Below, in pieces: positions 1 through 64,000 of a stretch of DNA of 64,000 nucleotides. The translations under genes were made by a program, and so were the position numbers. Numbering within the stretch: the stretch's first letter is position 1; each line of letters starts with the position of its first letter. The notes beneath the pieces were generated by a model. The model did no database searches. It saw only the letters and a program-made list of their open reading frames with translations, and had not been told where the DNA came from. The stretch covers positions 186,001-250,000 of the forward strand of contig NZ_JAGJDY010000001.1 of assembly GCF_018100795.1 (NCBI RefSeq), read 5' to 3'. Source of the DNA: Alteromonas sp. MMG017. GTDB taxonomy: Bacteria > Pseudomonadota > Gammaproteobacteria > Enterobacterales > Alteromonadaceae.

Positions 1-131
1 TAATTGCAAATATATGACTTTAGTACAGCTGCTTCTTGTTAACAGGTAATGTAAAGTTACGCTATTGTTGAACCACCTTAATGTAAGTTGTATTGCCGTT
101 AATGCGCTATATGTATAAGGTGGTAAAACGT

Positions 132-182
132 ATGCCACAATGTTTAATCAAATTTGGATATAGCAGCGTTACGCTGTGCTAA
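132..182 (+). CDS. possible 16-residue leader peptide before the GspE-like gene
   Basis: A short ORF reads MPQCLIKFGYSSVTLC and stops with TAA at 180-182. It has a much better ribosome binding site (AAGGTGG at about 117-123) than the long gene that follows. Its stop lies 7 nt before the ATG at 190 of that gene, so translation of the downstream gene may be coupled to it. No leader family is recognised; the existence of the peptide is inference from the binding site and spacing only. Confidence 0.3.
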   Translation: MPQCLIKFGYSSVTLC

Positions 183-189
183 GAACACT

Positions 190-2406
190 ATGGAAGTAGA
201 AGACAGTCAGCATATTTTCACCCATGTAAAACGCATTCTGAATAATCACTCGTCTTTATTAGACGCTTACAGTTTGCTTGAGCCCATCATCCTTAACATG
301 TTTGGTGCTACCCGTATGAGCATCTTTCAGCGTCGCCGACAACACCAAGACTTGGTCGCTCGGTTTAAAACGGGTAAAGAAACCTTAGAGATTAAAGTGC
401 CTATTAGCCCGATGTCTATTGCAGGCTATGTTGCTATCTCACAACTGCCTTTACTCATAGCCGACCCCTATAACGCCGCTGAGCTGAAAGCTATTCATCC
501 TCGTTTACGGTTTGCTGATAAGTTCGATAAAGACAACGACTTCAAAACCACTAACATTTTATGTGTGCCTATTCTTAATGCCGGTGTATTGATGGGCGTG
601 ATGCAAATTATCAATAAACAAAACGGCAGTTTTGACGATAACGATTTAGCGCGCGCCAACGACTTAGCATTAGTGTTAGGGGCTAAATTCCGTTATGAAC
701 TTGGTGGTACAAACAATCCATTTGATTCTTTACTACATAAAGGCTTAATAAACGAACCTGCGTTAAAAGCACTGCTATCTACCTCTAAAGACACTCGTAC
801 TATCGTGCAGGGTTTGATGTCTGAACATCGCGTTCCCGAACATGAAATTGGGCATTCCCTTTCTATTCATTACCAGGTTCCCTTTATTGGTTATCTACCC
901 GATAAGTACCATCGTTATGAAGGTGAAAGCAAACTAAACCTGTCTTACCTTAAACGTAACCATGTTGCAGTTATTTCTGATGTGGAAGGTAATCCCATTG
1001 TGTTAATGGCAGAGCCTAATAACGCTGCGCTGTTGATGGAAACGGAAAGCGCGTTGGGTATAGAGAGCTACGAAATTGCGGTTGGTTTACCTCACCACAT
1101 ATTACAGTATTTAGGTGAAGGTGGCGGCGGTGCTGCCCCAGGCGACATGAATGAGATTCTTGATGAAATTGGTCTATCAAGTGAGGAAAACGACGAGCTT
1201 GTCGATGAACTTTCTGACGATGCCCCTGCGGTAGTACGTTTGGTTAGTCGTGTATTACACGATGCAAAACGCCTTGGCGCATCTGATATTCATATCGACC
1301 CAGAGAAGAATGCCCCTACTCGTGTAAGAATGCGGGTTGATGGTGTGTGCCGCGACATGAACAAGGTGCCTAACTCACACCATAATGCGGTTATTGCCCG
1401 TATTAAAATTATGTCTAACCTAAACATTGCAGAAAAGCGTGTACCTCAAGACGGTAAGTTAGCGTTCAAGATGAATGGGCAGTTGGTAGAAGTGCGTGTT
1501 GCCACCATTCCTACCGTGGCCGGTGAAGGTGTTGTTATGCGTTTGCTCGCGTCTGGCGGCGCTATGCCTATCGAGAAAATGAACTTAGCGCCTACCAATT
1601 TGAAACGCTTAGAAGACATGATTAAAAAGCCCCATGGCATCTTATTAGTGGTGGGTCCAACAGGTTCCGGTAAAACCACCACCTTGCATGCTATTTTGGG
1701 TTACTTAAACACGCCTGAGAAAAAAATATGGACCGCAGAAGACCCGGTAGAGATTACTCAGCCTGGTTTGCAGCAGGTTCAGGTAAGCCCCAAAATAGGC
1801 TTCACATTTGCGAACGCCCTACGGGCATTTTTACGAGCCGACCCCGATATTATTCTTATTGGTGAGATGCGTGATAAAGAAACAGCCCACGCTGGCATTG
1901 AAGCCTCGCTTACTGGTCACTTGGTGTTATCTACCCTGCATACCAACTCCGCCCCTGAAACCATTACCCGTCTGCTAGATTTAGGGCTAGATCCTGTGAA
2001 TTTCTCAGATGCCTGTGTAGGCATATTAGCTCAGCGTCTTATACGAACCCTTTGTGGTAAGTGTAAGGAAGAGTACGTAGCGAGTGATACTGACATGGCC
2101 TTCATTGAAAGACAGTACGGTGCGCAGATGTTAGATGAATTAGCGTTGCCTTCTCCGCTAAAACTCTACAGAGCAAAAGGCTGTGAAGAATGTGGTAATA
2201 CAGGCTATAAAGGTAGAACAGGGGTTCATGAGCTTCTAGGAATGACCCCTGAGTTACGCTCGTTGGTCTACAAAGAAGCCAGTGTGTCAGAGATGAAAAA
2301 GCAAGCCACTCAAGACGGTATGCGCACCTTAGTACAAGATGCCATTTTTAAAGTCATTAAGGGCGATACTGACATTCCACAGGTGCAAATTGTCGGCGGC
2401 GACTAA
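190..2406 (+). CDS. GspE/PulE-type secretion or pilus ATPase with N-terminal GAF domain
   Basis: AAA-type ATPase of the type II secretion / type IV pilus assembly family, here about 738 residues. The first 170 residues look like a GAF sensor domain, followed by an MshE-N-like region (about 180-320). The ATPase core has Walker A GPTGSGKTT, an Asp box, Walker B ending in ILIGEMRD, and a C-terminal four-cysteine zinc motif (CGKC and CEECG). I prefer ATG 190 over an in-frame TTG at 154, as neither has a strong ribosome site and 190 may be coupled to a short upstream ORF. No other secretion or pilus gene is nearby, so the machine it powers is unknown. A GAF domain on this family suggests nucleotide or small-ligand control, which is inference. 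Confidence 0.85.
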   Translation: MEVEDSQHIFTHVKRILNNHSSLLDAYSLLEPIILNMFGATRMSIFQRRRQHQDLVARFKTGKETLEIKVPISPMSIAGYVAISQLPLLIADPYNAAELKAIHPRLRFADKFDKDNDFKTTNILCVPILNAGVLMGVMQIINKQNGSFDDNDLARANDLALVLGAKFRYELGGTNNPFDSLLHKGLINEPALKALLSTSKDTRTIVQGLMSEHRVPEHEIGHSLSIHYQVPFIGYLPDKYHRYEGESKLNLSYLKRNHVAVISDVEGNPIVLMAEPNNAALLMETESALGIESYEIAVGLPHHILQYLGEGGGGAAPGDMNEILDEIGLSSEENDELVDELSDDAPAVVRLVSRVLHDAKRLGASDIHIDPEKNAPTRVRMRVDGVCRDMNKVPNSHHNAVIARIKIMSNLNIAEKRVPQDGKLAFKMNGQLVEVRVATIPTVAGEGVVMRLLASGGAMPIEKMNLAPTNLKRLEDMIKKPHGILLVVGPTGSGKTTTLHAILGYLNTPEKKIWTAEDPVEITQPGLQQVQVSPKIGFTFANALRAFLRADPDIILIGEMRDKETAHAGIEASLTGHLVLSTLHTNSAPETITRLLDLGLDPVNFSDACVGILAQRLIRTLCGKCKEEYVASDTDMAFIERQYGAQMLDELALPSPLKLYRAKGCEECGNTGYKGRTGVHELLGMTPELRSLVYKEASVSEMKKQATQDGMRTLVQDAIFKVIKGDTDIPQVQIVGGD

Positions 2407-2502
2407 CCAATACATATTTACTAACACTCTAATTTTGAAGATTTAAGCGATTCAGTATTAAATATAGCTAATTCATTTATTAATAAGGGAAAGGAAACCA
2501 AT

Positions 2503-2994
2503 ATGAAAGCAATAGTTTTTGCATTGTTATTTACAGGCACACTAATATCGACGGCGGCAGAAGCCCAATCAAGCACTAGAGACAAAATGTGGAAGAGTGA
2601 ATATCTCTCAATTGTTGAAGGTGGTTTGTACGCGCTAAAAGCTGAAAAATACGAAGAGGCCTACACTAAGTTATTGGAAGGCGCGAAATTGGGTAATAAG
2701 ACATCTCAATATTACTTAGCTCAAATGTATTTTCAGGGTTGGGGAATTGAACCTAACTATGAAGAGGGCTGGTTGTGGTTGCAAGTCGCGATGGAACAAA
2801 AAACGGCGGAGTGGAATCGTTCTTTTCGCTCAATTCGTGATGCTTTGCCAGAAGATTTCAAGACCTCGATGCAGCCCTATGTAGATGAACACATCGCACT
2901 GTATGGCGCAAAAGCTCAAGATTTGCGCTGTGAAAAACGTGCAGCTATTGGTTCTAACATTAAAGAGATTATCTGTAGCAAGCGATTCTACTAA
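2503..2994 (+). CDS. exported Sel1/TPR-like repeat protein
   Basis: A 163-residue protein with a clear Sec signal peptide (MKAIVFALLFTGTLIST, cleavage near AEA-QS). The mature part has a Sel1-like helical repeat around residues 60-100, with the pattern YYLAQMYFQGWGI followed by EEGWLWLQVAM. Such repeats mediate protein contacts. The C-terminus has two cysteines that could form a disulfide in the periplasm. A ribosome site (AAGGGAAAGGA) lies just before the ATG. It is a single-gene unit ending in a good terminator. Function unknown. Confidence 0.75.
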   Translation: MKAIVFALLFTGTLISTAAEAQSSTRDKMWKSEYLSIVEGGLYALKAEKYEEAYTKLLEGAKLGNKTSQYYLAQMYFQGWGIEPNYEEGWLWLQVAMEQKTAEWNRSFRSIRDALPEDFKTSMQPYVDEHIALYGAKAQDLRCEKRAAIGSNIKEIICSKRFY

Positions 2995-3011
2995 TTAATT
3001 TGTTAATTCAT

Positions 3012-3043
3012 AAAAAAGCCCGACATTTATCGGGCTTTTTTAT
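3012..3043. terminator. bidirectional intrinsic terminator
   Basis: A GC stem AAGCCCGA / TCGGGCTT with loop CATTTA is flanked by an A run on the left and a T run on the right, so it can end transcription of the Sel1-like gene and of the convergent acnA. Confidence 0.85.
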
Positions 3044-3092
3044 TTTTGGTTCCTAGCGCATTAAACACTCATCACTGCTTTCTATTTAATTG

Positions 3093-5804
3093 TTACTTCT
3101 TTAAGTATTGGCGAATTACATAATGCAAAATACCGCCGTTTTCGAAATAAGTGAACTCGTTTGAGGTATCGATACGAATATCCATCGAGAACGTTTGCGA
3201 CTCGCCTGCATCGGACGTTACAGTGACATCTACTTCTTTTTGGTCGCGACTTACTGCCCCGATAGAAAAAGTTTCGTTCCCTTTAATGCCTAAGCTACTC
3301 GCACTGTCACCAGGCTTAAACTGCAACGGTAATATGCCCATACCGATTAGGTTCGAACGGTGAATACGCTCATAGCTTTCTACCATCACCGCTTTTACGC
3401 CCATTAATGAGGGGCCTTTCGCCGCCCAATCTCGACTCGAGCCTGTGCCATATTCTTTACCGCCAACGACAACTGCACCTACGCCTTCTTCTTTATAGCG
3501 CATAGCAGCATGGTAGATAGACATAGCATCACCACTTGGGTAATGGGTAGTTGCACTGCCCTTAGTACCCGGCGCTAACTGATTTTGTAAGCGAACATTG
3601 GCAAAGGTACCCCGCATCATTACTTCATGGTTACCTCGCCTAGATCCGTAAGAATTAAAGTCTTTGGTATCTACACCCTCTGCTTGCAAGTATTCACCTG
3701 CTGGACTGTCTGTCGCTATCGCGCCTGCCGGAGAAATATGATCTGTGGTGATTGAATCGCCCACTTTTACCAAGCATCTCGCGTTCTCGATAGCACTAAG
3801 TGCTTCAGGTTGTTCGCCCATGGTTTGGAAAAACGGAGGATGTTTAATATAGGTAGAGTCGGGCCAATCGTATACCGATGTTGGGCTAACCGTTAGGTCA
3901 TTCCACACACCGCTTCCTTTAAATACGTCGGCGTATTTTGCTTTAAAGATATCACTAGTAACATGTTCGGCAATATGGCTTTGAATTTCATCTTCACTTG
4001 GCCAGATATCTTTTAAATATACTGGCTCGCCATTGCTGCCTAACCCTAGCGGCTCTTTAGTAATATCAATATTCATATTACCGGCTAACGCATAAGCCAC
4101 CACCAATGGTGGTGAGGCTAAATAGTTGGCTGCAACATCTGAATGAATACGACCTTCGAAGTTACGGTTCCCAGATAGAACAGAGGTAACAGTAAGCTTG
4201 GCCTTTTTAATTGCATCGCTAATAGCATCAGGCAAGGGCCCTGAGTTACCGATACAAGTTGTACAACCATAACCCACAAGATTGAAACCGAGTGCTTCAA
4301 GTGGGTCCATCAAGTTTGCATCTTCAAGATATTGCGTCACCACCTGCGAACCAGGGGCTAAAGACGTTTTTACCCAAGGCTTTCGGGTTAACCCTTTTTC
4401 TGCCGCTTTTTTCGCAAGTAACCCTGCACCAATAAGCACTGAAGGGTTTGATGTATTGGTACAACTCGTAATGGCCGCAATAACAATAGCGCCATCTTCT
4501 AAGTTAAATTTATTGCCACGGAATTCCACATACGAATCATGCTCTTCGTTCACTTCAGGCACTGCACCGCCTTCTGCGACAAATTCCGTTTCTTCGTCTA
4601 GCACTTTCACATCAATCTGCGAACGGTGCCATTCATTAAATGCCTTTGATGCGTTATCTAGTGCAATTCTATCTTGAGGACGTTTAGGCCCTGCAATAGA
4701 AGGCACAACGTCGTTTAAGTCGAGTTCTAACGTTTCGTGGTATTGTGCATCTTTACTGAAGTCATCATGCCATAGCGAACTTTCCTTCGCATATGCTTCA
4801 ACAAGTTCAATCTGCGATTCGTCACGCCCGGTTAGGCGCAAATAATCTAGCGCCACTGCATCGATAGGGAAGATACCGCAGGTTGCACCATATTCCGGTG
4901 CCATATTAGCAATAGTGGCGCGATCGGCTGTGGTTAAATGCTTCAAGCCCGGACCATAGAATTCAACAAATTTACCCACTACACCATGAGCACGAAGTTG
5001 CTGAGTGATTGTCAACACCATATCTGTTGCTGTTACGCCAGTTGGTAGTTCACCGTCTAATCGAAAACCCACTACTTTAGGTAGAAGCATGGTAACGGGT
5101 TGGCCTAACATGGCCGCTTCCGCTTCAATACCGCCTACCCCCCAGCCTAATACGCCAAGCCCATTAATCATGGTGGTGTGTGAATCGGTACCTACAAGGG
5201 TATCTGGATATACTAACGTGTCGTCACCTTCTTGCTTGGTGAAAGCAACACGGGCAAGGTATTCAAGGTTAACTTGGTGGACTATTCCTCGACCAGGAGG
5301 AACAACTTTGAAGTTATCGAAGCTCGATTGCCCCCATTTTAAAAATTGGTAACGCTCTTTATTTCGCTCAATTTCAACGTCGGTGTTTTTCTCTAACGCG
5401 TTTTCTTCTGCGAAGAAATCAACCATTACTGAATGGTCAATGACTAATTCTACTGGGTTTAGCGGGTTGATAGCCTGAGCATCGCCGCCTAACTTGTTAA
5501 CTGCATCACGCATAGCGGCCAAATCAACAATAGCTGGTACGCCAGTAAAATCTTGCAAGATAACGCGGGCAGGAACAAAAGAAACTTCATGCTCGACATG
5601 ATTTTCGGTGTTCCAAGTAGCAACTTGTTCAATGTCGTCACTGGTCACAAACTCTTCATTTTCGTGACGCAGTAAGTTTTCTAGAAGAATTTTAATACAA
5701 TACGGTAATCGGTCGAGCGCAAAGTTCTCATTTACTTTGTCAAAGCTAATGGCCTTGAAGGAATTGCCATCGACATCGATATTGGAAAAAGATTGATATT
5801 TCAC
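3093..5804 (-). CDS. acnA: aconitate hydratase A
   Basis: A 903-residue aconitase of the AcnA/IRP1 type, isomerising citrate and isocitrate in the TCA cycle. It has the [4Fe-4S] cysteine signatures (AITSCTNTSNPS and GCTTCIGNSGPL), the C-terminal swivel domain, and the conserved YGSRRGNHEVMMRG and GSSRDWAAKG motifs. Length matches the family. Translation starts at GTG 5804 with AAGGATGGTGAG upstream. It stands alone on the minus strand, divergent from gpmA and convergent with the Sel1-like gene. Confidence 0.97.
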   Translation of the reverse strand: MKYQSFSNIDVDGNSFKAISFDKVNENFALDRLPYCIKILLENLLRHENEEFVTSDDIEQVATWNTENHVEHEVSFVPARVILQDFTGVPAIVDLAAMRDAVNKLGGDAQAINPLNPVELVIDHSVMVDFFAEENALEKNTDVEIERNKERYQFLKWGQSSFDNFKVVPPGRGIVHQVNLEYLARVAFTKQEGDDTLVYPDTLVGTDSHTTMINGLGVLGWGVGGIEAEAAMLGQPVTMLLPKVVGFRLDGELPTGVTATDMVLTITQQLRAHGVVGKFVEFYGPGLKHLTTADRATIANMAPEYGATCGIFPIDAVALDYLRLTGRDESQIELVEAYAKESSLWHDDFSKDAQYHETLELDLNDVVPSIAGPKRPQDRIALDNASKAFNEWHRSQIDVKVLDEETEFVAEGGAVPEVNEEHDSYVEFRGNKFNLEDGAIVIAAITSCTNTSNPSVLIGAGLLAKKAAEKGLTRKPWVKTSLAPGSQVVTQYLEDANLMDPLEALGFNLVGYGCTTCIGNSGPLPDAISDAIKKAKLTVTSVLSGNRNFEGRIHSDVAANYLASPPLVVAYALAGNMNIDITKEPLGLGSNGEPVYLKDIWPSEDEIQSHIAEHVTSDIFKAKYADVFKGSGVWNDLTVSPTSVYDWPDSTYIKHPPFFQTMGEQPEALSAIENARCLVKVGDSITTDHISPAGAIATDSPAGEYLQAEGVDTKDFNSYGSRRGNHEVMMRGTFANVRLQNQLAPGTKGSATTHYPSGDAMSIYHAAMRYKEEGVGAVVVGGKEYGTGSSRDWAAKGPSLMGVKAVMVESYERIHRSNLIGMGILPLQFKPGDSASSLGIKGNETFSIGAVSRDQKEVDVTVTSDAGESQTFSMDIRIDTSNEFTYFENGGILHYVIRQYLKK

Positions 5805-6199
5805 GCGCTCACCATCCTTATTTGCCTGTCATAAATATAGTTTTAGGAGCAAATTAGGAAACGCTAACCATTATTTGAATTGCAGTGCTATTAGTCACTT
5901 CTATTTTCCACCGCAATGATTTGGCGCTCCTACTTACTCTCACTTATAGCTGTATACGGTAACAAAGTGAAAAAAAGTTCATGTTGATTTCATACCCTTG
6001 CCCTAGCAGTTTACGTTGCTACTCAAAGGGTCTACTTTGCTACTTCGCTTGTCTTACCTGTTAAACTTGGCTTTTCGAAACTGGATTTTTCGTTGCCGAT
6101 CAACGATGATAGCGTTCATCTTTTTTCGTATCCGTCTGACGCACCATTTCATTGGCATTCGTCGGGCATTTTCACTTTAACGCCGCAGGTAACCTTACT
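5805..6199. other. divergent acnA-gpmA intergenic region
   Basis: 395 bp without a convincing gene. It must hold the promoters of acnA (leftward) and gpmA (rightward). An ORF extension of gpmA to 6152 lacks a ribosome site and is not used. No clear operator or structured RNA is seen. Confidence 0.6.
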
Positions 6200-6946
6200 A
6201 TGTATAAACTGGTACTTATTCGTCATGGAGAAAGTCAGTGGAACCTTGAAAATCGTTTCACTGGTTGGCACGACGTCGACTTAACTGATACAGGGGTAGC
6301 ACAAGCTAAAACCGCTGGTCAGTTAATGAAAGATGCAGGTTTTGAATTCGATCAGGCTTACACGTCTGTATTGCTTCGTGCTATCAAAACGCTAAATATC
6401 TCTTTGGAAGAAATGGGTCAACATTACCTACCTGTTGAACGTCACTGGCGTTTGAACGAGCGTCACTACGGTGCGCTTACAGGATTAGACAAAGCTGAAA
6501 CTGCTGCTAAGCACGGCGAAGAGCAAGTTAAAGTGTGGCGTCGTAGTTTCGACATTCCACCACCAGCAGTAGATACTGACAGCGAACACTTCCCAGGGGT
6601 AGATCGCCGTTACAATAACGTTGATGCCGAGATTCTTCCTCGCGGTGAAAGCTTGAAGATGACCATCGAGCGTGTACTTCCTTACTGGCACGATGTTATT
6701 CGTCCAGATATTCAAGCGGGCAAGCGCGTTATTATTGCTGCTCACGGCAACAGCCTTCGTGCATTGGTTAAATACTTAGATGGCATGTCTGATGAAGACG
6801 TACTAAGCCTAAATATTCCAACTGGTGTACCTTTGGTATACGAGCTAGACGAAAACTTGAAGCCTATCTCTAAAGAATACTTGGGCGATCCAGAAGCGAT
6901 TAAAGCGATGATGGATGCCGTTGCTAAGCAAGGCAAAGCTAAGTAA
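6200..6946 (+). CDS. gpmA: 2,3-bisphosphoglycerate-dependent phosphoglycerate mutase
   Basis: A 248-residue cofactor-dependent phosphoglycerate mutase that interconverts 3- and 2-phosphoglycerate in glycolysis. The phospho-histidine motif [10 protein letters not shown], the [13 protein letters not shown] block, the [14 protein letters not shown] segment and the second catalytic histidine in [10 protein letters not shown] are all present. Start ATG 6200 gives [11 protein letters not shown], as in the family; an upstream in-frame extension is not conserved in type. The 3' end runs into a short imperfect tandem repeat, and a terminator follows. Confidence 0.97.
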
Positions 6947-6984
6947 TCAAAAGCTTAGTAAACGAAGACTTAGTAATCGAAAGC
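6945..6984 (+). repeat. imperfect triplicate repeat across the gpmA stop codon
   Basis: Three near copies of a roughly 15-bp unit of the form CTTAGTAATCGAAAG run from the gpmA stop codon. The first copy contains the stop codon, so the repeat probably grew from the gene's 3' end by slippage. Confidence 0.5.
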
Positions 6985-7010
6985 TGACGCTGACTATTAG
7001 CGCGACGACT

Positions 7011-7041
7011 AAAAACCGCAAACATGGTTTGCGGTTTTTTT
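7011..7041 (+). terminator. gpmA intrinsic terminator
   Basis: Stem AAACCGCAAA / TTTGCGGTTT with a four-base loop, followed by a run of T. It lies about 65 bp after the gpmA stop. Confidence 0.88.
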
Positions 7042-7170
7042 ATGCCACTTGTTTTCAGTTCAATGCTCTAAAACGCTTCCCTTTTCCACCATCATCATTG
7101 TTACTAATTTGTAAACACTTACTATTCCCACTACATTGGCATCAAGCTCAGTTTTTACATCAGGTGTGCT

Positions 7171-8319
7171 ATGCAGGTATCGGTCTTCAAATCAGCCAAT
7201 AAACTCATTACCGGTGAGGGAGCGTTAGCGAATCTTGCCGTCGAGCTTTCAAGGTTAAACATTAAAGCGCCCGCCATTATTACCGATAAAGGCGTAAGTC
7301 AATCTGGTGCTCTTAGCCATGTTACCAATGTACTGAATTGCGAATGCCCTATTGTAATAGACGACATCCCTCCAGAACCTGAAATAAGCATTATTGAGCA
7401 CAGGCTTGCTCGATTAAAACAACATAAGGTAGACGGAATTATTGCCGTTGGCGGAGGGAGTGCAATCGACAGCGCCAAAGTGCTTGCGGCTACGTTTGAT
7501 TACACGGGCAACATTGCAGACTTGTTCGGTGAGAACCTAGTGCCAGGGCGCACATTACCCCTTATTGCTATTCCTACCACGGCGGGTACAGGATCAGAAG
7601 TGACGAATATTGCTATTTTGGCCGACCCTATCGCGCAGGTTAAAAAAGGAATCGTGAGCGATTACCTATTGCCCGACATTGCGATTGTGACGCCTGAAAT
7701 GACATTAAGCTGCCCTAAACACATTACTGCCGCCAGCGGTGTGGATGCCTTTGTACATGCGCTTGAGGCCTACTTGTCCGTAAATGCCAGCCCTATTACT
7801 GATGCTTTGGCTAGCAAGGCTATGACACTTATTTATCACTCTTTGCCGCTCGCCTATGCAAATTCCAACGATGTTAAAGCACGTGAAGATATGGCAACCG
7901 GAAGTTTAATGGCAGGTTTGGCGTTTGGTAACGCGGGGGTTGGCGCCGTGCATGCGCTAGCTTATCCGCTAGGCGGTCGCTTTCATTTATCTCACGGCAT
8001 GAGCAATGCGGTTATGTTGCCTCATGTTATGCGCTGGAATATAGGGGCTTGCCAACAGCGCTTTGTGGATGTGGCGGGCTTTTTACATTTGCCTATTTCT
8101 GATAAAACGCAGTTAGAAATTGCTAATCAGGTAGTAGATGCCATTGAAGCATTGTGCAGAAAAGTGGAAATACCTGCCACACTGCGCAACTTTGACATTA
8201 GCGAAGACGCTATTCCTTTATTGGCAGAAGAAGCGAGCAAAGTAACCCGTTTGCTGCGTAACAACCCAAGAGTATTAAGCAAACAAGATATCACCCATAT
8301 ATACAAAGAGGCGTTTTAA
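7171..8319 (+). CDS. iron-containing alcohol dehydrogenase family protein
   Basis: A 382-residue group III (Fe-dependent) alcohol dehydrogenase. The NAD(P)-binding signature GGGSAIDSAKV and the TTAGTGSEVT loop are present. The metal ligands are visible as Asp and His in DAFVHALEAY and two His in GAVHALAYPLGG and FHLSHGMSNAV. Members oxidise alcohols or reduce aldehydes; the substrate cannot be told from sequence. ATG 7171 has an AGGTG ribosome site. It is a single gene, convergent with the DJ-1 family gene. Confidence 0.9.
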   Translation: MQVSVFKSANKLITGEGALANLAVELSRLNIKAPAIITDKGVSQSGALSHVTNVLNCECPIVIDDIPPEPEISIIEHRLARLKQHKVDGIIAVGGGSAIDSAKVLAATFDYTGNIADLFGENLVPGRTLPLIAIPTTAGTGSEVTNIAILADPIAQVKKGIVSDYLLPDIAIVTPEMTLSCPKHITAASGVDAFVHALEAYLSVNASPITDALASKAMTLIYHSLPLAYANSNDVKAREDMATGSLMAGLAFGNAGVGAVHALAYPLGGRFHLSHGMSNAVMLPHVMRWNIGACQQRFVDVAGFLHLPISDKTQLEIANQVVDAIEALCRKVEIPATLRNFDISEDAIPLLAEEASKVTRLLRNNPRVLSKQDITHIYKEAF

Positions 8320-8326
8320 ACGCCTC
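8308..8326. terminator. palindrome at the alcohol dehydrogenase stop codon
   Basis: Perfect inverted repeat GAGGCGTTT / AAACGCCTC overlapping the stop codon between two convergent genes. No T run follows on either strand, so it may be a weak terminator or an RNA 3'-end stabiliser. Confidence 0.4.
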
Positions 8327-8360
8327 ATCGGTAATACTTAACCACCTAGATGCGTGATCG

Positions 8361-9035
8361 CTATTTACCTAATTGGTTTACGATAGCTTCTGCAACCGCG
8401 TGAGCACTTGCTGGGTTTTGACCAGTGATAACACGCTCATCTTCAATCACGTGTACATTCCATGGTTGAACTTTACTGAATTTAGCGGCTTTACGGGCTA
8501 ATGCTTCTTCAAGTAAGAACGGAATATCGTGAATGGTACCGTAATCCACTTCTTCTTCGCGGGTAAAACCAGTAATTGTTTTACTCGCAATTAGATCTTC
8601 GCCGTTACTAAGCTTTATAGGTAACAGCGCTGCTGGACCATGACATACCGCGCCAATAATACCGCCATTTTCGTAATGGGTAGCAGATAGTTTAGCAAAG
8701 TCTTCGTTACTGGCGAGGTCAGACAATAGTCCGAAACCACCTGGATAGAACACAGCTTCATAGTCATTAATGTTCACGTCTTTCACATTCATGCTGTTGC
8801 CGGTGCGCTGTCTAAAGTCTTCGTTGTTTAACACCGCTGCATTTACGTCGTCGCCTTCAATGTCGGTACCGTAAATAGGAATAGCACCGCCTTCAATTGA
8901 CGCGATATCGTACTCTACGCCGTGTTTATTAAAAACATCGATTGCATGGGTAATCTCCGGCGAATAAGTACCGTTCGCTTGATCAGTAGTACCTAGTGTT
9001 GCGTGGTTTGTTACTGGGATAAGTATCTTTTTCAT
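8361..9035 (-). CDS. DJ-1/PfpI family protein, Hsp31-like
   Basis: A 224-residue class I glutamine-amidotransferase-like protein of the DJ-1/PfpI superfamily, closest in pattern to the Hsp31/glyoxalase III-like branch. The nucleophile cysteine sits in the elbow GAVCHGPAAL, and the supporting glutamate is in SPEITHAID near residue 27. The C-terminus ends in a short helix. Family members act as glyoxalases, deglycases or chaperones, so methylglyoxal detoxification is a reasonable guess only. It is divergent from a LysR regulator, the usual arrangement for a regulator and its target. Confidence 0.85.
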   Translation of the reverse strand: MKKILIPVTNHATLGTTDQANGTYSPEITHAIDVFNKHGVEYDIASIEGGAIPIYGTDIEGDDVNAAVLNNEDFRQRTGNSMNVKDVNINDYEAVFYPGGFGLLSDLASNEDFAKLSATHYENGGIIGAVCHGPAALLPIKLSNGEDLIASKTITGFTREEEVDYGTIHDIPFLLEEALARKAAKFSKVQPWNVHVIEDERVITGQNPASAHAVAEAIVNQLGK

Positions 9036-9195
9036 GGTTTCTTCCTATGCGTAAGACACATTAGCTGTGCCGTAGTAATCATGTGCATACACTATAGAAT
9101 ATCCCTGATAATTTGATAATATACGAAATAGTTAAATCACTATTGCCATATAGCAACAATAGTAATTTTTTACTCACACATCACGAGTGAAATAA

Positions 9196-10086
9196 ATGGA
9201 AAGCTTCGAAGGCATTATAGAATTTGTGGCCGTGGCTGAACGCAAAGGTTTTTCAGCTGCCGCAAAACAATTAGGTTGCAGCACCAGTCACATCAGTAGA
9301 CAAATTGCTCGGCTTGAAGCGCGTGTAGGCTGTATTTTACTAGCTCGTTCTACCCGCCAAGTCAATTTAACCGAGAACGGCGCACTTTATTACCAGCACG
9401 CTAAAGACTTGCTTATTGGCCTTCAACAGGCCAATGAGCAGGTAAGCCTTCAGCAGATAACACTTGATGGCGTGCTGCGAGTAAGTGCCGCAGGCGGATT
9501 TGCCGAGCACGCCGTGGCTCCCGCGTTAATGCAATTTGCGCTAGAGCACCCAGAGTTAACCATTGATATGGACTTTAACAGTCGCATGGTTAACTTTGTG
9601 GAAGACGATGTAGACTTTGTTATTCGCTATGGCGAGCTGGCCGACTCTAGCCTGATTGCGCGTAAACTAATTGAAAGGCCCATGATGGCGGTGGCCACCC
9701 GGGAATATTTAGCGCAATTTGGCGAACCTTTACACCCCAGTGATTTGAAAAAGCATAGCTGCGTTATTTCTAATAACGATGTATGGAAGTTTTCAAACAA
9801 TGGCGCACAAGAAAATATAAAAGTGAAAGGCCGTTGGCGCAGTAATAATGCGAATGCGGTACTTGATGCCTGTGAACGAGGTTTGGGTATTGGCTACATG
9901 CCTAAAAGTACCTTTAGTGCATCGGTTGAAGCTGGGAAGTTACAGCCTATATTGCAACCTTACTGGGGCGACGGGGCAAGCAGTTGGATTGTGTATCAGA
10001 ACAAGCGATTCATGCCGCTTAGGGTACGAATGGCCATTGATTATTTGGTGCAATATTTTGCAGACTGGGAAGACAAGGCGCTATGA
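9196..10086 (+). CDS. LysR family transcriptional regulator
   Basis: A 296-residue LysR-type regulator. The N-terminal winged helix-turn-helix is clear (FSAAAKQLGCSTSHISRQIARLE), followed by a substrate-binding domain with the GGFAEHAVAPALMQF and ERGLGIGYMPKS blocks. It is divergent from the DJ-1 family gene over 160 bp of AT-rich DNA and probably controls that gene and itself. The inducer is unknown. Confidence 0.9.
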   Translation: MESFEGIIEFVAVAERKGFSAAAKQLGCSTSHISRQIARLEARVGCILLARSTRQVNLTENGALYYQHAKDLLIGLQQANEQVSLQQITLDGVLRVSAAGGFAEHAVAPALMQFALEHPELTIDMDFNSRMVNFVEDDVDFVIRYGELADSSLIARKLIERPMMAVATREYLAQFGEPLHPSDLKKHSCVISNNDVWKFSNNGAQENIKVKGRWRSNNANAVLDACERGLGIGYMPKSTFSASVEAGKLQPILQPYWGDGASSWIVYQNKRFMPLRVRMAIDYLVQYFADWEDKAL

Positions 10087-10163
10087 AGGCTTTCATAACG
10101 ACATGCGCTAACCGTGCGCTTGGTCAAAATACACCACGGAATAAAACCCGCCATAAAGTATGC

Positions 10164-10210
10164 TAATAAAAAACTGCCAGCAGATATTTCATTAAAATAC
10201 CTGCTGGCAG
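10164..10210 (-). terminator. terminator of the sugar-catabolic operon
   Basis: A 10-bp perfect stem CTGCCAGCAG / CTGCTGGCAG with further TATTT/AAATA pairing inside. On the minus strand it is followed by TTTTTTATT. It lies about 60 bp after the DUF1080 gene and closes the leftward operon. Confidence 0.85.
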
Positions 10211-10272
10211 TATGTATTGACTGGTTATTTTTGACGCTTAGTTGTGTATCAGCTAAAACTTGCGCTTTTTGC

Positions 10273-11052
10273 TTACAGTTCTCGCACCCACATGTTTCTA
10301 AAGCTGACTAAGTTGCCATGATCTTGTAACTGAATAGGCTCACAACCATGGGCGTTATATTTAGGTGCACCAATCCACTCGGTAGTGCCCTGAATCTCTA
10401 CATGATTTTGTACCACCACTCCGTTGTGGATAACGGTTATGTACCCAGGCGATTCAAGCGCCTCGCCATCGAATACCGGTGCTTTGAAAATAATATCGTA
10501 TTCTTGCCATTCACCTGGTGCGCGCATAGCGTTTACCAGTGGAATGGTCTGCTTATACACACTACCCGCTTGCCCATTTGGGTAGGTGGCATTGTTGTAG
10601 GAATCTAGCACCTGAATTTCATAGCGTTGCTGAAAGAAAATACCGCTATTATTTCGTTGTTGCCCTTCCATATCAGGCTCTGGTTGCGGTACCTTCCATT
10701 CAAGGTGGAGCTGAACATCACAAAAGCTTTGCTTGGTTTTAATATCGCCAGCGCCCGGCTTTACTGTCAGTTCACCGTCTGAAAATTGCCAATTGGCTTC
10801 TCCGCCTTTCACCGACTCCCACGCCGACAAATCACCAGTCAACAATGCTATAGCATCGGAAGGAACTTCATTCTTTTTAGCACTTACCACTGCGGGTACT
10901 GGCTCCCACACTTCTGTTTTAGCCGCTTGTTTTTCACGCTCGGCTCGCTCAAGTTGCTCTGTATTATCAGCAAATGCCATAGGTGCCATTGATGTTGTTA
11001 ACACAGCAGCTAATGTCGCTACTTTGGCCAACCCGTTGTTACGTAATTTCAT
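10273..11052 (-). CDS. exported DUF1080 (3-keto-disaccharide hydrolase-like) protein
   Basis: A 259-residue protein with a Sec signal peptide (residues 1-28, ending FADN) and a DUF1080 jelly-roll domain. Typical blocks are FCDVQLHLEWKVP, NNSGIFFQQRYEIQVLDSY and the C-terminal IQLQDHGNLVSFRNMWVREL. DUF1080 proteins are now known to act on 3-keto-glycosides. As the last gene of an operon with a GMC dehydrogenase and its small subunit, cleavage of the keto-glycoside made by them in the periplasm is the likely job. That assignment rests on family and context. Confidence 0.85.
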   Translation of the reverse strand: MKLRNNGLAKVATLAAVLTTSMAPMAFADNTEQLERAEREKQAAKTEVWEPVPAVVSAKKNEVPSDAIALLTGDLSAWESVKGGEANWQFSDGELTVKPGAGDIKTKQSFCDVQLHLEWKVPQPEPDMEGQQRNNSGIFFQQRYEIQVLDSYNNATYPNGQAGSVYKQTIPLVNAMRAPGEWQEYDIIFKAPVFDGEALESPGYITVIHNGVVVQNHVEIQGTTEWIGAPKYNAHGCEPIQLQDHGNLVSFRNMWVREL

Positions 11053-11111
11053 GTTTTTTTCCCTGCACTATGTATTTGGTTTCGCAGCTAACTCATTTTT
11101 ATCTGAGAGCC

Positions 11112-11729
11112 TTAAGTAGCCCACGCTTTGTCACCTTTTTTATAAGGCAGCTCACCATTGTAATACCCAGGAATTGCTACATAACGTAGCACCTTAGTTG
11201 AACCTAATTTCGACGTGAAAAAGGTATACAAAGTAAGCTGTTTCAGCAACGTGAAATAATGCGGAATTGGGCCTTCGCTGCCTGTTTCCCATTGGCTTGG
11301 TTTAGCCGTTGGAATGCCGTTGCTAATACCTTCAGCCAAATTAGCGGCTTTCGCTTCTGTATCTAGCGTTGTAAACAAGGTTTCGCGCTGCGAACTACTT
11401 AATAACAGAAAGTCTTTTTTAAATGCTGCATTACTACGAACATTAATCGCCTTCATGCCGTCTTTAAACGCTTTTTGTAGCTTCGGGGTATAACAATCGG
11501 CAACAATAACCGGAATTACTAAGCCAACATTAGCTGCTTTTGCCCCTGGCGTGTCAGTTTGCGGAATGATGACTTCCGCCATTTCATTAATGAGCGCCAC
11601 ATCTTCTTTTGAAAAGCCTGTTTCAGATAAAGGCACAGGGGCAACAATGTCATAGGCCAGCGCTTTGCCACCCACAAGTGCGGTACCCGTGACGGTAGCA
11701 ATGAGTTTTAATAAGTCTCTACGTTCCAT
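11112..11729 (-). CDS. gluconate 2-dehydrogenase subunit 3 family protein (Tat-exported small subunit)
   Basis: A 205-residue small subunit of the gluconate 2-dehydrogenase subunit 3 family. Its N-terminus MERRDLLKLIATVTGTALVG is a twin-arginine signal. In characterised gluconate, fructose and glucoside dehydrogenases the small subunit carries the FAD-bearing GMC subunit through the Tat system. Its start codon overlaps the stop codon of the GMC gene (TAATG), so the two are translationally coupled. The mature part has the conserved VIIPQTDTPGAKAANVG block near the N-terminus. Confidence 0.88.
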   Translation of the reverse strand: MERRDLLKLIATVTGTALVGGKALAYDIVAPVPLSETGFSKEDVALINEMAEVIIPQTDTPGAKAANVGLVIPVIVADCYTPKLQKAFKDGMKAINVRSNAAFKKDFLLLSSSQRETLFTTLDTEAKAANLAEGISNGIPTAKPSQWETGSEGPIPHYFTLLKQLTLYTFFTSKLGSTKVLRYVAIPGYYNGELPYKKGDKAWAT

Positions 11730-13414
11730 TACAAGTTTCTCCGCTTTAACTCTTCTACGGCAAAGCTAGCCGCACGAGCGGTAAGTGCCATATAGGTCAG
11801 TGATGGATTTACACAACTTGCCGATGTCATACATGCACCATCGGTAACAAATACGTTAGGAGCATCCCATACTTGGTTGTGGCCGTTTAACACTGAGGTT
11901 TTTGCATCACGTCCCATACGTGCAGTACCCATTTCATGAATACCCATACCCGGTGCGTAATCTGCATCCCAGCCTTGAACGTTCTTAAGCCCTGCCGCTT
12001 CAAACATGTCTACAGCATCTTGCTGCATGTCTTTACGCATTTTCAATTCGTTTTCTTTTATCTCAACATCCATGGCAAGTACGGGCAGCCCCCACTTGTC
12101 TTTTAATGACTTGTTTAAATAAATACGGTTTGAATGGTCAGGTAGCATTTCACCGAAAGCTGTCATGCCGATAGTCCAGCCACCAGGCTCAGAAATAGCA
12201 TCTTTCAAGCCTGCACCAATGCCCATTTCGGCTACATCTTGTCGCCAACCTGAGCGGCCAGCGCCACCTTGATAGCCAAACCCTCGTAGGTAGTCTCGTT
12301 TGTCATCGCCCCAGTTTCTAAAGCGCGGTACATAGAATCCACTTGGGCGGCGACCATAGGTATATTTGTCGTCGTACCCTTCAACTTGCGCAGAAGCTCC
12401 AACGCGGAAGTGGTGATCCATTACGTTATGACCTAGCTCGCCACTGCTGCTGCCTAAACCGCCATCCCATACATCGGTAGCCGAGTTCATTAGTACCCAG
12501 GCAGAGTTAAGTGCCGAAGCATTAACGAACACGATTTTGCTTTTAAAAACGTAAGTCTCGTTCGTTTCAGCATCAATAATTTCAACACCAGTCGCGCGCT
12601 TTTTGTCTTTATCGTACAAAACCTCTTTCACGATAGAGAACGGACGCAAAGTTAAATTACCGGTTTTCATTGCCGCAGGTAGGGTAGAAGATTGCGTACT
12701 AAAATAGCCCCCAAAAGGACAACCCAACCAGCACTTGTTACGGTATTGACAGTTAGTACGCCCATGTTCAGGCTTAGGCTCTGTCATGTTAGCAGTACGG
12801 CCTGGAATAATGTGCCGTGCACCGCCATAGGTTTTTTGTACTCGCGCGGCTACGTCTTTTTCAACGCAGTTTAATGCCATAGCAGGCTGATAAATACCAT
12901 CAGGCAGCACATCTAAGCCGTCGCGGTTCCCGCTAATACCCGCAAATTTTTCTACGTAGTCATACCACGGTGCCACATCTTCATATCGAATAGGCCAGTC
13001 AACGGCTACGCCTTCTTTACCATTTGCTTCAAAGTCAGCTTTGTTTAAACGATAGCTTTGACGACCCCATAACAGTGAACGCCCACCTACGTGATAGCCT
13101 CTAAACCAATCGAAACGCTTATCTTCTGAGTAAGGGTTTTCAACTTCGTTGGCCCACATACCATGCGTAGACTCGTTAAGCGGGTAATCTCGCTTAAGTA
13201 CTGGATAATCTACTTTCATTGCCTGTGTAGGTAGGTCGCGGTGTGGGTAGTCCCACGCTTCTTTGTGCGCGTTTTTGTAGTCTTTAACGTGTTCAATGTT
13301 TTTACCACGCTCAAGCATTAGTACCTTTAGGCCTTTTTCGGTGAGTTCTTTGGCCGCCCAGCCTCCGCTAATACCAGAACCTATTACGATTGCATCGTAT
13401 TCGTTCGTTGCCAT
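11729..13414 (-). CDS. GMC family FAD oxidoreductase, probable glycoside 3-dehydrogenase large subunit
   Basis: A 561-residue GMC oxidoreductase with the FAD-binding motif GSGISGGWAAKELTEKG near residue 12, a second FAD block GGRSLLWGRQSYR, the cysteine-rich segment CQYRNKCWLGCPFGG, and the catalytic histidine region GIHEMGTARMG with NPSLTYMALTARAA at the end. It has no signal peptide of its own and is coupled to a Tat-signalled small subunit, so it is probably exported as a hitchhiker. Substrate is inferred: with DUF1080 and Gfo/Idh neighbours, oxidation of a glycoside at C3 is likely. No cytochrome c subunit gene is in the cluster. Confidence 0.88.
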   Translation of the reverse strand: MATNEYDAIVIGSGISGGWAAKELTEKGLKVLMLERGKNIEHVKDYKNAHKEAWDYPHRDLPTQAMKVDYPVLKRDYPLNESTHGMWANEVENPYSEDKRFDWFRGYHVGGRSLLWGRQSYRLNKADFEANGKEGVAVDWPIRYEDVAPWYDYVEKFAGISGNRDGLDVLPDGIYQPAMALNCVEKDVAARVQKTYGGARHIIPGRTANMTEPKPEHGRTNCQYRNKCWLGCPFGGYFSTQSSTLPAAMKTGNLTLRPFSIVKEVLYDKDKKRATGVEIIDAETNETYVFKSKIVFVNASALNSAWVLMNSATDVWDGGLGSSSGELGHNVMDHHFRVGASAQVEGYDDKYTYGRRPSGFYVPRFRNWGDDKRDYLRGFGYQGGAGRSGWRQDVAEMGIGAGLKDAISEPGGWTIGMTAFGEMLPDHSNRIYLNKSLKDKWGLPVLAMDVEIKENELKMRKDMQQDAVDMFEAAGLKNVQGWDADYAPGMGIHEMGTARMGRDAKTSVLNGHNQVWDAPNVFVTDGACMTSASCVNPSLTYMALTARAASFAVEELKRRNL

Positions 13415-13463
13415 GTTATGTCCCCTTAAACACGTACTTCATGTATGGTGTTTGGTTGTAAAG

Positions 13464-14399
13464 TCATACGTCGCAGATAGATATCGCTTCTTTAAGCGAC
13501 TCAATTCTGCCTGCTTTTGTATCTGGTGTTGGAATAAACTCTTGCGCTAAATACCCATCGAAACCTGTTTCTAAAATAGCCTTAGCAATGGCTGGGTAAT
13601 ACAGCTCTTGAGTGCTACCAATTTCGTTTCGCCCTGGCACACCGGCGGTGTGGTAGTGGCCAAAATAAGGATGGAAATCGCGAATCGTGCGAATAATATC
13701 GCCTTCGTTGATTTGCATATGATAGATGTCGTACAGCAATGAAAAGTGCTTGCTATCAAGGCGTTTGCATAGCTGAACACCCCATTCAGAGCTATCGGCC
13801 ATATAGTCAGGGTGATCTATTTTGCTATTAAACAGCTCCATAAATATCACCACGCCACGCTTCTGGGCATGAGGTAAAATACGCTTTAAACCTGCCACAG
13901 CATTCTCTAACCCTTCCTCTTTATTCATTCCACGGGCATTGCCGCTAAAACAAATAAGGTTGGTATAGCCAGCATCAGCGACAAGGTCGATATGCTTTAA
14001 GTATCGGGCTTCTAACTCATCGTGTAAGTCGCTGTGAATGAAGCCATCTTCAAGGCTTATTTCAGCGCCATTACACATAGAAGAATCAATCCCGTGTTGC
14101 TTTAATACCGGCCAATCTTCAGGCCCCACTAAATCAATGGCCGAAAAGTTAAGCTCTTTCACTGTATTACACAGCTCTTCTATGGAAAGGTCGCCGTAAG
14201 TCCAGCGACTAACAGAATGATTAATATTGCCTTTTAGCGATGATTGCTTCATACCATTCTCTGTTTTATCTTCTGTACTATTTTCTGTGCTATCCGCTGC
14301 ACTGGCCGCGTGTGCGCTGTGAAACGCTGAAGGTGCTAATACACCAGCGCCCGTCAGCGCCATTGCTTTTATTAAACTGCGTCTGCTTTCGTTATGCAT
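13464..14399 (-). CDS. Tat-exported TIM-barrel isomerase, hydroxypyruvate isomerase-like
   Basis: A 311-residue xylose-isomerase-like TIM-barrel protein. The N-terminus has a twin-arginine signal (SRRSLIKAMALTGAGVLA, then an AHA-type cleavage site). The barrel shows VVIFMELFNSKIDHPDYM, LLYDIYHMQINEGD and HYHTAGVPGRNEI, all typical of hydroxypyruvate isomerase-like proteins. Metal ligands Glu, Asp, His and Glu (AQEFIP) appear in place. A periplasmic location suggests isomerisation or epimerisation of an oxidised sugar rather than of hydroxypyruvate. Its start overlaps the end of the permease gene by 8 bp. Confidence 0.82.
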   Translation of the reverse strand: MHNESRRSLIKAMALTGAGVLAPSAFHSAHAASAADSTENSTEDKTENGMKQSSLKGNINHSVSRWTYGDLSIEELCNTVKELNFSAIDLVGPEDWPVLKQHGIDSSMCNGAEISLEDGFIHSDLHDELEARYLKHIDLVADAGYTNLICFSGNARGMNKEEGLENAVAGLKRILPHAQKRGVVIFMELFNSKIDHPDYMADSSEWGVQLCKRLDSKHFSLLYDIYHMQINEGDIIRTIRDFHPYFGHYHTAGVPGRNEIGSTQELYYPAIAKAILETGFDGYLAQEFIPTPDTKAGRIESLKEAISICDV

Positions 14400-15606
14400 C
14401 AGTGCTGACCTTTTCTGACTTAAACAACACCAAGAAAATAATTAATACAACAGCCGCAAAGCCTGCTGGAAACAGCCAGATATCTTGCCAACTATGAGAT
14501 GTTGCCGTGGTGTATTCGTCAGTTATTTTCCCTGCTACGGCAAAACCAATCAGCATGCCCACCCCGTAAGTAGCCAAAGTGATCAAACCCTGCGCAGCGC
14601 TTTTGATGCGCTCGCCTGCTTTCGCATCGGTATAAATCTGCCCAGACACAAAGAAAAAGTCGTAACAAATACCATGCAAGGCTATGCCCACAATCAGCAT
14701 AAACAGCCCTTCGTCTGCATCACCAAAAGCGAACAAGGCGTAACGTAATACCCAAGCAGCCATACCAATTAACAAGGTTGCTTTAATGCCAAATTTGTTT
14801 AGAAAAACAGGTAATGCAAGCATGAATAACACTTCAGACACTTGGCCTAAGGTCATTTTTCCGGTGGCATTTTCAACCCCAATTTCGGTTAAAAACGGAT
14901 TGGCGTTTTGGTAGTAAAACGCAAGTGGAATACAAATAAGCACAGAAGATAAAAAGAAGATAAAGAAGTTTTTATCTTTAAGCAGCGCTAGCGCATCTAC
15001 CCCTAATACATCGCGTAAACCTGTCTTTTGACCCGCCGCTTTAGGTGGTGTGGCAGGTAAGGTAAAGCTGAATATGCCTAAGGCTAACGATGCTATTGCA
15101 CATAGCATAAAGGTGTTTCTAAGCATGCCATCGGCAATGGCCGAGGTGGAATCCCAAGAAAACACGTAACTAATAAGTAAACCTGCAACAATCCAACCTA
15201 CTGTGCCCCATACACGAATTTTTCCAAACTCTTTTGAAGGGTTAGCCATTTGGCCAAAAGCCACTGAATTCACTAACGCGAGGGTTGGCATATAGGCAAT
15301 CATGTAACCCAACACGTACGGATAAAAGGTGGTGAAGTCATTCGCCTGATACATCATATACATGAGTACCGCGCCACATAAATGCAGCACACCCAAAATA
15401 CGCTCGGCGTTAAAGAACCTATCGGCAATTAACCCCACAATAAAGGGGGCAATAATTGCTCCCCAACTTTGGGTAGAAAATGCCATTCCAATTTGACCAC
15501 CACTGGCCGACAAAGTGCCTGCTAAGTAAGTCCCCAAGGTGACAAACCAGCCGCCCCAAATAAAGAACTGCAAAAACATCATGGTGCTAAGACGTAGGGT
15601 TATCAT
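14392..15606 (-). CDS. MFS permease of the nucleoside:H+ symporter (NupG) type
   Basis: A 404-residue membrane protein with about 12 hydrophobic segments. The opening block LSTMMFLQFFIWGGWFVTLG and the segment FGKIRVWGTVGWIVAGLLIS are typical of the NupG/NHS branch of the major facilitator superfamily. Members import nucleosides, but relatives are common in operons with Gfo/Idh oxidoreductases and sugar isomerases. Here import of a sugar or keto-sugar released in the periplasm is more likely than nucleoside uptake. Confidence 0.85.
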   Translation of the reverse strand: MITLRLSTMMFLQFFIWGGWFVTLGTYLAGTLSASGGQIGMAFSTQSWGAIIAPFIVGLIADRFFNAERILGVLHLCGAVLMYMMYQANDFTTFYPYVLGYMIAYMPTLALVNSVAFGQMANPSKEFGKIRVWGTVGWIVAGLLISYVFSWDSTSAIADGMLRNTFMLCAIASLALGIFSFTLPATPPKAAGQKTGLRDVLGVDALALLKDKNFFIFFLSSVLICIPLAFYYQNANPFLTEIGVENATGKMTLGQVSEVLFMLALPVFLNKFGIKATLLIGMAAWVLRYALFAFGDADEGLFMLIVGIALHGICYDFFFVSGQIYTDAKAGERIKSAAQGLITLATYGVGMLIGFAVAGKITDEYTTATSHSWQDIWLFPAGFAAVVLIIFLVLFKSEKVSTDA

Positions 15607-15638
15607 GGTTGTTATTATCCTGTGTCTGCGGGAGAGCG

Positions 15639-16745
15639 TTATTCGCTTATACCCAAAATGCGGTTGTTTTTCGTTTCACTTACCTCGCCACCGGCGAAAT
15701 CATCGAACGCGTAGCGGGTTGGCTGAATAATATGCTCAGCGATGAATGGCGCGCCTTCAGCCGCACCTTGCGCAGAGTCTTTTAAGCAACATTCCCATTC
15801 AAGTACTGCCCATCCGCAAAACCCGTACTGAGTAAGCTTGCTGAAAATACCTTTAAAATCGACTTGGCCATCACCTAACGAGCGAAAACGCCCAGGGCGA
15901 TCTTTCCAATCTTGATAGCCGCCGTAAACGCCACTTCTGCCGTTAGGATTGAACTCGGCATCTTTAACATGGAACATTTTTATACGGCTGTGGTACCTGT
16001 CTATAAAATCCAGATAATCGAGCTGCTGCAGTACAAAGTGACTAGGATCGAACAATATGTTGGCGCGAGGGTGGTTATCTACCGCAGCTAAAAACATTTC
16101 AAAAGTAGCGCCATCATGCAAATCTTCACCTGGGTGAATTTCATAACATACGTCTACGCCCGCATCATCGAAGGCATCTAAAATAGGTAACCAACGCTTA
16201 GCTAACTCGGCAAACCCTTGCTCAACTAGCCCAGCTGGACGCTGCGGCCATGGGTACACTAAGTGCCACATTAAAGCACCTGAGAACGTAGCATGCGCGT
16301 TTAGCCCTAACCGTTTGCTGGCAATAGCGGCACACTTAAGTTGGTTTACCGCCCATTCAGTTCGAGCTTTTGGCTTGCCGTGTAAATGTGCTGGCGCGAA
16401 ATTATCAAAAAGCTCATCGTAAGCGGGATGCACTGCCACCAGCTGTCCCTGCAAGTGCGTTGATAACTCGGTAATTTCTACGCCCGCGGCTCTACAAGTA
16501 GCGGCGATTTCGTCACAGTACTCTTGGCTTTCTGCTGCTTTTTCTAAATCGAACAAGGCAGGATCGGTGGGCACCTGAATGCCTTTATACCCTAATGACG
16601 CTGCCCACTTGGCCATATTTTCAAGTGTATCGAAGGGGGCATCTTTACCCATAAATTGGGCTAAAAATACAGCTGGGCCTTTAATTGGCATAGCTTCTTT
16701 GGCTGGTTGTTCGTTTGCTTGCTGTTCTTTTGCTTGTTGTTCCAT
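15639..16745 (-). CDS. IolE-like sugar phosphate isomerase/epimerase
   Basis: A TIM-barrel protein of about 368 residues from ATG 16745. Blocks include GYKGIQVPTDPALFDLEKA, VDVCYEIHPGEDLHDG, NILFDPSHFVLQQ, RIKMFHVKDAEF and GWAVLEWECCLKD, giving the usual Glu/Asp/His/Glu metal site. A GTG at 16760 and an ATG at 16751 lie in frame, but GGAG at 16755-16758 best fits the ATG at 16745. The first 15 or so residues are an odd run of AKEQQ/ANEQP repeats before the conserved MPIKGPAVFL. It follows the Gfo/Idh gene almost without a gap and is probably cytoplasmic, handling the imported keto-sugar. Confidence 0.83.
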   Translation of the reverse strand: MEQQAKEQQANEQPAKEAMPIKGPAVFLAQFMGKDAPFDTLENMAKWAASLGYKGIQVPTDPALFDLEKAAESQEYCDEIAATCRAAGVEITELSTHLQGQLVAVHPAYDELFDNFAPAHLHGKPKARTEWAVNQLKCAAIASKRLGLNAHATFSGALMWHLVYPWPQRPAGLVEQGFAELAKRWLPILDAFDDAGVDVCYEIHPGEDLHDGATFEMFLAAVDNHPRANILFDPSHFVLQQLDYLDFIDRYHSRIKMFHVKDAEFNPNGRSGVYGGYQDWKDRPGRFRSLGDGQVDFKGIFSKLTQYGFCGWAVLEWECCLKDSAQGAAEGAPFIAEHIIQPTRYAFDDFAGGEVSETKNNRILGISE

Positions 16746-16760
16746 TGCCATATGCTCCAC

Positions 16761-17933
16761 TTACTCTGTGCCAACTGGGCTGACGGTTTCCCACTTAGTA
16801 TCACTGTCGCTACTGGCCAACATGGCATCAATAAACGCCATGCCGCGAAGACCAGATTTAATGCCAGGCACTCCATTTGCTTTGCTGCTTGTATGTTCTG
16901 ATTCGCTACGAACCGCTTTGGCAAAATCGTTATATAAATTTGCCATGGCTTCTAGGTAACCTTCGGGGTGTCCGCCTGGAATACGGCAACGATTAACAGC
17001 TTCATCACACAAACCGGGTTGCCCTAGTCCAGCACGGAATACTTGATATGGCTGGCCTATAGGGCGATACACCACAGAGTTCGGTTCCATTTGATGCCAC
17101 TCTAATCCGCCTTTATCGCCATACACTTTTATCTTTAAGGCGTTTTCTTCACCTGCGCACACTTGGCTGGCAATCAACACACCAGTAGCACCTTTCTTGG
17201 TTTTAATCAGCGCTGCGCCATCGTCATCTAACTGCCTGTCATCAATGTGTGTATAAAGCTGACCACATAAGGCCGTAATAGCATCGTCTAAAACAAATTC
17301 AGCAAGTCCAAAAGCGTGGGTACCAATGTCGCCCATACAGCCGCTACCGCCAGCTAAACTCGGGTCGGTACGCCACTTGGCCTGTTTATTATGGGTTTCT
17401 TCATTTGCCGATAACCACCCTTGTGGGTACTCAACAAACACTTTACGAATGTTACCTAGCATGCCGCTTTCAACCATGTGGCGCGCTTGCCACACCATGG
17501 GATAACCCAAATAGGTGTGCGCTAAGCCGTATAATCTGTCGGTACTATGAAGTAAGTCTTGTAAGTCTTTTACCTCGCCCAAGCCAACACCGGCGGGCTT
17601 TTCGCAGAACACGTGAAAACCCGCTTTTATTGCGGCCATTGAAATAGGGACGTGTAAATGATTCGGCGTAACAATAGACACCACCTGCATGCGTTGCTGC
17701 TCTGGAAGCGCAGCTTCTTTTTCTAGCATGTCTTCCCACGAGGCATAAGTACGGCTAGGTTCTACACCTAAACTATCTGCCGTGTTCTCGTTATTGCTGG
17801 AGTCGCGACTAAAAGCGCCACATACCAAATCGTACTGACCATCTAGCCCAAATGCGTTGCGATGAACCGCACCAATAAATGCGCCCTCACCACCACCAAT
17901 CATACCTAATCTTACTTTTTGCATTTTCGCCAT
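16761..17933 (-). CDS. Gfo/Idh/MocA family NAD(P)-dependent oxidoreductase
   Basis: A 390-residue oxidoreductase. The Rossmann motif MIGGGEGAFIGAVH is at the N-terminus, the catalytic lysine lies in HVFCEKPAGVGL, and the C-terminal domain has GGSGCMGDIGTHAFGLAEF. The family oxidises or reduces sugar hydroxyls, often at C3. As first gene of the operon it may reduce a 3-keto-sugar back to the sugar, or oxidise the next hydroxyl. It is read leftward from the operator region shared with the LacI regulator. Confidence 0.9.
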   Translation of the reverse strand: MAKMQKVRLGMIGGGEGAFIGAVHRNAFGLDGQYDLVCGAFSRDSSNNENTADSLGVEPSRTYASWEDMLEKEAALPEQQRMQVVSIVTPNHLHVPISMAAIKAGFHVFCEKPAGVGLGEVKDLQDLLHSTDRLYGLAHTYLGYPMVWQARHMVESGMLGNIRKVFVEYPQGWLSANEETHNKQAKWRTDPSLAGGSGCMGDIGTHAFGLAEFVLDDAITALCGQLYTHIDDRQLDDDGAALIKTKKGATGVLIASQVCAGEENALKIKVYGDKGGLEWHQMEPNSVVYRPIGQPYQVFRAGLGQPGLCDEAVNRCRIPGGHPEGYLEAMANLYNDFAKAVRSESEHTSSKANGVPGIKSGLRGMAFIDAMLASSDSDTKWETVSPVGTE

Positions 17934-18034
17934 GCTGCGTAGCTCCTGTTGTGGTGCAGTGCTTAACCGGTAAACCTTACCAGTATCACGCTCGCTTATT
18001 GCAAACTTGTTGCATTATTGTAACCATATTTAAA

Positions 18035-18050
18035 ATGTAACGGATTACAT
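18035..18050. promoter_or_regulatory. LacI-type operator 1
   Basis: ATGTAACGGATTACAT has TGTAA / TTACA arms around a central CGGA. It lies about 100 bp before the Gfo/Idh start and matches the second site in the same intergenic region at 13 of 16 positions. Confidence 0.6.
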
Positions 18051-18238
18051 TTTTGTCTGTCAATGTATTTGGGCGTTTTTTGTTAAACTTAAGTTTAAGA
18101 AGATAAGCTAAATAGTCTTAAAACAAACGTATTTTGCTTTAAAACAGCGAATGAACGGATTAAGACGCCAAAACCATTTACAAAAAATATACACTTAGCA
18201 CTGGATTTTTTAAGAAAGATACGTATTCTAAATTCCAA

Positions 18239-18254
18239 ATGATATCGGTTACAT
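18239..18254. promoter_or_regulatory. LacI-type operator 2
   Basis: Read on the minus strand it is ATGTAACCGATATCAT, close to operator 1 on the plus strand. It lies 48 bp upstream of the LacI gene, suited to autoregulation. Together the two could allow looping across the 369-bp divergent region. Confidence 0.55.
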
Positions 18255-18302
18255 CAATTCAATTAATTCGCAGATAAGCGAATAAAGATAAGACACGAGT
18301 AA

Positions 18303-19310
18303 ATGGCAAATATTAGAGATGTTGCTGATAGCGCTGGTGTTTCGGTAGCAACGGTGTCTCGGGCTCTTCAACAACCCGAGCGCGTTTCACCGAAAACCCG
18401 CTCAAAAGTGATGACGGCGGTTGAGCTAGTCGGTTACAAGCCTAACTTAATGGCGGTAAAGTTTCGTTCCGGAAAAACCCACAACCTTGTTGTGCTGGTT
18501 CCTACTGTCGCGAACGTGTTTTTTGCGCGTGTTATAAGTGGTATGCAAGAAACGGCAGCAGAATTGGGTTACTCAATTTTACTGGCAAACACCTTGGGTA
18601 ACCCTGATATTGAAAGCCATTACGCAAAAATGGTAAGTACTTCTCAGGCCGATGGATTAATTCAGCTACGAGCATTAAATCCTTTCGACGACAGCATGAT
18701 CAACGACAATGGGCTGCTGCCTATGGTAAACGCCTGTGAAGTTATTGATGAAGGTAAATACCCTACCGTAGCACTTGATAACCGTGCCGCGGCAAAAGCC
18801 ATGACTGAACATTTGTTAGGGTTGGGCCATACTCGAGTTGCGATGATAAAAGGCCCTCAGTCAAGCCCGCTTACGCAAGACCGTTTGTCGGGGTATAAAG
18901 ATGCGTTAAACGATGCCAATATTGCCTTCGACGACAGCCTGCTATTTCCTGGCGACTTCACGCTACAAGCGGGCTATAACGCAGGCGTAACTATTGCCCA
19001 ACAAGCGCAAAAGCCGACTGCTGTATTTTGTGAAAACGACGAAACAGCAATAGGTGCTATGCAAGCATTTAAACAAGCAGGCTTGCGTATTCCTCAAGAT
19101 ATTTCGGTAGCGGGATTTGACGATATTGCCTTTTCGGCATTTTGCGACCCACCGTTAACCACGATTGCCCAGCCAGCCGAAGAATTCGGCCGAACGGCAG
19201 TAAGCTTATTGATAGACCTCATTAACGGCAAAATTCGTAAAGCACCAAAAGTTATTATGCCGTTTGAACTCATTGCTAGAGGCAGTACTGGCCCAGCTCA
19301 CATTGTGTAA
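18303..19310 (+). CDS. LacI family transcriptional repressor
   Basis: A 335-residue LacI/GalR regulator. The N-terminal helix-turn-helix reads NIRDVADSAGVSVATVSRAL, followed by the hinge helix and a periplasmic-binding-protein-like sensor domain (VVLVPTVANVFFARVISGM, AVFCENDETAIGAMQAF, ISVAGFDDIAFSAF). It faces the sugar operon across an intergenic region with two LacI-like operators and precedes a second sugar isomerase gene by 31 bp. It most likely represses both directions until a sugar ligand binds. Confidence 0.93.
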   Translation: MANIRDVADSAGVSVATVSRALQQPERVSPKTRSKVMTAVELVGYKPNLMAVKFRSGKTHNLVVLVPTVANVFFARVISGMQETAAELGYSILLANTLGNPDIESHYAKMVSTSQADGLIQLRALNPFDDSMINDNGLLPMVNACEVIDEGKYPTVALDNRAAAKAMTEHLLGLGHTRVAMIKGPQSSPLTQDRLSGYKDALNDANIAFDDSLLFPGDFTLQAGYNAGVTIAQQAQKPTAVFCENDETAIGAMQAFKQAGLRIPQDISVAGFDDIAFSAFCDPPLTTIAQPAEEFGRTAVSLLIDLINGKIRKAPKVIMPFELIARGSTGPAHIV

Positions 19311-19341
19311 CAGCGCATAATGGCGCGTTAAGGAGAATGCT

Positions 19342-20223
19342 ATGTTTACCCCTTCCACCTTCACCCGCAGGCAGTTTATTCGCGCTGCAACCATAGGTGC
19401 AGGCTGCGCCGCAATACCCAGCGTATTTGCACATTCACATACAGCTAAGTCGTTAAACTCAAATGGTATGGCGAGCAATAGTATTGGATTACAGCTTTAT
19501 ACCCTGCGCGATATTATGAAAGTTAGTGTGCCTGCCACATTAAAATTAGTAGGCGCGGTGGGCTACAACGAACTTGAGTTCGCAGGTTACTTTGGCCATA
19601 GCGCCAAAGAAATTAGTACCATTCTAAAAGGCGAAGGATTAACTGCCCCGTCTGCTCACATTCAACTTGATGACTTTGATAACAACTTAGAGCAAGTGCT
19701 AGAAGATGCGCAAACCGTAGGTCATAAATACCTTGTGGTGCCTTGGCTTAGCGAAGCGCAGCGCGGCGTGGGCATAGCGCCTTACAAAGCGCTTGCTGAA
19801 AAACTTAACGTAATTGGTGAAGCCTGTAGTAAAGCCAATATTACATTGGCTTATCACAACCACGATTTTGAATTTGAAGTGCGTGATGGTGAAATACCGC
19901 TAGATGTACTTATTACTGAAACCGACTCTGATTTAGTATCTATGGAGCTAGATTTGTACTGGGCAGTTAAAGCCGGAAAAGACCCCGTAGATTACTTTAA
20001 GCAATACCCTGGTCGTTTTAAATTGTGGCATGTAAAAGACATGGCGACAGACGGTAGTTTTGCCGATGTGGGCACAGGCGTTATCGACTTTGAAACAATT
20101 TTTGCGAATGGAAAGCTGGCTGGAATTGAGCATAAATTTGTAGAACGGGATCAAACCGGCGATCGTATTGCCACTATTGAACAAGGCTATAAAGCGGTAA
20201 GTATGCTAAACAATACTTTGTAG
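19342..20223 (+). CDS. Tat-exported sugar isomerase/epimerase
   Basis: A 293-residue TIM-barrel protein with a twin-arginine signal (FTRRQFIRAATIGAGCAA). The body has the IolE/TIM barrel pattern: IGLQLYTLRDIM, ITLAYHNHDFEFEV, VSMELDLYWAVKAGKDP, FKLWHVKDMATDG and HKFVERDQTGD. AAGGAG precedes the ATG at 19342. It is probably co-transcribed with the LacI gene and is the second Tat-exported isomerase of this locus. Confidence 0.85.
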   Translation: MFTPSTFTRRQFIRAATIGAGCAAIPSVFAHSHTAKSLNSNGMASNSIGLQLYTLRDIMKVSVPATLKLVGAVGYNELEFAGYFGHSAKEISTILKGEGLTAPSAHIQLDDFDNNLEQVLEDAQTVGHKYLVVPWLSEAQRGVGIAPYKALAEKLNVIGEACSKANITLAYHNHDFEFEVRDGEIPLDVLITETDSDLVSMELDLYWAVKAGKDPVDYFKQYPGRFKLWHVKDMATDGSFADVGTGVIDFETIFANGKLAGIEHKFVERDQTGDRIATIEQGYKAVSMLNNTL

Positions 20224-20270
20224 CAAGACACTTTTAGCAAAGCGCTTTAGCAAAACCCTATATATCGTTA

Positions 20271-20307
20271 TGATAACGCCACCTTTATGTTGTAGGTGTC
20301 GTTATCA
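20271..20307. other. strong inverted repeat between the isomerase and DUF3392 genes
   Basis: Thirteen-base arms TGATAACGCCACC / GGTGTCGTTATCA with one mismatch and an 11-base spacer. No T run follows, so it is not a typical terminator. It may be an operator or an RNA hairpin in the DUF3392 leader. Confidence 0.5.
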
Positions 20308-20320
20308 TGAGTAATGCCGT

Positions 20321-20644
20321 ATGAACGAACTGTTCAGTGCCCTATCCCGCACGTTAAGCCCTTATTACGCCGAAATGAGCATCATGCTTATGGCCACCAT
20401 TTTAGTGGTGTACGGCGATATTATTAATAGCCATATAAAGCGTATTTTAGCCCCCTATCATTTCATACTACGGGTTAGCCTTTTTGTAGTGCTATGTGCC
20501 TTCGGTTATGGCGCATTAACCCTTTATGGTGCTCCTTTTCTGCATCATGTTATTGCATACCTTCCTTGGCAGTACCAAGGTGCAGGTTTTGTTTTTGCGT
20601 TTATGTTTATTGGTTTTTTGGCCGAGCGTAGAAGATACATATAA
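20321..20644 (+). CDS. DUF3392 membrane protein
   Basis: A 107-residue protein with three hydrophobic segments, matching the DUF3392 pattern (ILVVYGDIINSHIKRILAPY, then FVVLCAFGYGALTLYG) and ending in AERRRYI. Function unknown. It is found in marine gammaproteobacteria. It lies convergent with the lyase gene and is closed by a shared terminator. Confidence 0.8.
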   Translation: MNELFSALSRTLSPYYAEMSIMLMATILVVYGDIINSHIKRILAPYHFILRVSLFVVLCAFGYGALTLYGAPFLHHVIAYLPWQYQGAGFVFAFMFIGFLAERRRYI

Positions 20645-20680
20645 AAAAAGCGAAGCCCACTGGCTTCGCCTTTCTATTTT
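20643..20680. terminator. bidirectional terminator
   Basis: Stem GCGAAGCC / GGCTTCGC with a CACT loop, an A run on the left and a T-rich tract on the right, between the convergent DUF3392 and lyase genes. Confidence 0.82.
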
Positions 20681-20701
20681 CTAAGCGTACTTATGTGCGT
20701 A

Positions 20702-22327
20702 TTAATCTACATTTCGAATGTAGTTAATGCTTGAAAAGGTAAGTAGACTTTCAGTAATACCTTCACTGGCATAAAACGCAGCCCAGTCGTCTGAGTTGTC
20801 TACATCTTCCCTTGTTTCAGGATCTTGAGCTTGTAAGTAGTTACCGAATTTCAGGTAAGAATCGGTGCTGTCTTCAATAGTTCGCGAAAAAGACTCACCA
20901 AACGCTGAAACCGTCACATAACCATGGTCGTTAATAACTCTGAAATCGAAATTTTGACCGCTTACCATAGTGCCTAACAACTGCTTGTCTTCACCGGAAC
21001 CGTCTTCTCGTGCCAGGCGTACGTACACATCAAAAATACCATTACGAGCTACGCTGTCACTTTCTACGCCAGCATTTGTTGGAGTGAACCCTCCTTCACT
21101 GGTATCAGAAACGTATAACTTCATAATAGTGCCTGTGTCACTAGCATGATGCTGGGCAACAATAGCTTTTGAGCCATCGGACATTTCCACTTTTATGTTC
21201 GCTTGAAAGTCTTCAAACACGGCGGTCATTGCCACCCTTTTTTCTTGTTTTATTTTAAGCTCGTGACGCCAGCCGTTGCCGTTTGGCGTAACATGTTGCT
21301 CGCGTAAGGCATCAAACTCCATGGTGTCGCCCACACGTGGATCGGCACCCTCCATGTCCCAATCGCTCATATCAAAATTACCGGGAGTAGGGGTTGGTGT
21401 AGGCGTTGGATCAGGCGTGTTATCAGTATCTCCGCCGCAACCATAAATGTTGGTTTCAACAATGCTGTTCCACGTATTCGCCGAATTCTCTAACCCAGTA
21501 ATACGAACATAACGCGCATCAGAATCGGTCACATCGTGAGTTTCATAACCTGAACTTGAACCGCTTGACGCGCCTGAAAGTAACACGGCATTCCAGTTAC
21601 TGTTATTGGTAGACGTATGTACGTCGAAAAATGAACTACGGGTATTACCCTTAAACCATTTAACTTGTAATGCTTTTACCGTAGCCACTTCACCTAAATC
21701 GTAAGTAATCGTTTTGCCAGTGCCGTTGGAAGACCAACGCGACTCGTCCGTTAAGTCATTATCGATAGTATTTAATGGCCCGTGCCCATCGTTAGTGCCA
21801 TTGTCGGTTGCAGTACTAATGCTTAAGTTCTCGTTTCCTGAACACGTGGAATTACCTGGCGGCGTTGTAGAGCCAGCACTTTCCAGCGTGAAATTGTCGA
21901 ATCGACCTTCGCCGCCATAATAATTTGCATAAATTTTAACCGAAGTTGCAGAGCCTGAATTAAAGCTTACCGATACAGGTTCAAAATCGCTGCCGCCACC
22001 AGTTCTATTAAACCGCGTGCCGTTAACATCGGCACCGACTTTACCAATACCTTTTACGTACGCCTGCAAGGTGTAATCTGTGTTAGGTGTAACATCAACA
22101 TATTGCTCTACTTTGCCATTCGCACCGGAAATTTTAGCAGAGCTACTTCCTGCATAGGCGTTACCAGATACTGCGGAAGGGTCGGTATCGGTCCAACCAT
22201 CGAACCCACTTTCAAACCCTGGGTTATCGATAGATACCGAGGCTCCATGTACAAACGAGGTGCTTGCTAATGCAAGCGCAGTACCCACTACAAAAGAGAG
22301 TGATGTTTTTCGTGTCCTGATGTTCAT
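20702..22327 (-). CDS. secreted PL7-like polysaccharide lyase with two carbohydrate-binding domains
   Basis: A 541-residue secreted enzyme from ATG 22327 (AGGA ribosome site). It has a signal peptide ending HGA, a CenC-like binding module (about 28-155), an F5/8-type C (CBM32-like) module (about 160-300), a Pro-Thr linker (PTPTPTPTP), and a C-terminal alginate_lyase2-type domain. The catalytic motifs are WRHELKIKQ, AIVAQHHASD and YLKFGNYLQAQ, equivalent to the RxELR, QxH and YFKxGxYxQ signatures of PL7. The middle motif reads QHH rather than the usual QIH or QVH. The natural substrate may be alginate or another uronate polymer. Confidence 0.78.
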   Translation of the reverse strand: MNIRTRKTSLSFVVGTALALASTSFVHGASVSIDNPGFESGFDGWTDTDPSAVSGNAYAGSSSAKISGANGKVEQYVDVTPNTDYTLQAYVKGIGKVGADVNGTRFNRTGGGSDFEPVSVSFNSGSATSVKIYANYYGGEGRFDNFTLESAGSTTPPGNSTCSGNENLSISTATDNGTNDGHGPLNTIDNDLTDESRWSSNGTGKTITYDLGEVATVKALQVKWFKGNTRSSFFDVHTSTNNSNWNAVLLSGASSGSSSGYETHDVTDSDARYVRITGLENSANTWNSIVETNIYGCGGDTDNTPDPTPTPTPTPGNFDMSDWDMEGADPRVGDTMEFDALREQHVTPNGNGWRHELKIKQEKRVAMTAVFEDFQANIKVEMSDGSKAIVAQHHASDTGTIMKLYVSDTSEGGFTPTNAGVESDSVARNGIFDVYVRLAREDGSGEDKQLLGTMVSGQNFDFRVINDHGYVTVSAFGESFSRTIEDSTDSYLKFGNYLQAQDPETREDVDNSDDWAAFYASEGITESLLTFSSINYIRNVD

Positions 22328-22351
22328 GCAATTTGTCCTGTAATTAATGGT

Positions 22352-22363
22352 TTGGTAAACCAA
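22352..22363. promoter_or_regulatory. putative uronate-type GntR operator before the lyase
   Basis: TTGGTAAACCAA is a near-perfect palindrome differing by one base from TTGGTATACCAA, the core recognised by UxuR/ExuR-type GntR regulators. It lies 25 bp upstream of the lyase start codon, a position suited to repression. Confidence 0.4.
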
Positions 22364-22435
22364 TTAAAGTAATCGCAACAAAAAAGTTGTGACTAAAAAC
22401 GAAATTCATTTTTCGATACAGGCTAGAAATAAAGC

Positions 22436-22450
22436 TTACCAAAATGGTAA
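22436..22450. promoter_or_regulatory. second palindrome upstream of the lyase
   Basis: TTACCA / TGGTAA arms around AAA. It shares the TACCA / TGGTA half-sites with the element at 22352 and may be a second operator for the same regulator. Confidence 0.35.
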
Positions 22451-22820
22451 TACCAATGATCCAGCCCACATGTAAAATAATTAACCAAAAAACCAATAAG
22501 ATCAACACAAACCATTAACAAAATACTTACCAAAAAGTAAATTGATAGACTAAGGACTACTCAAAAGTGCAAAGACAATCAAACAAAATAAATATAAATC
22601 ATAAAGATAATTGCAACCTTTAAATTAATGTTCGAAAAATAGAAATGAGAATTATTTATAATAATAATTAACAAACTGGGCATAGTGGAAAAGTTTACAA
22701 GGCAAGAATCAGACAAAAAGAAATATAAATAACAACCAAAAACATTACCAATAAGTGCAAAATTGGTTAATAAAATTAATGTATGCGCTTTAATCTGACT
22801 TTTGTAGGAGGAATTTCGGT

Positions 22821-22977
22821 AATTAGACCTGATGTTCTGAACTGCGAGGCTCTTCAAAAGTACTGGAATACTGTTTAGGTGGTATACCCATGATGCGTTT
22901 GAATGTGGTCGAAAAATAGGACGGTCCTGCAAAGCCTACGCTAGTAGCTACCGAAATAACAGAAGCACCATTGGCTA
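22821..22977 (-). pseudogene. duplicated 3' end of the hybrid two-component regulator gene
   Basis: 157 bp align without gaps to 23807-23963, the end of the intact regulator gene, with about a dozen mismatches by eye. The reading frame is open and encodes the last 50 or so residues of the AraC domain (ANGASVISVATSVGFAGPSY onward) to the same stop codon. Upstream of 22977 the similarity ends abruptly and no start is available. It is a remnant of a second copy or a scar of recombination. Confidence 0.85.
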
Positions 22978-23000
22978 AGCCCCCACAAATTTGGAACGCC

Positions 23001-23330
23001 CTACTTTGCTTGTAAACTCAAAAAAAATGTCGTTGCTGAAAAGGCAAAAGAGACAAAGGAAGTAAAATAAAATACTTTTTCATCAAATTGATTTCGTTTT
23101 GTATTTTGAATAACTAAATTTTGTATGCTTGAAGATGTTGCAACGAGAATGAAGAAAATTGAATAAATGAACGAAAGTACGATAACTATAAAATGGTTCA
23201 ATCTCATCCAAAAAATAATGACATCAGCTTGACTGAGTAGAACCGATATTCCGAAGAACGCGCTCCACAAGACCATTAGTGAAAATAACACCGACTTTTT
23301 CAAACTTAAAATCGATTCTTTTATTAGCAC
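23001..23330 (-). CDS. small membrane protein of unknown function
   Basis: A 109-residue protein starting at GTG 23330 with AGGGG six bases upstream. It has three or four hydrophobic stretches (SVLFSLMVLWSAFFGISVLL, FIVIVLSFIYSIFFILVA, FVSFAFSATTFFLSL) and no recognised domain. It lies between the duplicated regulator 3' ends, 43 bp after another small membrane gene, and is AT-rich like the rest of the islet. Function unknown. Confidence 0.55.
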   Translation of the reverse strand: MLIKESILSLKKSVLFSLMVLWSAFFGISVLLSQADVIIFWMRLNHFIVIVLSFIYSIFFILVATSSSIQNLVIQNTKRNQFDEKVFYFTSFVSFAFSATTFFLSLQAK

Positions 23331-23373
23331 ACATTACCCCTATCCATTATTACTTGTTGATTAAAATCTATGT

Positions 23374-23553
23374 TTAGTCCTTTTTGGATATATAAAAAGA
23401 ACCATAGATAAAGGTCACAACCGTTGCTAATACAATCAGTGTTGTTCTAAGCCAGTCTATCGGTATAATCTTAACAACGGAAACTACCAATGCCCATAGC
23501 ACCATAGCCCCTAAAACTTTAGGGTAGTGTCTATATCTATTTCTTCTATTCAC
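23374..23553 (-). CDS. 59-residue membrane protein of unknown function
   Basis: A short ORF starting at GTG 23553 with AAAGG seven bases upstream. It begins with a basic stretch (NRRNRYRHYPKVLG), then two hydrophobic segments (AMVLWALVVSVVKII and TLIVLATVVTFIYGSFYI) and ends SKKD. The pattern is that of a two-pass inner-membrane protein with both ends inside. It probably forms a pair with the next gene. No family is recognised. Confidence 0.5.
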   Translation of the reverse strand: MNRRNRYRHYPKVLGAMVLWALVVSVVKIIPIDWLRTTLIVLATVVTFIYGSFYISKKD

Positions 23554-23808
23554 GTTAAACCTTTAAACTAATATAAATTTATATGTACGGTAATTTAACA
23601 CGCACTCTTAAGTGCTCTACTCGTCTATTAAATGGTTTGAAAAACCTAATCACATGTAAAACGCAGTCTACTTAAACCGCCTAATTTCAGCAGTATATAG
23701 TAAAACTTGTAAGAGTTTTTACTGGGTAAGAATTGTTAGTCAACTTGCCGATAAGCTGTAACGCTCGTGTGCTTTTAAATGACTTACTGGTGAAACAATT
23801 GCTGCTAA

Positions 23809-26800
23809 TTAGACCTGATGTTCTGTACTGTGAGGTTCTACTAATGTGCTGGAGTACTGTTTAGGTGGTATACCCATGATGCGTTTGAATGTGGTCGAAA
23901 AATAGGACGGTCCAGCAAAGCCTACGCTTGTAGCTACCGAAATAACGGAGGCACCATTGGCTAGTAGCGCTTTGGATTTGTCTATTCTGAATCGCGATAG
24001 AAACTCGCTGAAGTTGTAGTCAAATAGCTCTGAAAGCTTTCGGTTTAAACTTCTGGGGCTTATTAGCAATAAATCAGCAGCTTTATCCCTAGTAAAATAT
24101 TCATCTTGATAATTTTTTTCTAAAACAGAGATAAAGTTAAGGTAAAAAGCCATATCTTTTTCTGACAAAAGTTCTGGCAATAAAATACAACTGTCTTCGC
24201 TTTTATTCATGTCTGACGACGAGAGATTGTTCGATGGGGCTCGTTTTAATGCTACAAGATGCCTTACTCTGAGCATTAATTCTTCATCAGCGATAGGCTT
24301 AGTGAGCAAACAGTCTACATTCGCCTGTAAGGCTCTTTCTTTTGATTCATCATCTACTTTTGCCGTTAAAACAATAATGGGTAAATAATTTAAAGCATCA
24401 GTATCACGCAATTTTTCCACAAAGTTCAGCCCCCCCATAACCGGCATCATAAGATCGGTTATGACTAGGTTAACTTTGTGAGTCTGTAGAATATCTAGAG
24501 CCTGCTTTCCGTCTCTAGCCACAAGGCATTTGTAGGTCGAAGAGAATAACTTAAAAAGGTGATTACGAAGTTGACGGCTATCATCCACTAACAAGATAGC
24601 TGGCTTGTCTTCCCAATTACTATCAGTACTTTCATCTAAGTTTTGACTATTTAAAAGCTGTATATCATCTATGGGGAAAGTCGCTATAAACTTGGTACCT
24701 TTGCCTAGCGCACTGTCGACAGATATTTCGCCCTGATTCATAGCCACCAACTCTTTAACTAAAGACAGACCAATTCCCTCGCCTGTGGCTTCTGGAGATG
24801 GATCTATCCTTTTGTAACGCTTAAAAATTTCTTGGTGGTTAGACTCATCGATGCCTTTCCCATTATCCCGAACGCTAAGTGTTAGATTATCTTCGTCAAA
24901 AACGGCTGAAAATTTAATTATTCCATTGTTTTCGGTAAATTTAACCGCGTTAGTAATGAGGTTCCCAATAATCGACTCTAAGCTACCTTTTAAAAGTGAA
25001 ATAGTGCCTGTGCCTCGTGTACTTACATCGAGTACTTGGCGCTTTGTTTTCACTAATGAGTCTAAACTTGAAGCTATAATTTTAATATCATCTACAGAGT
25101 ACAACCTAAAGTTTTCTAGCGTTGAAGTACCCAGTTTGTCTACCGTATTCACTTGATCTAATAAGTTTTCCATTCTTTGAACATTGTGGACTAACGCCGT
25201 GATATTGAGCTTTTCTTTCTCTGAATCACTTTTCTTCGAATCACCTAACTCGCTCATAATGAGTTGCAGTGGCGTGCGAAGCTCGTGCGAGACATTACTG
25301 AAAAGCCGAATTTTGTTTTGTGCTAATGCTTCTATTTTATTCTTATGCTCAGCACCGTACCTACCTAATACCTTCTGTACCAGTGAAGTGTTAATAACCA
25401 TAGAGGCCACTAGTTTTAGATAGCCTTTTCGATATAAATAAACACACATAATCATAAGGATGGCATATAGAAAGTAGGCGTAGTGACTTAAGTAGAACGG
25501 TGGACTTATTTTGAAATGCAGAGAATTGATGGGGTATTCAAGGTTGCTATAGGGTGACTGTACCCGAGCTTGCAATTCAAAACTGCCATAGCCAATATCA
25601 GAAATAGCTAAATTCATACTTGATGCGTTATGAGTTTGCCAATCTTCAATATACCCGAGTATTCTAAATTCTAGTTTATGCTTGTAGCTTTCCACGTAAC
25701 TATTTGATGCGACACTGAAATCAAGTGTCTGATAGCTGCTATCAATAGTAAATTCAGAGTTCGAAAAAATAGGATATAAGGAGTCTACTTCACCCTCTTC
25801 ATTGAACCATTCGGCTTTGAGGAAAGATATTTGAGGTGCAACATTTGCATCACTCAAACTTTTGATAATTGCTTTCTCATTGATGCTATAAGCAAATCTA
25901 TCCCCCTCGATAATGATAGTATCATTTAGCTCGTGAATTCCTCCGAAATCAAAGTCGACATCCCAAATACCATTGTCGCTATCTAATTGATACAAATTGT
26001 CGTCACTCGTACTATAAAGAAAGAGCCCAATATTTGTAGTAAACCAGAAATTTCCATTGCTACTTAAAAGCCCCGCTCGAACAAATCTAATATCGGAATT
26101 ATTTAGTAATTTACTTTTTGAAATGTCACCAGTAGTACTATCAATTTCATTGAGTCCACTGCCAGAGGAGCACACCAAATAAGTATTATTAAATTCTATG
26201 ATGCAAGTGATTCTGCTCCATCCTGTCTCTGAGGGAGGCAAAACCTTCCAATTAAACTTAGACAGCTGAATGTGTATGGAACTGTCCGCGTCGAATCCCA
26301 TTAGCTCGCCAGAAGATAAGACAATAGAACTTTTTAGAAATGGGGGCGCATCAAATTCATCTAAAATTGAGGTTAAATCAGCTAGGTAATATTTCCATCC
26401 ATCATCTGTGAGGGCATAAGCATAGTATTTATCGTCACTTAAATTGATAATGTGATTGTGCGGGTTTGAGCAAAAACTTATTTCCCCTCTCTCTTTCAAA
26501 TAAATCTCTTCAAATTTAACTTCGTAACTATCTAGACATTTCGCGGCTTTAAAAGTGTGGGGACTTAAGGAGCCATTTTGGGTTTTCAACAAATAGCTAT
26601 TACTAGCATCTTTTATATACCCAACTCCCTCTGTCGTTATACCTGTTGATCTAATATTCTTTTGATAGATAACTTCATTTAAACTTAGATAGTTAACTGC
26701 CTTTTGAGAATCTGAAAACGCAATCACCCCTAATTGTGTTGATGCTAGAATCAACTCTCCGTTTCTTAGTTTATTGATTGCTACTATCGAGTGTATTGCA

Positions 26801-27690
26801 TCTGATGTGATAATTGGATTCATCCAATTAATCGCCGTAATAGTATTTCCAATAACTTTGTATAGCCCGCCTGCAGCAATCCAGATATTTTCATCGTCAG
26901 CGATAAAAATTTTACTCAGTGGTTTTCTTATTGTTAAAGCCGAATCAAAAGGATAAAAATTCTTCGTGTTTTTTTGCTCATCTATTATGTAGATACCTTC
27001 AGGCCCACCAAGATATTGCTTGAAACCAGAATAAGAAATAGCAGTCAACTTTGATAATTTGGGATAATCTTTTGTTAAAGGGTTTAGCTTCACACTCTGA
27101 CCAGCTAGATCTATCTCGATATGATAAGTTTCCGAAATCGCGTGTACTTTAGTTTGATTGTCAGAAACTAATGAATAGGCACCAGCTAAAGATTTAGATG
27201 AAATTTCATCTGCCCAATGTTGTATTTCCCTCGTCGTTCTATCAACAACATATATACCGTTGATTAATGAAAACACTAAATAGTCAGATGTTATGGCTAA
27301 ATTCCAAACACTTTTTAGATCTGAGGAATGAGAAACAAACTGTTCTGAAACTCCTGTTTCTAGATTGTATTTGAAAACACCAACCCCAAATTCACTTACC
27401 CAAAGATAGCCTTTCTCATAAGCCACATCAGAAATTATGCCCGTCTTTGAACTAGACTGGTTATAACTAACTTTTTGGGATTCTTGTCCAACAATCTGAA
27501 AAACGCCATTTTCTGCAGCAAGGAATATAGCTTCATCAACAACCTCTATATCCCATATTACACCTGCAGGGGTTCCCGCAAATACACTACGTCCGTGGAA
27601 GCTTTCGCTTCCCCCTGATGCAAAAGCATCAATACTTAGCAACGAAAAAACAACAATTGAGCCAAAAAACGAGCTCTTGACCCATTTCAT
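23809..27690 (-). CDS. hybrid two-component system sensor-regulator (HTCS) with beta-propeller and AraC output
   Basis: A 1293-residue single-protein two-component system. In order: signal peptide (1-24); a long periplasmic beta-propeller of Reg_prop type (about 30-650); a Y_Y_Y domain (about 660-745); one membrane segment (about 750-775); HisKA with the phospho-histidine in FSNVSHELRTPLQL; HATPase (NLITNAVKFTE, DNGKGID, GEGIGLSLVKEL); a receiver with the phospho-Asp in LVITDLMMPVMGG; and an AraC helix-turn-helix at the end. In Bacteroidetes this class senses oligosaccharides and switches on adjacent polysaccharide-use genes. Here the nearest candidate target is the PL7-like lyase, but a double-glycine peptide gene lies directly opposite its start. 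The gene is more AT-rich than the flanking chromosome. Confidence 0.93.
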   Translation of the reverse strand: MKWVKSSFFGSIVVFSLLSIDAFASGGSESFHGRSVFAGTPAGVIWDIEVVDEAIFLAAENGVFQIVGQESQKVSYNQSSSKTGIISDVAYEKGYLWVSEFGVGVFKYNLETGVSEQFVSHSSDLKSVWNLAITSDYLVFSLINGIYVVDRTTREIQHWADEISSKSLAGAYSLVSDNQTKVHAISETYHIEIDLAGQSVKLNPLTKDYPKLSKLTAISYSGFKQYLGGPEGIYIIDEQKNTKNFYPFDSALTIRKPLSKIFIADDENIWIAAGGLYKVIGNTITAINWMNPIITSDAIHSIVAINKLRNGELILASTQLGVIAFSDSQKAVNYLSLNEVIYQKNIRSTGITTEGVGYIKDASNSYLLKTQNGSLSPHTFKAAKCLDSYEVKFEEIYLKERGEISFCSNPHNHIINLSDDKYYAYALTDDGWKYYLADLTSILDEFDAPPFLKSSIVLSSGELMGFDADSSIHIQLSKFNWKVLPPSETGWSRITCIIEFNNTYLVCSSGSGLNEIDSTTGDISKSKLLNNSDIRFVRAGLLSSNGNFWFTTNIGLFLYSTSDDNLYQLDSDNGIWDVDFDFGGIHELNDTIIIEGDRFAYSINEKAIIKSLSDANVAPQISFLKAEWFNEEGEVDSLYPIFSNSEFTIDSSYQTLDFSVASNSYVESYKHKLEFRILGYIEDWQTHNASSMNLAISDIGYGSFELQARVQSPYSNLEYPINSLHFKISPPFYLSHYAYFLYAILMIMCVYLYRKGYLKLVASMVINTSLVQKVLGRYGAEHKNKIEALAQNKIRLFSNVSHELRTPLQLIMSELGDSKKSDSEKEKLNITALVHNVQRMENLLDQVNTVDKLGTSTLENFRLYSVDDIKIIASSLDSLVKTKRQVLDVSTRGTGTISLLKGSLESIIGNLITNAVKFTENNGIIKFSAVFDEDNLTLSVRDNGKGIDESNHQEIFKRYKRIDPSPEATGEGIGLSLVKELVAMNQGEISVDSALGKGTKFIATFPIDDIQLLNSQNLDESTDSNWEDKPAILLVDDSRQLRNHLFKLFSSTYKCLVARDGKQALDILQTHKVNLVITDLMMPVMGGLNFVEKLRDTDALNYLPIIVLTAKVDDESKERALQANVDCLLTKPIADEELMLRVRHLVALKRAPSNNLSSSDMNKSEDSCILLPELLSEKDMAFYLNFISVLEKNYQDEYFTRDKAADLLLISPRSLNRKLSELFDYNFSEFLSRFRIDKSKALLANGASVISVATSVGFAGPSYFSTTFKRIMGIPPKQYSSTLVEPHSTEHQV

Positions 27691-27743
27691 TTATATGTCC
27701 CTATATTCATATTCAATGTTCGTAGTTATTTATTATTCTCTAA

Positions 27744-27771
27744 TTGCTGAACTAGCAACACCGATTAAAAT
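27744..27771 (+). promoter_or_regulatory. putative promoter of the double-glycine peptide gene
   Basis: TTGCTG and TAAAAT are separated by 16 bp, ending 24 bp before the ATG at 27796. The -35 hexamer is part of a small palindrome TTGCT / AGCAA (27744-27758), a possible operator in the divergent region. Confidence 0.4.
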
Positions 27772-27795
27772 TAATACTACAAGAGTGATAACACT

Positions 27796-27990
27796 ATGAA
27801 TATCGAACAAAAAACAAACATTCAAGAGCTGAACGAGCAAGATTATACTAATGTCTATGGTGGAATGAGTTCTTTTGCGGTTTTTCCAAAGCCGGGTTAT
27901 AAAATTGAGCCAGAAAATCCAACTCCACCAGGCATAGGTCTAGACTCACTACACCAACAACCACTGCATACCGGCATTTTCGGCGGCTAA
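27796..27990 (+). CDS. putative double-glycine leader peptide (bacteriocin-like or signalling)
   Basis: A 64-residue ORF. Residues 1-23 have the look of a double-glycine leader: acidic and polar with ELNEQDYTNVYGG at its end, as in bacteriocin-type signal sequences cut by C39 peptidase ABC exporters. The 41-residue remainder starts MSSFAVFPKPGYK, is rich in Pro and Gly and ends GIFGG. It has no cysteine. Its last 42 bp overlap the 3' end of the HAD gene on the other strand. It is divergent from the HTCS gene by 105 bp. No exporter, immunity or maturation gene is in the window, so product and fate are unknown. Confidence 0.5.
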   Translation: MNIEQKTNIQELNEQDYTNVYGGMSSFAVFPKPGYKIEPENPTPPGIGLDSLHQQPLHTGIFGG

Positions 27991-28452
27991 TTGGTCATAA
28001 ATAAAGTCACCCACATACAGGCAGTCTTCAGGTTGTAGCTGCCAGTGATGGGCTATGTGCAGCAGTGCTGTGGGGTCGGGCTTGGCGGGGGCATCTTCTC
28101 GGGTAAGTACAAACTCTATGGGAATACGGTTATTAACTATTTTAATAGCGGTGGCTTCTCGGCAATTGCGGGTCACAATGGCGATGGGCAAATTGTTTGC
28201 TAGTACCTTATCTACCATTTGCTTACCAAGGGGTAGCCATTTGGCGTTTTGGGCGTCGCTTAGTTCGTGCTGCAATATGGCGTAGTTGGCTTTCGCTTTG
28301 TCTTGTTCGCACGGCATATTGTCGATAAACGTAAGAATATCTTCGTCTTGCGGGCAGCCTATGTCTGCTCTCATTTGCGTGAAGTTAAGGCTAGACTCAA
28401 CCAAGGTGCCATCTAAGTCAAAAATAACACCTTTAATACCGCTTAAATCCAT
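27949..28452 (-). CDS. HAD family phosphatase, possibly 3'-truncated
   Basis: A 167-residue HAD-superfamily hydrolase of the phosphoglycolate-phosphatase-like branch. Motif I is FDLDGTLVES, motif II sits at IAIVTRN, motif III is the Lys of PAKPDPTALL, and motif IV is YVGDFIYDQLAA. The protein ends soon after motif IV (AGMQWLLV), shorter than most relatives. The AT-rich islet begins at this point, so the end may have been replaced when the islet arrived. All catalytic residues remain. Confidence 0.85.
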   Translation of the reverse strand: MDLSGIKGVIFDLDGTLVESSLNFTQMRADIGCPQDEDILTFIDNMPCEQDKAKANYAILQHELSDAQNAKWLPLGKQMVDKVLANNLPIAIVTRNCREATAIKIVNNRIPIEFVLTREDAPAKPDPTALLHIAHHWQLQPEDCLYVGDFIYDQLAAENAGMQWLLV

Positions 28453-28662
28453 TCTTTGTACTCTTTAATTGCGTTTACGATTAGGCAGAACTGCTTCTCT
28501 ATTTCATTCACATTGCCAGAAAGTGGGCTGTGTTTCCGTTAACTTTTAGTTAGTTGCCCTATTTTCTGAACTCAAATTCTTTAATATCTACTAACATACG
28601 CATTCACTTTCATTTAGCATAGCCGCTCTTTTTTATAGGCTTCGTATTTTTATAGGTTACTA

Positions 28663-29553
28663 ATGGGCGTATTCGCAGCACTTGGTACAGCACTTTGTTG
28701 GGCAATAGCCGCCCGTTTGTTTCGCGGCACTGGCAACGCATTCTCCCCCCTTACCATGAATTTTTGGAAGGGCCTTATCTCTATTGCTATTTTGGCTGTC
28801 GTTATTGCGGTAGTGCAGCCAAACGCTTATGAAACCAATGCCGTACTTTGGCTACTACTAAGTGGTTTTATTGGCATTGGCATAGGCGACACTTGCTTTT
28901 TTAAGGCACTAAAATCGATAGGCGATAGCCAAGCGGTATTAGTAGCCGAAACCTTAGCGCCTTTATTTACTGCGCTTTTTGCCATGGCGTTTATTGGTGA
29001 ATGGATAACTTGGCAACAGTGGGTAGGTATTGCGATCGTGTTATTGTCGGTCGACATGGTAATAAAGGCTCGTAAACGAAATACCACACATGTATTCGCT
29101 ACTTCAGGCTATATGTATGGCGTTGGGGCTGCTTTATGCCAAGCCGTAGGTGCGGTTGTTAGCCGCGACATTTTAGGCAGTGGTGATATAGATGCCGCCA
29201 GTGCTGCCTTCTTGCGCTTGGTGGGGGGAATGTTGTTTGTCGTGCCGTTAATAGTGATCACCCGTACAAAATGGTTACCGGTATTAGCAACCAATCAACG
29301 GGTGTGGCCTGCCTTTGTACTTGCCACCTTATTGGGCACTACCGCCGCTATTTACCTTCAAATGTTTGCCTTTGCCTATGCCAAAGCTGCTGTGGTGCAA
29401 ACCCTTATCGCCACCAGCGCGTTAATGTCGCTAGGGGTTGCGTGGGTTATGGGCGAAAAAGCCACTAAGGCTACGCTGATATGGTCGGTTATTGCGTTGG
29501 TGGGTGTGGGTATTTTGGTGGGGTTTGGTGCTGGTAATGCAACTTCTCACTAA
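28663..29553 (+). CDS. EamA/DMT superfamily transporter
   Basis: A 296-residue membrane protein with ten hydrophobic helices in two EamA halves (repeats around residues 3-135 and 150-290). Blocks such as GIGIGDTCFFKALKSIGDSQ and ALIWSVIALVGVGIL are typical of drug/metabolite exporters. Substrate unknown. It is a single gene closed by a strong terminator. Confidence 0.88.
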   Translation: MGVFAALGTALCWAIAARLFRGTGNAFSPLTMNFWKGLISIAILAVVIAVVQPNAYETNAVLWLLLSGFIGIGIGDTCFFKALKSIGDSQAVLVAETLAPLFTALFAMAFIGEWITWQQWVGIAIVLLSVDMVIKARKRNTTHVFATSGYMYGVGAALCQAVGAVVSRDILGSGDIDAASAAFLRLVGGMLFVVPLIVITRTKWLPVLATNQRVWPAFVLATLLGTTAAIYLQMFAFAYAKAAVVQTLIATSALMSLGVAWVMGEKATKATLIWSVIALVGVGILVGFGAGNATSH

Positions 29554-29571
29554 TACACACATTCCTCTTTC

Positions 29572-29604
29572 AAAGCCGATGATATTTATCATCGGCTTTT
29601 TTTA
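29572..29604 (+). terminator. intrinsic terminator after the EamA gene
   Basis: Stem AAAGCCGATGAT / ATCATCGGCTTT with a short loop and a T run. Confidence 0.88.
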
Positions 29605-29721
29605 TTACCTCCCTCTTTGAAGCGCAATATTTCGCCACCATAATATAGCTATCGGTTTGTTTCACTTTATGTAACACCTAAACTTTTACCTTAGCCTTTT
29701 ACCTCAAGATAGAGACATTAT

Positions 29722-30606
29722 ATGAAACGGGTTTTCTTATTCCTTGTTACCAACTTAGCCGTAGTTTTAGTGCTAGGTGTTGTGCTAAATATTGTGTTTG
29801 CTGCCTTTGGTATTGATAACCGCAGCATCACTGGTTTATTGGTTTTCTCTGCGGTTTTCGGTTTTGGCGGTGCGCTTATTTCTTTAGCAATGTCGAAATG
29901 GATTGCTAAGCGAAGTACGGGGGCACAGGTGATTGATAACCCCACTACACCCACTGAACACTGGCTAGTGAATATGGTATCTGCCCAGGCTAAAAAAGCG
30001 AATATTGGCATGCCAGAGGTAGCAATTTACGACTCCCCTGAAATAAACGCTTTTGCAACCGGTATGAATAAGAACAATGCCTTAGTTGCCGTAAGCAGTG
30101 GCTTATTAAATGGTATGAGCGAAGATGAAGCGGAAGCTGTGCTTGCCCACGAAGTATCACATATTGCTAATGGAGACATGGTTACCCTTACGTTAATTCA
30201 AGGAGTTGTGAACACCTTTGTTATCTTCTTAGCACGGGTTATTGCCGGTGCTATTTCGAATGCCACCCGCAGCAGTAATAGCGCAGGGAGCGCCTTAGGG
30301 GGCTTTGCTTACTATGGCATTGTGTTTGTACTTGAAATGCTGTTTGGTATTTTGGCTAGTATTATTGTGATGTGGTTTTCCCGTCAGCGTGAATATCGTG
30401 CCGATGCAGGTTCAGCCAAATTAGTGGGCAGACAAAAAATGATAGCGGCGTTAACGCGTTTAAAATCGAATAGTGAAAGTCAGCTAGATGGCACTATGAT
30501 GGCCTTTGGTATTTCAGGCAAGTCTGCATTTTCAGAATTATTTATGAGCCACCCGCCCTTAGATAAACGTATAGATGTGCTCAGACGTCGCGCGAAAGCG
30601 CAATAA
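29722..30606 (+). CDS. htpX: membrane zinc metalloprotease HtpX
   Basis: A 294-residue M48B peptidase, the same length as E. coli HtpX. It has two N-terminal membrane helices, the zinc motif HEVSH in [16 protein letters not shown], two further helices, and the third zinc ligand region [17 protein letters not shown]. HtpX acts with FtsH in quality control of inner-membrane proteins. It is followed by a haloacid-dehalogenase-like gene 17 bp later, probably in the same transcript. Confidence 0.95.
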
Positions 30607-30623
30607 TAAAGGGAATTACTACT

Positions 30624-31304
30624 ATGACAGCACCTAAAGCGCTTTTTTTCGACATTAACGAAACCTTGCTTGATATGGCAGAAATGAAGCATGGCTTAGC
30701 ACCATTACTCGGTGGCAATGAAGACTTAGTCGATTTGTGGTTTGCGAATCTTCTACATCACTCTCTTGTCGATATTGCGTCTAACCAGTTTAACGATTTT
30801 ATCAACATTGGGGCGGCCGCCTTGGTGATGGTGGCACATAGTAAAGGCTTTACAGTTTCTGAAGACGAAGCCCTTAATGCCATAAAAAGCCACATTACTA
30901 AGCTTCCGGCACATGATGATGTGAAGCCAACACTTACAAAGCTTCAATCGTTGAATGTGCCTTTGGTGGCGCTGTCTAACTCCTCTATTGAAGGGCTAAA
31001 AGCGCAGCTGGAATTTGCTGGCATTAGTGAATGCTTTTCCCATGTACTAAGCACAGAACAAATTAAAACGTATAAGCCTTACCCCGATGTATATCGCTGG
31101 GCGTGCAAAGAAGTTGGCGTCGAGCCAAAAGATGCCATGATGGTAGCCGCACATGGGTGGGATGTGAGTGGTGCAAAGGCCATAGGTATGCAAACAACAT
31201 TTGTAAGCAGGCCTGGTAAAATGATGTATCCGTTAGGACTTACACCCGACTTGAACGTGGAAAATTTAACTGAGCTTGAGCAAGAAATGAAAAAGGGTGC
31301 ATAA
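30624..31304 (+). CDS. haloacid dehalogenase type II-like hydrolase
   Basis: A 226-residue HAD protein. Motif I FFDINETLLDM carries the nucleophile Asp, motif II is VALSNSS, and the segment MVAAHGWDVSGAKAIGMQTTFV closely follows the L-2-haloacid dehalogenase pattern. DINET replaces the usual DxYGT, so the substrate may differ from haloacids. AAGGGA precedes the ATG. Confidence 0.85.
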   Translation: MTAPKALFFDINETLLDMAEMKHGLAPLLGGNEDLVDLWFANLLHHSLVDIASNQFNDFINIGAAALVMVAHSKGFTVSEDEALNAIKSHITKLPAHDDVKPTLTKLQSLNVPLVALSNSSIEGLKAQLEFAGISECFSHVLSTEQIKTYKPYPDVYRWACKEVGVEPKDAMMVAAHGWDVSGAKAIGMQTTFVSRPGKMMYPLGLTPDLNVENLTELEQEMKKGA

Positions 31305-31313
31305 AGCACCCTT
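31286..31313 (-). terminator. terminator of the small exported-protein gene
   Basis: Stem AAGGGTGC / GCACCCTT overlapping the end of the convergent HAD gene; on the minus strand a T run follows. Confidence 0.7.
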
Positions 31314-31335
31314 GGTATATAACGTATAGCAGGCT

Positions 31336-31614
31336 TTAGTTATCAGTTTTAGCAACTAATTGTCTGCCTTTAAACCCATTTGTCGAACAAGATGAGCGCT
31401 TTGTTTCTAGCGCACCTAACTGGCGCTTTAACCACGACTTTTGAATTCCCGATTTCGCTGCATCCATTTCACCACTGACCCGTGAAATTTCTTTACCTAC
31501 ATTCACGCACGCTTTAGCAGTTGGCTGAAACCCGCCGTTTGCTAGGGCTGCAGAAGAAAATGCTGCAGATGATATTACCATTGCGATAGATGCGAATAGC
31601 GCTTGCTGTTTCAT
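31336..31614 (-). CDS. small exported protein of unknown function
   Basis: A 92-residue protein from ATG 31614 (GGGGA ribosome site), with a signal peptide ending AALA and a mature part of about 68 residues. Two cysteines (TAKACVNVGKE and RSSCSTNG) could form a disulfide. It is basic and helical in look. No family recognised. Confidence 0.6.
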   Translation of the reverse strand: MKQQALFASIAMVISSAAFSSAALANGGFQPTAKACVNVGKEISRVSGEMDAAKSGIQKSWLKRQLGALETKRSSCSTNGFKGRQLVAKTDN

Positions 31615-32028
31615 AAATGTCCCCAACGGCCTGATATAGTTCAAGCTCATTTATTTTCGGTAGAGAAAGGCTATGTGATGCCTTGAGTTTGTTTTAAAAC
31701 TATAGCAATTATGATCTTATTTTTAGGTGTTAGGAATGATACCTAATGATAATAAATTCAGGTATACCGTAACGTCCCATGTCTTTTATTTACCCCATCA
31801 TGTATTCGTATTACTCATGATTTTAAGAGGCGTTGCTAATGTTTCTTATATTGTTATCGACCCATTGTTAGAATTCACGAGAACCCTTCCGTAGTTGAGG
31901 TTACAGTAACAGCTTTCTGTAACAGCAATGTTATCGTGACAACGGTTCCGCGTTATTAAAACATCAAATAAATCAGCTAACAAGCTAAGTGGAAAACTTA
32001 GCGGCAACATGGAAGAAACAAAATCTTA
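31615..32028. other. intergenic region with several inverted repeats
   Basis: 414 bp without a convincing gene. It holds TTAGG / CCTAA around 31728, a GTTACAG / CTGTAAC hairpin near 31913, and GCTAAGT / ACTTAGC at 31984-32002. The last lies just after cheB and may help end the chemotaxis transcript, though it has no T run. Confidence 0.5.
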
Positions 32029-33075
32029 TTAAAGCCGTGTACCCACACCAATCGACTCTAATGTATCAAGTATAGCATCTGCTAGCGAAGCTAGCGGCGT
32101 AACGTAGGTAGCCGCATTTAATTCTATTGCCACTTTAGGCATTCCAAACACAACACAGCTTTTTTTATCTTGGCAGAACGTAGTGGCTCCTTGCTGTTTC
32201 ATTTGCAGTAAACCGTTCGCACCATCCCGCCCCATCCCTGTTAGCAACACACCTACGGCATTTGCGCCAGCATTGGTCGCTAATGAATTAAAAAGTACAT
32301 CTACAGAAGGTTTGTGCCCTGATTCTCTTGGTCCATCAGACAAGGCAATTCGATAATCTGCGCCGCTTCGCTCAACAACTAGATGTTTATCACCCGGTGC
32401 TAAATAGGCATGCCCTGGTAATAGACGCTCTCCGCCTTTTGCTTCACGGACCTCTATTTCACACAAGCTGTTTAGCCTGCGGGCGTAGGTTGTGGTAAAG
32501 CCCGGGGGCATGTGCTGGGTAATAACCGTGGCGGGCGCATTTCTAGGGAAATGCATGAGTACATCTTTAATCGCTTCTGTGCCACCAGTAGACGCCCCTA
32601 TCCCTATTACCTTTTCGCTGCCGGTATAGCGCATAGCGGCATGTTGTGATGCGCGTGATTGGGTAGGTGCACTAAGTGTGGAATGTGCCGCCATTCTAAT
32701 TTTTTCCGTTATTACCAAGCGATACTCTTCCATACCTTGCGCCACACCTAGTTTAGGTTTTGGTACAAAATCTACTGCGCCTAGTTCTAACGAACGAAGT
32801 GTAACATCTGCCCCCTTTTCGGTTAACGTAGATACCATAACCACCGGTGTAGGGCACGCTTTCATCATGACTTCTAAAAACCGCAAGCCATCCACCTTGG
32901 GCATTTCGATATCAAGGGTGATCACATTAGGCTTAAACTCTTGCACCATTTTTTTCGCTACAAACGCATCGGGAGCGGCGCCAACCAAAAGCATGTCAGC
33001 TTCATTATTAACAATTTCAGATAACAACTGCCTGATAAGTGCAGAGTCATCTACCACGAGAACTTTGATGGGCAT
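32029..33075 (-). CDS. cheB: chemotaxis protein-glutamate methylesterase CheB
   Basis: A 348-residue CheB. Receiver domain with phospho-Asp 55 (VITLDIEMPKVDG) joined to a methylesterase/deamidase domain with the catalytic Ser in GIGASTGGTEAI, His in TQHMPPGFT and Asp in GMGRDGANGL. It removes methyl groups from MCPs when phosphorylated by CheA. It is the last gene of the operon and overlaps cheD by 29 bp. Confidence 0.96.
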   Translation of the reverse strand: MPIKVLVVDDSALIRQLLSEIVNNEADMLLVGAAPDAFVAKKMVQEFKPNVITLDIEMPKVDGLRFLEVMMKACPTPVVMVSTLTEKGADVTLRSLELGAVDFVPKPKLGVAQGMEEYRLVITEKIRMAAHSTLSAPTQSRASQHAAMRYTGSEKVIGIGASTGGTEAIKDVLMHFPRNAPATVITQHMPPGFTTTYARRLNSLCEIEVREAKGGERLLPGHAYLAPGDKHLVVERSGADYRIALSDGPRESGHKPSVDVLFNSLATNAGANAVGVLLTGMGRDGANGLLQMKQQGATTFCQDKKSCVVFGMPKVAIELNAATYVTPLASLADAILDTLESIGVGTRL

Positions 33076-33679
33076 TGTCAGGCTCCGTTAGCGAGAAATC
33101 ATCGGGGTTGGCTTGCTGAGATAGCAGCGTTCGGTGGCTAGATTCACGCTCATACAAACTGGTATTATTGAAGTTTCTAATTCGCTTCATATACACATTA
33201 CCTTCATCGGGTAGAAAGTATATTTTGCGGGCGTAGTCTGACATTAAGTCGCTATTTAATAGTGGGATATTTTCTCTCGTTAAATAGTTAACAACAAACT
33301 CCGCGTTAATTCTTCCAATATCTTGTTGTACAAACCCCGCGAGCACTTTGCCTCCGCCGAAAGCTTTGGCCACCAGCTTTTCCTTTCGTGCCCCAAGCGT
33401 GATGAGCTTTTCAATAAGCATATCCATCGCATGCACGCCGTATTTAGATGCAAGGTTACTGTCTAACTCACTGGCTAAATTCAATTCAGGCAACATAAAA
33501 TGGTTCATGCCGCCAATCTTCTTTTCTGGGTCGTAAATACACGCGGCCACACAAGACCCTAAAATAGTGACTAACACCTTATTAGAAGCAGTAGCAACAT
33601 ACTGCCCGGGTAATAATTTAACGGCTTCTTTTCGAAATCGGTTGTCGAAGTAACTAATAGGTTGTTCATCTTGGCTCAT
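33047..33679 (-). CDS. cheD: chemoreceptor glutamine deamidase CheD
   Basis: A 210-residue CheD. The catalytic Cys is in TILGSCVAAC and the His in GGMNHFMLPE, with the Thr/Ser region later. CheD converts receptor glutamines to glutamates. The C-terminal tail beyond about residue 170 is longer than usual and polar. Confidence 0.94.
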   Translation of the reverse strand: MSQDEQPISYFDNRFRKEAVKLLPGQYVATASNKVLVTILGSCVAACIYDPEKKIGGMNHFMLPELNLASELDSNLASKYGVHAMDMLIEKLITLGARKEKLVAKAFGGGKVLAGFVQQDIGRINAEFVVNYLTRENIPLLNSDLMSDYARKIYFLPDEGNVYMKRIRNFNNTSLYERESSHRTLLSQQANPDDFSLTEPDNAHQSSRGR

Positions 33680-33693
33680 ACTGCTAACCCCTT

Positions 33694-34524
33694 TTAATTT
33701 GCTGGCCGATAAATAGTTTTACCCATTGGCCGTACCAACTCAGGGTACATAGTGAAGTTTTCAGAATGACCAGCTACATACATTCCCCCAGGTTTCATTA
33801 ACTTAACCATTCGGGATAAAATTTTGCGCTGGGTGTCTCGATCGAAGTAGATCATGACGTTTCGACAAAAAATAATATCTATTGGGCTTTCAATGTCCCA
33901 TGTGGGCGACATCAGGTTTAGGGTTGCAAATTGCACCATGCGCCTAAGCTCATCGGCTACACGCACTTTTCCTAGCTGCGCGCCTTTGCCTTTATAGAAA
34001 AACTGTTGGCGATAGTGAGGAGGTAATTGTTCAATGCCGCTTGCACTGTAAATTCCTGCGGCGGCTTTTTGTAACACGCGGCTGTCGATATCAGTAGCAA
34101 CAATAGACACAGGTGGAGTAAAGGTGCCATATACCGATGCCACCGTCATGGCAATGGAATAAGGCTCTTCCCCCGTACTGCTGGCAGAACACCAAATGCG
34201 TTTGGTATTAGGGTGCTTCTTTAAGTACGTTGAAAGCGCCTCAAAATGGTGGGGCTCTCTAAAGAAAGAGGTTAAGTTAGTCGTTAGCGCATTAACAAAA
34301 TGCTCTTGTTCTTGGTGGTTGTCGGCCACTACTGCCAAGTAGTCTTTAAAACGGGTTAATTTTAAAATGCGCAAGCGCCGCGCTAAGCGGCTATATACCA
34401 TGGCATCTTTGGAATCGGCTAGGCGAATACCGGCACGCTCAAACAGTAGCCGCCTAACTCTATCGAAGTCTCGCCGACTGTAGGCAAATTCCCTTTGCGC
34501 CACTACCTCGTGTAACTCCGTCAT
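33694..34524 (-). CDS. cheR: chemotaxis methyltransferase CheR
   Basis: A 276-residue S-adenosylmethionine-dependent methyltransferase. The N-terminal helical domain is followed by the SAM-binding fold with IWCSASSTGEEPYSIAM and IDIIFCRNVMIYFD. It methylates MCP glutamates. The receptor gene upstream ends in a WxxF tether that CheR can bind. It is separated from that gene by only 3 bp. Confidence 0.95.
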   Translation of the reverse strand: MTELHEVVAQREFAYSRRDFDRVRRLLFERAGIRLADSKDAMVYSRLARRLRILKLTRFKDYLAVVADNHQEQEHFVNALTTNLTSFFREPHHFEALSTYLKKHPNTKRIWCSASSTGEEPYSIAMTVASVYGTFTPPVSIVATDIDSRVLQKAAAGIYSASGIEQLPPHYRQQFFYKGKGAQLGKVRVADELRRMVQFATLNLMSPTWDIESPIDIIFCRNVMIYFDRDTQRKILSRMVKLMKPGGMYVAGHSENFTMYPELVRPMGKTIYRPAN

Positions 34525-34527
34525 ACA

Positions 34528-37068
34528 CTAAAAGGCCTCCCACTCTGCTTCATCTGGAGACGTTGGATTTAACGCCACTCTTGGCTTAGAAGGCCCAGGC
34601 CCCGATATCGCTCTTGGCGCGGACGTAGGAAATGACGTCATGCTATTCGATGACGCAGAGGCTGAACTAAAGTTTTGCTGCCCCACTTTAAATACAGCGA
34701 CCCGCTGGGCTAGCTGTCCAGATTGCTGCCTCATACTGTCTGCAGCGGCTGCCGCTTCTTCTACAAGCGCTGCATTTTGCTGGGTCATTTCATCCATTTG
34801 CACCACGGCGTTGTTCACTTCTTGAATACCGGTGGCTTGCTCGGAACTGGCCGCGGCAATTTCTGACATAATGTCGTTCACCCGCTTAATTGCTGTGACG
34901 ATATCGGCCATGGTTTCACCAGACTTATTCACCAACACATTGCCATTGGTGATCTTCTCTACCGAGGTTGAAATAAGCCCTTTAATGTCTTTAGCCGCTT
35001 CAGCTGAGCGCTGGGCTAATGTGCGTACTTCCGATGCCACTACAGCAAACCCGCGTCCTTGCTCGCCAGCGCGTGCCGCTTCTACCGCAGCGTTTAGGGC
35101 AAGTATGTTGGTTTGAAATGCAATGCCGTCAATAACACCAATAATGTCAGAAATGCGCTGGGCAGAATCGTTAATTTCTCCCATGGTGTGAACCACTTTT
35201 TCTATCACCTTTCCGCCCTCTGATGCTACATCTGAGGCCTGACTGGCCAAGCCTTTCGCTTGGTCAGCGTTTTCCGCATTCAGTTTTACCGTCCCGGTGA
35301 GCTCTTCCATGGCCGAAGCGGTTTCTTCTAGGCTAGACGCTTGCTGCTCGGTTCTACTTGATAGGTCGGCGTTTCCTGTGGCAATTTCATTAGAAGCTGT
35401 ATCAATGGTTTCTACCGCATCGTGAATTTTGATGATGGTGTCGCGTAGTTCATCGACAAACTGATTGATTGACTCACCAAGTACTTTGAAGTCGCCATCT
35501 AGTGGCTCTTCAATGTTATGTAGTAAATCGCCTTCGGTAAGCTTAGACATTACGGTTTTGATACTCTCTACCGCTACCGTGCGCCCCGTAATATCGGTGG
35601 CGTATTTCACCACCCTAAAGGGTTTGCCATTTTGATCGAGTATAGGGTTGTACGAAGCTTGAATATAAACCGCATTGCCTAATTTACTAATACGCTTGTA
35701 CTCGCCACTAGCATAAACCCCTTTGCGTAATTGCTCCCAAAACGCTGCGTACTCTGGGCTGTTTTTAAAAGCAGGCTCTACGAATATGCTGTGATGCTTT
35801 CCTTTCACTTCATCTAGGGTATAACCGAGTGCCGATAAGAAGTTACTGTTGGCATCTAAAATCACGCCATCTAAATCAAATTCGATAACAGCTTGGGATT
35901 TGCTTATGGCAGTTAATTGCCCTTCAAAGTAGGCATTTTTAGCTTTTTGCGCAGTAATATCGGTGGCGAATTTTACGACCTTAAAAGGTTGCCCATTGCT
36001 GTCGAATATAGGGTTGTAAGAAGCTTGGATCCAAATTTCGCTGCCCCCCTTGCCTAACCTTTTAAATTCACCGGTTCGATAATTACCCGCTTGCAAATCT
36101 TTCCAGAATGCAGCGTATTCAGGGCTAAGTTTTACCTCCCTTTCTACGAAGGTACTGTGGTGCTTGCCTTTTACTTCCTCTAAGGAATACCCCATCACAC
36201 TAAGAAAATTATCATTTGCGGTAAGAATATTGCCTTGCATATCGAATTCGATAACGGCTTGCGACTTACTAATAGCGTTAATTTGCCCCTCATAATCGGC
36301 GTTCTGTGCTTTCTCAGCGGTGATATCAATAGCAAATTTCACAATAGCGGTTACCTTGCCATTGTGGTCAAAAATAGGGTTGTAAGAAGCTTGGATCCAA
36401 ACGTCTTCGCCTTTATTATTTACCCGGCAAAACTCACCGCTGTGTGCCTCACCGCTTCGCAATACTGACCAAAAATCTTTATATTCTTGGCTACCGGCGT
36501 ACTCGCGAGTAACAAACAAACTGTGATGCTTACCTTCAATTTCGCTTTCTGCGTATCCCATGGCAGATAGAAAGTTTTCATTCGCTTTAACAATATTACC
36601 GTCGGGAGTAAAAAGAATAACCGCTTGGCTTCGGTTAATGGCATTAACCATACCGGCACGCTGATCTTCTTGTTCGTTATCGTTCCATTGCACAACATAT
36701 TGCGCGGGATCTGAGCTTGACGCACTAAGGGCGGTAATATTGAGGGTAAACACGCTCTCGGCCATTTGCGCATAGAGGCTGGCTTCACGGCACTGCAAAA
36801 TGTCGTTCAACAGTTGGGTATTTCCCTTTACGATCGTCGATAAATTCTGCCCTTTCAACGAAGCATGACCACCGTGAGTGGATACCGTAAAATCATCAGG
36901 GTATTGCTGCGCCAACGTTAAAAAAGCTGGGTTGTGATATACAATATTACCCGCGCCATCAATTACCATAATGCTTGCGGTGCTTGCATCGAGGATCTGC
37001 GTTTTTAGCTGCGCCTCGTGCTGTGCAGCTTTAAGCTCATCATTGTTGAGAAAGTTAAACACGCCCAT
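34528..37068 (-). CDS. soluble methyl-accepting chemotaxis protein with PAS repeats
   Basis: An 846-residue chemoreceptor without membrane helices. A divergent PAS region (about 20-130) is followed by three highly similar PAS repeats of about 122 residues starting at 142, 264 and 386 (SQAVIEFD..., ANxNFLSxxGY, GKHHSx[13 protein letters not shown]). The MCP signalling domain contains the hairpin tip [20 protein letters not shown]. It ends in EWEAF, matching the xWxxF CheR/CheB tether. The gene order matches P. aeruginosa che2, where the equivalent receptor is Aer2/McpB. It may sense a redox or gas signal through PAS cofactors; this is inference. Confidence 0.93.
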
Positions 37069-37119
37069 AACCAGTTCATCCTAAATTTGCGAAATTTTTT
37101 ACCGTTGCAGTCTTAGTTG

Positions 37120-37623
37120 TTACGCGTCTTCGTTAACGCTTTCGGGAGCAACTAAGCCCATTTCTTCGCTGGTGATAAGGCTTTCAATATTCACCAGAAT
37201 AACCATCTGACCATCTACATCTGCTAACCCGTGCAAGTAACGGCTGTCGAAAGCCACACCAAATTCAGGCGGAGCGAGAATTTGGTCTTCCATTAAACGA
37301 ATAACATCCGATACGCCATCTACCACAATGCCCACAATGCGATCTTGAATATTCAGCATAATCACGATGGTAAATTCGGTATAAGTGGCCTCGCCAACAT
37401 TGAATTTCAGGCGTAGATCCACAATAGGCACAATGTCCCCTCGTAAATTAATGACCCCTTTAATAAAGGCTGGCGCGTTAGCAATTTTAGTGACTTGCTC
37501 GTAGCCCCGAATTTCTTTCACGGTTTTGATATCTAAAGCGTAGTGCTCATCGGCGAGTACGAAACTTAAATATTCTTTGTCATCGCCCCCGATAACTGCT
37601 TGATGTAATGCGGTATCACTCAT
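37120..37623 (-). CDS. cheW: chemotaxis adaptor CheW
   Basis: A 167-residue CheW that links CheA to receptors. Typical blocks are YLSFVLADEHYALDIKTVKEI, APAFIKGVINLRGDIVPIVDLR and VGIVVDGVSDV. Its start overlaps the cheA stop by 4 bp, so the two are coupled. Confidence 0.95.
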   Translation of the reverse strand: MSDTALHQAVIGGDDKEYLSFVLADEHYALDIKTVKEIRGYEQVTKIANAPAFIKGVINLRGDIVPIVDLRLKFNVGEATYTEFTIVIMLNIQDRIVGIVVDGVSDVIRLMEDQILAPPEFGVAFDSRYLHGLADVDGQMVILVNIESLITSEEMGLVAPESVNEDA

Positions 37624-39668
37624 GCGAGCATGTCCTCTAATTGACTTGAGGTATAAGTAGTTGCGATAGAGTCGGCATCAATAATGAGTGCAACTTTTCC
37701 GTCGCCCATGATGGTAGCGCCTGCAATTCCAGCTACTTTGCGGTAGTGATCTTCTAAGCTTTTGATTACCACTTGCTGCTGACCAACTAAGGCGTCTACC
37801 AGCACCCCGAAACGCTTTTTACTGCTTTCGAGTAGCACAACAATGGCTTCGGTGGGTTTACGGTTGGCGTTTTCTACGTCCATATAATCGTGAAGAGGCA
37901 CAAGGGGCCAGTATTGGTCGCGAATATAAAGTACCGTATCGTTGCCCAAGGTTTTAAGCTGACTGGCTGTGGGCTGAAAAGACTCCACAATGTTGAGCAA
38001 AGGGATAACAAAAATCTGATTCCCCACCGACACACACATGCCATCAACAATAGCCAGGGTAAGGGGTAAATGGATGAAAAATCCCGACCCCTCTCCTAGT
38101 GAAGACTCTATTTCAATGCGCCCGCCAATGGCTTCGATATTTCGTCTAACCACGTCCATACCCACACCACGACCAGACACATCGGTTACCGCTTCGGCGG
38201 TAGAAAAACCAGCTTGAAAGATAAGCTGCCACACTTCGCTGTCTGGCATGTCATCGCTAACGACTAATCCGTTGGCGTGTGCTTTATCTAAAATACGTGC
38301 CCTATTCAGCCCGCCACCATCATCAATAATACTAATGATGATACTGCCGCCTTTTTGCTCAGCACCTAGTATCACGGTGCCCATTTCTGGTTTTCCGGCA
38401 GCACGTCGTTTTTCCGGCAGTTCAATACCATGGTCGATACTGTTTCTAACCAAATGCGTTAACGGGTCGACAAGCTTTTCTATCAGACTTTTATCAATTT
38501 CTGTGTGGGCGCCTTGCAAGACTAAATCGACCTTTTTATCTAGCTTGCCAGCCAAGTCACGGACTAGCCGAGGAAAGCGATTGAATGTCGCAGTCAGTGG
38601 TAACATTCTGACCGACATTACCGACTCTTGAATTTCGCGGGTATTTCGCTTTAACTCGTCTATCGCCACTTGCAAACGCTCGCCTACCTGCCCATCTACT
38701 TCCTGCCCAATTAGGGACAACATAGATTGGGTAATAACAAGTTCACCAACTAGATTGACCATGGCGTCTATCTTGCCTGTGTCTACTCGAATAGAGGCAC
38801 TGTCTCGGCCACCCGCTTTTCTTGCTGGTCTGGCTGGTGACTTTGAAATATTAGGCGGCGGCGAGGTAGATTTGTTTGTAGCGGCATCGGGCGCAGCAGA
38901 GCGTTGTATGGCAATAGTGGGAACAGACGATGTGGGCGATTCCGTAGGTGCGGAATCATTATCTTTTGAACTTGGTTCGGGTATATCTGCGGTGTCGAAA
39001 AAACCAAAGCTTTCGTCACTGGCTACAGTTGTTATTAAAGGTACGTCTGGCTCATCAAAAAAGCCGAAGCCGTCGTTTTCTGCGCTAGCAACTGGTTCGC
39101 CGGGTGTATCATCAAAGAATCCAAAACCATCATCACTTGGTATCGACAATTCGTTGTCACTGTTTACGCTTTGCTGGCTGGTATCTAAGGCGGTGTCAGA
39201 CTCATCATCAAAAAAGCCAAACGCGTCGCTGTTGGCGTCGCTATGACTAGAAGCCTCAATATGTGTATCTGTATCTTGGGTTTCTGTTAGCGCTCTTTCC
39301 AGCTTGGTAATACTCACTGCAATAGCTTGTTCTGGCACATCGATCTGATCGCGATAGGCCGCTAATGTCGCTTTTAATACATCAAGGGTTTCTAGTAACA
39401 GGTTAACGATATTAGTGGTAACAGATAGCTCTTGATTACGGGCCTTATCTAATAGGTTTTCCATTACATGGGTAAGATTCATTAAGGCATTGAAGCCAAA
39501 AATGCCACTTCCCCCTTTAATAGAATGGGCTGCGCGGAAAATACTGTTTAGTTCTTCCGAGTCAGGCGAGTCTACATCAAGGCTAATTAGCAGTTGTTCC
39601 ATGTCGTCGAGATGCTCATCGCTCTCGTCAAAAAACACGCCGTGAAACTGCTCAATATCGATGCTCAT
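37620..39668 (-). CDS. cheA: chemotaxis histidine kinase CheA with FGFFD-repeat linker
   Basis: A 682-residue CheA. The HPt domain has phospho-His 48 (RAAHSIKGGSGIFGF). Instead of a recognisable P2 (CheY-binding) domain there is an acidic linker of about 150 residues with four FGFFD motifs at residues 150, 182, 201 and 221. The dimerisation domain starts near 285, followed by the kinase core (LVRNSIDHGIE, DDGGGLNR, GRGVGMDVV) and a CheW-like domain. The FGFFD motifs may replace P2 as docking sites for CheY or CheB. Confidence 0.95.
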   Translation of the reverse strand: MSIDIEQFHGVFFDESDEHLDDMEQLLISLDVDSPDSEELNSIFRAAHSIKGGSGIFGFNALMNLTHVMENLLDKARNQELSVTTNIVNLLLETLDVLKATLAAYRDQIDVPEQAIAVSITKLERALTETQDTDTHIEASSHSDANSDAFGFFDDESDTALDTSQQSVNSDNELSIPSDDGFGFFDDTPGEPVASAENDGFGFFDEPDVPLITTVASDESFGFFDTADIPEPSSKDNDSAPTESPTSSVPTIAIQRSAAPDAATNKSTSPPPNISKSPARPARKAGGRDSASIRVDTGKIDAMVNLVGELVITQSMLSLIGQEVDGQVGERLQVAIDELKRNTREIQESVMSVRMLPLTATFNRFPRLVRDLAGKLDKKVDLVLQGAHTEIDKSLIEKLVDPLTHLVRNSIDHGIELPEKRRAAGKPEMGTVILGAEQKGGSIIISIIDDGGGLNRARILDKAHANGLVVSDDMPDSEVWQLIFQAGFSTAEAVTDVSGRGVGMDVVRRNIEAIGGRIEIESSLGEGSGFFIHLPLTLAIVDGMCVSVGNQIFVIPLLNIVESFQPTASQLKTLGNDTVLYIRDQYWPLVPLHDYMDVENANRKPTEAIVVLLESSKKRFGVLVDALVGQQQVVIKSLEDHYRKVAGIAGATIMGDGKVALIIDADSIATTYTSSQLEDMLA

Positions 39669-39703
39669 TCTGAATCCTTCCAGGCCGGTAGATGTGAAGA
39701 GGA

Positions 39704-40069
39704 TTAGCCCAAAACGCGCTTTGTCACATCTAGCAACTTATTAGGATCGAAAGGTTTCACCATCCAACCTGTAGCGCCCGCCGCTTTCCCTTTGGCTTTC
39801 ATCTCTGGGCCCGCTTCCGTGGTGAGCATGACAATAGGCGTGCGATTAAAACCGCTTAAACTACGCAAGTTTTTGATAAGTGTTAAACCGTCCATGCGGG
39901 GCATGTTTTGATCGGTCAATACAAATCCAAATTGCTGAGACTTACACTTGTCTAATGCTTCTTGACCATCTTGTGCGGTGGTAACTGTGTAGCCAGCACC
40001 TTTTAAGGTCATCTCTACCATCTGACGAATTGATATAGAATCGTCGACTACTAAAATATGCTTGCTCAT
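39704..40069 (-). CDS. cheY: chemotaxis response regulator CheY
   Basis: A 121-residue single receiver domain: acidic pair DD at 9-10, phospho-Asp 53 (FVLTDQNMPRMDG), Thr in VMLTTEAG and Lys in WMVKPFDPNKLL. It is the likely output of the adjacent CheA. Confidence 0.95.
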   Translation of the reverse strand: MSKHILVVDDSISIRQMVEMTLKGAGYTVTTAQDGQEALDKCKSQQFGFVLTDQNMPRMDGLTLIKNLRSLSGFNRTPIVMLTTEAGPEMKAKGKAAGATGWMVKPFDPNKLLDVTKRVLG

Positions 40070-40128
40070 ACTTTTTATTCCCTAACTGCCTAAAAGTAAT
40101 AACTTTTGATGTCAAAATCCTTTGTACC

Positions 40129-41340
40129 CTAGAATAACTCTACCTCTCCGGACTGCATGGATGTTGCAGAAACCGGGTTGTGGTCGGTTTTTCCTCGTTG
40201 GGCAAGTGCTTGTTGGTAAGCCTTTAATTCAGAAGCAAAAGCCTCCAAATTTTCAGGCTCTAGTTGTTGGAGTCGCTCGATAATAAATTTTACAATATCT
40301 TTCGTATAATCAATGTGCTGGCCATTTATATCGCCAAACTGCATACCTCTTATCGCGTTATTTATTGCATCATCTAGTTGTTGTCCAATACCCTCTAGTT
40401 GCTTGGTGGTAACTTGGTCTGACTCTGCTTTGCGAATAATGTCTTTTAGCTCTTTACTGATATGGTCTTTGGCTTCAACCACATGGGAAATATCTTGAGA
40501 AGCAACAAACTCAGCGGTTTCGGTGAGCTTGTCTACTAAGCCTTTTATATTTTCTACCTGCTTCTTAATAACGTCACTGAACTGGGTTGAACGAGTAGAC
40601 AGCGCCCGCACTTCATCGGCCACCACGGCAAAGCCTCTTCCAGCTTCACCCGCTCGCGCTGCTTCAATGGCTGCGTTAAGCGCTAACAAATTAGTTTGTG
40701 CAGAAATATCATCTATTCCACTAAGCGCATCAATAACCGTAGGCATTGCTTGTTGAATGATTTGTACTTGGCTCATTAAATGCTGTGTTGAAGACGACAT
40801 TTTTTCAGTGGAATCGATAAAACTCACAAGGGTGCTGTCGGTGTCTTGAGCAAAATTGCGCATTTTATCTGAGTAAGCGGTATGGTTTGTTGCATCGACG
40901 CTAAGCAGGGCATCAATACAATTAACCTGTGCTGCCACTAGGTCTTTTAAGCTGGTAAAGGCTTGGCTAAGGGTAACAACCGCATCATCTTGGGTTGTTT
41001 TAATAGAAGACAGGTTTCCCTCACATATTGATAGCGAGTGAGCAATTTCTCCCCCTGCTAATGCAATATGATCTTCCACATGAGCTGTGCCGGAATGGGT
41101 TTCTCCAACTGAGGAATTGGCATCAGACGACGCGTTCTTACTAGACGCATAAGCGACAAATCCTATTAGCACCACCGTAAGCAAAATGAAGCCGAAAAGC
41201 GCTGAGCCAAAAAAGAACAGCGCCCAAGACGCCAATAGCCCTGCCACTGCGCCTACTACATAAATATTAGTGCTACTTTCTGATTGTGTAGATGAACTTT
41301 CCACGTTTGAATGCAAAAGGATCTCCTTATACCCTGCCAC
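40129..41340 (-). CDS. membrane-anchored methyl-accepting protein without sensor domain
   Basis: A 403-residue receptor-like protein. Two close hydrophobic segments lie at about 27-65 with almost no loop between them, so there is no periplasmic sensor domain. The signalling tip reads [20 protein letters not shown], followed by [18 protein letters not shown]. It ends SGEVELF. As first gene of the che operon it corresponds in place to PA0180 of the P. aeruginosa che2 cluster. The signal may come from the membrane or another subunit. Confidence 0.88.
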
Positions 41341-41407
41341 TACTCCTTCATCACTCCAGATTTAACCGAGAGAAATATGCATGACGTGTGTTCAATGTCA
41401 TAAAGGT

Positions 41408-41436
41408 ACTTACTCTTAATTTGATAAGGAGTAAGT
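41408..41436. promoter_or_regulatory. inverted repeat upstream of the chemotaxis operon
   Basis: Eight-base arms ACTTACTC / GAGTAAGT about 70 bp before the first gene start. It could be an operator or a 5' leader hairpin. No sigma-28 promoter consensus was seen. Confidence 0.35.
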
Positions 41437-41606
41437 AGGCAACGCGTTAGTCAATGTTGATTACAATATGGACTAAGCGTAGTACCCAATTTGGAAAGTT
41501 GGCAAGTAACGAGATGCGAAAAACTGCTATATGTGCAAAAAAACCTATGAAAGTCGGCGAACTCTAGATGTAACCTGTGGATATGAACTCAAATAACCTA
41601 GTTCAA

Positions 41607-42344
41607 TTACTTACTGCATGAATACGATTGGTTTTGAAGGCTAAGAACGGCTGAATTCCCCTTGTTCCAAAATTCGGTATTCATTCCGATATAACGCGCC
41701 CCTGAGGCTGAACGCGTACGCTGCAATATATGAATATTACCTTTTTCAGATAGCTTGATTGTTTCTGGGCTTAAAAAGCGCACCACAATGTTTCCTGCGG
41801 TTGCACAATTAAACTGATGCGTTCCCGTGGTTGCCGCATCCATTTTTTCATTCTTCGCAGTGTCTTGTGCTGACATTCTTATTAACTTAAGCCTTTGTTT
41901 ACCGGCGTTATCATAAATAACCAACCAAGTGCCCTTTTGAATTTCGTAACGACTTGCCATTTCTAGGGCTTTCACAAAGCGCTGCTCTTGCGCTGACATG
42001 GCACCTACACATGCGCGGCGCGTCGTTACCAATTTAGACGTTGCAAACTCACCTTCTGCTAATTCGCCCGCTTTTAAATTAAGTATGCCCGAAAATTGGT
42101 TACAGCCAGTAAAGCCGGAAATTCGATTTTTCGTTACCAACTCCACAGTCATCATGCTGCTATCGATAATGCCGCCCATGTCGATGCTTTCCACTTGCCA
42201 AGTACCGGTTAGGGTAATTGCAGATTCGTCGTCGGTCATTGAAGTCCCGTCGCTTGACGTTTGCGAAGGGTTATTACTACACCCAACAATGGTAAAAAGT
42301 AGGCTCAACACAATAAAAAGCGAATTACGAAAATGAGAGGGCAT
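41607..42344 (-). CDS. lipoprotein with META (HslJ) and MliC domains
   Basis: A 245-residue lipoprotein from ATG 42344 (AAGGA ribosome site). The lipobox is FTIVGC. A META/HslJ domain (about 45-160) shows GTWQVESIDMGG, SGFTGCNQFSG and TTRRACVG. The C-terminal part from about 178 (FNCATAGNIVVRFLSPETIKL, SASGARYIGMNTEFWNKG, YSCSK) follows the MliC/PliC C-type lysozyme inhibitor pattern, with two cysteines that can pair. Fusion of the two suggests an envelope stress and lysozyme-resistance role. Confidence 0.82.
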   Translation of the reverse strand: MPSHFRNSLFIVLSLLFTIVGCSNNPSQTSSDGTSMTDDESAITLTGTWQVESIDMGGIIDSSMMTVELVTKNRISGFTGCNQFSGILNLKAGELAEGEFATSKLVTTRRACVGAMSAQEQRFVKALEMASRYEIQKGTWLVIYDNAGKQRLKLIRMSAQDTAKNEKMDAATTGTHQFNCATAGNIVVRFLSPETIKLSEKGNIHILQRTRSASGARYIGMNTEFWNKGNSAVLSLQNQSYSCSK

Positions 42345-42519
42345 TACTAGTCCTTGCCGTTTTAAGATGAAGAAAAAAGAAAAAAGTACGAGTGTACAAT
42401 ATTGCGTAACGTGAGCTGAAAGTAGCAAATATGCTCAATGTTTGGAAGCGATACCTCAACCAACTTGCAAATAAGAACAATTATCAATAGCATGTAGGCT
42501 CACAACTTTGGTACTTATT

Positions 42520-43209
42520 ATGTCTGCCGCTCGCATTTTAATAATAGAAGACGATATAACCCTTAGCGATCAGGTAGCTAGGCTGCTAAAAGAAAAAGGG
42601 TTTACCACTACGCAGTGCTTAGATGGCCAGAAAGGCTTATTAACGGCGTTGCAGGAAAGCTTCGATCTCATTCTACTCGATATCTTACTGCCTTCGCTCA
42701 ATGGCTTGGCAGTTTTGAATCAAATTCGAAAAGTTAAGCACACTCCTGTGATGATGATTACCGCCAGTGGTGCAGAACAAGAGCGCATTGAAGGCTATAG
42801 AAAAGGCGCTGATGATTACTTACCTAAGCCATTTAATTTCACCGAAATGATGCTTAGAATAGAAGCCTTACTGCGCCGTAGCCAGCGAGACACAACTCCC
42901 CCAAAACAAGCTTCACAGTTAATCATTGATGCGCTTCAACTTAACCGAATTAAGCAAGATGTTCGCTTTTCAGGGAACGGCGTTGAACTCACTCCTATTC
43001 AATTTAAGTTACTTTGGGTGCTATTAGAAAACCACCATGAAGTGATGACCAAAGCCTTCTTATATCAAAGCGTGCTTAACCGGCCTTTTAGTCGTTATGA
43101 TAGAAGTTTAGACATGCACATTAGCCGTGTACGTAAAAAGCTAGTAGAAGCAGGTATGCCGCCAGAAAGACTTTCTACCTTGCATGGCAAAGGCTATCGC
43201 TTCTCATGA
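42520..43209 (+). CDS. OmpR family response regulator, CpxR/RstA-like
   Basis: A 229-residue regulator from ATG 42520: receiver with phospho-Asp 54 (DLILLDILLPSLNG), Lys in DDYLPKPFNF, and a winged-helix output domain ending ERLSTLHGKGYRFS. It overlaps the kinase gene by 4 bp, so the pair is coupled. It lies divergent from the META-MliC lipoprotein gene, which is a plausible target. Confidence 0.92.
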   Translation: MSAARILIIEDDITLSDQVARLLKEKGFTTTQCLDGQKGLLTALQESFDLILLDILLPSLNGLAVLNQIRKVKHTPVMMITASGAEQERIEGYRKGADDYLPKPFNFTEMMLRIEALLRRSQRDTTPPKQASQLIIDALQLNRIKQDVRFSGNGVELTPIQFKLLWVLLENHHEVMTKAFLYQSVLNRPFSRYDRSLDMHISRVRKKLVEAGMPPERLSTLHGKGYRFS

Positions 43210-44663
43210 AATACACCCTGTTTTGGCGTATGTGTACTGTAATTGGCGTAGGTACCGTACTGCTTTTTTGGGCCATAGACTGGTTAACTAATCATACCGA
43301 ATCTAGCATGAGCTTTATTGCACAAGAGCATCAGCAGCAATTGCTAGATTACGGAAAAGAAGCCGATGAAATTTGGAAAAATGAAGGTGAAGAAGCTCTA
43401 TCTGCTTGGCTTAAGATGCTTCAAGAAAAAGAGCAAACCTGGGTAGGTGTAGTTAGTTCAGATATAACTCCCCTGGCCGATTCCACTATCTACAAACCCT
43501 TTTTCGACCGCTTTCAATATGGCAGAAGTGTGGAGTGGAAAATACACTTATATTTTCAGCAAAACCCCGTGATGGAATTGCCCTTTGCCGATGCGAGCAC
43601 ACACTTATTAATTGAACTGCCTCAGCGTATGCGCCCGGGTGCAATGTTGCTGTACGCCAATGCCTTACTACAGATTGCGCTGCCGCTAATATTACTGTGC
43701 ATATTGAGTTTGGTGTTATACCGCCATGTAATGTCGCCGTTAAGAAAACTGGAGAACGTCACCAAATCCTTCAGTGCGGGACATTATGATGTAAGGACCA
43801 ATGCGTCGCTACTTGAGCGTAATGACGAACTTACCCGCTTAGCTGTTACTTTCGATAAAATGGCCGATAGAACCAGCAAGCTTATTTATAATCAACGCCA
43901 GTTACTGGCAGATTTATCTCATGAGTTACGCACACCGCTAACGCGCATCGATATGGCGGTTGATTTTGTAGAGCAACAAATTAACCCGCAACAAGCATTA
44001 GCGCGACTTCGCTACGAAGCTTCTACCATGCGCAACTTAGTTGAAGATACCCTTACTCTTGCGTGGTTAAACACTGAATCTCCTCAGCTAAATACTGATG
44101 ATTTTGATTTGGTGGAATTAATACAGGTTATTTGCGAAGACGCCCGATTCGAATACCCTGACAAAAACCTTGTTAGCACGCTGCCAGAAAAAGCGCCGTT
44201 AACCCAAAGCAGCCAAATAGCATTGGGCCAAGCAATAGAGAATATTATTCGTAACGCATTACGCCATACGCCTGAAAAATCGGAAGTAGAAGTACTGCTC
44301 GCCATCACCGAGCAGGGTTATCGGCTATGTGTGAAAGACAATGGCCCTGGCGTGCCTGAACATATGCTTGGGGACATTTTTAAGCCATTCTTTCGGGTAG
44401 ATAAAGCCAGGGCATCTATAGGCGAACGAATAGATACATCACAAAGCACTGGCTTTGGTTTAGGTTTGGCCTTAGCCCACCGGCAAATTGAAGCCGTAGG
44501 CGGCAGTATCAAAGCTCAAAACTATACTGATGATGCCCAGAGCTATAAGGAAGACGCCAGTGGCTATAACAACACTCCCCAGAGCCATAACGACAAAAAC
44601 ACCCAGCGCAGCGGGCTAAAAATTCAAATTGAATTACCTCGCTCATCGGCCACTGCTCACTAA
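43206..44663 (+). CDS. sensor histidine kinase, CpxA/RstB-like
   Basis: A 485-residue membrane kinase. Two membrane helices (about 8-28 and 155-178) flank a periplasmic sensor of about 125 residues. HAMP, then HisKA with the phospho-His in LADLSHELRTPLTR, and HATPase with NIIRNALRHTP, KDNGPGVP and STGFGLGLALA. Near the C-terminus a hydrophilic insert (about 440-470) with repeated SY/GY/SH units (DDAQSYKEDASGYNN) interrupts the last ATPase strand. Confidence 0.92.
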   Translation: MKYTLFWRMCTVIGVGTVLLFWAIDWLTNHTESSMSFIAQEHQQQLLDYGKEADEIWKNEGEEALSAWLKMLQEKEQTWVGVVSSDITPLADSTIYKPFFDRFQYGRSVEWKIHLYFQQNPVMELPFADASTHLLIELPQRMRPGAMLLYANALLQIALPLILLCILSLVLYRHVMSPLRKLENVTKSFSAGHYDVRTNASLLERNDELTRLAVTFDKMADRTSKLIYNQRQLLADLSHELRTPLTRIDMAVDFVEQQINPQQALARLRYEASTMRNLVEDTLTLAWLNTESPQLNTDDFDLVELIQVICEDARFEYPDKNLVSTLPEKAPLTQSSQIALGQAIENIIRNALRHTPEKSEVEVLLAITEQGYRLCVKDNGPGVPEHMLGDIFKPFFRVDKARASIGERIDTSQSTGFGLGLALAHRQIEAVGGSIKAQNYTDDAQSYKEDASGYNNTPQSHNDKNTQRSGLKIQIELPRSSATAH

Positions 44664-44776
44664 TGTTCACGAGTACCCATTGAACGACCTACTCTTTAAC
44701 TACGGGCTACCCTTAAATTTCTAACTCGGCGATGGGAACTCTCATTTTGACTAACCGTTTTGATTAACCGTTTCAA

Positions 44777-45952
44777 CTAATCGTATTGGCGCAACCGTTT
44801 GGGCTCGCTGACTAATCGGCGCCACGCCAATACAATGCCGGTATATACTAGTACACACGCTAGTAATGACACCAACCCCGCCACCGTTTGGCCAATAACC
44901 CCGAAGTATTCACCGGTATGTAAAAAACGTGCCGTACCCCATGCTTGCCCACCAAGAGACCAATCTTGTTTTCTTAGTACCTGGGTTACTTCGCCTGTTT
45001 GGGTATCGAAAAAAAGCGAATAAGCGAGTTCTTGTCTATGCCCAATGCTTTTATCAATGAAGAAACGGGCTTCGTGTTTATGCTCACCTATTTCCATCCA
45101 CATTGAATACCAGTCTTCGTACTCATTCGCACTGGCGTGTTGCTGGGCTGCTTTAAAGAGCGTTTCGTAGGGCACTAAGTCAGCCGCTAAACTGGTAATT
45201 CCTTCATGTTGCTCTCGGGCAGGCACACTTTCACCAAAGGCGCCGTATATGGCCTTATTGGCCCAATCGAAGTGAAAAATAGTAGCCGTTAACGCAATAA
45301 CAAACAGCGGTATTAAACACCAGATACCGAAGACGAAATGCCATTGCCGATTTCTATGATGTGAATTTTGATAGGTTTTGAGTAATAGGGTTTGCTGTTT
45401 AAAGGCCCTTAAATTGAAACGCTTGGGTAGCCATAAATAAAGGCCACTTACGATCAAAAAGATAAACACAAGATTGGCGTACGCCGTAATGTTTTTGCCT
45501 ATTGCGCGATAGTCACCTGCAAAGGATAAATACCGGTGAAAATCGGTGACCACATGGAAAAATTCTCCCACCATACCCTCGCCTTCTCGAAGAATTTCGC
45601 CAGTATAAGGGTGTAGTAAAAAGCTGTGCCTACCCGCCCAAGCAGGAATGACCGCGCCTTCTCGGTTTACCCAACGAACATAAATATGTGGTTCATTAGG
45701 CTTAAGCTGTTGCAGTATCGACACCACCTCATCGGTGCTGATACGAGTGCGGTCTGTCGGTTTGGTTTGGCTGGCTGAATCTTCTTTAGTGCTAACTTCT
45801 ACGTCGTATAGCCTTTCACTGAATTCTACGATTTGCCGTTCATAAGTCAGTAATACGCCCGTAAAGGACATACACAAAACAAATATGCCGGCAATTAAGC
45901 CGGCAATAAGGTGGGTCCAAAAAAACCACCTTTTTATCGTTTTAGCGCTCAT
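44777..45952 (-). CDS. PepSY-associated membrane protein (PiuB-like)
   Basis: A 391-residue PepSY-TM protein. Four main membrane segments are visible (WTHLIAGLIAGIFVLCMSFTG, the NLVFIFLIVSGLYLWLP segment, FGIWCLIPLFVIALTATIF, and the C-terminal VAGLVSLLACVLVYTGIVLAW). Conserved His in FHRYLSFAG, HHRNRQWHFVFG and FLHTGEYFG could bind haem. Such proteins often go with TonB receptors and are thought to reduce ferric siderophores in the periplasm. It follows the receptor gene by 18 bp in one operon. Confidence 0.88.
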   Translation of the reverse strand: MSAKTIKRWFFWTHLIAGLIAGIFVLCMSFTGVLLTYERQIVEFSERLYDVEVSTKEDSASQTKPTDRTRISTDEVVSILQQLKPNEPHIYVRWVNREGAVIPAWAGRHSFLLHPYTGEILREGEGMVGEFFHVVTDFHRYLSFAGDYRAIGKNITAYANLVFIFLIVSGLYLWLPKRFNLRAFKQQTLLLKTYQNSHHRNRQWHFVFGIWCLIPLFVIALTATIFHFDWANKAIYGAFGESVPAREQHEGITSLAADLVPYETLFKAAQQHASANEYEDWYSMWMEIGEHKHEARFFIDKSIGHRQELAYSLFFDTQTGEVTQVLRKQDWSLGGQAWGTARFLHTGEYFGVIGQTVAGLVSLLACVLVYTGIVLAWRRLVSEPKRLRQYD

Positions 45953-45970
45953 AGCGTTAGTGACCTAGCG

Positions 45971-48037
45971 CTAAAAATTATACGTCACTGATAGCCTGAT
46001 ATCTCTACCGGCTTCATGAGGGCCGATGACAGTAGCAAATACTTCGCTGTAATCACCCACACTTGAATGATCGATGTAGTACTCGTCAAACAAGTTTGAT
46101 ACCGCTAAGTTAACAAGTATGTTGCTTGTAGCCTGCCACTCACCATAGATATCAACCAAGGTGTAACTGGGTTTGTTTAGGGTATACAAACTATCTGTCC
46201 AACCCAAATCAACTGCTTGGTGCAAAGTATCAATATCTCGAGATCTAACCTGCCTAATACTTGTACCAACGCTAATATCGGCGTTAACCGTGTAATCTAC
46301 GCCAACCACTAAAGTATCGCCGCGGCTATTACCTAAGCCCACAAATTCATAACCGTTCAAATCAATAGATGAATAATCTACGTTGTAAATACCGTCTCTT
46401 GGGTCAAGTTCAGTATCAGCAGTTGAGAAACCAAAGAAAAAGTCGAATGAATCTACGCGATAGGCAAGATCGAACTCAATACCGCTGCTTTCTACAGTAC
46501 CAATGTTATTAAAAACAGAATTACCTTCGTAACCTTCAAAAATCACATCATCTAGGGTTGAGTTATAAACGCTTAATCTCGCATTTAAGTTGTTAGCGCT
46601 GTATTCAATTGAGGCTTCAATGTTTTGTACCGTTTCTGGTACCAAATCATCAGCAACTACTGGAATATCTGAGCCATCATAAAGGTAACCGTCGATCGTG
46701 AAACCATCGCCAATCTCTTTTCCTCTAGCGGCTTCGGCATAACCTAGCCCTAAGGTCCAAGCTTCGGTAAGCTGATAAGCAACACCAATATTGAAGCTTA
46801 ATTCAGAGTCGTCTAGTGAAGCTTCGCTGTCGGTAACTGGGGTACCGTAATACTCTTCAAGCAAAATGCGTTGCTGGAAATCATAGTCGTCGTAGCGCAC
46901 ACCATAGCTAAGCAATAGTTCAGGGGTAATGTCGCTATAACCTTGAGCGTAGATGCCCATAACGCTGCTTTCTTCCGCGTTCTCTACCGCTCCTGCTGCG
47001 GGGCCGCTATTCACTTCATCGCTGCGGTAATCTACACCGTATACAAACTTATGATTTGCTGTTTCGCTGGTATTGCGAATATCAAAACCGTAAGTATCAA
47101 TTTCAGCTAACCAGTTAAACCTACCACCTTGGAATGAAGAGTCGGTTTGATAGGCCGTGGCTTCTAAATAGAGCATGTCACTGTGCGCGAAACGGTAGTT
47201 TGCCACATAAGTATCACGCTGTGCTTCACTTGGGTAAAGTGCTGCACCTTCTAATACTACCCAGTTAGGGCGGGCAGAAAACTCACCCTCTTCGTCACGT
47301 TGTTCAACACTCAGCGATAAGTAATGGTTTTCTGCAATATCACCACTGGCTTTAAGGAACAACATATCTTGATCGGCTGCTGTGCCGTAAATTTCGTTTC
47401 CGTCGCCATCTTCCATATTGTCGCGATCTACCGTGCTGTAATAACCAAGCACGCCCCATGTATCACTTAGTTTTCCGTATAAACTACCGCTATAGCGTGT
47501 ACCGTCATTCGAAAAGTAACTTGCTTTAACACGGCCACCAAATTGCTCACCTTCAGCTAAAAGGTCGTCAGCATCTTTGGTTTTAAAGCGGATTGAACCA
47601 CCAATAGCACCAGGGCCACTGGTTGCTTCACCAGCACCAGCCTGCACATCAATTTGCTGGAGTAAATCTGGATCGATGGTGACACGGCCAATATGATGAA
47701 ATAGGGTTGAAGTTTGCTGCGCACCATCAACAGTAACATTTAAGTACGCGTCTTCCAGGCCACGGATATATATCTTTTGCGCCACGCCAACCGAACCACC
47801 AACACTAATGGAAGGCGAGTTGCGAAATATATCAGCGAGATCATTAGCTTGGTATTGCTCGATGTCTTCAGCAGTAATGCTTAAGTTTGTTGTAGCGCCT
47901 ACTACCGAGATTTTTTCAACAGCGGCTGTTTCGACAGGCTTAGCTTCATCAACTGCTTGTACCTGGGCATAGGAAAACGCGCTAGATAGAGTGCAAACCG
48001 CACCAATGAACACTCGTTTTTTCAAAGAAAGCTCCAA
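45971..48037 (-). CDS. TonB-dependent outer-membrane receptor, probably for iron
   Basis: A 688-residue TonB receptor: signal peptide ending SYAQ, TonB box near EKISVVG, plug domain (about 50-160, with YIRGLEDAYLNVTVDGAQQ and GAGEATSGPGAIGGSIRF), and a 22-strand barrel ending in ...RLSVTYNF with the terminal Phe. The downstream PepSY protein and a Fur-like site upstream point to ferric siderophore or haem uptake. The exact ligand is not evident. Confidence 0.92.
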   Translation of the reverse strand: MELSLKKRVFIGAVCTLSSAFSYAQVQAVDEAKPVETAAVEKISVVGATTNLSITAEDIEQYQANDLADIFRNSPSISVGGSVGVAQKIYIRGLEDAYLNVTVDGAQQTSTLFHHIGRVTIDPDLLQQIDVQAGAGEATSGPGAIGGSIRFKTKDADDLLAEGEQFGGRVKASYFSNDGTRYSGSLYGKLSDTWGVLGYYSTVDRDNMEDGDGNEIYGTAADQDMLFLKASGDIAENHYLSLSVEQRDEEGEFSARPNWVVLEGAALYPSEAQRDTYVANYRFAHSDMLYLEATAYQTDSSFQGGRFNWLAEIDTYGFDIRNTSETANHKFVYGVDYRSDEVNSGPAAGAVENAEESSVMGIYAQGYSDITPELLLSYGVRYDDYDFQQRILLEEYYGTPVTDSEASLDDSELSFNIGVAYQLTEAWTLGLGYAEAARGKEIGDGFTIDGYLYDGSDIPVVADDLVPETVQNIEASIEYSANNLNARLSVYNSTLDDVIFEGYEGNSVFNNIGTVESSGIEFDLAYRVDSFDFFFGFSTADTELDPRDGIYNVDYSSIDLNGYEFVGLGNSRGDTLVVGVDYTVNADISVGTSIRQVRSRDIDTLHQAVDLGWTDSLYTLNKPSYTLVDIYGEWQATSNILVNLAVSNLFDEYYIDHSSVGDYSEVFATVIGPHEAGRDIRLSVTYNF

Positions 48038-48050
48038 TTAAATGTTTAGT

Positions 48051-48076
48051 TATTCTTAATAAGAAACATTCTCATT
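48051..48076 (-). promoter_or_regulatory. putative Fur box before the TonB receptor
   Basis: On the minus strand TGAGAATGTTTCTTA fits 11 of 14 positions of the 7-1-7 Fur pattern, and it overlaps a TTCTT / AAGAA palindrome. It lies 15-40 bp before the receptor start, consistent with iron repression. Confidence 0.4.
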
Positions 48077-48143
48077 TACTTCGCCTTGAAAAGGTAGTGT
48101 TTTTACAATTGTTACATTTTGAGCTAAGAGGGAGTTTGAAAGA

Positions 48144-48317
48144 TTACTGTTGTTCGTCTACAGGCTGAGTATTTGGATCTTCACTATTCGCTTGCTCAGC
48201 TAGTTTTTCGCGCTCGGCTTTAGAAACATAAGCCGGTTTATTGCTCTTATGAATTTTAGCGTTCGCTTTTTTATCTTTCTTCTGAAGTTTCTTAATGATT
48301 TTTTTACGACGGTTCAT
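48144..48317 (-). CDS. DUF2986 small basic protein
   Basis: A 57-residue very basic protein from ATG 48317: MNRRKKIIKKLQKKDKKANA, then KPAYVSKAEREKLAEQ. It matches the DUF2986 pattern seen in Alteromonadales and Vibrionales. Function unknown. The lysine-rich helix suggests RNA or ribosome contact, which is inference. Confidence 0.75.
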   Translation of the reverse strand: MNRRKKIIKKLQKKDKKANAKIHKSNKPAYVSKAEREKLAEQANSEDPNTQPVDEQQ

Positions 48318-48411
48318 ACCCAATTGCCTCAAACAGCCTTACTCATTCTGCCTATTATACAGGGTTTACGGCTAAAGCTGCCAATATGCGTATTTGCGAA
48401 GGGGGCTTACT

Positions 48412-48537
48412 GAATAATGGTGCCTCGACCCGGGATTGTAACGCGCGGTGCAACCGCAGGGACACGCCAGCGTGTTCCGCTAACTTGATACATTAGCTAA
48501 GATCAAAAAAGCCCCGCATTTTCATGCAGGGCTTCTT
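48412..48537 (-). repeat. tRNA-Phe tail repeat, unit 4 (126 bp)
   Basis: Most distal unit from the tRNA. On the minus strand it has a terminator stem (GCCCTGCAT / ATGCGGGGC, T6), a GGAACACG / CGTGTCC hairpin, a GCGGT / ACCGC hairpin, and the copy of the last 19 nt of tRNA-Phe with CCA. After this last copy the next stretch starts like a terminator (AAGCCCCC) but does not form one. Confidence 0.9.
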
Positions 48538-48663
48538 GAATAATGGTGCCTCGACCCGGGATTGTAACGCGCGGTGCAACCGCAGGGACACGCCAGCGTG
48601 TTCCGCTAACTTGATACAATAGCCTAGATCAAAAAAGCCCTCGCATTTCTGCAAGGGCTTCCT
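48538..48663 (-). repeat. tRNA-Phe tail repeat, unit 3 (126 bp)
   Basis: Same plan as the other units. The terminator stem here is GCCCTTGCA / TGCGAGGGC followed by T6; it differs in sequence from its neighbours but remains paired. Confidence 0.9.
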
Positions 48664-48791
48664 GAATAATGGTGCCTCGACCCGGGATTGTAACGCGCGG
48701 TGCAACCGCAGGGACACGCCAGCGTGTTCCGCTAACTTGATACAATAGCTTAGATCAAAAAAGCCCCGAACATTTCTGTTCAGGGCCCTTC
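48664..48791 (-). repeat. tRNA-Phe tail repeat, unit 2 (128 bp)
   Basis: Same plan. The terminator stem is GCCCTGAACA / TGTTCGGGGC with a GAAA loop and T6. Confidence 0.9.
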
Positions 48792-48901
48792 GAATAATGG
48801 TGCCTCGACCCGGGATTGTAACGCGCGGTGCAACCGCAGGGACACGCCAGCGTGTTCCGATAGCCTAGATCTAAAAAGGCCCGCATAAATGCGAGCCTTT
48901 A
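48792..48901 (-). repeat. tRNA-Phe tail repeat, unit 1 (110 bp)
   Basis: First unit after the tRNA. It lacks about 13 bp (CTAACTTGATACA-like word) present in the other units but keeps the hairpins and the 19-nt tRNA tail. It begins with the terminator of the tRNA gene itself. Confidence 0.9.
48873..48900 (-). terminator. intrinsic terminator directly after tRNA-Phe
   Basis: On the minus strand AAAGGCTCGCAT / ATGCGGGCCTTT forms a 12-bp stem with one T-G pair, then T5. It is 7 nt from the CCA end and is the first of four related terminators in the array. Confidence 0.85.
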
Positions 48902-48907
48902 GAATAA

Positions 48908-48983
48908 TGGTGCCTCGACCCGGGATCGAACCAGGGACACGCGGATTTTCAATCCGCTGCTCTACCAACTGAGCTATCGAGGC
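48908..48983 (-). tRNA. tRNA-Phe (GAA)
   Basis: A 76-nt cloverleaf with CCA encoded. Acceptor GCCTCGA / TCGAGGC, D arm with AGTTGGTAGAGC, anticodon stem GCGGA / TCCGC with loop TTGAAAA (anticodon GAA), and T arm CCTGG TTCGATC CCGGG. It differs from E. coli tRNA-Phe mainly in stem pairs. It lies downstream of mutY-yggX on the same strand, with its own promoter. Confidence 0.97.
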
Positions 48984-49033
48984 AAAATCTTTTAGCGTTT
49001 GGGCGTTTGCTGCCTGTCTCGCTGTGGGTGCGT

Positions 49034-49062
49034 ATTAAACGGATTTCCGACTAACAAGTCAA
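49034..49062 (-). promoter_or_regulatory. promoter of tRNA-Phe
   Basis: On the minus strand TTGACT and TTTAAT are separated by 17 bp, followed by a GC-rich stretch (ACGCACCC) typical of stringently controlled stable-RNA promoters. Transcription would start about 42 nt before the tRNA. Confidence 0.7.
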
Positions 49063-49132
49063 CCGTTTTTGTCGGTTTTTTTTCGGTTTTGTTACCGTTT
49101 GCACATTGTTTATGCAAAATACGCTTTTTTGG

Positions 49133-49405
49133 TTATTTTTCAGGCGGAACATAGCCTTCAATTGTAGGTTCTACACCGTCGAACAAGTAAGCCGACATAC
49201 TTTGCTCTAAAAACTGTCTGGCGGTCGGTTCCATCATATTTAACTTATTTTCGTTAATTAGCATGGTTTGTTTCTTTTGCCAGTCGGCCCATGCTTCTTT
49301 TGAAATGTTGTCGTAAATACGTTTTCCTAGCTCACCGGGGTAAAGCTGAAAATCTAAGCCGTCGGCTTCTTTTTGTAAACGTTGGCAAAATACCACTCTA
49401 CTCAT
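49133..49405 (-). CDS. yggX: Fe(2+)-trafficking / oxidative damage protection protein YggX
   Basis: A 90-residue YggX. It has the single conserved Cys near the N-terminus ([19 protein letters not shown]), [15 protein letters not shown], and the [16 protein letters not shown] block. It protects iron-sulfur proteins from oxidative damage. It lies 26 bp after mutY, whose product has an iron-sulfur cluster, as in E. coli. Confidence 0.97.
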
Positions 49406-49431
49406 TGTATGTCCTTAACCTATTCGATGCG

Positions 49432-50493
49432 CTAAAGCACATGCACTAATTGTTGAATGATTTTCTTAGTAGGCGCAGCTAAACCTACCTCAATAGGTTC
49501 ATTAAACATAAACCATTGGGATTTTTGTTCTGCCACCTGCTTTCTGGGGACTGAGTTTATCACGGCAAACACCGGTGTTATATCCAAATGAAAGTGACTA
49601 AAGGTATGCCTAAACGCCGTTTGGGTTTCAAACGAACTGGCTTCAATACCTCGCTTGGCAAGTTCAGCTTCGGCGCTTTGTATATCTTGGGCTTCAATAA
49701 AGCCATATAAACCACCCCACAAGCCGCTAGAAGGCCGCTGCTCCAAATAAACCTGCTGTTGGAACAATGGCACTATAAGTAACGTACTTCGCTCTGGTAT
49801 GGCTTTCTTGGGCTTTTTACCAGGGAATTCAGTTTGTGCCCCTTGAGCATACGCCAAACAATCGTGTTGTAACGGGCATTCATCACACTTTGGCTTGCTG
49901 CGAGTACATACCATAGCCCCCAAATCCATCATCACTTGCGTGTAGTTGGCACTGCGTTTTTCTGGCGTGTTCTTTTCTGCCACTTCCCACAGCGCATTTT
50001 CTACTGCTTTTTGACCGGGCCAGCCGCCAATAGCATAGTAGCGAGCCAGCACGCGTTTCACATTGCCATCTAATATGGGGTGGCGCTGGTTGCGCGAAAT
50101 AGACAATACCGCGCCAGCGGTAGAACGCCCTATTCCAGGCAAAGCTATTACATCGTCTATGTTGTCAGGAAACGTACCGCCGTGCTGCTCTACAATTTGC
50201 TTCGCCGCTTTATGTAAATTTCTTGCGCGGGCGTAGTAGCCTAAACCTGTCCAATGGTGCAGTACATCATCTTGTGCTGCATTAGCTAGCTCCACCACGC
50301 TGGGGAAAGATTGCATAAACCGTTCAAAATACGGGATGACAGTGGTGACTTGTGTTTGCTGCAACATAATCTCAGACACCCACACTTTGTAAGGGGTAAT
50401 ATCTTGTTGCCATGGTAGGTGCTTGCGACCATGAATGTCGTACCAAGCAAGTACTCGTTCAGCAAAAGTGTTGGGGTTAACCGTATTTGTCAT
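49432..50493 (-). CDS. mutY: A/G-specific adenine DNA glycosylase
   Basis: A 353-residue MutY that removes adenine mispaired with 8-oxoguanine. Helix-hairpin-helix [14 protein letters not shown] with the catalytic Asp in [15 protein letters not shown], the [4Fe-4S] motif C-x6-C-x2-C-x5-C ([17 protein letters not shown]), and a C-terminal NUDIX-like 8-oxoG recognition domain. It is divergent from the hydrolase-trmB-rsmC group. Confidence 0.97.
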
Positions 50494-50604
50494 AAAAACT
50501 GCACAATGAATGACCTTTAGCTACATTTAATAGCCATTAGGTTTTATTGATAAATGGCCTGATATGTTAGCATGTCGAGGTATAAATGTATTTTAGGAGT
50601 CTTT

Positions 50605-51309
50605 GTGACCACCAGCGCCCCCGTTCTATTTCTACCCGGAACCTTATGCGACGAACGTGTTTGGTTGCCCGTTTGGCAACGCATGAAAATTTCCCAGCGT
50701 CGCTATGTGCCCTTACAGTGGGCCGCCACCAAAGACGACATGCTCGCGCTTACTTCTGACCGCGTCATTCAAGACGAAAAAGTACATCTTGTGGGCTATT
50801 CAATGGGTGGCTATATTGCAGCGTTATGGGCATCGCAAAATATGGAGCACGTGGCGTCTATTACGCTTATTGGATACGATGCCAAAGGCTTATCTAGCGA
50901 AGAAATAGCAAGAAGAAAGCAAATGGTCTCTATGCTGAGTAACGGTGAATTCAAGCCTGAAAACCCTGCCTATTTCGCTCGCTTTGTTCACACTACACAT
51001 CAAGAAAATCCCGATGTTATGGGCGTTGTGCAGTCTATGGCCGAAGACTTGGGTAAAAATACCTTAGTGGGTCACACTCAAGCGACAACACCTAGAGAAG
51101 ACCTGATAAAAGTATTCGCAAAATCAAAGGTCCCCGTTAATATCATTGCTGCGGATGACGATGAAATTGCACCACTAGGTTCGCTACAAGCAATGGCCGA
51201 CAAAATACCTACTTCGAATATTTACAAAGTAGAAAATTCCGGACATATGATGCTGCTGGAACAACCCGAAAAGCTTGCTACACTGCTTAGCAATTGTATA
51301 GATGTTTAA
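50605..51309 (+). CDS. alpha/beta hydrolase
   Basis: A 234-residue alpha/beta hydrolase from GTG 50605, chosen because AGGAG lies five bases upstream; an in-frame ATG at 50572 has no ribosome site. Nucleophile Ser in LVGYSMGGYIAAL, oxyanion region LFLPGTLCDERVW, and catalytic His in SGHMMLLEQPE. Resembles the MhpC/BioH-like group. Substrate unknown. Confidence 0.85.
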   Translation: MTTSAPVLFLPGTLCDERVWLPVWQRMKISQRRYVPLQWAATKDDMLALTSDRVIQDEKVHLVGYSMGGYIAALWASQNMEHVASITLIGYDAKGLSSEEIARRKQMVSMLSNGEFKPENPAYFARFVHTTHQENPDVMGVVQSMAEDLGKNTLVGHTQATTPREDLIKVFAKSKVPVNIIAADDDEIAPLGSLQAMADKIPTSNIYKVENSGHMMLLEQPEKLATLLSNCIDV

Positions 51310-51424
51310 AAAAACCGCATTTTATTCGCTCTTTATTGTGCTTTTAGTTAAATATAGCGTTGCATAACATGCCGCTAACTGGATAATGCGCCACCAGTAA
51401 ATTGGGGCAAGAAAGGTATTGCAA

Positions 51425-52144
51425 ATGAGGCAATTCAAAAGCCAGGCCGAGGCTGAAGCCGCTGGTGTTCACGTAAGTAAAGTTAAAAGCTTCGTAAAGC
51501 GCGAAGGCCGCTTAACAAAAGCGCAAACTCGCGCCATTGAAGAATTTTGGCCAACCATGGGTATTGATTACCAAAAGGCTGAACTCGACTTATCTGTGCT
51601 GTTCGGCAGAACCGCGCCAGTAGTCATTGAAATTGGCTTTGGTATGGGTAAATCATTGGTTGAAATGGCCGCAGCTGCCCCTGAGAAAAATTTCATTGGC
51701 ATTGAAGTGCATCGACCTGGCGTAGGTGCTTGTTTGGCTGAAGCTGGCGAACAGGGTTTAACCAATTTGCGCGTGATGGATCACGATGCAGTTGAAGTAC
51801 TTAAGAATATGATCCCAGATGGTGGGTTGTCTCGATTGCAATTGTTCTTCCCCGATCCTTGGCATAAAAAGCGTCACCATAAGCGCCGTATTGTTCAGCC
51901 TGAATTTGCTGCCCTTGTGCTAACCAAATTAGAAAAAGGCGGCTGTTTCCATATGGCTACCGACTGGGAACCTTACGCAGAACACATGGCCGAAGTAATG
52001 GATGCAACTTCAGGCTATGCAAATACTGCACAAGAAGGTACCTATGTGCCTCGCCCTGAATATCGACCTATCACTAAATTTGAAACCCGTGGCCAAAAGC
52101 TAGGTCATGGTGTTTGGGATCTTATTTACGAGCGAGCGCAGTAA
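51425..52144 (+). CDS. trmB: tRNA (guanine-N7-)-methyltransferase TrmB
   Basis: A 239-residue TrmB that makes m7G46 in tRNA. SAM motif [17 protein letters not shown], then [12 protein letters not shown], the signature [18 protein letters not shown], and [13 protein letters not shown] 51425 has AAAGG eight bases upstream and is preferred to the TTG at 51419. Stop overlaps the rsmC start (TAATG). Confidence 0.97.
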
Positions 52145-53223
52145 TGATTTTAACGCCTCAAAGCCAACTATTAGAACGCAATATCAACATTTTTGAGCAA
52201 GGCGAATGGTTGTTTATCAACCCTTCTGATGCCTACTTCCTTGATGCCCTTAAGCATAAAAATATAACGGTAATGCACCAATACTTCGACATATTTTCTG
52301 AATGTGTTCGAGTAATATCGTCATCAAGCTTTGATAGCCGCGATATCACTAAAGATGGTTTTGAGGTAGTACAAAAAGTGGGGTCGCACACTCATCATTT
52401 CACGCCATTTATGCGTAATGAGCATACCCATACTGACGTGCTAATTTTTCTGCCTAAAGCAAAATCTCATTTTCAAATGCTATTGCGCATGGCAGCCGGC
52501 ATGGTGGGTCAAAATGGCCGCATCCATGTAGTGGGCGAAAACAAAGGCGGCATTAAAAGCGCTGCTAAACTCATGCAACCTTACGGGGTTACCCATAAAG
52601 TAGATTCTGCCCGTCACTGCAGTTTAATTACCACCATTGTTGAACAGCCTCACTTAGCGTTTGAACCAGAAGCTTGGCTTGAAACCGACACTTATGAGAT
52701 TGGCAGCACAAGCTGGCCTGTATGCTCTTTACCTGGCGTATTTAGCCATGGCGAACTCGACAAAGGCACCAAGCTACTGCTAGAAAAACATACCTCGGGT
52801 ATGAGTGGCAATGTATTAGACTTCGCATGTGGTGCCGGGGTAATTGCTAGTTACTTAATGCTTACCTACCCTCACTTAAAAATGCAGTTGTCAGATATAA
52901 GCGCCCTTGCGATTTATGCCAGTGCAATGACGTTAGCGGCCAATGGTCAATCAGCCACCTTGCATGCTGCGAACGGTTTATATGGCATCGAGGGGAAAGT
53001 ACAGCATATTGTCACCAACCCACCATTTCATACTGGCCTTAAAACCGACTACACCATTACCAAGCGATTTATTGAAGACGCTCGTAAAATGCTAAGTCAA
53101 AACGGCACGTTGCAAATGGTTGCTAACCGTTTCTTGCCCTACCCTGGGCTGCTAGCTGAACACTTCCCTCGCGTGTTAACTACTGCACAAACCACACAAT
53201 TTTCGTTATATCAGGCAGCATAG
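52144..53223 (+). CDS. rsmC: 16S rRNA (guanine1207-N2)-methyltransferase RsmC
   Basis: A 359-residue methyltransferase with a degenerate N-terminal half and a catalytic C-terminal half. SAM motif VLDFACGAGVIASYL and the catalytic NPPF in HIVTNPPFHTGLKTDY. The signature fits RsmC rather than RlmG. The start overlaps the trmB stop codon, implying coupled expression of two RNA methylases. Confidence 0.9.
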   Translation: MILTPQSQLLERNINIFEQGEWLFINPSDAYFLDALKHKNITVMHQYFDIFSECVRVISSSSFDSRDITKDGFEVVQKVGSHTHHFTPFMRNEHTHTDVLIFLPKAKSHFQMLLRMAAGMVGQNGRIHVVGENKGGIKSAAKLMQPYGVTHKVDSARHCSLITTIVEQPHLAFEPEAWLETDTYEIGSTSWPVCSLPGVFSHGELDKGTKLLLEKHTSGMSGNVLDFACGAGVIASYLMLTYPHLKMQLSDISALAIYASAMTLAANGQSATLHAANGLYGIEGKVQHIVTNPPFHTGLKTDYTITKRFIEDARKMLSQNGTLQMVANRFLPYPGLLAEHFPRVLTTAQTTQFSLYQAA

Positions 53224-53375
53224 TAATAGCACTTTTACTAAAGCCTGTGCTAACGTAAATAGATTCCCCCTATATTCGATATATGGGGCTGAATATATGT
53301 CAGCCCTAATTCGCGCAACAGCTATAGAGCCCACTCAGAGGCCATAGGCGCGTTCATATAATACGAGGCATTCGT

Positions 53376-54800
53376 GTGAAAATTGTATTCGCTATCTCTG
53401 AAGTAGAAGAACTGGTAAAAACAGGTGGCTTAGCAGATGTCGGCAAAGCACTTCCACTTGCATTAAAAGACGCAGGAGAAGATGTAGCCATTGTTATGCC
53501 TTACTACAAGGTATTAGCAGACTCGTTAGACTTACCTACGGCATGTGAAACACAAACGCTATTCACCGAATACAAGGTATATAACTTCGAAGTGCGAGTA
53601 ATGGACTGGCATGGCATACCCGTATACTTTGTAGATTACCCAGAATACTTCATGCGTGAAGGTTTGTACTCCAACGCGTACGAGGCTTATGAAGACAATG
53701 GCGAGCGCTTTTGTTTCTTTAGTGGCGCAGTATTGGCCGCCCTTCAAGCTATTAATTATTCGCCAGACGTTATTCATTGCCACGATTGGCATACGGCCAT
53801 GCTGCCTTACCTAACAGCTTACGATAACACTGGATTTTTTGATAAAACCCGTACCGTATTTACCATTCACAATGCCGCGTTCCAAGGGGTAAACCTACTT
53901 GAAAAAGTACCGTTTCTACGCCATCACCCCGGCATTCTGGCACAGGTTCATGGCGGCTATATCAATATGCTTCAATCGGGTATCGAGTTTGCCACTAAAG
54001 TAACCACCGTTAGCCCCCATTACGCACAAGAGCTGTTAACCGACCTAGGCAGCCACGGTTTGCATGAACGTTTAGTTAGACGTAAAACTGACCTTTCCGG
54101 CATATTAAACGGGTGCGATTATACGCAATGGAACCCAGCTACTGATTCTTTCTTACCAGAACACTACGATGTAGATAACCTACTGCCTAAGCAAACCTGT
54201 AAGAGCGCCTTACAAGAAAAGTCTGGTTTGCCGAAAAATGTCAGTATTCCACTTATTGGTATGGTGTGTCGTCTTACCGAGCAGAAAGGTTTTGGCTATA
54301 TTCTGCCTATTCTTGATGAACTGGTTCAGCATAATGTGCAAATCGTTATTGTAGGTACTGGCGATCCTAAAATGTGTATGGATTTGGGTGAATTTGCGCA
54401 AAATAATCCGTCTCAGTTCGCGTTTATTAATGGGTTTAGCTCAGAACACGCGCATCTTGTTGAGGCCGGCGCCGACTTCTTCTTAATGCCATCGCAGTTT
54501 GAGCCTTGTGGGCTAAATCAAATGTACAGTTTGGCCTACGGCACCATTCCTATCGTGCGCGCGGTAGGTGGTTTGAAAGACACTGTGGTGGACAATCGCC
54601 ATAGCGAAGATGCCACAGGCTTTGTGTTTGAACAGCCACGCCCTGAAGCCCTGCTTGCCTGTATTCGTCGCGCTTTATTGTTTTATTACGAGCACCCAGT
54701 GAAGTTCAGAGAAATGCAGCAAAGAGGTATGAATACCCGCTTTACTTGGGAACGTGCCGCTGGTGAATATATAAAACTTTACGAATCTATGTTCGTTTAA
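53376..54800 (+). CDS. glgA: glycogen synthase GlgA
   Basis: A 474-residue GT5 glycogen synthase using ADP-glucose. The KTGGL motif is at the N-terminus (EELVKTGGLADVGKALP), with HCHDWHTAML, IHNAAFQG, and the C-terminal PSQFEPCGLNQMYSLAYGTIP. It starts at GTG 53376 with GAGG upstream. No other glycogen gene is in the window, so it is separated from the usual glgBCX operon. Confidence 0.95.
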   Translation: MKIVFAISEVEELVKTGGLADVGKALPLALKDAGEDVAIVMPYYKVLADSLDLPTACETQTLFTEYKVYNFEVRVMDWHGIPVYFVDYPEYFMREGLYSNAYEAYEDNGERFCFFSGAVLAALQAINYSPDVIHCHDWHTAMLPYLTAYDNTGFFDKTRTVFTIHNAAFQGVNLLEKVPFLRHHPGILAQVHGGYINMLQSGIEFATKVTTVSPHYAQELLTDLGSHGLHERLVRRKTDLSGILNGCDYTQWNPATDSFLPEHYDVDNLLPKQTCKSALQEKSGLPKNVSIPLIGMVCRLTEQKGFGYILPILDELVQHNVQIVIVGTGDPKMCMDLGEFAQNNPSQFAFINGFSSEHAHLVEAGADFFLMPSQFEPCGLNQMYSLAYGTIPIVRAVGGLKDTVVDNRHSEDATGFVFEQPRPEALLACIRRALLFYYEHPVKFREMQQRGMNTRFTWERAAGEYIKLYESMFV

Positions 54801-54901
54801 CTATGCGGCCTTTAAAGGCTTGTACGGCGTTTCTTTCTTTTTGTTAAAGAATGCGCCACTATTATTGAGCGTTCATTGAAACAGATAATCTGATAATTAG
54901 C

Positions 54902-56557
54902 ATGACAGATCGGGCTATAAAACTTTCTATACGAAGTTTATTTTTGTGGGTGGTAATGACCATCGCCGCAATTTCGCTGGTAAGCACCTCCGGTTTGTCT
55001 ATCTATACCCAAATAAACGCTTATCGATACGAATTGGATAACCGCGCAAATCTACTGTCTAAGATGACCGCTAATGCGGTTGCAGGCCCGCTTCGAAATT
55101 CTAGCCAGGCATTGATGGAAGAATCTTTACTATTCTTAGATGCTGCTGACAAAGTGTTAAACGTTCATATCTATAAAAGCTTACCTGATGGCGCTAACAC
55201 CTCAAGTAACGTTGAACGCTTTGCTTCTTACAACAAAGGCGGCCAGTTACTTATTCCTGGAAAGCAAAAACAGCTAATTAACCTAGATCAAACTCCCTTG
55301 CTCACTGAAGATAATGATTACTTAGAAAGTAGTCGGAAAATTTTTGACCCAGAGACAAACGAAGTTTTGGGATGGGTTTACCTTCGGATGTCTGCAGATG
55401 GGTTTAGCCAGCACATGGTTAAAACGGTTCTAGTTAACCTTGGGATTATGCTTTTCTTACTCATATTCAGCTTTTTGTTAGCATTGCGTTTTCAGCGCCG
55501 TGCCACTACCCCGATTGAAAAGCTTTCTTTTTTCTTACAGCGCACCTCTAGGCAGCGTGACTATTCCGCTAGAGCAGAACCGTCAAATATTAAAGAAATA
55601 AACGTGCTGTCTGATGATGTGAATATTATGCTGTCTCGCATACAAGAATACATGCACAAGCAGCGTCAGGCCGAAGAACAGCACAGAAAGCTGAATGCCA
55701 GCTTAGAAGAAATGGTAAGCCAACGAACTAATGCACTGAAAGACGCCAACCAAGAGTTAATTCAAACCCTTGAAAAGCTGCATGAGTTTCAACGCCAAAT
55801 TGTACAAAATGAAAAAATGGCATCGTTGGGTGACATGGTGGCCGGAGTTGCCCATGAAGTAAATACTCCCATCGGTTTAGGGGTTACCGCTTCTACTATG
55901 ATGCTCGACAGATTGGCGGTTATTGAAAGGGATTTTGAGAATAAAACCCTAAAAGCCAGTGCCATGAAACGCTTTATGGATGAAAGTCATGAAAATCTAA
56001 ACATCATTTATCGCAATTTGAACCGCGCTGCCGAGCTAATTTCCAGTTTTAAACAGGTTGCAGTGGATCAATCGAGCGAAAGTAGCCGAACCTTTTGCTT
56101 TGCACAGCTAGTTAATGAGATACTACTGTCGTTACAGCCTCGCTTAAAAAAATTACAACACAACATCAACGTAGATTGCGACCCTACCTTATGCGTTGAA
56201 ACGAAGGCTGGTCCTATTAATCAAATCATTATTAACCTTATTATGAATTCGGTTATTCATGGTTTTGAGAACATAGAAAAAGGCCAGATTGATATCTGTG
56301 CTGAATTAATTACAACGAACAAGCTAAAGTTAGTGTATCGGGATAACGGTATCGGGATCCCATCAGATATTCGTAAACGTATTTTCGACCCTTTCGTTAC
56401 CACAAAACGTGGACAAGGGGGGTCTGGATTAGGCATGCACTTAGTGTACAATTTAGTCACTCAAGCGCTAAATGGTTCTATATCGATTACCAGCGAAGTG
56501 GGTAGTGGTGTAGAATTTGTTATAGTTTTTCCTGTTTCCAGTGCGAAAACATCATAA
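54902..56557 (+). CDS. membrane sensor histidine kinase upstream of arcA
   Basis: A 551-residue kinase. Membrane helices at about 12-35 and 174-196 flank a periplasmic sensor of about 140 residues. A HAMP-like region and a coiled coil (250-305) lead to the phospho-acceptor His 318 in GDMVAGVAHEVNTPIGLG, then HATPase (NLIMNSVIHGFE, RDNGIGIP, GGSGLGMHLVYNLV). It has no receiver or HPt domain. The next gene is arcA 155 bp later, so it may feed ArcA, although ArcA's usual partner ArcB is a three-domain hybrid. Confidence 0.88.
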   Translation: MTDRAIKLSIRSLFLWVVMTIAAISLVSTSGLSIYTQINAYRYELDNRANLLSKMTANAVAGPLRNSSQALMEESLLFLDAADKVLNVHIYKSLPDGANTSSNVERFASYNKGGQLLIPGKQKQLINLDQTPLLTEDNDYLESSRKIFDPETNEVLGWVYLRMSADGFSQHMVKTVLVNLGIMLFLLIFSFLLALRFQRRATTPIEKLSFFLQRTSRQRDYSARAEPSNIKEINVLSDDVNIMLSRIQEYMHKQRQAEEQHRKLNASLEEMVSQRTNALKDANQELIQTLEKLHEFQRQIVQNEKMASLGDMVAGVAHEVNTPIGLGVTASTMMLDRLAVIERDFENKTLKASAMKRFMDESHENLNIIYRNLNRAAELISSFKQVAVDQSSESSRTFCFAQLVNEILLSLQPRLKKLQHNINVDCDPTLCVETKAGPINQIIINLIMNSVIHGFENIEKGQIDICAELITTNKLKLVYRDNGIGIPSDIRKRIFDPFVTTKRGQGGSGLGMHLVYNLVTQALNGSISITSEVGSGVEFVIVFPVSSAKTS

Positions 56558-56712
56558 TACCTGTATAACTATTGAACTTTGCTTGAAATTCGTTGGCTAA
56601 CCCCAATACCTTGAATTTAATAATATTCGGTAGTAACTTGCATATAAGTAAACGAATATTAAAATTTAATCAGTAATTGCTTAAACCGATTTTATAAAGA
56701 GTGTAAAACACC

Positions 56713-57420
56713 ATGCAGACGCCAAATGTGTTAATTGTTGAAGATGAAGTGGTCACACGTACCACGCTAAAGAGTTTATTCGAAGCAGAAGGGTACAATG
56801 TATTTGAAGCTGAAAATGGTGATCAAATGCATGACTTCTTTGAAAATCACGCAATTAATTTGGTTATTATGGATATTAATTTGCCAGGTAAAAATGGCCT
56901 CATTTTGGCGCGTGAAGTACGCGACCGTAAAAACGTAGGTCTTATTTTCCTTACTGGCCGTGATAACGATGTTGATCGTATCTTAGGTCTAGAAATTGGC
57001 GCAGATGACTATTTAACCAAGCCTTTCAATCCTCGTGAACTGACTATTCGTGCGCGTAACTTGTTATCTCGCACCACTAATTCAGCAGAAGACGATGATT
57101 TACCAAGCCGTGTAAACTTCAATGGCTGGATTTTGGATGGCGACAGCCGTTCACTTATTTCACCAACAGGTAAAGAGTTCCGTTTACCACGTAGTGAATT
57201 CCGTGCATTACATTTATTCCTTAGCAACCCAGGTAAAATTCTTACCCGCGAGCAGCTAATTATGGAAATGACAGGTCGTGAGCTTCGTCCTAACGACCGT
57301 ACTGTAGATGTAACTATCCGCCGTATTCGTAAGCACTTCGAGTCAGATCCTTCTGATGAAGAATTGATTGTGACCATTCACGGTGAAGGTTACCGCTTCT
57401 GCGGCTCTGTTGACGGCTAA
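56713..57420 (+). CDS. arcA: redox response regulator ArcA
   Basis: A 235-residue OmpR-family regulator nearly matching E. coli ArcA over its N-terminal half (MQTP then [25 protein letters not shown]). Phospho-Asp 54 lies in [14 protein letters not shown], and [20 protein letters not shown] and the winged-helix end HGEGYRFCG are conserved. It represses aerobic metabolism genes under low oxygen. acnA, in this window, is a known type of ArcA target. Confidence 0.96.
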
Positions 57421-57480
57421 TTGTCCCAAACAGAGATACCAACGGTATTCCCGTTGTAAGTAATAGCCTGATTAAATACC

Positions 57481-57512
57481 AAAAAGCCGCTCAATAGAGC
57501 GGCTTTTTTTTG
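57481..57512. terminator. bidirectional terminator between arcA and lacZ
   Basis: Stem AAGCCGCTC / GAGCGGCTT with loop AATA, a run of A before and of T after; serves both convergent genes. Confidence 0.88.
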
Positions 57513-57535
57513 TGTTCAACATTTAGAATGCCAGA

Positions 57536-60658
<3,123 letters not shown>

Positions 60659-60762
60659 CTACGGTAAGGTTTTTTAATCACAGGCGAAATATAGCGGAAA
60701 CACGCGCAATCCTTTATGCTTGTTTCTCTCTTTAATTTATCCAAAACTCTCATTTTACAATT

Positions 60763-61683
60763 ATGCAACCTGCTAACTTCACTTCTACTGGCCCCTCAAA
60801 TGCGCAGCGAACCTTTCGCGATATTGTGAATATTGGTCCACACTGTCTTGAACGTTTTATTGATAGTACCAATGCACCAGAGATTAAAGCGCTAGACATA
60901 GAGTTGGCGGGTTGCTCGAATTTATCAGGGGCTTATCAGGTAGGCCGAGTTACCCCGCCTAACCACACTATTTTTTATTCATTAAAAGGCAGCGGTAAAA
61001 TACGCACGCCGAGTGGCGAGTATGCATTGCCTGCTTCAAGTGTGATTATTTTGCCTGCGCATCAAAGTTTTGAAGTGCAAATTGCGCATTTTGATGAAAG
61101 TAGCGCACCGCAGCTAGATCAAGCGCCGCGGCCGGATCAAGCGCCCTGGGACATCATTTGGCTAAACTTATCTGATAGCCCTCGATGGCAGCATTTTTTT
61201 GATGTAGAGCACCCCGTACAGCACAACATTGAGTTGTCAGGGCTACATCATGCGATGGAGTTACTGTATTTAGAAACCAACAGCCAGCACCGACAGGCGG
61301 TTATTCCTATTATTCAGCAATATTTGCAGCATATTGCCACCCCAGTGAAAAGCACGCACCAAGTTCGATTGTCGGCTCTGTTTGCTGCGGTAGAAAAGCA
61401 ATTGCAGTTTAATTGGGATATCGACGCCTTGGTAGACAAAGTGCACTACTCTGCCCCCCACTTGCACAGGCTATGCCTTGCGCAATTCGGCAGAAGCCCC
61501 ATGCAGCATGTTATTTATCTGCGCATGGTAAGGGCGAAAAATTTACTGATAAGCACGCAGTGGCCCATTGCTTATATTGCCAACTACGTGGGCTACAGCA
61601 ATGTGTTTACGTTTTCGAAGCGGTTTAAAAAATCGGAAGGCATGCCGCCCAGCGAATTTCGCCAGCGGCAGTCTTTAAATTGA
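60763..61683 (+). CDS. AraC family transcriptional regulator
   Basis: A 306-residue regulator. The N-terminal half is a cupin-like sugar sensor (NHTIFYSLKGSGKIRTPSGEY, SSVIILPAHQSFEVQ). A short DQAPRPDQAP direct repeat sits at about 121. The C-terminal AraC domain has two helix-turn-helix units (VHYSAPHLHRLCLAQFG and PIAYIANYVGYSNVFTFSKR). Divergent from lacZ by 116 bp, so it is the probable activator of that gene. Confidence 0.9.
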   Translation: MQPANFTSTGPSNAQRTFRDIVNIGPHCLERFIDSTNAPEIKALDIELAGCSNLSGAYQVGRVTPPNHTIFYSLKGSGKIRTPSGEYALPASSVIILPAHQSFEVQIAHFDESSAPQLDQAPRPDQAPWDIIWLNLSDSPRWQHFFDVEHPVQHNIELSGLHHAMELLYLETNSQHRQAVIPIIQQYLQHIATPVKSTHQVRLSALFAAVEKQLQFNWDIDALVDKVHYSAPHLHRLCLAQFGRSPMQHVIYLRMVRAKNLLISTQWPIAYIANYVGYSNVFTFSKRFKKSEGMPPSEFRQRQSLN

Positions 61684-61749
61684 GCAAGTTCGTTCAAGCT
61701 CGCTAAATAAAACGACTGAGATTGAACGACTTAGAACGAAACAGAGAAA

Positions 61750-63081
61750 CTAGCTTCCTGCTATTTTCATCTGATTAATAAGAATTGAGCCAGTATGCAC
61801 ACTACCGCGCAAATCTTTATCTTTACCAATTGCCACAATGCCAGCGAACATATCTTGTAAGCAGCCAGCAATAGTCACTTCGTGGACTGGATATTGAATA
61901 ACACCATTTTCTACCCAAAACCCAGCTGCACCACGAGAATAATCGCCGGTAACCGTGTTAACGCCCTGCCCCATAAGCTCAGTAACGTATAGGCCAGTGC
62001 CCATTTCTTTTAGCAAGTCGCTGTCGCTATGACCGGTGTCGCCCACCGACCAGTTATGAATGCCACCCGCGTGACCATTGGTTTGGGTGTTTAGCTTACG
62101 CGCTGAATAGGTGGTGTAAAGATAAGTAGCAAGCTTTCCGCCATCTACGATGGTCATGTCTTTACAAGCCACGCCTTCATTGTCGAAGCTAGAACTTGCT
62201 AAGCCCGATTTCAAAAAAGGACGCTCTTCAATGTTTAACCATTCTGGAAAAACTTGCTTGCCTAAGCTGTCTAGCAAAAACGAAGAACGACGATACAAAC
62301 TACCACCGCTGATAGCACCCACGTAATGCCCAAATAAACTAGACGCGATATCTTTGTGTAACAGAATGGGCACTTGAGCCGTATTTATCTTACGGGCGCC
62401 CAGACGCTCTACAGTGGCTTTTGCTGCATCTGTGCCAATAGAGACTGCTGATTGCAACAAAGGCGCTTGACGGTCGACTGTGTACGCGTAATCGCGCTGC
62501 ATATCGCCATCTTGAGAACCAATCACCATACAACTTAAGCTATAACGGCTGCTTGGATACCCAGCGTTAATACCGTGGGTATTCCCGTAAACACGCATAC
62601 CAAGATTAGCGTTATACGATGCACCGTCGGAATTTGTAATGCGCGGATCGTAACCTAACGCAGCAGATTCCGCTTCAATCGTGGTGGCAATGGCTTTCTC
62701 AGTATCAAGCTCTTGCGGGTGATATAAATCTAAATCGGGGAATTCTGTGGCCATAAGTTCAGCATCAGCAAGACCAGTACAAGGGTCTTCACTGGTGTAC
62801 TTAGCAATATCTACGGCTTTTTCCACGGCACGAGTCAGTGCTTCTTTGCTTAAGTCAGCCGTTGAGGCGCTGCCTTTTCGCTTACCTACGTAAACACTAA
62901 TGCCCAAGCCGCCATCGTTAGTAAACTCTACGTTTTCAACTTCTTGCATACGTGAAGATACCGCAATACCTTCCACTTTTGACATGCTTGCTTCTGCTTG
63001 GGTTGCCCCGTTTTTTAGGGCTAATTTCAGTACATCATCGACGACATTCTGAATTTCTGATAACTGTTGCTCAATTTGCAT
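61750..63081 (-). CDS. pmbA: metalloprotease PmbA/TldE
   Basis: A 443-residue TldE-type subunit. Blocks include QAEASMSKVEGIAVSSR, SSFDNEGVACKDM and the C-terminal GIVAIGKDKDLRGSVHTGSI. With TldD it forms a protease that matures small peptides such as microcin B17 and degrades CcdA in E. coli. No tldD is in the window. It is divergent from yjgA, as in E. coli. Confidence 0.95.
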   Translation of the reverse strand: MQIEQQLSEIQNVVDDVLKLALKNGATQAEASMSKVEGIAVSSRMQEVENVEFTNDGGLGISVYVGKRKGSASTADLSKEALTRAVEKAVDIAKYTSEDPCTGLADAELMATEFPDLDLYHPQELDTEKAIATTIEAESAALGYDPRITNSDGASYNANLGMRVYGNTHGINAGYPSSRYSLSCMVIGSQDGDMQRDYAYTVDRQAPLLQSAVSIGTDAAKATVERLGARKINTAQVPILLHKDIASSLFGHYVGAISGGSLYRRSSFLLDSLGKQVFPEWLNIEERPFLKSGLASSSFDNEGVACKDMTIVDGGKLATYLYTTYSARKLNTQTNGHAGGIHNWSVGDTGHSDSDLLKEMGTGLYVTELMGQGVNTVTGDYSRGAAGFWVENGVIQYPVHEVTIAGCLQDMFAGIVAIGKDKDLRGSVHTGSILINQMKIAGS

Positions 63082-63153
63082 AGTAAGTTTCGCTGTCTAA
63101 ATCCGACTGTGATAGTTACAATTTAGCTAAAGTGTAACACTTATGAGTTTGAA

Positions 63154-63699
63154 ATGAGCGATCAGAAATCTAAATCACGACAACAATCTAAGTTAGAAAG
63201 CGCCGAGCCCGAAGAAGAGCTCATTAGTAAAAGCGAACTAAAGCGCCAATCTAAAGACTTACAAAAGCTAGGGCAAACCGTAGTAAACCTTACCCCTGCC
63301 CACTACGCCACCATTCCGCTTGATGAAGAATTGAAGGATGCGCTAGATATTGCCCGTGTCATCAATAAGAAAAAAGACGGTTACAGAAGGCAACTTCAGT
63401 TCATTGGTAAGCTACTTAGACAAAGGGATAATTCCCCTATTGAAGTGGCCTTGGCTAAAATAACCCATCAACATCAAGCAAATAACGCTGCGTTTCATGA
63501 ATTAGAACGCGCTCGCGAAGATGTGATCACCCGTGGTGACGACGCTATTCAAGGGCTTATTGAAGAATACCCTGAGCTTGATAGACAAAAATTAAGGCAG
63601 CTCCACCGCCAAGTGAAAAAAGAACAAGAAAAGAATGCTCCCCCTAAAGCATACAGGGAGTTATTCCAATATTTAAAAGACGTTACTCAAAAAGAGTAG
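63154..63699 (+). CDS. yjgA: ribosome-associated protein YjgA/DarP
   Basis: A 181-residue DUF615 protein (now DarP). The opening ISKSELKRQSKDLQKLGQTV, the DALDIARVINKKKDGYRRQL segment and the C-terminal ELFQYLKDVT are typical. It binds the 50S subunit during late assembly. Divergent from pmbA with a 72-bp gap. Confidence 0.95.
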   Translation: MSDQKSKSRQQSKLESAEPEEELISKSELKRQSKDLQKLGQTVVNLTPAHYATIPLDEELKDALDIARVINKKKDGYRRQLQFIGKLLRQRDNSPIEVALAKITHQHQANNAAFHELERAREDVITRGDDAIQGLIEEYPELDRQKLRQLHRQVKKEQEKNAPPKAYRELFQYLKDVTQKE

Positions 63700-63717
63700 C
63701 AGCATAAGGAGAGGTAT

Positions 63718-64000
63718 ATGGGGCGGCTTTTAGCGGCATTTGCTTTCGTATGGGTATTATCAGGATGTAACGGTACCTCGGGGGCAAACGGCGACGACCC
63801 CTTTGGCAGTTCGGATGGCGACGATAGCACCACCTCTCCAGTTGTAGCACTCTCTCTTGAGATAGGCGACGCAAACTGTAATACGGTTAATCAGGCTAGT
63901 TTCGATATTGGTGATACCGCCTGCATTACTGCGACCATTACCGAAGATGGTGCGGTGTTAGCCGGAGAAATCGTCAGTTTTACAAGCGGTATCGGCACTC
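63718..64000 (+). CDS. Ig-like domain lipoprotein (3' end beyond window)
   Basis: The first 94 codons of a gene starting at ATG 63718 with AAGGAG upstream. A lipobox VLSGC follows a short hydrophobic signal (LLAAFAFVWVLSGC). Then a Gly/Asp/Ser-rich spacer (NGDDPFGSSDGDDS) and the start of what looks like a bacterial Ig-like (Big) domain (SLEIGDANC ... ITATITEDGAVLAGEIVSFTS). Probably a surface lipoprotein or adhesin. Confidence 0.7.
   Translation, partial: MGRLLAAFAFVWVLSGCNGTSGANGDDPFGSSDGDDSTTSPVVALSLEIGDANCNTVNQASFDIGDTACITATITEDGAVLAGEIVSFTSGIGT

Follow-up and report, generated by a model that had tools for sequence, protein, structure and literature searches.

The tandem array behind the tRNA-Phe gene of Alteromonas sp. 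MMG017 is interpreted here as a series of small structured RNAs that, in the manner of rtT, are tied to the tRNA gene, an overall explanation in which we place moderate confidence. The position, strand and plan of the units, their conservation, their co-change with the tRNA and their paired structure are directly supported. Taken by itself, the reading of the Phe array as a structured, transcribed array of the rtT kind is quite probable on the sequence data, and a titration role of the released units would be a tentative, rather doubtful addition.

Anatomy of the array behind tRNA-Phe

The features of the locus, numbered within the window (i.e., the whole stretch of 64,000 nucleotides that was analyzed), are the following:

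49034..49062, minus strand: promoter-like sequence TTGACT-17-TTTAAT 5' of tRNA-Phe, recognized by eye only
48908..48983, minus strand: tRNA-Phe (GAA) with the type I acceptor GCCTCGA/TCGAGGC (ARAGORN; Rfam RF00005, 67.9 bits); the 3'-terminal 19 nt (48908-48926) recur as the tail of the units
48873..48900, minus strand: intrinsic terminator-like hairpin after tRNA-Phe (AAAGGCTCGCA TTTA TGCGGGCCTTT TT), found with a looser rule, which is also the start of unit 1
48792..48901, minus strand: unit 1 (110 bp), with terminator, short spacer, hairpin A, hairpin B, linker, tail (48798-48816) and trailer TTATTC
48840..48858, minus strand: hairpin A of unit 1 (GGAACACGCTGGCGTGTCC), in units 2-4 from 48712, 48586 and 48460; the 3' strand is tRNA-like variable loop/T-stem sequence, and support for pairing of the 5' flank is moderate
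48825..48837, minus strand: hairpin B of unit 1 (GCGGTTGCACCGC), inserted in the T arm and supported by covariation, in units 2-4 from 48697, 48571 and 48445
48664..48791, minus strand: unit 2 (128 bp), with terminator-like hairpin 48757-48791 and tail 48670-48688
48538..48663, minus strand: unit 3 (126 bp), with terminator-like hairpin 48631-48663 and tail 48544-48562
48412..48537, minus strand: unit 4 (126 bp), with terminator-like hairpin 48505-48537 and tail 48418-48436, and without a terminator-like stem 3' of it

The coordinates confirm the four units of 110, 128, 126 and 126 bp (outwards from tRNA-Phe) that a preliminary description of the locus had listed. It had also correctly placed them after tRNA-Phe; the direction has to be corrected, since the array is on the minus strand and runs to lower coordinates. 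The 25-nt string made up of the last 19 nt of tRNA-Phe and TTATTC is present on the minus strand at 48902-48926, which is the tRNA itself, and again at 48792-48816, 48664-48688, 48538-48562 and 48412-48436. Chance does not account for four exact 25-nt copies. The 11-nt word GCGTGTCCCTG occurs in the tRNA at 48932-48942 and in the units from 48837, 48709, 48583 and 48457, so that the string positions bear out the earlier statement that each unit carries the 19 nt, the next 6 nt and this word. Tandem Repeats Finder scored the array with 774 at a period of 126.

From 5' to 3', a unit is composed of a terminator-like hairpin, an A+T-rich spacer (short in unit 1), hairpin A (GGAACACG-CTGG-CGTGTCC) and hairpin B (GCGG-TTGCA-CCGC), followed by CGCGTTACA, ATCCCGGGTCGAGGCACCA and the trailer. 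The sequence of the terminator-like hairpin differs from unit to unit in the four Phe units, whereby the pairing is retained. A reading of the tRNA, GCGTGTCCCTG^GTTCGATCCCGGGTCGAGGCACCA, against the unit, GCGTGTCCCTG-[CGGTTGCACCGCGC]-GTTACAATCCCGGGTCGAGGCACCA, shows that a unit is made of the 3' part of tRNA-Phe, starting in the variable loop, whose T arm has received a hairpin insert. Its parts are the variable-loop/T-stem word, the inserted hairpin, the T-stem 3' strand, the acceptor strand, CCA and usually an intrinsic terminator. The T-loop-like motif has one extra purine (GTTRCRA vs. GTTCRA), and the tRNA-Phe 5' half is missing. The 11-nt and the 19-nt matches to the tRNA are separate because the hairpin interrupts the copied T arm.

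A stricter promoter and terminator scan of the locus reported no promoter and no minus-strand terminator, whereupon terminators were rescored with the looser rule. The Rfam rows for NsiR1 and Plastid-ycf2 at the locus were far below their own cut-offs. When the units were read as a basic peptide of the Tpr kind, stops were present in 1, 2 and 8 of 33 units in the three frames; the one frame that is stop-free in 32 of the 33 units covers a short, G+C-rich stretch in which a start codon is not conserved.

Distribution, co-change with the tRNA and structure

The unit was searched for with R1, a covariance model of the 44-nt unit core from which the tail is excluded. At E<=0.01, R1 matched in 37 of 59 Alteromonas genomes with one to six copies each. 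In the genome of the window all four matches are at the tRNA-Phe locus, and a single-contig genome of the same species carries six units. Thus, the two findings that would have spoken against a tRNA-linked element according to the preliminary description, namely a dispersed repeat unrelated to tRNA genes or a unit that no related strain has, were not seen. Its proposal to search for the unit without the tRNA part and to check whether it always follows a tRNA gene was borne out in part: relatives have the core, and a tRNA was not within the 3-kb stretch for L075 and for some contig ends. Units were found by reading in six of the 22 genomes without an R1 match (G002, G013, G032, G040, G042, and G052). 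Up to 16 of the 59 genomes may therefore lack the unit, which is thus not essential. A blastn search with one unit gave matches in 43 of the 59 genomes, some of them covering the terminator only.

Within the family, R1 matched in 12 of 295 genomes from 2 of 52 genera (Alteromonas and one other), a count that is a lower bound because R1 predates the knowledge of the type II units described below. The sole match outside Alteromonas (L078, G250) is a decayed unit after tRNA-Phe. An exact-pattern scan of named genomes yielded 14 stretches, all from Alteromonas; in many other species the 11-nt word of the unit is inexact. Viral contigs contained no exact match to GTTRCRATCCCGGGTCGAGGCACCA, and among the best 20 of 280 and of 343 plasmid and phage records, the blastn alignments were confined to the tRNA and no more than 36 bases 3' of it. 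A literature search, mostly outside subscription papers, returned nothing on the Alteromonas repeats described here or on a rule by which units carry the tail of their own tRNA.

Alteromonas tRNA-Phe occurs in two main types, plus minor variants. Type I has the form GCCTCGA...CCTGG/CCGGG...TCGAGGC and type II the form GCCCAGA...GGTGG/CCGCC...TCTGGGC. At 29 loci with an intact tRNA-Phe (the locus of G017 was entered twice), the type of the unit tail was that of its own tRNA in 42 of 42 scored rows, whereby type II was assigned where the type I pattern failed and the assignment was checked on the rows. The T-stem word matched the type of the own tRNA in 40 of these rows and could not be scored in the other two. 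Scoring missed L011 +102, L017 +228 and the units of L100, L110 and L123; by reading, these units also obey the rule, with damaged tails in L123 and L110. The exception is G032, in which type II-like units are located beyond an island and the tRNA is of type I. In G040, which is of type II, hairpin B and linker are very similar to their counterparts in the type I genomes G011 and G017. Since hairpin and linker are thus alike across types, the tRNA-derived pieces on both flanks have switched and the hairpin has stayed. As a separate observation, L105 (G020) carries a type II and then a type I tRNA-Phe in tandem at 696-901.

Pairing was evaluated on alignments of 41 distinct unit cores, from which hybrids, i.e., units fused to the anticodon side of the tRNA, had been left out. 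Alignment A1 comprised 40 of the 41 cores (without L031), A2 comprised 33, A3 consisted of 33 chosen units of both types, and A4 was A3 minus nine units with the hairpin out of register (24 units). In A2, which is mainly type I, covariation was weak (84.1% paired vs. 82.6% in shuffled alignments), and the innermost pair of hairpin B was unpaired in 12 of 32 units. In A3, 79.8% of the cells of T stem and hairpin B were paired vs. 65.5% after shuffling, six of eight pairs showed two-sided changes, and the covariation score was 0.358 vs. 0.171 in shuffled alignments (reached in 0/500), with slid controls at <=0.155. The 24 in-register units of A4 were 95.8% paired, again with two-sided changes in six of eight pairs and a score of 0.443 vs. 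0.123 (0/500). Four of the six covarying pairs belong to hairpin B; the other two are T-stem pairs, which covary because the change is inherited from the tRNA. For hairpin A, the arm of the own type paired better than that of the other type in 28 of 33 units, equally well in one and worse in four, and shuffled flanks were beaten (<=15 of 300) in 13 of the 33 units only.

The main rival to this reading is a neutral tandem duplication, in which a functionless copy of the tRNA 3' end, including trailer and terminator, arose, is decaying and is made uniform with the tRNA again by recombination; we regard this as rather unlikely. The range of copy numbers from none to six among genomes fits such a process, as do the repetition of trailer and terminator along with the tail and the decayed units in L091, L110 and, as one unit, in L141. 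Hybrid junctions in L023, L025, L027 and L104 suggest recombination between tRNA half and unit, and the tails of the Val units described below have drifted in 9 of 17 loci. A functionless duplication is, however, less easily reconciled with the two-sided changes in the inserted hairpin, with the switch of the tRNA parts on both flanks of an unchanged hairpin and linker, and with the recurrence of T-arm insertions at unrelated tRNAs and at rtT-model loci of other genera. It is also opposed by the retention of terminator-like stems, which at 26 loci were found 3' of 25/25 tRNA or displaced tRNA 3' ends and of 42/52 unit ends (ends with <55 nt downstream were skipped). The same stems would weigh on the other side as well: terminators ahead of each unit would lower the transcription of that unit, which counts against the rtT-like reading.

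Islands and att scars at tRNA-Phe

The tRNA-Phe gene is an integration site for islands in Alteromonas. Displaced tRNA-Phe 3' halves of 45-48 nt are present in at least 15 of the 59 genomes, and a Phage_integrase-family gene (Pfam E 1.1e-9) adjoins one of them (L114). Distal to the tRNA, four junctions (L023, L025, L027, and L104) were observed at which the anticodon side of tRNA-Phe is fused to a unit hairpin. These junctions and the displaced halves represent recombination at the locus, and their anatomy is unlike that of the units. The cargo of L104 includes two TonB receptors, a FecR protein and a sigma factor according to Pfam.

Att scars of tRNA-targeting islands resemble the units in that they repeat part of the tRNA 3' end near the gene. 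The units might stem from elements that inserted at the 3' end of the tRNA, or serve as spare attB sites by which the tRNA gene is protected, and the busy integration site, the integrase gene beside a displaced half, the four junctions and a sequence beyond a unit that is common to G018 and G039 are in line with this. Nevertheless, this explanation is quite improbable. The att copies, including the displaced halves at this very locus, run without a break from anticodon loop to CCA, whereas the units have a remodeled T arm with a hairpin and usually a terminator; an uninterrupted 3' half was not found in the Phe units. Furthermore, no integrase family was identified by Pfam among the nine larger ORFs between the junctions of L098, L104 and L105, units are present whether or not the locus has an island, and other tRNAs have arrays of this design as well. 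The att-site remnants that the preliminary description had listed among the possible roles are weakened accordingly.

On the other side of the gene, tRNA-Phe 5' halves were noticed 167-207 bp upstream of the intact gene in eight genomes (G004, G007, G024, G026, G030, G048, G053, and G056). They comprise 38 nt (33 nt matched in G053) and end in the anticodon loop; the region of G024 is located at about 364-750 of L107. Between 5' half and gene, TTGCAAAG direct repeats are present in G007, G024, G030 and G053, with two tandem copies in G024. These upstream halves have the appearance of scars left by an integrase that restores the 5' half.

Comparison with rtT and arrays at other tRNAs

The E. 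coli rtT repeats (RF00391) share the plan of the Phe array. They are tandem units 3' of a tRNA which end in an exact tail with CCA and in which tRNA-derived T-stem strands flank inserted hairpins (by eye, AAGG/CCTT in E. coli). Correspondingly, the Phe units are arranged in tandem on the tRNA strand 3' of the gene, all four end in the exact tail of their own tRNA with CCA, and a hairpin lies between tRNA-derived T-stem strands. The rtT-like architecture that had been proposed at the outset is thus found in position, tail and T-arm hairpins. The accompanying impression that the unit sequence itself is unrelated to rtT holds as well: Rfam RtT gave no row at E<=1 in positions 44000-54000 of the window or at six other Alteromonas loci, and no match at E<=0.001 in the whole genome of the window. 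In the E. coli control, three matches of 133.8-137.5 bits lie 3' of tyrV and a fourth (132.9 bits) between tyrT and tyrV. By sequence, the Phe units thus fall outside RtT, for which the cut-off is 45 bits.

Several differences in construction go along with this. By eye, the inserted part is shorter in the Phe units and consists of one hairpin, whereas rtT has several. In rtT, the tail is the pairing partner of the 5' arm (a contiguous stem of 8 nt, reached in 1/500 shuffles), whereas the 5' arm of the Phe unit pairs with the variable loop/T-stem strand. Pairing of 5' arm and tail was discarded as a rule for rtT-type units, as it was clear in only 5 of 19 rows (<=8 of 500 shuffles). Moreover, terminator-like hairpins between the units distinguish the Phe array from rtT, the units of which are 178 bp apart in E. 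coli, and a Tpr-like peptide is not clearly recognizable in the Phe units.

The rtT-like reading of the Phe array would imply the following course. Read-through from the tRNA promoter would give RNAs that contain tRNA plus units, and the tRNA 3'-maturation machinery, meeting the shared tail and trailer, would cut and trim each unit to its CCA end, as is suggested by the E. coli RttR annotation (171 nt with an exact end at CCA). Once freed, the units might influence tRNA metabolism in trans; the simplest way would be a titration of tRNA 3'-processing enzymes or of enzymes that bind CCA or the T arm, and the amount of units would thus follow tRNA transcription. The arrays could expand and contract by recombination between identical tails and trailers, and recombination together with selection for T-stem pairing may hold the units in step with the tRNA.

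RtT is not restricted to E. coli. Among 229 genomes of the class, the model matched in 43 genomes from 38 of 196 genera at E<=0.001, of which 15 were above the curated cut-off. These were represented by 60 stretches covering all 43 genomes, and 55 of them contain a tRNA. A free copy of the own tail (<=2 mismatches in 16 nt) was found in 46 of the 55 loci (by gene, Ser 22, Gln 18, Tyr 4, Glu 1, Arg 1, and Val 1) and was not found in nine. Tails of other tRNA kinds were recovered in 0 of 1447 tests within stretches with own-tail copies. The RtT model ends in the tail and thereby favors CCA-ended tails, not the tail of a particular tRNA except Tyr. An opposite-strand own-tail control was positive in 5 of the 55 loci, at least partly because the 5' arm of some units is complementary to the tail.

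Part of this picture has been published. That RtT RNAs are released during tRNA processing, and from several tRNA operons, is already stated in the sections consulted of a study on Actinobacillus pleuropneumoniae (PMC4986893), in which the RtT RNAs Arrc20 and Arrc21 were shown to be expressed by RT-PCR and northern blot. They adjoin Asn and Lys tRNA genes and are described as upstream of them; they were assigned by Rfam match, and the same sections do not mention a matching of the tail to the own tRNA (PMC4986893). A tandem GA motif is described for RtT RNA in the accessible part of PMC7657543. The archaeal post-tRNA motif resembles the units as a structured element with a fixed place after many tRNA genes; unlike them, it is a single palindrome without a tandem tail copy. 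The 3'ETS-leuZ sponge is likewise an RNA from a tRNA trailer region, and to our knowledge it is neither tandem nor does it contain tail copies.

Within the genome of the window, the regions 3' of all 51 Rfam tRNA genes (48 + 3) were checked for copies of the own tail, some genes having <700 bp downstream at a contig end. Exact free 19-nt copies were found after tRNA-Phe (four) and after a tRNA-Leu (one), and inexact copies after a tRNA-Val and a tRNA-Gly within arrays similar to that of Phe. An isolated copy with three mismatches 634 bp 3' of a tRNA-Thr looks like chance. The arrays consist of two units and a decayed third at tRNA-Val, one and a decayed second at tRNA-Gly, and two at tRNA-Leu. 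By reading, the units follow the plan T-stem word, inserted hairpin, linker and tail, with the linker GTTRCRA in Val, GTTACAA or GTTACCA in Gly and none in Leu. DNA of the Val array matches in 35 and that of the Gly array in 30 of the 59 Alteromonas genomes, whereby the weakest rows may cover the tail only. Among the fetched loci that contain the tRNA, own-tail copies with <=2 substitutions in 16 nt are present in 18/18 Gly and 8/17 Val loci; within four edits they are present in 17/17 Val loci, where the tail is thus kept loosely. The Val and Gly loci were fetched by similarity to units and are therefore not a random sample. The preliminary description of the Phe locus is supported in part: it had missed the remodeled T arm, the tracking of the tRNA type and the arrays at other tRNAs.

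We give a little more than an even chance to the view that Gammaproteobacteria carry a general, largely unrecognized class of tRNA-linked RNAs, consisting of a tRNA 3' copy with T-arm hairpins that is matched to its own upstream tRNA, of which rtT would be one member. It would extend to Phe, Val, Gly, Leu, Tyr, Ser, Gln, Glu and Arg tRNAs, the T-arm insertions at other tRNAs and at rtT loci being judged by reading. So far, rtT has been a curiosity of the tyrT operon in E. coli; a link to the stringent response has been suggested for it (PMC4986893). If such a class exists, the matched tail would turn the units into reporters or decoys dedicated to the processing of a single tRNA each. Should the own-tail rule prove general, T-arm remodeling and concerted change with the tRNA would recur across a bacterial class, and several tRNAs, many genera and Phe copies from none to six would provide natural replicates for function tests. 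For annotation pipelines, the arrays are a warning that tail copies beside tRNAs are not always att sites of islands.

The units of Leu (L270) and Gly (L157/L191) have the inserted hairpin CCGAGTGTCGRCC in common, which hints at a possible transfer of the insert between the two arrays. Such sharing within the genome of the window would be expected of a selfish hairpin element that invades the T arm of a copied tRNA and moves from one tRNA array to another, and the almost complete tRNA-Gly copies in L194 and L199, with an insertion in the T arm, point in the same direction. It is the least probable of the explanations considered here, since by eye the Phe, Val and Gly/Leu units have hairpins of different sequence, and a search of its own genome at E<=0.01 gave no further place for the Phe core.

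Altogether, tRNA-Gly copies that carry a hairpin insertion in the T arm, either near full-length or altered, were noticed in L194 (1354-1442), L199, L202 and L274, whereby the copy in L194 still scores 45.6 bits with the Rfam tRNA model. The most compact form of the design was found in G027 (L273, about 870-1220), where the Val array has six units, each about 47 bp long, and a truncated seventh; they comprise little more than the T arm with a UUCG hairpin, the acceptor strand and CCA, with inexact tails.
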